From IMG/VR virus record IMGVR_UViG_3300045303_000079, positions 1-20,110 of that record: a DNA stretch of 20,110 nt, one strand, 5' to 3'. The stretch is from a virus. Shown one piece after another: positions 1 through 20,110 of this stretch (position 1 is its first letter; each line of letters opens with the position of its first letter). The notes below the pieces were generated by a model, which saw only the letters and a list, made by a program, of their open reading frames with translations, did no database searches and was not told the DNA's origin. The position numbers and the translations under genes are program-made.

Positions 1-236
1 TCTGCTACTGCTGGCAGCGTCATTGCGCGAAGCAGAAAGCGGGGATGGATATCACGGCCGCCGAGGACACGGCGCTCAAGATGCTTTATTCGGAATTCGG
101 GATGACGCCAGTCGCTCGAAAAAGGGTGACTGCGGGTGCGGAAAAAAACAAAGGCAACCGCTTCTCGGGATTCGGCAAGCCGCCGGAAAACGACAAGTCG
201 CGCCCGAGTCCGAGAGGAAAAAAGCGGGGTCCGTGA
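1..236 (+). CDS. Phage terminase small subunit, P27-like (3' end only)
   Basis: This is the C-terminal end of a small terminase, the subunit that recognises packaging sites on phage DNA and hands them to the large subunit. The frame is open from base 3 and stops with TGA at 234-236, giving 77 visible residues; the start lies outside the window. The stretch EFGMTPVARKRV, about 40 residues from the end, matches the conserved C-terminal motif of P27-family small terminases (FGLTP-S-R-x-RV), and the tail is basic and low in complexity, as usual. It overlaps the large terminase by 101 bases. The family call rests on this short motif and on the position directly upstream of terL; the DNA-binding domain is not visible. 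Confidence 0.8.
   Translation, partial: CYCWQRHCAKQKAGMDITAAEDTALKMLYSEFGMTPVARKRVTAGAEKNKGNRFSGFGKPPENDKSRPSPRGKKRGP
119..126 (+). promoter_or_regulatory. Ribosome binding site of the large terminase
   Basis: AAAAAGGG lies nine bases before a GTG at 136. A TGA in the terL frame at 127-129 excludes any start further upstream, and no other ATG, GTG or TTG occurs in this frame before the conserved part of the protein, so this site and GTG decide the start. The site lies inside the small terminase gene. Confidence 0.6.
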
Positions 237-1932
237 TTTCGTTGCGATCGCCAAGGACTATGCCCGGGCCGCGGTAGCCGACAAGCAGGGCAAGCACTTC
301 GGTCGATTGCTGCGCCTGGCGGCGCAACGGTTCCTTACGGACCTGACCAGGGCGAAAAAAAAAGACGCACCATTTCGGTTCAGTGATTGGAACGCGCGCG
401 ACGTCTGCGGATTCATAGAGAGCCTGCCGCACGTCGAGGGGAAATGGAAGAACCCGGACGGCACGGTGCAGGAATGCATCGTGCTTCACCCGGCGCACGT
501 CTTCTTCCTGGTCAATCTGTTTGGCTTTCGCAAGCTGGATGGAACGCGGCGGTTCACCTCGGCGTTGTTTGCCGTGGCGCGCAAGAACGCGAAGTCGACG
601 CTCGCCGCCGGCATCTTGTTGTATTGCCAGTGCTGCGAGGATGAAGAGGGCGCTCAGGTTATCTCGGCCGCGACCACCGGCTCGCAGGCGCGGATCATCT
701 TCAACGTCGCGAAGCGGATGGTCGAGAAGACACCCGACATGCGCGAGGCCTTCGGCCTGGCGTGTTGGGCGAACTCGATCAGCCGCGTCGAGGTCGGCGC
801 CAGCTTCAAGCCGATCAACGCGAAGGCCAGCACGCAGGACGGTTTGAATCCGTCGCATGTTGGCCTGGACGAAATCCATGCGCACAAGACGCCGGATCTG
901 TTGAACGTGTTGACGTCGGCCGCCGGCGCCAGGGCCTGCCCGCTCTGGCTTTACACCACGACCGAGGGCTACACGAACCCAGGGCCGTGGGGCGAACTCC
1001 GGCAGTTCGCGATCCAGCTGCTCGAGGGATTGTTCGGCGAGTCCGCCGATCACTTCCTCGCGGTGTTCTATGCCGTCGACGCCGACGACAAGGATTTCGA
1101 CGAGAAGGCCTGGGGCAAGGCGAATCCGCTGATGGATTCGAACCCGCACCTTCGCGCCGCGATCCGCAAGGAAGCGGTCGAGGCGAAGGCGATGCCTTCG
1201 AAGCTCGCCGAGTTTCAGATCAAGCGTCTGAATCGACCGGCATCGGAGTCAATTGGTTTCATCCTGCTGCCGAAATGGAGGGCCTGCGACGGCAAGGTCG
1301 ACCTCGAGGCGCTGCGCCAGGTGCCTTGCTGGGGCGGCCTGGACTTGGCCAGCACGCGGGATCTCTGTTCCTTCCGGCTGATATGGAAGGTCGCCGGCCG
1401 GATCCTCACCTGGGGCCGGCGCTGGGTGCCGGAAACGGCGGTCGCGCAGCGCACCGAACGCGCGACGGTTCCCTATGCCGGCTGGGTCGCGGCGGGTTAC
1501 CTGGAGCAAACGCCGGGCGACGTCACCGATTACCGGGTGATCGAGGAAGCAGTTCTCGATGCATGCGCGAACTTCAACGTGCAGACCATCGGCTTCGATA
1601 AGTGGAACGCCACCGAGCTGACAAGTCGGCTGGTTGAGCAGTTGCCCGAAGGCAAGCTGCTCGAGTTCGTGCAGGGGCCGAAGTCCTATCACCCGGCGAT
1701 GCAGGAGCTCGAGCGCGCCTACATCGGCAAGAAGCTCGATCACGGTGGCGACCCGGTTCTGAACTGGTGCGCAGCCAACCTGGTCGCGCGCAAGGACCAG
1801 AACTTGAACATGGCGCCGGACAAGAAGCGTTCGGCCGACAAGATCGACGACATGTCCGCGTTGCTGATGGCCATCGGCGTCAGTGGTGGCACCGAGTCTC
1901 AATTCATTGAACAAGGATTCGTGGTGCTCTGA
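136..1932 (+). CDS. terL: Phage terminase large subunit
   Basis: ATP-driven DNA packaging motor and nuclease that docks on the portal. It has 598 residues, normal for the lambda/HK97-type Terminase_1 family. The N-terminal ATPase carries a deviant Walker A, VARKNAKST (147-155), of the R-K-x-x-K-S/T type, and a Walker B, VGLDEIH (242-248), with D245 and E246 as acidic residues. The C-terminal RNase H-like nuclease shows three acidic sites: GGLDLAST (D403), GFDKWN (D488) and KIDDMSALL (D571/D572), so all catalytic elements appear intact. The first ~30 residues are very basic and low in complexity; they are encoded in the overlap with terS and may be poorly conserved. The start is GTG 136. The stop overlaps the portal start (TGATG at 1930-1934). 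Confidence 0.95.
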   Translation: MRKKTKATASRDSASRRKTTSRARVREEKSGVRDFVAIAKDYARAAVADKQGKHFGRLLRLAAQRFLTDLTRAKKKDAPFRFSDWNARDVCGFIESLPHVEGKWKNPDGTVQECIVLHPAHVFFLVNLFGFRKLDGTRRFTSALFAVARKNAKSTLAAGILLYCQCCEDEEGAQVISAATTGSQARIIFNVAKRMVEKTPDMREAFGLACWANSISRVEVGASFKPINAKASTQDGLNPSHVGLDEIHAHKTPDLLNVLTSAAGARACPLWLYTTTEGYTNPGPWGELRQFAIQLLEGLFGESADHFLAVFYAVDADDKDFDEKAWGKANPLMDSNPHLRAAIRKEAVEAKAMPSKLAEFQIKRLNRPASESIGFILLPKWRACDGKVDLEALRQVPCWGGLDLASTRDLCSFRLIWKVAGRILTWGRRWVPETAVAQRTERATVPYAGWVAAGYLEQTPGDVTDYRVIEEAVLDACANFNVQTIGFDKWNATELTSRLVEQLPEGKLLEFVQGPKSYHPAMQELERAYIGKKLDHGGDPVLNWCAANLVARKDQNLNMAPDKKRSADKIDDMSALLMAIGVSGGTESQFIEQGFVVL

Positions 1933-3287
1933 TGTTCGACTTCCTGAAAGCCAAACAGCCGCCAAAGCCGATCGAACGGCTTGAGCCGGTCGTGAACTGG
2001 ACCGAATACAGCGACGTGCCGTCGTCGGATGCCGTTCGCATGGGCCAGATTTTCGGCGGCTATCGCACCGACTCCGGCGCGATCGTCAACGAGAAAACGG
2101 CGATGCGCGTGTCGGCGGTTTATCGCGCCAACAGTTTGATAGGCGGCGCGATCGCGACCTTGCCCTGCAGCTTCTACAAGAAGATCTCGCCGGAAGTCCG
2201 CGAGAAGGCGAACGACCATCCTTATTGGTGGCTGTTCAACGAGGAAGCGACGCCGCGATTCACGGCCGCCACGTTCTGGGAATTCGTGACCGGGCAGATG
2301 CTGCTGCGCGGTGATGGTATCGCCTACCTGGTCCGCGCGAACAAGTATTCGCCGGTGGTCACCGGCGTGATTCCGGTGGCGCGCGATCATGTAACGATTC
2401 GCCGTGCCGGGGATCGCCTCGTTTATACGATCGGCGATTACGGTAGCAACGGTGAATACAAGTATTTCACCGCCGATCAGGACGATGTTCTGCACTTCCC
2501 GGGCGCCGGTTTCGACGGCATCAGCAGCAAGTCAGTGATCAGCTGGGCCGCGCGCCAGGCGATCGGGATCGCGATCAAGGCTGATGAGCATGCGGCACAG
2601 ACGTTCGGCTCCGGCGCCTCGATCCAGTATGCGGTCAAGTCGCCGAAGCAGATGACGCAGGACCAGCAGGAGAATTTCCGCAACGCCTGGATCGCGAAAT
2701 ATAGCGGCCAGGGCGTCAGCCAGATCCCGCTGGTGTTGACCGAAGGCCTGGACGTGCAGGAATTGTCGATGACGGCCGTCGACGCGCAGCTGCTGGAGTC
2801 GCGCAAATTCCAGGTGGTCGATATCGCGCGCGCGTTCGGCGTGCCGCCGCACATGCTCGGTGAAACCACGGCGAGCTCGAGCTGGGGCACCGGCATCGAG
2901 CAAATGTCGATCGGCTTCGTGAAATACACGCTGCAGGCGCACTTGAATCGGTTCCAACAGGAGCTCAATCGCAAGCTGTTCCCGCGCCTCGATCGCTATT
3001 TCGTCGAATTCAATGTCGATGGCCAGCTCGCCGGCGATTCGAAAACGCAATCCGAGTATTTCGGAAAGGCTCTCGGCGGGCCCGGCTCGCAGGGCTGGAT
3101 GACTGTCAACGAAGTGCGACGCCTAAAGAACCTGCCGCCGATCGCCGGCGGCGACGAACTGGTGAAGACCGGCACCGCGCCGGTACCGGCACCGGCCGCC
3201 GATAACGCGGACAACGCAGACAAAGCAGACAAAAAGGAACCGACTGATGAACCGCTCGCTGATGAAACGACCGACCAACCGGCTTGA
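1932..3287 (+). CDS. HK97-family phage portal protein
   Basis: Forms the dodecameric ring at the unique head vertex through which DNA enters and leaves and on which the neck is built. It has 451 residues, typical for Phage_portal (PF04860). Family-like segments include RGDGIAYLVRANKY, a helical region with FGSGASIQYAV, and the strongly conserved QLLESRKFQVVDIARAFGV with PPHMLGE (channel/stem region), followed by the long helix that ends in LFPRLDRYFVEFNVD. The last ~40 residues are Ala/Pro/Asp/Lys-rich and probably disordered. ATG 1932 overlaps the terL stop by one base, consistent with translational coupling. The 3' end overlaps the protease gene by 41 bases. Confidence 0.95.
   Translation: MFDFLKAKQPPKPIERLEPVVNWTEYSDVPSSDAVRMGQIFGGYRTDSGAIVNEKTAMRVSAVYRANSLIGGAIATLPCSFYKKISPEVREKANDHPYWWLFNEEATPRFTAATFWEFVTGQMLLRGDGIAYLVRANKYSPVVTGVIPVARDHVTIRRAGDRLVYTIGDYGSNGEYKYFTADQDDVLHFPGAGFDGISSKSVISWAARQAIGIAIKADEHAAQTFGSGASIQYAVKSPKQMTQDQQENFRNAWIAKYSGQGVSQIPLVLTEGLDVQELSMTAVDAQLLESRKFQVVDIARAFGVPPHMLGETTASSSWGTGIEQMSIGFVKYTLQAHLNRFQQELNRKLFPRLDRYFVEFNVDGQLAGDSKTQSEYFGKALGGPGSQGWMTVNEVRRLKNLPPIAGGDELVKTGTAPVPAPAADNADNADKADKKEPTDEPLADETTDQPA
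3234..3239 (+). promoter_or_regulatory. Ribosome binding site of the prohead protease
   Basis: AAGGAA lies seven bases before ATG 3247, inside the 3' end of the portal gene. It supports ATG 3247 over the internal in-frame ATG at 3262, which has no comparable site, and so supports the 41-base gene overlap. Confidence 0.6.
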
Positions 3288-4047
3288 GCGGCTTTTCGTC
3301 GATAACCGCGCCACGCCGCGCGCCTATCGAATCGAAGCCGCCGCCGGCGCCGATGAGGCGACCATTTACCTCTACGACGTGATCGGCTACGACTGGTGGA
3401 CCGATGGCGGCGTGACGGCCATGCAGTTCGCCAAGGATCTCGCGGCCATCAAGGCGAGCACGATCCACCTGCGCATCAATTCGCCCGGCGGCGACGTGTT
3501 CGACGGCCGGGCGATGGTGGCGTCGCTCCAGCAGCATTCGGCGAAAAAGATCGGCCACGTTGACGGCCTGGCCGCGTCGGCCGCGTCTTTCATCCTGATG
3601 CACTGCGATGAAATCGAGATCACCGACGGCGCGATGATCATGATCCACAACGGGCAGACGTTCGCGATGGGCGATCGCCACGACCTGGGCAACATGGTCG
3701 CGCTGCTCGAGAAGGTCGACGCCTCGATCGCCGACGACTATGCCAAGAAGACCAAACTGTCGACGGCCGAGCTGGCCAACATGATGGACCAGGAGACCTG
3801 GTTCACCGCGAAGGAAGCCGTCGAAATCGGCTTCGCGGATCGCATCGCGACGCCGGCGAACGCCTCGGCGAAAACGAAGGCCTGCGCCGCCTGGAATCTT
3901 TCGGCCTACGACCGTGCGCCGGCGGCGCCGGATGCAGTGGTGGTCGAACCGACGGAACCAGTCACCCCTTCGAACAACAGCGACGCAGACAGCGAGCACG
4001 CCCATCGCCGGCGCCGGCTGTCCGTCGTCGACAAGCATCCCGCGTAG
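3247..4047 (+). CDS. ClpP-like (S14/SppA-type) prohead protease
   Basis: Head maturation protease expected to remove the N-terminal scaffold (delta) domain of the capsid protein and then itself. It has 266 residues. The ClpP fold is evident: a substrate-strand glycine loop INSPGGDVFDG, the nucleophile motif GLAASAAS with Ser111, and the histidine motif MIMIHNGQ with His134. The C-terminal MMDQETWFTAKEAVEIGFAD matches the phage S14 signature; it contains the region of the third catalytic acid, but D181 and E183 cannot be separated by eye. The C-terminal ~50 residues are Pro/Thr/Ser and Arg-rich and probably disordered. It sits between portal and capsid, the standard order in HK97-type phages that use a Clp-like protease. 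Confidence 0.92.
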   Translation: MNRSLMKRPTNRLERLFVDNRATPRAYRIEAAAGADEATIYLYDVIGYDWWTDGGVTAMQFAKDLAAIKASTIHLRINSPGGDVFDGRAMVASLQQHSAKKIGHVDGLAASAASFILMHCDEIEITDGAMIMIHNGQTFAMGDRHDLGNMVALLEKVDASIADDYAKKTKLSTAELANMMDQETWFTAKEAVEIGFADRIATPANASAKTKACAAWNLSAYDRAPAAPDAVVVEPTEPVTPSNNSDADSEHAHRRRRLSVVDKHPA

Positions 4048-4071
4048 GAATCGCTCCCGCGCGTGTACCCG

Positions 4072-4094
4072 AACCGCCGTGAGGCGGTTTTTTT
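4072..4094 (+). terminator. Intrinsic terminator directly upstream of the capsid gene
   Basis: AACCGCC (4072-4078) pairs perfectly with GGCGGTT (4083-4089) over a GTGA loop, and a run of seven T (4088-4094) follows. It lies 24 bases after the protease stop and only 22 bases before the capsid ATG, with the capsid ribosome binding site immediately after it. The form is a textbook rho-independent terminator; its use in vivo is inferred. Confidence 0.85.
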
Positions 4095-4101
4095 ATGTCC
4101 C

Positions 4102-4109
4102 AAGGAGGA
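4102..4109 (+). promoter_or_regulatory. Strong ribosome binding site of the major capsid gene
   Basis: AAGGAGGA, a near-perfect complement of the 16S rRNA 3' end, is seven bases from ATG 4117. It fixes the capsid start at 4117 rather than the upstream in-frame GTG at 4063, which would translate through the terminator hairpin. It is the strongest such site I see in the window, fitting the most abundant virion protein. Confidence 0.9.
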
Positions 4110-4116
4110 CAAAACG

Positions 4117-5334
4117 ATGAGCACCAAGTCTATCCAGGCCCTGCGGGAGCGCCGCGCCGCATTGGCGAAAGAGACCCGCAACATCCTCGAGCAGAACCCG
4201 GGCGCGACCTGGAATGCCGACCACCAGAAAGTCTATGACACCAACATGGACGAGATCGGCCGGATCGAAGGCGAGATCGATCGCATTCAGAAGGTCATGG
4301 ATCTCGACGCCGACAAGGTGATCGCCGATGCGTCGCGCCAGCATCGCCGCGGTGATCAGCACGAGGAAGGCGGTACCGATGAGCGTGGCCTCACGGCTAG
4401 CTTCATCCGTGGCGGTTACGAAGGGCTCAACGGTGACCAGCGCGCGGCTTTTCGCATCGCCAACACCATGTCGACCACCACCGGCTCGGAAGGCGGCTAC
4501 ACCGTGCGCACCGACGTCGCCAAGTCGCTGCAGGATGCCCTCAAGCTGTACGGCGGCGTCCGCGCGGTCGCGGATGTCTTCACCACCGACCAGGGCAACG
4601 ACCTGCAGTACCCGAACTCCGACGGCACGGCCGAGACCGGCGAGCTGATCGGCCAGAACACCACCGCAACCGCGGCGGATCTGGTGTTCGGCACCACGCT
4701 GTTGAGCGTTTACAAGTTCAGTTCCAAGGTCGTTGCGGTGCCTTTCGAACTGTTGCAGGACAGTTCGCTCGATATCGAGGCGATCGTGCGCCAGCGCCTG
4801 GTCGATCGTCTCGGTCGCATCACCAACACGTACTTCACCACCGGCACCGGCACGGCGCAGCCCAAGGGCGTCGTCACCGCAGCTGGCAGCGGCAAGGTCG
4901 GCACCACCGGCCAGACGCTGACGGTGATCTACGACGACCTGGTCGATCTGCAGCACTCCGTGGATCCGGCCTACCGCAAGCTGGGTTGCGAGTGGATGTT
5001 CAACGACAGCTCGCTCAAGGTCATCCGCAAGATCAAGGACAGCCAGAACCGTCCGATCTTCGTGCCTGGCTATGAGACCGGCGTCCCTGGTGGCTCGCCC
5101 GACACCCTGTTGGGCACGCCGATCAACATCAACCAGGACGTCGCGACGATGGCGGCCAACGCGAAGTCGATCCTGTTCGGCTACTTCAAGGCCTACAAGG
5201 TCCGCGACGTGATGGAGTTCACCCTGTTCCGCTTCACCGACTCGGCCTACGCCAAGTTGGGCCAGGTCGGCTTCATGGCCTGGATGCGCAGCGGCGGCAC
5301 CTTCGTCGACGTCGGCGCTTCGTTAATATATTAA
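4117..5334 (+). CDS. HK97-fold major capsid protein
   Basis: Main shell protein; 405 residues from ATG 4117. Residues 1-70 are charged and helical (coiled-coil-like, Arg/Glu-rich), the expected delta scaffold domain that guides assembly and is removed by the protease encoded just upstream. The mature part probably begins after about residue 105, before TMSTTTGSEGGYTV (117-130), the N-arm leading into the HK97 core. Segments typical of Phage_capsid (PF05065) include VPFELLQDS, the E-loop-like region before it, TGTGTAQPKGVV, CEWMFNDSSLKVIRKIKD and LLGTPININQD. The cleavage site and any crosslinking residues cannot be assigned by eye. The gene ends at an AT-only palindrome and is followed by an HNH gene instead of the usual connector genes. 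Confidence 0.95.
   Translation: MSTKSIQALRERRAALAKETRNILEQNPGATWNADHQKVYDTNMDEIGRIEGEIDRIQKVMDLDADKVIADASRQHRRGDQHEEGGTDERGLTASFIRGGYEGLNGDQRAAFRIANTMSTTTGSEGGYTVRTDVAKSLQDALKLYGGVRAVADVFTTDQGNDLQYPNSDGTAETGELIGQNTTATAADLVFGTTLLSVYKFSSKVVAVPFELLQDSSLDIEAIVRQRLVDRLGRITNTYFTTGTGTAQPKGVVTAAGSGKVGTTGQTLTVIYDDLVDLQHSVDPAYRKLGCEWMFNDSSLKVIRKIKDSQNRPIFVPGYETGVPGGSPDTLLGTPININQDVATMAANAKSILFGYFKAYKVRDVMEFTLFRFTDSAYAKLGQVGFMAWMRSGGTFVDVGASLIY
5323..5334. repeat. AT-only perfect palindrome at the capsid stop codon
   Basis: TTAATATATTAA is a 12-base perfect palindrome made only of A and T, unusual in this GC-rich window. It covers the last codons and TAA stop of the capsid gene and lies 14 bases before the HNH open frame. 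Its role is unknown; it could be a scar or target region related to the HNH insertion, or merely a stop context. Confidence 0.55.
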
Positions 5335-5348
5335 GCCAACAGCGCCAC

Positions 5349-5852
5349 GTGAGGGCTGGTACTCCGCAACAGTCGCCGACCCCGAAGCGGGTCGGCGACT
5401 TCGGCAAGGGCGGGATCAAGCTTCGCGGCCGGCCTCAGACGGCGGAGCACCGCGAGAAACGACTAGCCTCGGTCGCATGCACGATGGCGCGAACGGTTCG
5501 CGTCTGTACGTGGTGTCAGGCGAGCTTCACACCAACTTCCGCATCCCAGAAATACTGCTCAGGGCAGTGCTGGAATGCCAAAGCAAGAAAGAGCCGAAAG
5601 AACCCGCCGAAAATCAGCGTGTCGCCGACGCTTTACGCTGAACTGCTGCAAAAGCATGGCGACAAATGCGCGATCTGTCGGGCCGAAAACCAGAGCAATG
5701 GGCGCCGCACGCGGCTTGCGGTGGACCACTGCCATACAACCGGCCGCATTCGCGGCCTCCTGTGTCACCGATGCAACACCGCGCTCGGCCTGCTTCAGGA
5801 CAGCCCCGAACTGCTCGGGCGGGCTGCGGCGTACCTCAACCACAAGGAGTAG
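5349..5852 (+). CDS. HNH endonuclease, recombination endonuclease VII-like
   Basis: Probable DNA endonuclease, most likely a free-standing homing-type gene inserted in the morphogenesis cluster. It has 167 residues from GTG 5349. The N-terminal stretch GRPQTAEHREKRLAS resembles NUMOD-type DNA-binding motifs. A first zinc-binding pattern follows (CTWC ... YCSGQC, residues ~53-77). The C-terminal core has CAIC, AVDHCHTTGRIRGLLC and HRCNTALG, then LLGRAAAYL, the pattern of Endonuclease_7 (PF02945) with paired Cys-x2-Cys zinc sites and the catalytic DH. No good ribosome binding site precedes 5349. A 12-bp hairpin falls within the first codons, so ATG 5484 (122 residues) is an alternative start that keeps both zinc motifs but loses the NUMOD-like part. 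Codons are less GC-biased than in the capsid gene. Confidence 0.88.
   Translation: MRAGTPQQSPTPKRVGDFGKGGIKLRGRPQTAEHREKRLASVACTMARTVRVCTWCQASFTPTSASQKYCSGQCWNAKARKSRKNPPKISVSPTLYAELLQKHGDKCAICRAENQSNGRRTRLAVDHCHTTGRIRGLLCHRCNTALGLLQDSPELLGRAAAYLNHKE
5371..5400 (+). repeat. Perfect 12-bp inverted repeat (hairpin) after the capsid gene
   Basis: AGTCGCCGACCC (5371-5382) and GGGTCGGCGACT (5389-5400) are exact inverted copies with a six-base loop CGAAGC. The stem is very GC-rich and would be highly stable in RNA. There is no T run after it, so it is not a standard intrinsic terminator; it may protect the 3' end of capsid mRNA or cover the HNH start. Confidence 0.75.
5844..5849 (+). promoter_or_regulatory. 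Ribosome binding site of the 62-residue protein
   Basis: AAGGAG lies seven bases before ATG 5857, at the very end of the HNH gene. It supports a separate small gene starting at 5857 instead of a longer frame that would overlap the HNH gene. Confidence 0.75.
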
Positions 5853-5856
5853 CAAA

Positions 5857-6045
5857 ATGGCAAGCGAGAAAAGCGTGAAGGCGTGCGTCCTGGTTGCGCA
5901 CAACACCGACGAAGGCCACCACGAGCCCTACGACGTCGTGTCGATCGATCCGGAAGTGGCAAAAGCCCAACCGGGCCACTACGACACGAACCCGGCGGCG
6001 GTGAAATACGCCGAATCCCTCAAGAAGAAGGGCGGAGAAGGTTGA
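5857..6045 (+). CDS. Small phage protein of unknown function (62 residues)
   Basis: I do not recognise a named family. The protein is small, soluble and hydrophilic, with no membrane segment or signal peptide. It begins MASEKSVKACVLVAHNTDEG, has a central acidic segment with HHEPYDVVSIDPEVA and ends in a basic helix AAVKYAESLKKKGGEG. The start is supported by AAGGAG seven bases upstream. Small genes between capsid and connector in related phages are often annotated only as hypothetical; a head accessory role is possible from position, but nothing in the sequence shows it. GC content and codon use match the capsid and connector genes, suggesting that it originally followed the capsid gene and that the HNH gene came between them. 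Confidence 0.75.
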   Translation: MASEKSVKACVLVAHNTDEGHHEPYDVVSIDPEVAKAQPGHYDTNPAAVKYAESLKKKGGEG

Positions 6046-6051
6046 TCGCAG

Positions 6052-6069
6052 GGGCCGGGTTTCCGGCCC
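6052..6069 (+). repeat. GC-rich hairpin in the gap before the connector gene
   Basis: GGGCCGG (6052-6058) pairs with CCGGCCC (6063-6069) over a GTTT loop, six bases after the stop of the 62-residue gene. Only two T follow, so termination would be weak at best. The rest of this 66-base gap holds a palindrome CGATCGCGATCG at 6090-6101 and a weak GAG ribosome binding site. Confidence 0.65.
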
Positions 6070-6111
6070 TTGCCGTGAGCCATTTCCTCCGATCGCGATC
6101 GAGTAACTGAC

Positions 6112-6672
6112 ATGTCCCTGGCCACTCTCGCCGACCTCAAGACTTACCTGGGCATCGGCGTCGGCGTCACCACGCCCGACGCCGAACTCCAGCGCATGCT
6201 GGACATGGCGTCGAAGGTCGTGGAACAGTACGTCGATCGCTCGCTGGTCTCGGCCGCGCGCACCGAGCGACGCAATGGCTACGACACCGACGTGCTGATG
6301 CTGCGCGACACGCCGATCACGGCGGTCGCGTCGCTGACGATCGACACGCTTCCGGTCACGGCCAGCGACGGCACTACGCCTGGCTACATTTTCCAGGACA
6401 ACTCGATCTTCCTGATCGGTGGCCAAGTGTTCACGCGCGGCCGCAAGAACATCTACGTGAGCTACACCGGCGGCTACGCCTCCAACGCGATCCCGGTCGA
6501 TATCGTCCATTCGACGATCGAGATCGCCGCCCAGGCCTACCGCGAGAAGGACTGGATCGGTTACCAGAGCAAGACGCTCGCCGGCGAGACGGTCGCTTTC
6601 ACTCGTGGCTTCCTGCCGGACTCCGCCAAGATCGTGCTCGATCTCTACCGCCGGATGTATCCCTGTGATTGA
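6112..6672 (+). CDS. Head-tail connector, gp6-like
   Basis: Adaptor ring protein that binds below the portal and starts the neck. It has 186 residues. The N-terminus SLATLADLKTYLGI followed by DAELQRMLDMASKVVEQYVDR is the helical pattern of the HK97 gp6/phiE125 gp8-type connector (PF05135, TIGR01560-like). A beta-rich middle follows (LMLRDTPITAVASLTID; GYIFQDNSIFLIGG), then VSYTGGY, and the C-terminal helix IPVDIVHSTIEIAAQAYREKDWIGYQS, all typical of the family. The ribosome binding site before ATG 6112 is weak. The 3' end overlaps the next gene, which starts with GTG at 6665, by eight bases. This is the last high-GC gene before the lower-GC neck segment. Confidence 0.88.
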   Translation: MSLATLADLKTYLGIGVGVTTPDAELQRMLDMASKVVEQYVDRSLVSAARTERRNGYDTDVLMLRDTPITAVASLTIDTLPVTASDGTTPGYIFQDNSIFLIGGQVFTRGRKNIYVSYTGGYASNAIPVDIVHSTIEIAAQAYREKDWIGYQSKTLAGETVAFTRGFLPDSAKIVLDLYRRMYPCD

Positions 6673-7171
6673 CGGCGAGATCACGGGCGACAAGAAGGTC
6701 TACGGTTGGCTTGGATCACTTGCGCACGACATTATTCGGCGCATTGAGATCGTGATCGGCGTGGATACGCAGCAGCTCTCCCGGCGCGCGCAATCCAAGG
6801 TTCACAGCGCGACAGGGAGGAAGACTGCGCCCGGTGAGCTGGCGCGAGCAGTTGCGCACGGAACGTTCGTGAAGCGAACAAAAGGCGGCTTTGTCGGTGA
6901 AGTCGGATTGAAGGGCGCTTCAAAACTGGTGTCGATTTATGGTGGCTCCGTAGAGTTTGGATCTACTCATCCCGCCCGAATACAGGAATCGCTTGAGGGC
7001 GCTGTCATGCGCTTTCAGGTAGGCGGCGATTGGGTCTTCGCAAAAAAAGTATCCATCCCCGCTTTCAGTATTCCAGCGCATTCATTCTTGCGTTCGGCGC
7101 TCAATGAGATGCGACCGAAAATCATGCAAGACCTGTCGGCAGCCGCCCAAGTCGATGAGGCCGCGCTATGA
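6665..7171 (+). CDS. HK97 gp10-like head-tail joining / minor tail protein
   Basis: Probable neck protein, 168 residues from GTG 6665. The start is inferred: the longer in-frame ATG at 6605 would put 20 unlikely Ser/Cys/Arg-rich residues in front and overlap the connector gene deeply. Features consistent with the HK97_gp10 group are an N-terminal helix, the TGRKTAPGELARAV segment (family pattern P-x-x-tG-x-L), a beta middle around VEFGSTHPARIQ, and the C-terminal PAHSFLRSALNEMRPKI (family pattern PARPFLRPA). Divergence is considerable. GC content falls here: bases 6901-7020 contain 63 G/C out of 120, against 42 of 60 in 6301-6360. It overlaps the next gene by ATGA. Confidence 0.72.
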   Translation: MIDGEITGDKKVYGWLGSLAHDIIRRIEIVIGVDTQQLSRRAQSKVHSATGRKTAPGELARAVAHGTFVKRTKGGFVGEVGLKGASKLVSIYGGSVEFGSTHPARIQESLEGAVMRFQVGGDWVFAKKVSIPAFSIPAHSFLRSALNEMRPKIMQDLSAAAQVDEAAL

Positions 7172-7599
7172 ACCGCGAAGCGATATACGCCGGGCTATTC
7201 AACAAGGTGGCTGCAATAGGTGGCTTCGTAACAACGTCGCGCCTTCTCAAGCATTGGGCCGAGGTCTCGCCAGATCTGCAGCCCGCGCTGTACCAGGCCC
7301 AGGCTAGCGAGAGTGCGGAGACGATAACGGGTTGCCCGACGAAATGGATGCTGCACGTAAAGCTGTATTTGTATGTGCGCACGGACGGGCTGACACCGCC
7401 AAGCACAATCATGAACCCGTTGTTGGATGCGATTGACGCGGCGATGCAATACCGCAATCCGATAACCGGAAAAAATGATCTCGGCGGCCTGCCAGGCGTC
7501 GAGTGGGCGCGCATCGATGGGGAAATCCAGACGGATGAAGGAACCCTTGGCCAGCAAGCAGTCGCCGTCGTTCCAATCCTGATCTTAGTAACCGATTAA
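7168..7599 (+). CDS. Putative tail terminator / tail completion protein
   Basis: A 143-residue protein in the place where siphophages encode the tail terminator (lambda gpU / DUF3168 analogue) that caps the tube and joins it to the head. Its pattern fits phage minor tail proteins: helical N-terminus IYAGLFNKVAAI, LLKHWAEVSPDLQPALYQ, a strand WMLHVKLYLYVRTD, PLLDAIDAAM, LGGLPGVEWARIDGEIQTDEG, and a terminal strand VAVVPILILVTD. I recognise this as a common phage family; the terminator role comes mainly from position. ATG 7168 overlaps the previous stop (ATGA). Codon use is less GC-biased than in the tube gene, as in the preceding gene. Confidence 0.68.
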   Translation: MNREAIYAGLFNKVAAIGGFVTTSRLLKHWAEVSPDLQPALYQAQASESAETITGCPTKWMLHVKLYLYVRTDGLTPPSTIMNPLLDAIDAAMQYRNPITGKNDLGGLPGVEWARIDGEIQTDEGTLGQQAVAVVPILILVTD

Positions 7600-7603
7600 A
7601 GCC

Positions 7604-7618
7604 CGGCGCAAAACGCCG
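7604..7618 (+). repeat. Small hairpin preceding the tail-tube terminator
   Basis: CGGCG (7604-7608) and CGCCG (7614-7618) form a five-pair stem with a CAAAA loop, just after the stop at 7597-7599. No T run follows. It stands ten bases before a full terminator, giving two hairpins in tandem. Confidence 0.5.
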
Positions 7619-7627
7619 TAAACCCCG

Positions 7628-7650
7628 ACCCGCCATTTTGGCGGGTTTTT
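7628..7650 (+). terminator. Intrinsic terminator directly upstream of the tail tube gene
   Basis: ACCCGCC (7628-7634) pairs with GGCGGGT (7640-7646) over an ATTTT loop and is followed by a T run (7646-7650). It ends 19 bases before ATG 7670. The arrangement (CCGCC/GGCGG stem, T run, then purine-rich ribosome binding site and CAAAA before ATG) closely parallels the one upstream of the capsid gene. Confidence 0.85.
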
Positions 7651-7657
7651 ACTTTGT

Positions 7658-7664
7658 AGGAGAG
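7658..7664 (+). promoter_or_regulatory. Ribosome binding site of the tail tube gene
   Basis: AGGAGAG lies five bases before ATG 7670, with an A-rich spacer. Strong site for a protein needed in many copies; it fixes the start at 7670. Confidence 0.8.
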
Positions 7665-7669
7665 TCAAA

Positions 7670-8458
7670 ATGCAGAATCTATTCGGGTCGGGTTTCCTGT
7701 ACGGCGTACCGACCGCCGACGCGACGGGTGCCGCGATCGCCAACCCAACGCCGGTGCAGTTCGGCGTCCTGCAGGACGTCAGCATCGATTTCAGCTTCGA
7801 CAACAAGCAGCTGCACGGTCAGAACCAGTTCGCCGTCGCTGTCGGTCGCGGCAAGGGCAAGATTTCCTGCAAAGCGAAAGCAGCCCAGGTCAACGGCGCC
7901 CTGTTCAACTCGCTGTTCTTCGGCGGGACCAACTCGGCCGGCATCCTGTCGGCGCAGAACGACCTCGTGGGTGTGGCGATCCCGGCCACGCCGTTCACCA
8001 TCACGCTGTCGACCACCAACACGCTCACCACGCGGCAGATCCCGAACAGCGGTACGTTCTACCGCGACCTCGGCGTGCGCAATGCGAGCGGCGTGCCGAT
8101 GACTCGCGTCGCATCGGCTCCGGCGACGGGTCAGTACACCGTGTCCAACGTCGGCGTCTATGTGTTCGCCGCAGCCGATGTCGGCCTCCAGGTCTTCATC
8201 AACTACGAATACACGGCCACCAGCACCGTCGCGCAGAACCAGATCGTGGTCAACCAGGCCATGGGTTACGCGCCGACCTTCACCACTGTGCTCAACCAGC
8301 CGTACAGCGGCAAGACGTTGCACGTGCGCCTGTACCAGTGCATCACGTCGAAACTGGCGATGGCATCGAAGAACGACGATTTCACCATTCCGGAATTCGA
8401 TTTCGATGCCTTCCAGGATGCCTCGGGCAACGTTCTTGCCTACGGCCTAAGCGAGTAA
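7670..8458 (+). CDS. Major tail tube protein
   Basis: Building block of the tail tube, 262 residues. The protein is mostly beta, rich in Thr, Ser, Asn, Gly and Ala, with no membrane segment. It opens with MQNLFGSGFLYGVPT and has PVQFGVLQDVSIDFSFDNKQ, then a fold-typical LHGQNQFAVAVGRGKGKISCKAKAAQ segment (described here in parts), which matches tube proteins of siphophages of proteobacteria; the C-terminal part has KLAMASKNDDFTIPEFDFDA. Position also supports this: own terminator and strong ribosome binding site upstream, tail chaperones and tape measure downstream. A middle insertion of about 60 residues (GTFYRDLGVRNASG onward, with VYVFAAADVGLQVFINYEY) may be an extra surface domain of the tube subunit, but the boundary is uncertain. 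Confidence 0.88.
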   Translation: MQNLFGSGFLYGVPTADATGAAIANPTPVQFGVLQDVSIDFSFDNKQLHGQNQFAVAVGRGKGKISCKAKAAQVNGALFNSLFFGGTNSAGILSAQNDLVGVAIPATPFTITLSTTNTLTTRQIPNSGTFYRDLGVRNASGVPMTRVASAPATGQYTVSNVGVYVFAAADVGLQVFINYEYTATSTVAQNQIVVNQAMGYAPTFTTVLNQPYSGKTLHVRLYQCITSKLAMASKNDDFTIPEFDFDAFQDASGNVLAYGLSE

Positions 8459-8466
8459 CCGCCGCC

Positions 8467-8802
8467 ATGACCGGGGTCGTGAAAGTGAAAGGCATGTCGG
8501 TGGACTTCAGCGGCACGCCTCGCATCGTGCCGCCGCTGTCCCTGGGCGCGTTGGAACAGCTCCAGGAAGGGCTGGCCACGTTCACCGGCGACATCAAGGA
8601 TCCGAAGCAGACGGCCTTGATCGTCGATTGCGCCCACGCGGCGCTGAAACGCAATTATCCCGAGCTCACGCGCGCGGAAGTTGCCGACGGCATCGGGCTG
8701 GAAAACATGATGGAAGTGATGGAAGCGGTCATGGACGTTTCGGGCGTGAAGCGCAAGGCCAGGGAGGCCACCTCCACGGGGGAAGCGACGCCGGCGGATT
8801 GA
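8467..8802 (+). CDS. Tail assembly chaperone, G-like
   Basis: Short form of the tail chaperone that coats the tape measure before tube assembly; 111 residues from ATG 8467. It is mainly helical after an N-terminal beta segment VVKVKGMSVDFSG; LSLGALEQLQEGLATFTGDI and the run LENMMEVMEAVMDVSG are typical of phage tail chaperones. The C-terminus (KRKAREATSTGEATPAD) is low in complexity, as expected where G continues into GT. ATG 8467 is chosen because it follows the tube stop by eight bases; the upstream in-frame ATG at 8338 would lie inside the tube gene. It ends at TGA 8800-8802 within reach of a second frame encoding the T part. Confidence 0.82.
   Translation: MTGVVKVKGMSVDFSGTPRIVPPLSLGALEQLQEGLATFTGDIKDPKQTALIVDCAHAALKRNYPELTRAEVADGIGLENMMEVMEAVMDVSGVKRKAREATSTGEATPAD
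8778..8784 (+). promoter_or_regulatory. Candidate -1 frameshift site joining G to T
   Basis: In the G frame the codons are ACG GGG GAA, so bases 8778-8784 read G GGG GAA. Slipping back one base keeps a perfect GGG pairing in the P site, but the A-site tRNA would face GGA instead of GAA, a second-position mismatch. The site is therefore weaker than the lambda GGGAAAG. It lies 16 bases before the G stop, and the -1 frame is open through it and continues to 9050. Confidence 0.55.
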
Positions 8803-9050
8803 ACATCGCGGAGGTGATAGCCCACGTCGCCGCTTCGACAGGGTGGACGTGGGACTACATCGCCGAGAACGTCGATCTGGTCCGGCTTGCAGCGATGAAC
8901 GATTACTGGCGTGGGCATCCGCCAGTGCACGCGATGGTCGCCGCGTATTTCGGCATCAAACCAGAAGAAGAAACCGCGCGTGAAAGCGAAGAACAGGATT
9001 TCTCGGGCCTGTTGTCGATGGGCACGTTCAAAGAAGGGCCTCTGATATGA
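8781..9050 (+). CDS. T extension of the tail chaperone (GT product by -1 frameshift)
   Basis: The second part of the chaperone pair: 89 residues in the -1 frame, giving a fused GT of about 194 residues if slippage occurs at 8778-8784 (join 8467..8781, 8781..9050). The T part begins near GSDAGGLNIAEVIAHVAAS and contains a Trp-rich segment TGWTWDYIAENVDLVRLAAM, then MVAAYFGIKP and an acidic tail. This resembles the short second-frame products in many siphophages, which bind tube subunits. Initiation from an own start, for example TTG at 8799 that overlaps the G stop, cannot be excluded; there is no clear ribosome binding site. The stop overlaps the tape measure ATG (ATGA at 9047-9050). Confidence 0.7.
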   Translation, partial: GSDAGGLNIAEVIAHVAASTGWTWDYIAENVDLVRLAAMNDYWRGHPPVHAMVAAYFGIKPEEETARESEEQDFSGLLSMGTFKEGPLI

Positions 9051-11479
9051 GCATCGGCGTAAAAATCCAAGCCAACTACGGGGAATTTGAGACCGCCACG
9101 GAGAAGATGCGTTCCGTTTTTGGCAACGCGATGCAGTCCATGAAGGACAACCTGAAGGCGATGGCCGATCAGGCGAAGATCGACATGAAGGGCCACGAGT
9201 CGGCCGCTGCTCAGATGGCGACCGTGCTCAAAGGTCACATGATGGGCGTCGAAGGCGCGGTGAAGGCGGTAAAGATCGCCTGGGCGCAATTGGCAGTTAT
9301 CGCCGAAGCCGCCAACTTCATGAAAGACGCCGTCCAGGACACCGTGAAAATGACGGTTGAATCCCAGAAGCTGGGGCGCACCCTGGGCATCAGCGCCACG
9401 CAGGCGAGCTATATCGACGTGGCCCTAAAGAGCGTTCACGCCACGGCCGAAGAGTACACGGCTTCGGTCAAGGGTCTCGATACGCAGGTCCGGAAGCACG
9501 AGTCCTCGGTCCAGGCAATGGGCCTACAAACCCGCGACGCCAACGGCCATCTGAAAGACCAACAAACGCTGATGATGGACGCGCTCGATGTGCTGCGTGG
9601 CTACAAGGAGGGCACCGATCGCAACCTGGCCGCGCAGACGTTGTTTGGCAAGGGCGTCGATATCTCCAGCGAAATGTTGGCCCTCAACTCCGAGAAGATG
9701 AAGGAAGCGAAACAGCACGCCGATGCATTGGGCCTGGCCACCGGCAAGGATGACGTAGAGGCCGCCGACAAGTTCCGCTCCGCCATGGTCGATATGCAGG
9801 AGATCATGGAAGGCGTAATGAAGACGATCGGTTCCGCGCTATTGCCGGTGCTGAATGATCTGGCCGAATGGTTCATCAACTATGGCCCAACGGCGCTGAC
9901 CGCACTTAAGGTTGCGATCGACATTGTCATCAGTGTCTTCGATGGGCTGATTCTCGCCATCAAGGTGCTGTGGGAGATTGGCACCCTCGCGTTCAACAAT
10001 CTGATGACCCTGGGCCAGGGCTTCGCGAAAGTTTTCGTCGCGCTGTTCAAAGGTGATTTCGCCGGCGCGAAGGATGCCGCCGAAGAGACTTTCCACGGCA
10101 TCCAGGCGAACGTCGGCGAGGCGTTCTCGAACATCATCAACGAAGCCGCCAAGACTGGTGACGCGGTCACCGACATGTGGGGCAAGGTGATTAACGGTGC
10201 CCCGGTCCAGGATAGCGGCAAAGACGACGGCGGCGACAAGCGCGTTCCGGAGGCTCCGACAAAGGACAAATCTGGCGCCGCCGCCGCGCGCCGCGAGGCC
10301 GAGGAACAACGCCGGATCCTGAAAGAAAAATACGATGCTCTCATGGAGGGCTACAAAGGCGAGGAACAAGCCGCGCGAGACAATCTGACCAAGATCCTCG
10401 ATATCCAGAAAAAGGAACTGGACGCTGCGAAAACCATGTACGGCGAGAAGTCCAAGCAGGCGATCGAAGCCGGCAACAGAATCGCGGAAACCGAACGCAA
10501 GCTCGCTGAGCAACAACAGCAGATCGACATGCGCCGCGCCGAGTCGCATCGCACGATCGCACGCATGCAGATCGACGAAGACCAGCGGGACGCCGAAGCC
10601 CAGCAGCAGATGGGCGAAATCACCTACGACAAGCTGATCGAGCTCGAACGCGGCTACGAGGACCAGCGTTACGCGCTGGATCGTGCCGCGTTGGACGAAG
10701 AACTCGCAATGAATGGTGAGCGGGTACAGGAACACGAGGCCACCCTGCGGAAACTCGAGGAACTGGATGCCGCGCACGAAAGCCGCCTGAACGCCATCAC
10801 CACTCAGGGAGTGCTCGAGCGCAAGCAGACGGAGAAACAGGCCGAGGGCGTCATGGCCAGCGGCTTCGCGAACGCGATCATGGGGATGGTGAAGGGCACC
10901 ATGACCTTCAAGCAGGCCATGAAGTCGATGTTCTCGGAGATCCTGCAGGGTCTCGTGCAGATGCTCGTGCAGTGGGCCGCCAAGATGGCCGCGCACTACA
11001 TCATGGATCGCATCATGCACAAGGCGAATCTCACCGCGAAGAAAGCGGCGGAGAAGGCTGGTGCCGTGTCGACCATCGCGACGAACGCGGCCATGGCCGG
11101 ATCCGCCGGCACCGCGTCGTTCGCCGGCGCTCCCTGGCCCATAGACGTTGGCGCTCCGGGGTTTGGCTTGGCCATGTTCGCCGCCGCCAGCGCGTTCGGA
11201 GCCGGACTCGCGGCGGAGCAGGGCTTCGACGTGCCGGCCGGCATGAACCCGGTGACCCAGCTCCACCAGAAAGAAATGGTGCTGCCGGCGGCGCAGGCGC
11301 AGGTGATCCGCGACATGGCCGACACCGGTGTGTCCGGCGCCGGCGGCGACCACTACCACATCCACGGTGCGCATGACGCGCAGAGCTTTCTCGACTTCCT
11401 GCGGCGCAATCCCGGGCAGCTATCGGCCGGCATCAAATATGCAGCCCGCATGGGTCACCTGGGCGGGGTACGGCTGTGA
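9047..11479 (+). CDS. Tail tape measure protein
   Basis: Extended internal tail protein that sets tail length; 810 residues. N-terminal ~260 residues are helical. Residues ~275-325 form a hydrophobic region (WFINYGPTALTALKVAIDIV, VFDGLILAIKVLWEIG) that could insert in membrane during DNA entry. Residues ~410-600 are a charged coiled coil rich in Glu, Gln, Arg and Lys. The segment FANAIMGMVKGTMTFKQAM with FSEILQGLVQMLVQW (from ~607) is the conserved C-terminal pattern of lambda-type tape measures. The end (MNPVTQLHQKEMVLPAAQA and a His/Gly-rich loop) is typical of this group in proteobacterial phages. At about 0.15 nm per residue, the known ratio, tail length would be near 120 nm. No sheath gene is present, so this is a siphovirus tail. 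Confidence 0.94.
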   Translation: MSIGVKIQANYGEFETATEKMRSVFGNAMQSMKDNLKAMADQAKIDMKGHESAAAQMATVLKGHMMGVEGAVKAVKIAWAQLAVIAEAANFMKDAVQDTVKMTVESQKLGRTLGISATQASYIDVALKSVHATAEEYTASVKGLDTQVRKHESSVQAMGLQTRDANGHLKDQQTLMMDALDVLRGYKEGTDRNLAAQTLFGKGVDISSEMLALNSEKMKEAKQHADALGLATGKDDVEAADKFRSAMVDMQEIMEGVMKTIGSALLPVLNDLAEWFINYGPTALTALKVAIDIVISVFDGLILAIKVLWEIGTLAFNNLMTLGQGFAKVFVALFKGDFAGAKDAAEETFHGIQANVGEAFSNIINEAAKTGDAVTDMWGKVINGAPVQDSGKDDGGDKRVPEAPTKDKSGAAAARREAEEQRRILKEKYDALMEGYKGEEQAARDNLTKILDIQKKELDAAKTMYGEKSKQAIEAGNRIAETERKLAEQQQQIDMRRAESHRTIARMQIDEDQRDAEAQQQMGEITYDKLIELERGYEDQRYALDRAALDEELAMNGERVQEHEATLRKLEELDAAHESRLNAITTQGVLERKQTEKQAEGVMASGFANAIMGMVKGTMTFKQAMKSMFSEILQGLVQMLVQWAAKMAAHYIMDRIMHKANLTAKKAAEKAGAVSTIATNAAMAGSAGTASFAGAPWPIDVGAPGFGLAMFAAASAFGAGLAAEQGFDVPAGMNPVTQLHQKEMVLPAAQAQVIRDMADTGVSGAGGDHYHIHGAHDAQSFLDFLRRNPGQLSAGIKYAARMGHLGGVRL

Positions 11480-12627
11480 GCTACAACACTTTCCCGACCC
11501 TGATCGGCGCGGCGTGGGACATCAAGAAAAAGACGCTCTTCTCCACGTCGATCGAGACGTCGTCGTCTGGCGCCGAATACCGCATCGGCCGGTGGGGCAA
11601 TCTGCCGCACTACGAATTCCAGATGAAGTTCTCCTACCTGTCGCAGGCCGATCGCGACACGGTGGAGGCATTCGTCGTTGGCCAGGGCGGATCCATGACG
11701 CCGTTCCTGCTCAATATCCCGAACGACAACACGCAGACCGGCGCATCGCTGTCTGGCACCGTCAACGGCACGAACAAGATCTTCGTCTCGCCGATCCCCG
11801 CCCAGGCGCAGCTGGTCAACCCGTCCGCGTATCTGAACGACTGGCAGGGCACGCAGCTGCTATATCCGTTCTCGCGCAAGAACTATTTGCTGCAGTCGGC
11901 CGATTGGACCAGCGCATCCTGGTCCAAGCAATTCACGACGATCACCGCGAACGCCGCCACTGCCCCTGATGGCACCGTGACCATGGACAAGGTCATCGAG
12001 GACGGCACGACGAATGGCCATTACATCAGCCAGGCGATCACCTCCGTCGTGAACGATCAGTTCGCGGTCTCCATCTACGCCAAGGAGACCGGCGTCGGTT
12101 CGAAGCGTTACCTGGGTATTGTCACCACGGGTTTCGCGGTTAATGGCCAGGCGACGTTCGACCTGGCCACGGGCACCGTCACGTTTTCGGGCGGCGGCGT
12201 CACGGCGTCCGTCATTGCGATGGGTAGCGGAATCTATCGCTGCATCGTTTTCACGCCGGCGGCGACGGGCACGAGCGTCACCGTGCAATACCGGCTCAGC
12301 AACGCCTCGAACGTGTCGGCCCCCTCGTATGCCGGCGACAGTACGAGCAGCCTCTTCATGTGGGGCGCGCAAGTCGAGAGGGGCGGGATCTTCGGCCCGT
12401 ACGTCGGCGCCTACATTCCGACGACGACGGTCACCGTCACGCTCACCGACTTCACCTACGACGCCACCACGTTCACGTTCAACACGGCGCCGGCGGTCGG
12501 TTCCACGCCGAAGTGGACGGGCACCTACGCCTACCTGGTGCGATTCAAGAACGACGACTTCGAAGTCAACCAGTTCATGGGCCGCATGTACGAAGTGGCC
12601 AGCATCGCGTTCCGGACCGTCCGATGA
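11476..12627 (+). CDS. DUF2460-type distal tail protein with inserted spike-like domain
   Basis: Tail tip protein, 383 residues from GTG 11476, overlapping the tape measure stop by GTGA. The N-terminal part (TFPTLIGAAWDIKKKTLFST, then YEFQMKFSYLSQADRDTVEAF and SMTPFLL) and the C-terminal part (TLTDFTYDATTFTFNTAPAV, WTGTYAYLVRFKNDDFEV, FMGRMYEVASIAFRTV) together resemble DUF2460, the family next to DUF2163 and NlpC/P60 in gene transfer agents and related phages. Between them, residues ~134-316 form a separate domain starting NYLLQSADWTSASWSKQ and ending MWGAQVERGGIFGPYVGAYI. This is the pattern of phage spike/fibre domains with a carbohydrate-binding-like jelly roll. The protein is thus about 180 residues longer than a plain family member. 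Confidence 0.82.
   Translation: MSYNTFPTLIGAAWDIKKKTLFSTSIETSSSGAEYRIGRWGNLPHYEFQMKFSYLSQADRDTVEAFVVGQGGSMTPFLLNIPNDNTQTGASLSGTVNGTNKIFVSPIPAQAQLVNPSAYLNDWQGTQLLYPFSRKNYLLQSADWTSASWSKQFTTITANAATAPDGTVTMDKVIEDGTTNGHYISQAITSVVNDQFAVSIYAKETGVGSKRYLGIVTTGFAVNGQATFDLATGTVTFSGGGVTASVIAMGSGIYRCIVFTPAATGTSVTVQYRLSNASNVSAPSYAGDSTSSLFMWGAQVERGGIFGPYVGAYIPTTTVTVTLTDFTYDATTFTFNTAPAVGSTPKWTGTYAYLVRFKNDDFEVNQFMGRMYEVASIAFRTVR
11875..12423 (+). other. Spike/carbohydrate-binding-like domain inserted in the DUF2460 protein
   Basis: Codons ~134-316 of the preceding gene. Key points: NYLLQSADWTSASW opening, ATAPDGTVTMDKVIEDGTT, a strand pair FAVSIYAKETG, FDLATGTVTFSGGGV, GSGIYRCIVFTPAATG, and the closing LFMWGAQVERGG ... 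YIPT. I know this pattern as a recurrent phage head-spike or tail-fibre module with a galactose-binding-like fold. Ligand binding is inferred. The flanking frame continues without interruption. Confidence 0.75.
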
Positions 12628-13601
12628 GCAAGACGGTTTCGGCGGGCTTCAAAACGATGCTCAACACGTCGCAGGTGCTGCTGGGCTGCGATCTCTATAC
12701 CGTGACGCTTTCCGCCGGCGGCGTGTACCGCACGACCAATGCCCCGATCGACATCGTCGTCGCCGGCAACACGTACCTGCACGAGGTCGCCGGCGTTATC
12801 CCGGGCATGGAGCGCGGGCCGATCAAGCTGGCCATCGGCCTGCAGGTGGAAAGCATCGACGTCACGGTGAAGTTCGACGCGTCGACGTTGTGGCCGACGA
12901 CCAGCACGCCTGGCGCGTTCGCCAACGCCGGTGGCTTCGATAACGCGCGCATCCAGATCGACAAGCTGCTCACGCCGGATTTCGCGGATACCTCGCGCGG
13001 CGTCGTCAATCTGTTCACCGGCGTCGTGAGCGAAATCGCCACGACCGACTCGCGCGCTACGCTTCACTGTTCTAGCGATCTGGTCTATCTGGATGGCCAG
13101 TTTCCGCGGAACTACTTCCTACCGTCCTGCAACAATGCGCTGTTCGATTCCAACTGTGGATTGAACAAGGCCACGTACGCCGTCAACGGAACGGCCACCG
13201 CCGGCAACACCGTCAAGGTGCTGACGGCCAGCGCATTGACGCAGGCCACCGACTACTTCGCCCTGGGCTACGTGATCTTCAACACCGGCGCGAATGCCGG
13301 GCTCGTGCGCTCGGTGAAGTCGTCGGTGAGCGGCGCCCTGACGCTGCTCTATCCGTTGCCGGTCGCGTGCGCCAACGGCGACACGTTCACGGCCTACCCG
13401 GGCTGCGACAAGCTCGAGGCCACGTGCCTGGCCAAGTTCAACAATCTTGGCCACCACCGCGGCTTCCCGTTCGTGCCCACGCAGGAACAGATCGAGCTCG
13501 GATCGGCAGGCTCGGCACCTTCGGATAGTTCGCTCGGCAGCGGCCTGGGCGGCACCGGCCGGGGCACCGGTGGCCAGCAGGGTTCGTTCAAGCAGAAATG
13601 A
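12624..13601 (+). CDS. DUF2163 / BR0599-type tail tip protein
   Basis: Tail tip (hub-region) protein, 325 residues from ATG 12624, which overlaps the previous stop by ATGA; a longer in-frame ATG at 12360 lies deep in the preceding gene and is rejected. The N-terminus MSKTVSAGFKTML and a beta-rich body with YTVTLSAGGVYRTTNAPIDI and GVIPGMERGPIKLAIGLQVE fit DUF2163. The C-terminus fits the BR0599 domain: PGCDKLEATCLAKFNNLGHH followed by RGFPFVP, including the conserved cysteines 261 and 268, with two more in FLPSCNNALFDSNCGL. In gene transfer agents such a protein (gp13) forms part of the hub and has been linked to iron-sulfur binding; metal binding here is only possible. It ends with a Gly/Ser-rich tail. 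Confidence 0.87.
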   Translation: MSKTVSAGFKTMLNTSQVLLGCDLYTVTLSAGGVYRTTNAPIDIVVAGNTYLHEVAGVIPGMERGPIKLAIGLQVESIDVTVKFDASTLWPTTSTPGAFANAGGFDNARIQIDKLLTPDFADTSRGVVNLFTGVVSEIATTDSRATLHCSSDLVYLDGQFPRNYFLPSCNNALFDSNCGLNKATYAVNGTATAGNTVKVLTASALTQATDYFALGYVIFNTGANAGLVRSVKSSVSGALTLLYPLPVACANGDTFTAYPGCDKLEATCLAKFNNLGHHRGFPFVPTQEQIELGSAGSAPSDSSLGSGLGGTGRGTGGQQGSFKQK

Positions 13602-14023
13602 CGCCAGAAGAGCGCCGCATCGTCGAGGCCGCGCAGGCCTGGCTCGGCACGCCCTACCACCACTGCGGCGACGTGCTCGGCTTCGGCGTCGACTGCGGAA
13701 TGCTCCTGGTCCGCGTCTTTTGCGATCTGGGTCTCGTGCCGATGCTGGATCCGCGCCCCTACGCGCCGGATTGGCATTTGCATCGCAGCGAAGAGCGATA
13801 CCTGGGCTGGGTGGAGCAGTACGCGCGCAAGGTCGACGAACCGCGACCAGGTGATATCCCGCTGTTTCAATTCGGCCGCTGCATTTCGCATGGCGGCATC
13901 GTGGAATCGATCGAGCCCGAGCCAATCATGATCCACGCCAACAGCCGCGCGGCGTGCGTTGAGCGGTCGGAAGTCCGCATGTTCGAAGACCGCTTCATGG
14001 GGTATTGGAGAATCATTTCGTGA
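13598..14023 (+). CDS. NlpC/P60-family tail peptidase (lambda gpK-like)
   Basis: Probable cysteine peptidase of the tail tip that cuts peptide stems of peptidoglycan during DNA entry or acts in tip assembly. It has 141 residues and contains only the NlpC/P60 domain; the JAB/Mov34 domain of lambda gpK is absent. Catalytic elements: Cys33 in FGVDCGML, His98 in RCISHGGIV and a third polar residue, probably His113 in IMIHANS. WLGTPYHHCGD and RPGDIPLF are further family hallmarks. The start ATG 13598 overlaps the DUF2163 stop (ATGA), and its own stop overlaps the GTG of the tip protein, so the four tip genes are coupled. The order DUF2460-DUF2163-NlpC-tip is the gene transfer agent order. Confidence 0.93.
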   Translation: MTPEERRIVEAAQAWLGTPYHHCGDVLGFGVDCGMLLVRVFCDLGLVPMLDPRPYAPDWHLHRSEERYLGWVEQYARKVDEPRPGDIPLFQFGRCISHGGIVESIEPEPIMIHANSRAACVERSEVRMFEDRFMGYWRIIS

Positions 14024-17000
14024 GCATTTTTGGCGGCAAGAAGCCAGCGGCACAAAAGGACACGCACGCGCTCGGCCTCGACTTCCAATCGGCTCAATAC
14101 GGCAACTGCATCCCGGTTGTTTTCGGCCAGAACAAGCTGGCCGGCAACGTGATCGACTACATGGATTTCCTGCCGGTCGCGCACAAGCAGAAGGCTCAGG
14201 GCGGCAAGGGCGGGCACCCGCCGTCGACCACGAGCTGGACGTATCAGGCGAGCTTCGTGATCGGACTGTGCGAAGGCCTGGGCACCGTCGTCACCGTCTA
14301 TAACGGCACCGGCGAAAACACGCTCGCCGGCGCCGGCGGAATCGGGTTCAACGGATCCGCGACGCAAGGCGTCTGGTCGCACCTCACCGGCACGCACGCG
14401 CTCAACTATTCGGCGACGTCGATCGCGTGTTTCCAGGACATGCAGCTTGGCGACACCGCCTCGCTGCCCAACCTCAACTTCGAAATCGCCGGCCGCAACC
14501 AGCTGGGCGGCGGCATCGTCGACGCCAACGCCGCCGACATCCTGACCGCCATCTGCACCGATACCCAGATCGGCGTGAAGTTCACCGCGCTCGGCGACCT
14601 GACCGCGTTCCGCAATTACAGCACCGCGGCCGGCCTCTTCTTCTCTCCCGTCTACGACACGCAGGCGCCGGCGTCGCAGGCGATCGAATCCCTCCTGAAA
14701 TATGCCAACTCCGCCGGCTATTTCAGCGAAGGCGTGTTGAAGGTCGTTCCCTACGGCGACTCGGCGATCACTGCCAACGGCGCGACCTATACGCCGAACC
14801 TCACGGTGGTCGCGGATCTCGGCGCGAATGACTTCATGACGAACGGGCCGGGCCCGAAGGTTACGTCGAAGCGGAAGTCGCCGGCGGACGCGCTCAACAT
14901 CGTGCACGTCGAATATAAGGACCGGTCGGCGAAATACCGCACCATTCCCGTGACGGCATCGATCGACCAGGACGTTGTGGCCACCGGCAGCCGCACCGAT
15001 CAGTCCGAGTCGGTGGACATGATCACCTTGGCGTCGACGGCGCGCCTGGTCGCGCAGAACCTGCTGCAGCGCATGTATTACATCCGGAACACTTATTCGT
15101 TCCGACTGGCCTGGCGCTGGTGCTGGCTCGAGCCGACGGACATCGTGTCGCTCACCGATGTTGGCCAGGGGCTCAACCTCACGCCCGTCCGCATCACCAG
15201 CATTTCCGAAGACGAACACGGGCTGCTTAGCGTCGAAGCGGAAGAACTGCCCGATGGCATTGGCCACGGCGGCACCTACGCGACGCCGGCGGTCATTCCC
15301 ACGAACACGGATCCGGACGTGGATCCGGGCCCGGTCACGGCGCCGTATTTCTTCCGCGCGCCAGGCTTTCTGGTCTCGGCCGGCGCGCCCGAGATCTGGG
15401 TGGCCGTCAACGGCGCCAATCCCATGTGGGGCGGCTGCGACGTCTATCTCTCGCAGAACGGCTCGAGCTACACCTACCTGTCGACGTTCGCGCGGAAGTC
15501 GATCTACGGCTCGCTGACGAACACGCTGCCCAACGTCGCGGATCCGGACACCACCAGCGCCCCGAACGTCTCCCTGTATGCCGGCGGCGTGTTGCTCGGC
15601 GGTCTCGCGGCCGACGCCGACGAGTTCGTGACGATGGCGATGGTCGACACCGAGATCATTTCCTACCAGGCGGCGACGCTGGCGGCGGGGCCGTCCTACA
15701 CGCTCGGCACGCGGATCCGCCGCGGCGGCTACGGCACCACCATCGCTTCGCACAGCGCCGGCGCGCCCTTCGTTCGACTGGACGAGAACATCCTCCGGAT
15801 CCCGATGGATGCGTCCCAAGTCGGCAGCGTCATCTACGTCAAGTTCCTGAGCTTCAATGCCTTCGGCCGCGGCGATCGCACGCTGGCCATGGAAACCGCC
15901 TACCCGTACACCGTCGGCAGCAACATCGAATTCCCGGACGTGCCGGCGACGCCGGGCAGCTTCGCAGTCACCGGTGTGGCCGACGGCATCAATCTGACCT
16001 GGAATAACGTCAACCCGGCCGCCGTGGCGTGCACCAGCATCGAGCGCTGCGCGACGTCGGGCGGCACGTACACGGTGATCGCCCAGGTTGGGCCGACGGA
16101 CACCATGTACCACGACGCCATGACCACGGGCGCCACCTGGTTCTACAAGATCCGCAGCCGTGGCCACCAGGTCTCCGGCGGCTGGTCGGCCTACACCGCC
16201 TTCGCAAGCGGCACGGCCTACAACACGACCACCAGCGTCGCGGCTGCCCTGGCCGCCGCCAACGCCGCCCAGGCCGACGCCACGGCCGCGCTGGCCCAGC
16301 TGACCGATATCGCGAGCGATTCGCTCCTGACGCCTGGCGAGAAGCCGATCGTCATCAAGGACCGGGACGCGCTTACGGCCGAACAGGCCGGCATCGATGC
16401 CCAGGCCACGGCGTTCTCGATCACCACCGAGAAGACGACCTACGACACGGCCGTCACCGCGTTGACCACGTACCTGGCCACGCTCACGAGCCCGGTGCTG
16501 TGGTCCAATTTGAGCGGCAACACCACGATCGTCGGGACGACGTTTCGGCAGAAATTCCTGGACGTCTACGCGGCGCGCACGGCGCTGCTGAATAAGATCT
16601 ACGCCGCAGCCAAGTTGCTCGCCGATACCGCCCAGGCGGCGGCCAACGCCGCGCAGGCCGACGCCACCAGCGCCCTGGCGACGCTGACCGATATCGCGAG
16701 CGATTCGCTCCTGACGCCTGGCGAGAAGCCGATCGTCATCAAGGACCGCGACGCGATCACGGCCGAGCAGGCCGGCATCGATGCCCAGGCGACGACCTAC
16801 AGCGTCACCACCGAGAAGACCACCTACGACACGGCCGTCACGGCGCTGACCACGTACCTGGCCACGCTCACGAGCCCGGTGCTGTGGAGCAACCTGACCG
16901 CAAACACGACGATCGTCGGCACCACGTTCCGCCAGAAGTTCCTCGATGTTTATGCATCGCGCCAAGTGCTGCTGCAGAAGATCGCCGACGTCGTCACCTA

Positions 17001-20000
17001 CGGCAACACCGCCGGCAACGGCACGAACCTGCTGTGGGATGAATACTCCCGCTTCCTGACGGCCACGCTGCCGTCGCCGTTGTCGCTCAACCTGACGACG
17101 GCCGCGATGGTCACGGACACGGCGGCCACCGGCGGCAAGTCCCTGCAGCTGACGACGGCTGGCGTGACGAATGCCGAGTATTGCGCGTTCACCGTTGGTG
17201 TAACGACGGATTACAACCTGCCACTCGCGCCGGGTAAATACATCGTCTCCGCTTACCTCCGCGCGAGCGTATCGGGCCATCAGATCCGTTTCGTGCTCAA
17301 GGGCGATGATGCGGTCGGCCATTTCGGCGCGAACTTCGCGATCACGAACACCACCGGCCTGACCCGCTATTCGCAGGTGATCGACACCAGTTCGTCCACC
17401 GGGCCGAATGCGTTCCTGTATATCAACACGAATATGAGCGTGACCGCTGGCCGCGTGGTGACGGTCGACCGCATCATGATCGAGCCGGTGATCGGTGGCC
17501 TGGCCACGCCGAGCCCGTACGTCCAGGGCAACCCGGCACGCCGGGCGATCAACGCCCAAGCAGCTGCGGACGCGGCACAGGTCGACGCGACGTCGGCACT
17601 GACGACACTGACCAACATCGCCAGCGACAACCTGCTGACGCAAGGCGAAAAGCCGACAGTCATCAAGGACCGTGACGCGATCACGGCCGAGCAATCCGGC
17701 ATCGATGCCCAGGCCACCGGCTACGGCATCACCACCGAGAAGACGACTTACGACACGGCCGTGACGGCGCTGACGACGTACCTGGCCACACTCACCACGC
17801 CGGTGCTCTGGTCGACGCTCAGCGGCGACACGACGATCGTCGGCACCACGTTCCGGCAGAAGTTCCTGGACGTCTATGCCGCGCGCCAGACCTTGCTCCA
17901 GAAAATCGCGGACACGGTGACGCTTGGCAATACCGGCGGCAACGGCATCAACATGATGTGGGACGAACAGTCGCGGTTCACGGCTGTGCCGCAATATTCG
18001 AACTACAACGACGGCGCCTCGACGTTCGCCTACGATGCGGCCACGACGATCATCGGCGACGGTGGCTCGTTCCAAGTCACGAGCGGTGGCGCGGTAATCA
18101 ACGGGTTTTTCCAACTCAACGGAAGCTCGGGCGACTACAACATCCCGTGCCCGGGCGGCATCAAATACATCCTGTCGTTCTACGCGCGCTGCTCGACCGC
18201 CGGCCATATCATCCGGCCGCAGTTCACGCGCGACGATGCGGTGTCAAACAACAGCTTGGCCGATTTCACCCTGACCGCGGCGAACACGTGGTACCGGGTC
18301 TCATGCGTGGTCGACCTGTCGGCACTCCCGAACGTGCGGAAGATCTGCGTCGGCGTGTTCTACAACCGCTCCAACGTCGCCGGTCGGGTCTCGAAATACT
18401 CCGGCTTTATGCTGGAGCCGATCATTGGCCAGCTCGTGACGCCGTCGCCCTGGGTGCTCGGCACCGCCGGCCGCCTGGCGCTGACTGGCATCACGAACGC
18501 AGCAACCGCGCAGGCCGCGGCAGTTGCCGCCCAAGCGGACGCCACGAGCGCCCTGGCCACGCTGACCGATATCGCGAGCGATTCGCTGCTGACGCCCGGC
18601 GAGAAGCCGGTGGTGATCAAAGACCGGGACGCGATCACGGCTGAACAGTCCGGCATCGATTCTGCGGCCGACTTGTACCAGGTAGTGACCGAGAAGAGCA
18701 CCTACGACACGGCCGTCACGGCGCTGACGACGTACCTCGCCACCCTCACCACGCCGGTGCTGTGGTCGACGCTCAGCGGCAACACGACGATCGTCGGCAC
18801 CACGTTCCGGCAGAAGTTCACCGACGTCTATGCCGCGCGCCAGGCCTTGCTCAACAAGATCGCCAGCAACGCGCAGGGGCTGATCTACGCGCCGCGCTCC
18901 GGATCCGAGCAGCTGGTGAACGCCGACTTCGAATTCGGCACCGATAGCCCGCCGGTCGGCTGGATGCTGAATTCGGCGACCGTGCTCTACGACACGACTA
19001 CGCAATACGCCGGCACGCGCTCGATCAAGGTGACGTCGACGGCCGCGAATGGCGGCATCCTGTCCGATCAGAAATACGGCATCAGCGTCGGCGGCAGGAT
19101 CCGCGTCAGTGGCCAGGCCAAGCGCGTGAGCGGCACCGGCAGCGCCTCGATCGCCGTGTCGTTCTTCGACAATACCGGCGCCGTCACCAGCACGGTGAAT
19201 GCGGGCACGACAACGTCGTCTTCCTGGACGGCGCTGACCGGCGTATGCCAGGCGCCGGCGAATACGTCGTACTACCAGATCAACCTGCGTTGCACGGTCA
19301 GCGGCGATGTGTGCGAGTTCGACAACATCCTGCTCGGCCGGCAGCGCGACCTGGACAACGATATCGAGGACGGCGCCACGATGGGCCGGGTGCTACTCAC
19401 CGACCTCTCGAGCAACCGTGTCGGGCTGCGCGTGGCCGGCTCCGGCCACCGCATCGGCGACCAGCGCAACCTGCCGCAGATCACGGTCGGCAACCTGCAA
19501 TCCAAAGTTCCCTCGGTGATCACATACACGTCGACCGCGACCACGGCGACGATCAGCGTGGCCGCATTCACCATGACCGCCGGCAGCGTAACGGTGAGCT
19601 ACAACGCGACCAGCGTCGGCACCACCGGCAGCGGCACCGTGCTCTATTACCTGTATCTCGATGACCCTGGCTACGCCGGCGGCGCGCAGACGCTGGTGGC
19701 CACGACCACGGCGCTCACCTGCTACCAGAACGACGGCCGGGTGCTGATCGGATCCGTGTCTGTGATCTACACGGCCGGCGGTTCGGGTGGCGGTGGTGGC
19801 GGCGGTCACGAGTGCGTCGCCGACGACATGTATCTCCGTTGGACTTTGCGCGCCGGTGCGGTTGCCCTTGGCCAGATGATCGACTGCATCAACCTGCCGA
19901 AGAACGGCGTGATCTATGCCCACGCGATCGAGGCCATCAAACACGCGGCCGAGGCCTGCGTCCGCATCACGACCGAGGGCGGCGCCGTCCTGGACTGCAG

Positions 20001-20110
20001 CGAATCCACGCCGTTCGACCTCATCGGCGGCGGCAGTGCGTTCGCGCCCGACATGAACGGCCATCGCGTCGTTACCGATCGCGGCATCGAGACGGTCATT
20101 TCGGTGGAGC
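14020..20110 (+). CDS. Large tail tip / host-specificity protein (gpJ-like), C-terminus cut by window
   Basis: Central tail tip and probable receptor-binding protein; 2030 codons from GTG 14020 (GTGA overlap with the peptidase stop) without a stop before the window edge. Residues 1-~440 match the phage tail/GTA hub type: HALGLDFQSAQYGNCIPVVF, SWTYQASFVIGLCEGLGTV, ESLLKYANSAGYFSEGVLKV and WRWCWLEPTDIVSLTD. Beta-rich domains follow to ~637, then a fibronectin III-like domain (~638-732, GINLTWNNV ... WFYKIRSRG). Four 113-residue helical repeats start at 748, 876, 1184 and 1502; repeats 2 and 3 are each followed by a related jelly-roll-like domain, and a third such domain follows repeat 4 (~1615-1780). 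A further beta domain ends in a Gly run (1920-1929), and residues 1932-2030 look like the start of a Hint domain. The protein is much longer than lambda gpJ. Confidence 0.93.
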   Translation, partial: MSIFGGKKPAAQKDTHALGLDFQSAQYGNCIPVVFGQNKLAGNVIDYMDFLPVAHKQKAQGGKGGHPPSTTSWTYQASFVIGLCEGLGTVVTVYNGTGENTLAGAGGIGFNGSATQGVWSHLTGTHALNYSATSIACFQDMQLGDTASLPNLNFEIAGRNQLGGGIVDANAADILTAICTDTQIGVKFTALGDLTAFRNYSTAAGLFFSPVYDTQAPASQAIESLLKYANSAGYFSEGVLKVVPYGDSAITANGATYTPNLTVVADLGANDFMTNGPGPKVTSKRKSPADALNIVHVEYKDRSAKYRTIPVTASIDQDVVATGSRTDQSESVDMITLASTARLVAQNLLQRMYYIRNTYSFRLAWRWCWLEPTDIVSLTDVGQGLNLTPVRITSISEDEHGLLSVEAEELPDGIGHGGTYATPAVIPTNTDPDVDPGPVTAPYFFRAPGFLVSAGAPEIWVAVNGANPMWGGCDVYLSQNGSSYTYLSTFARKSIYGSLTNTLPNVADPDTTSAPNVSLYAGGVLLGGLAADADEFVTMAMVDTEIISYQAATLAAGPSYTLGTRIRRGGYGTTIASHSAGAPFVRLDENILRIPMDASQVGSVIYVKFLSFNAFGRGDRTLAMETAYPYTVGSNIEFPDVPATPGSFAVTGVADGINLTWNNVNPAAVACTSIERCATSGGTYTVIAQVGPTDTMYHDAMTTGATWFYKIRSRGHQVSGGWSAYTAFASGTAYNTTTSVAAALAAANAAQADATAALAQLTDIASDSLLTPGEKPIVIKDRDALTAEQAGIDAQATAFSITTEKTTYDTAVTALTTYLATLTSPVLWSNLSGNTTIVGTTFRQKFLDVYAARTALLNKIYAAAKLLADTAQAAANAAQADATSALATLTDIASDSLLTPGEKPIVIKDRDAITAEQAGIDAQATTYSVTTEKTTYDTAVTALTTYLATLTSPVLWSNLTANTTIVGTTFRQKFLDVYASRQVLLQKIADVVTYGNTAGNGTNLLWDEYSRFLTATLPSPLSLNLTTAAMVTDTAATGGKSLQLTTAGVTNAEYCAFTVGVTTDYNLPLAPGKYIVSAYLRASVSGHQIRFVLKGDDAVGHFGANFAITNTTGLTRYSQVIDTSSSTGPNAFLYINTNMSVTAGRVVTVDRIMIEPVIGGLATPSPYVQGNPARRAINAQAAADAAQVDATSALTTLTNIASDNLLTQGEKPTVIKDRDAITAEQSGIDAQATGYGITTEKTTYDTAVTALTTYLATLTTPVLWSTLSGDTTIVGTTFRQKFLDVYAARQTLLQKIADTVTLGNTGGNGINMMWDEQSRFTAVPQYSNYNDGASTFAYDAATTIIGDGGSFQVTSGGAVINGFFQLNGSSGDYNIPCPGGIKYILSFYARCSTAGHIIRPQFTRDDAVSNNSLADFTLTAANTWYRVSCVVDLSALPNVRKICVGVFYNRSNVAGRVSKYSGFMLEPIIGQLVTPSPWVLGTAGRLALTGITNAATAQAAAVAAQADATSALATLTDIASDSLLTPGEKPVVIKDRDAITAEQSGIDSAADLYQVVTEKSTYDTAVTALTTYLATLTTPVLWSTLSGNTTIVGTTFRQKFTDVYAARQALLNKIASNAQGLIYAPRSGSEQLVNADFEFGTDSPPVGWMLNSATVLYDTTTQYAGTRSIKVTSTAANGGILSDQKYGISVGGRIRVSGQAKRVSGTGSASIAVSFFDNTGAVTSTVNAGTTTSSSWTALTGVCQAPANTSYYQINLRCTVSGDVCEFDNILLGRQRDLDNDIEDGATMGRVLLTDLSSNRVGLRVAGSGHRIGDQRNLPQITVGNLQSKVPSVITYTSTATTATISVAAFTMTAGSVTVSYNATSVGTTGSGTVLYYLYLDDPGYAGGAQTLVATTTALTCYQNDGRVLIGSVSVIYTAGGSGGGGGGGHECVADDMYLRWTLRAGAVALGQMIDCINLPKNGVIYAHAIEAIKHAAEACVRITTEGGAVLDCSESTPFDLIGGGSAFAPDMNGHRVVTDRGIETVISVE
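15931..16215 (+). other. Fibronectin type III-like domain of the tip protein
   Basis: Codons ~638-732. PDVPATPGSFAVTGVADGI, then LTWNNVNPAAVACTSIERC, TYTVIAQV and WFYKIRSRGHQVSGGWSAY give the usual strand pattern with Trp in strand B and Tyr in strand F. Lambda gpJ also carries such domains in this position. Confidence 0.75.
16261..16599 (+). repeat. 113-codon helical repeat, copy 1 (tip protein)
   Basis: First of four in-frame copies of exactly 339 bases. It starts NAAQADATAALAQLTDIASD and continues SLLTPGEKPIVIKDRDALTA, EQAGIDAQATAFSITTEK, TYDTAVTALTTYLATLTSPV, NTTIVGTTFRQKFLDVYAAR and LLNKI. Bases 16300-16364 are identical to 16684-16748 in copy 2. The LTPxEKP...TEKxxYDxAxxALxxYL pattern is a known module in phage tail proteins. 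Confidence 0.93.
16645..16983 (+). repeat. 113-codon helical repeat, copy 2 (tip protein)
   Basis: Same length as copy 1 and 384 bases downstream of it, with only a 15-codon Ala-rich linker between them. Residues SLLTPGEKPIVIKDRDAITA, YDTAVTALTTYLATLTSPVL and TTFRQKFLDVYASR match copy 1 almost fully; long stretches are identical at the DNA level. Confidence 0.93.
16984..17568 (+). other. Jelly-roll-like (carbohydrate-binding type) domain A of the tip protein
   Basis: Codons ~989-1183, between repeats 2 and 3. It opens GNGTNLLWDEYSRF, has ATGGKSLQLTTAG, PLAPGKYIVSAYLRASVSGH and TRYSQVIDTSSS, and closes VDRIMIEPVIGGLATPSPYV. This strand order resembles CBM4/9-like domains. It is related to domain B (17908-18522), which has the same opening and closing motifs. 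Confidence 0.65.
17569..17907 (+). repeat. 113-codon helical repeat, copy 3 (tip protein)
   Basis: Exactly 339 bases, the most divergent of the four: TNIASDNLLTQGEKPTVIKD and QSGIDAQATGYGITTEK differ from copies 1 and 2, but YDTAVTALTTYLATLTTPVL and TTFRQKFLDVYAARQ are kept. No insertion or deletion relative to the others. Confidence 0.92.
17908..18522 (+). other. Jelly-roll-like (carbohydrate-binding type) domain B of the tip protein
   Basis: Codons ~1297-1501, between repeats 3 and 4. Opening GNGINMMWDEQSRF, middle GGSFQVTSGGAVINGFFQL, CPGGIKYILSFYARCSTAGH and WYRVSCVVDLS, closing YSGFMLEPIIGQLVTPSPWV. It is a diverged duplicate of domain A. Confidence 0.65.
18523..18861 (+). repeat. 113-codon helical repeat, copy 4 (tip protein)
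   Basis: Exactly 339 bases. Returns to the copy 1/2 type in its first part (LTDIASDSLLTPGEKPVVIK), has a variable segment SAADLYQVVTEKS, and ends TTFRQKFTDVYAARQALLNK. It shares long near-identical DNA stretches with copies 1 and 2 in the first third. Confidence 0.93.
18862..19370 (+). other. Third jelly-roll-like domain of the tip protein
   Basis: Codons ~1615-1784. SEQLVNADFEFGTDSPPVGW followed by GTRSIKVTSTAANGG, GGRIRVSGQAKRVSG, SASIAVSFFDNTG and VCEFDNILLGRQ give the pattern of a CBM4/9-type carbohydrate-binding module (LVNxxFE...GW opening, FDNI closing). It is closer to classic CBMs than domains A and B. Confidence 0.65.
19813..20110 (+). other. Probable Hint (intein/hedgehog-like) domain, cut by the window end
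   Basis: Codons 1932-2030 follow a glycine run (1920-1929). The sequence begins with Cys1932 in HECVADDMYL, has RAGAVALGQMIDCINLP resembling intein block A (Cys start, then G-x-x-I/V-D), and CVRITTEGGAVLDCSESTPF (1980-1999) in the position of block B, although the usual His is replaced by TPF. Then GGGSAFAPDM and HRVVTDRGIETVISVE resemble the next Hint strands. I recall similar C-terminal domains in large phage tail proteins. The catalytic C-terminal His-Asn would lie outside the window. Confidence 0.6.

Follow-up and report, generated by a model that had tools for sequence, protein, structure and literature searches.

The last gene in the analysed stretch of viral DNA (20110 nucleotides, hereafter the window) codes for a tail-tip protein whose C-terminal part had been predicted to be a Hint-like autoprocessing domain with an altered active site. 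Which kind of Hint domain, if any, is carried at the end of a phage tail tip, and does it still have chemistry to perform? The window is a complete IMG/VR virus record, exactly 20110 bp long, with no sequence past 20110, and its end truncates the domain. The full C-terminus is found in a relative with 76% identity (locus L003), and 25 further copies of the domain were available for comparison with that of the window.

Tail-tip gene and its neighbourhood

The gene set of the window comprises genes for terminase, portal, head protease, major head protein, adaptor, tape measure and baseplate/hub, the last gene being that of the tail tip. Its reading frame is unbroken up to the contig end, and its start overlaps the stop codon of the upstream gene in the sequence GTGA.

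13598-14023, plus strand: neighbouring NlpC/P60-like tail protein, whose stop codon overlaps the tip gene start
14020-20110, plus strand: tail-tip (host-specificity-type) gene with GTG start, open at the contig end; Phage-tail_3 and Rcc01698_C hub domains, GA_3-like repeats and C-terminal Hint domain

Both hub domains lie in the N-terminal part of the protein, and it is this part that matches annotated tip attachment and host specificity proteins in tblastn searches. Further on within 14020-19785, four similar GA_3-like stretches of about 80-100 amino acids, with the consensus SDxLLTxGEKPxVIKDRD, alternate with beta modules. Fewer such stretches are present in L003, suggesting that the repeats may have expanded in the tip protein of the window.

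C-terminal domain and its completion by a relative

The following features delimit the domain in the window.

19786-19806, plus strand: run of seven glycines directly ahead of the domain; Gly stands just before Cys1 in 20 of the 24 other copies having this position
19813-20110, plus strand: Hint (hedgehog/intein-fold) domain, cut by the contig end about 35 residues early; assigned by alignment to relatives, AlphaFold2 and Foldseek
19813-19815, plus strand: Cys1932, first residue (Cys1) of the Hint domain; every one of the 25 sequences having the position shows Cys
19849-19887, plus strand: AGxVxxG segment RAGAVALGQMIDC, N-terminal motif after block A, from the family alignment
19957-20016, plus strand: block B, CVRITTEGGAVLDCSESTPF, from the family alignment with the gp41-1 and PhoCDC21-1 inteins
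19999-20001, plus strand: Ser1994 at the position of block B Thr (B7); invariant in the family
20008-20010, plus strand: Thr1997 at the position of block B His (B10); no copy has His there, all having Thr or Ala

The glycine run and the cysteine that opens a new domain are located as the original prediction had described them, with His-Glu between the run and Cys1932. Two segments had been proposed to occupy the places of intein blocks A and B; both were recovered, RAGAVALGQMIDC and TTEGGAVLDCSESTPF, the latter ending at 20016. In L003 the same layout is complete, Glu again standing just before Cys1: its own Gly run is followed by C...SESTPF...IGMRAVCRISVGGVSYAAGKNALHRIYSHN-TIKP-stop. The protein ends ISVGGVSYAAG...RIYSHN-TIKP-stop, with four residues after His-Asn. 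A terminal His-Asn, proposed earlier as a check on the Hint assignment, is thus present in relatives with few residues behind it, and from L003 we infer the same pair for the window, past the contig end.

Fold of the domain

The fold was predicted by AlphaFold2 from the L003 domain together with 12 other sequences (window and other loci), giving a nearly all-beta model with pLDDT 89.7 and pTM 0.86. The best Foldseek match in PDB is 2lwy, a bacterial intein-like (BIL) domain of C. thermocellum (E 1.4e-6, TM 0.78/0.79), and among the 50 matches listed all are inteins, BIL or Hedgehog domains. Sequence profiles point in the same direction. A 13-row family profile compared with PDB sequences gave five matches, all of them inteins, and a 16-row profile had gp41-1 as its top match (E 7e-6), followed by PhoCDC21-1 (E 5e-5). 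Structure prediction, Foldseek and profile comparison hence agree on the all-beta horseshoe of the Hint superfamily, bearing out the earlier fold assignment. The C-terminal domain of the tip protein is almost certainly a Hint fold related to type A BIL domains.

A Pfam scan of 16 members gave nothing above noise, NCBIfam gave no match, and scans of Pfam, NCBIfam and PHROG for a named Hint family yielded chance matches only. The missing curated Hint or intein model is a gap in the libraries and does not disprove the fold. The nearest models in BFVD belong to proteins of 448 and 285 amino acids, lengths matching LUCX_306 and XacN1 ORF231; they are followed by other unnamed phage proteins, and terminase inteins score lower.

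Conserved and lost active-site residues

Conservation was evaluated in 26 sequences, with invariance counted among the copies having each column. Median pairwise identity across the family is 29%. Eight columns are invariant: Cys1, Ser B7, G89, V112, G125, one Trp (a column in which the L003/window pair has no Trp), terminal His and terminal Asn. Half of them (Cys1, B7, His and Asn) are active-site positions, and G89, V112 and G125 are structural ones. Judged from the alignment, invariance of these four active-site residues at such low identity exceeds chance.

Two other active-site residues of inteins have been lost. In the profile alignment the family motif S-x-x-T-P lies over S-E-E-H or T-P-T-H-P of inteins, which puts Ser in the place of B7 and Thr in that of the catalytic His B10. 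Position B10 is occupied by Thr in 21 relatives and by Ala in three bacterial copies, with no His in any; the window copy has Thr as well. The original prediction, that TPF replaces the block B His, was therefore right about the absent histidine, which is lacking throughout the family, and slightly out of register: block B reads S-E-S-T, where Ser1994 replaces Thr B7, Thr1997 replaces the His, and Pro-Phe merely come next. The suspicion of altered chemistry drawn from this substitution holds in essence. The column of the block F Asp (F4) contains mostly R, L, H or P and never Cys.

His-Asn closes the domain in all 25 complete copies. The residue following Asn (+1) is V, A, L, I, T, N, R, S, Q or K, mostly one of the first four, and only two of the 25 copies have a nucleophile there (T or S).

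Lysine tail after His-Asn

In all phage copies 4-10 residues follow the Asn. A Lys stands in this tail in every one of the 25 members, phage and bacterial alike, its distance from Asn varying; among six-residue C-termini of other ORFs at the same loci, about 25% have one. When the members are reduced to seven clusters at 40% identity, the enrichment has p of about 6e-5 to 3e-4. A mere Shine-Dalgarno or ribosome-site artefact can be ruled out, because the Lys is retained at three loci (L006, L009 and L015) where a terminator-like hairpin, not a gene, comes next, and because both Lys codons are used.

Distribution and carrier proteins

Among named phages, the domain occurs in Stenotrophomonas phage DLP_6 (two copies), in Xanthomonas phages LucasX, XacN1 and PhiXhv-12/15/16 and in Erwinia phage Ep032; many IMG/VR contigs, some of them jumbo-size, have it too. 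The copies are carried by at least six unrelated types of phage tail or virion proteins and by a few Burkholderiaceae surface-type proteins. The carrier types include Phage-tail_3/J proteins, DUF4815+PKD giants (phrog_358), phrog_11610, phrog_15511, fibre-repeat proteins and families without name. In all complete phage copies the domain forms the extreme C-terminus, usually after poly-Gly. The domain is best explained as a transferable module, attached to the far end of phage tail proteins that are not related to one another.

Six of the seven named carriers infect Xanthomonas or Stenotrophomonas and belong to several unrelated phage types, a raw count uncorrected for collection make-up. With the same reservation as to the count, this concentration on phages of Xanthomonadaceae fits a host-related role, chemical or structural, and hints at module exchange among phages with a common host family. 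The Hint protein of Ep032 is nearly identical to that of PhiXhv.

Among bacterial genome contigs, a first scan found no copy and a second one found a single Roseateles locus (L021). Genomes of the Roseateles family supplied two further copies (L030 and L031, Burkholderiaceae), and wider searches of genomes of the Roseateles order and class gave none; bacterial copies are therefore rare. A plasmid search also found no copies. The three bacterial copies lie at or near the end of large, surface- or secreted-looking proteins and have HHN and Ala at B10. Sequence comparison leaves bacteria as a possible source of the phage module. One candidate locus (L004) was dropped as a chance match to a tape measure gene on the opposite strand.

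Comparison with known Hint domains

In inteins, Thr B7, His B10 and Asp F4 affect the N-terminal acyl shift, and His-Asn is the C-terminal pair; type A BIL domains have His-Asn without a +1 nucleophile (PMC4031507). The tip family shares with the type A BIL 2lwy, its best fold match, Cys1 and the terminal His-Asn without a +1 nucleophile. It differs in lacking the block B His in every copy, in its obligatory Lys tail, poly-Gly linker and phage-tail carriers; identity to 2lwy is only 18%.

Class 1 mini-inteins such as gp41-1 and Ssp DnaB have the same fold, block order, Cys1 (Cys in all tip-family copies having the position) and His-Asn, and the profile match to them spans blocks B to F. In contrast to them, the tip family has no F4 Asp, its block B reads Ser-x-x-Thr (Ser-x-x-Ala in bacterial copies) in place of Thr-x-x-His, no +1 nucleophile is required, and the domain is terminal, with no extein to restore. 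For the loss of B10 His there is a precedent: the Tko CDC21-1 intein splices without it, using a compensating Lys (PMC4031507). PhoCDC21-1 is also the second-best match of the family profile. Unlike in CDC21-1 inteins, however, the loss in the tip family is family-wide, and its conserved Lys follows the Asn instead of lying within the domain.

Class 3 inteins, which lack Cys1 and have a block F Cys and a WCT triplet, do not correspond to the family either, as Cys1 is present and the F4 column is never Cys. The Hedgehog Hog domain shares the fold (1at0 and 6tyy are among the Foldseek matches). Hog domains possess the catalytic B10 His and a sterol-recognition region and are not known to end in His-Asn. 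A Hog assignment was rejected, given the missing block B His and the end of nearly all copies 4-10 residues after Asn. On this comparison of sequence motifs the domain is a BIL-like variant, neither a canonical splicing intein nor a known Hint family, because B10 His is never present, the +1 residue is mostly not a nucleophile and every copy has a Lys tail.

In the literature found, Hint domains of phages are reported as inteins residing in enzymes, among them terminases, helicases and reductases. Our searches, which covered non-subscription literature, turned up no paper describing a Hint domain on a phage tail protein. While the fold is known, the family, its tail-tip placement, His-less active site and Lys tail are undescribed in the libraries and literature searched.

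Proposed chemistry and alternatives

We favour, with moderate confidence, the view that the family is a BIL-like Hint module of tail tips, a slow or triggered self-processing domain rather than a splicing intein; that the domain is still chemically active is predicted with similar, moderate confidence. Self-processing is likely, by a reaction which may run as follows. Asn cyclisation, driven by the penultimate His and Asn, would sever the short Lys tail or leave it exposed. Cys1 would form a (thio)ester with the preceding Gly slowly or conditionally only, because B10 His and F4 Asp are missing. Cleavage could follow, or an amine close by could take over the poly-Gly end; the tail Lys would be the obvious candidate, as helper or acceptor. 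Such processing might mature, lock or arm the receptor-facing tip. Continuing chemistry is favoured by the retention of Cys1, Ser B7 and His-Asn, and efficient N-terminal activation is disfavoured by the loss of B10 His and F4 Asp. With the Ssp DnaB intein, B10 His becomes essential when Gly stands at -1, and bulky -1 residues can compensate for its loss (PMC6333167); as the -1 residue is mostly Gly here, and Gly cannot replace B10 His in this way, efficient thioester formation is argued against.

The main rival to self-processing is a degenerate Hint domain that serves as a structural or receptor-binding cap, a compact knob in which Cys1, His and Asn take part in folding or metal binding and nothing is cleaved. 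We regard it as a possible but less probable explanation. Family-wide loss of both B10 His and F4 Asp would suit it, as would the location on tips, typically sites of receptor binding, and the Xanthomonas/Stenotrophomonas hosts of most named carriers despite several unrelated types. However, most of the domain has diverged to 18-30% identity, yet Cys1, Ser B7, His and Asn never vary; a dead domain would be expected to lose the terminal Asn in at least some lineages, and the Lys tail past the Asn is retained too. That same tail also counts against self-processing, since it would be strange for a tail that is merely discarded to have an obligatory Lys. A further reading is an acyl-transfer device, where Cys1 would activate the C-terminal Gly of poly-Gly and an isopeptide bond would form with the tail Lys, or an amine of the host surface, as acceptor. 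We consider this quite unlikely; if true, neighbouring tip subunits would be stapled together or the virion covalently attached to the cell.

An assembly chaperone is another unlikely explanation: the domain would trimerise the tip and then cleave itself off, as endosialidase-type intramolecular chaperones of phage spikes do, with a Hint fold instead. Its extreme C-terminal place, after a flexible Gly linker and on many tail proteins of unrelated kinds, fits such a chaperone, and N-terminal cleavage is possible for Hint domains, but there is no protease-type catalytic dyad, the N-terminal activators B10 and F4 are missing, and the domain also occurs on Burkholderiaceae proteins other than phage fibres. 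Far less probable still is a true intein, a selfish splicing element inserted near the end of tail genes. Hint fold, Cys1, His-Asn and, in L003, Thr at +1 are reminiscent of one, yet most copies have V, A, L or I at +1, the "C-extein" would have just 4-10 residues that vary between copies, there is neither a homing endonuclease nor an uninterrupted host sequence to restore, and the proteins ending in the domain are unrelated.

Under the preferred reading of slow or triggered self-processing, an altered yet conserved active site with a Lys tail at receptor-facing ends suggests that phages may perform self-processing or acyl-transfer chemistry at the tip. It opens a direct question, whether tail tips are cut, succinimide-ended or crosslinked in the virion. 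For protein ligation, the family would also offer Hint domains that naturally lack the His.

Additional observations

One carrier, P0010 (L023:2181-5369), has two Hint-like stretches in tandem from about residue 770. The first reads CFTG...TLDHP...VAHN-K and is followed by GGGGGG and the family domain, CPAVEM...YTHNVQPIVK. With its canonical Thr-x-x-His, the first stretch is a candidate Hint domain by motif alone; it was not accepted as a confirmed one, having no relatives, no intein match and a single-sequence fold of pLDDT 41.

In DLP_6 (KU682439.2), an unannotated ORF of 1340 amino acids (L007:2894-5490 and L005:1-1655) reads through the annotated 229-bp terminal repeats in frame and ends in a Hint domain of the family. 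The genome paper describes the region as having no ORFs and the repeats as unusual for T4-like phages (PMC5349666). Assembly of a circularly permuted genome may have produced these terminal repeats as an artefact.
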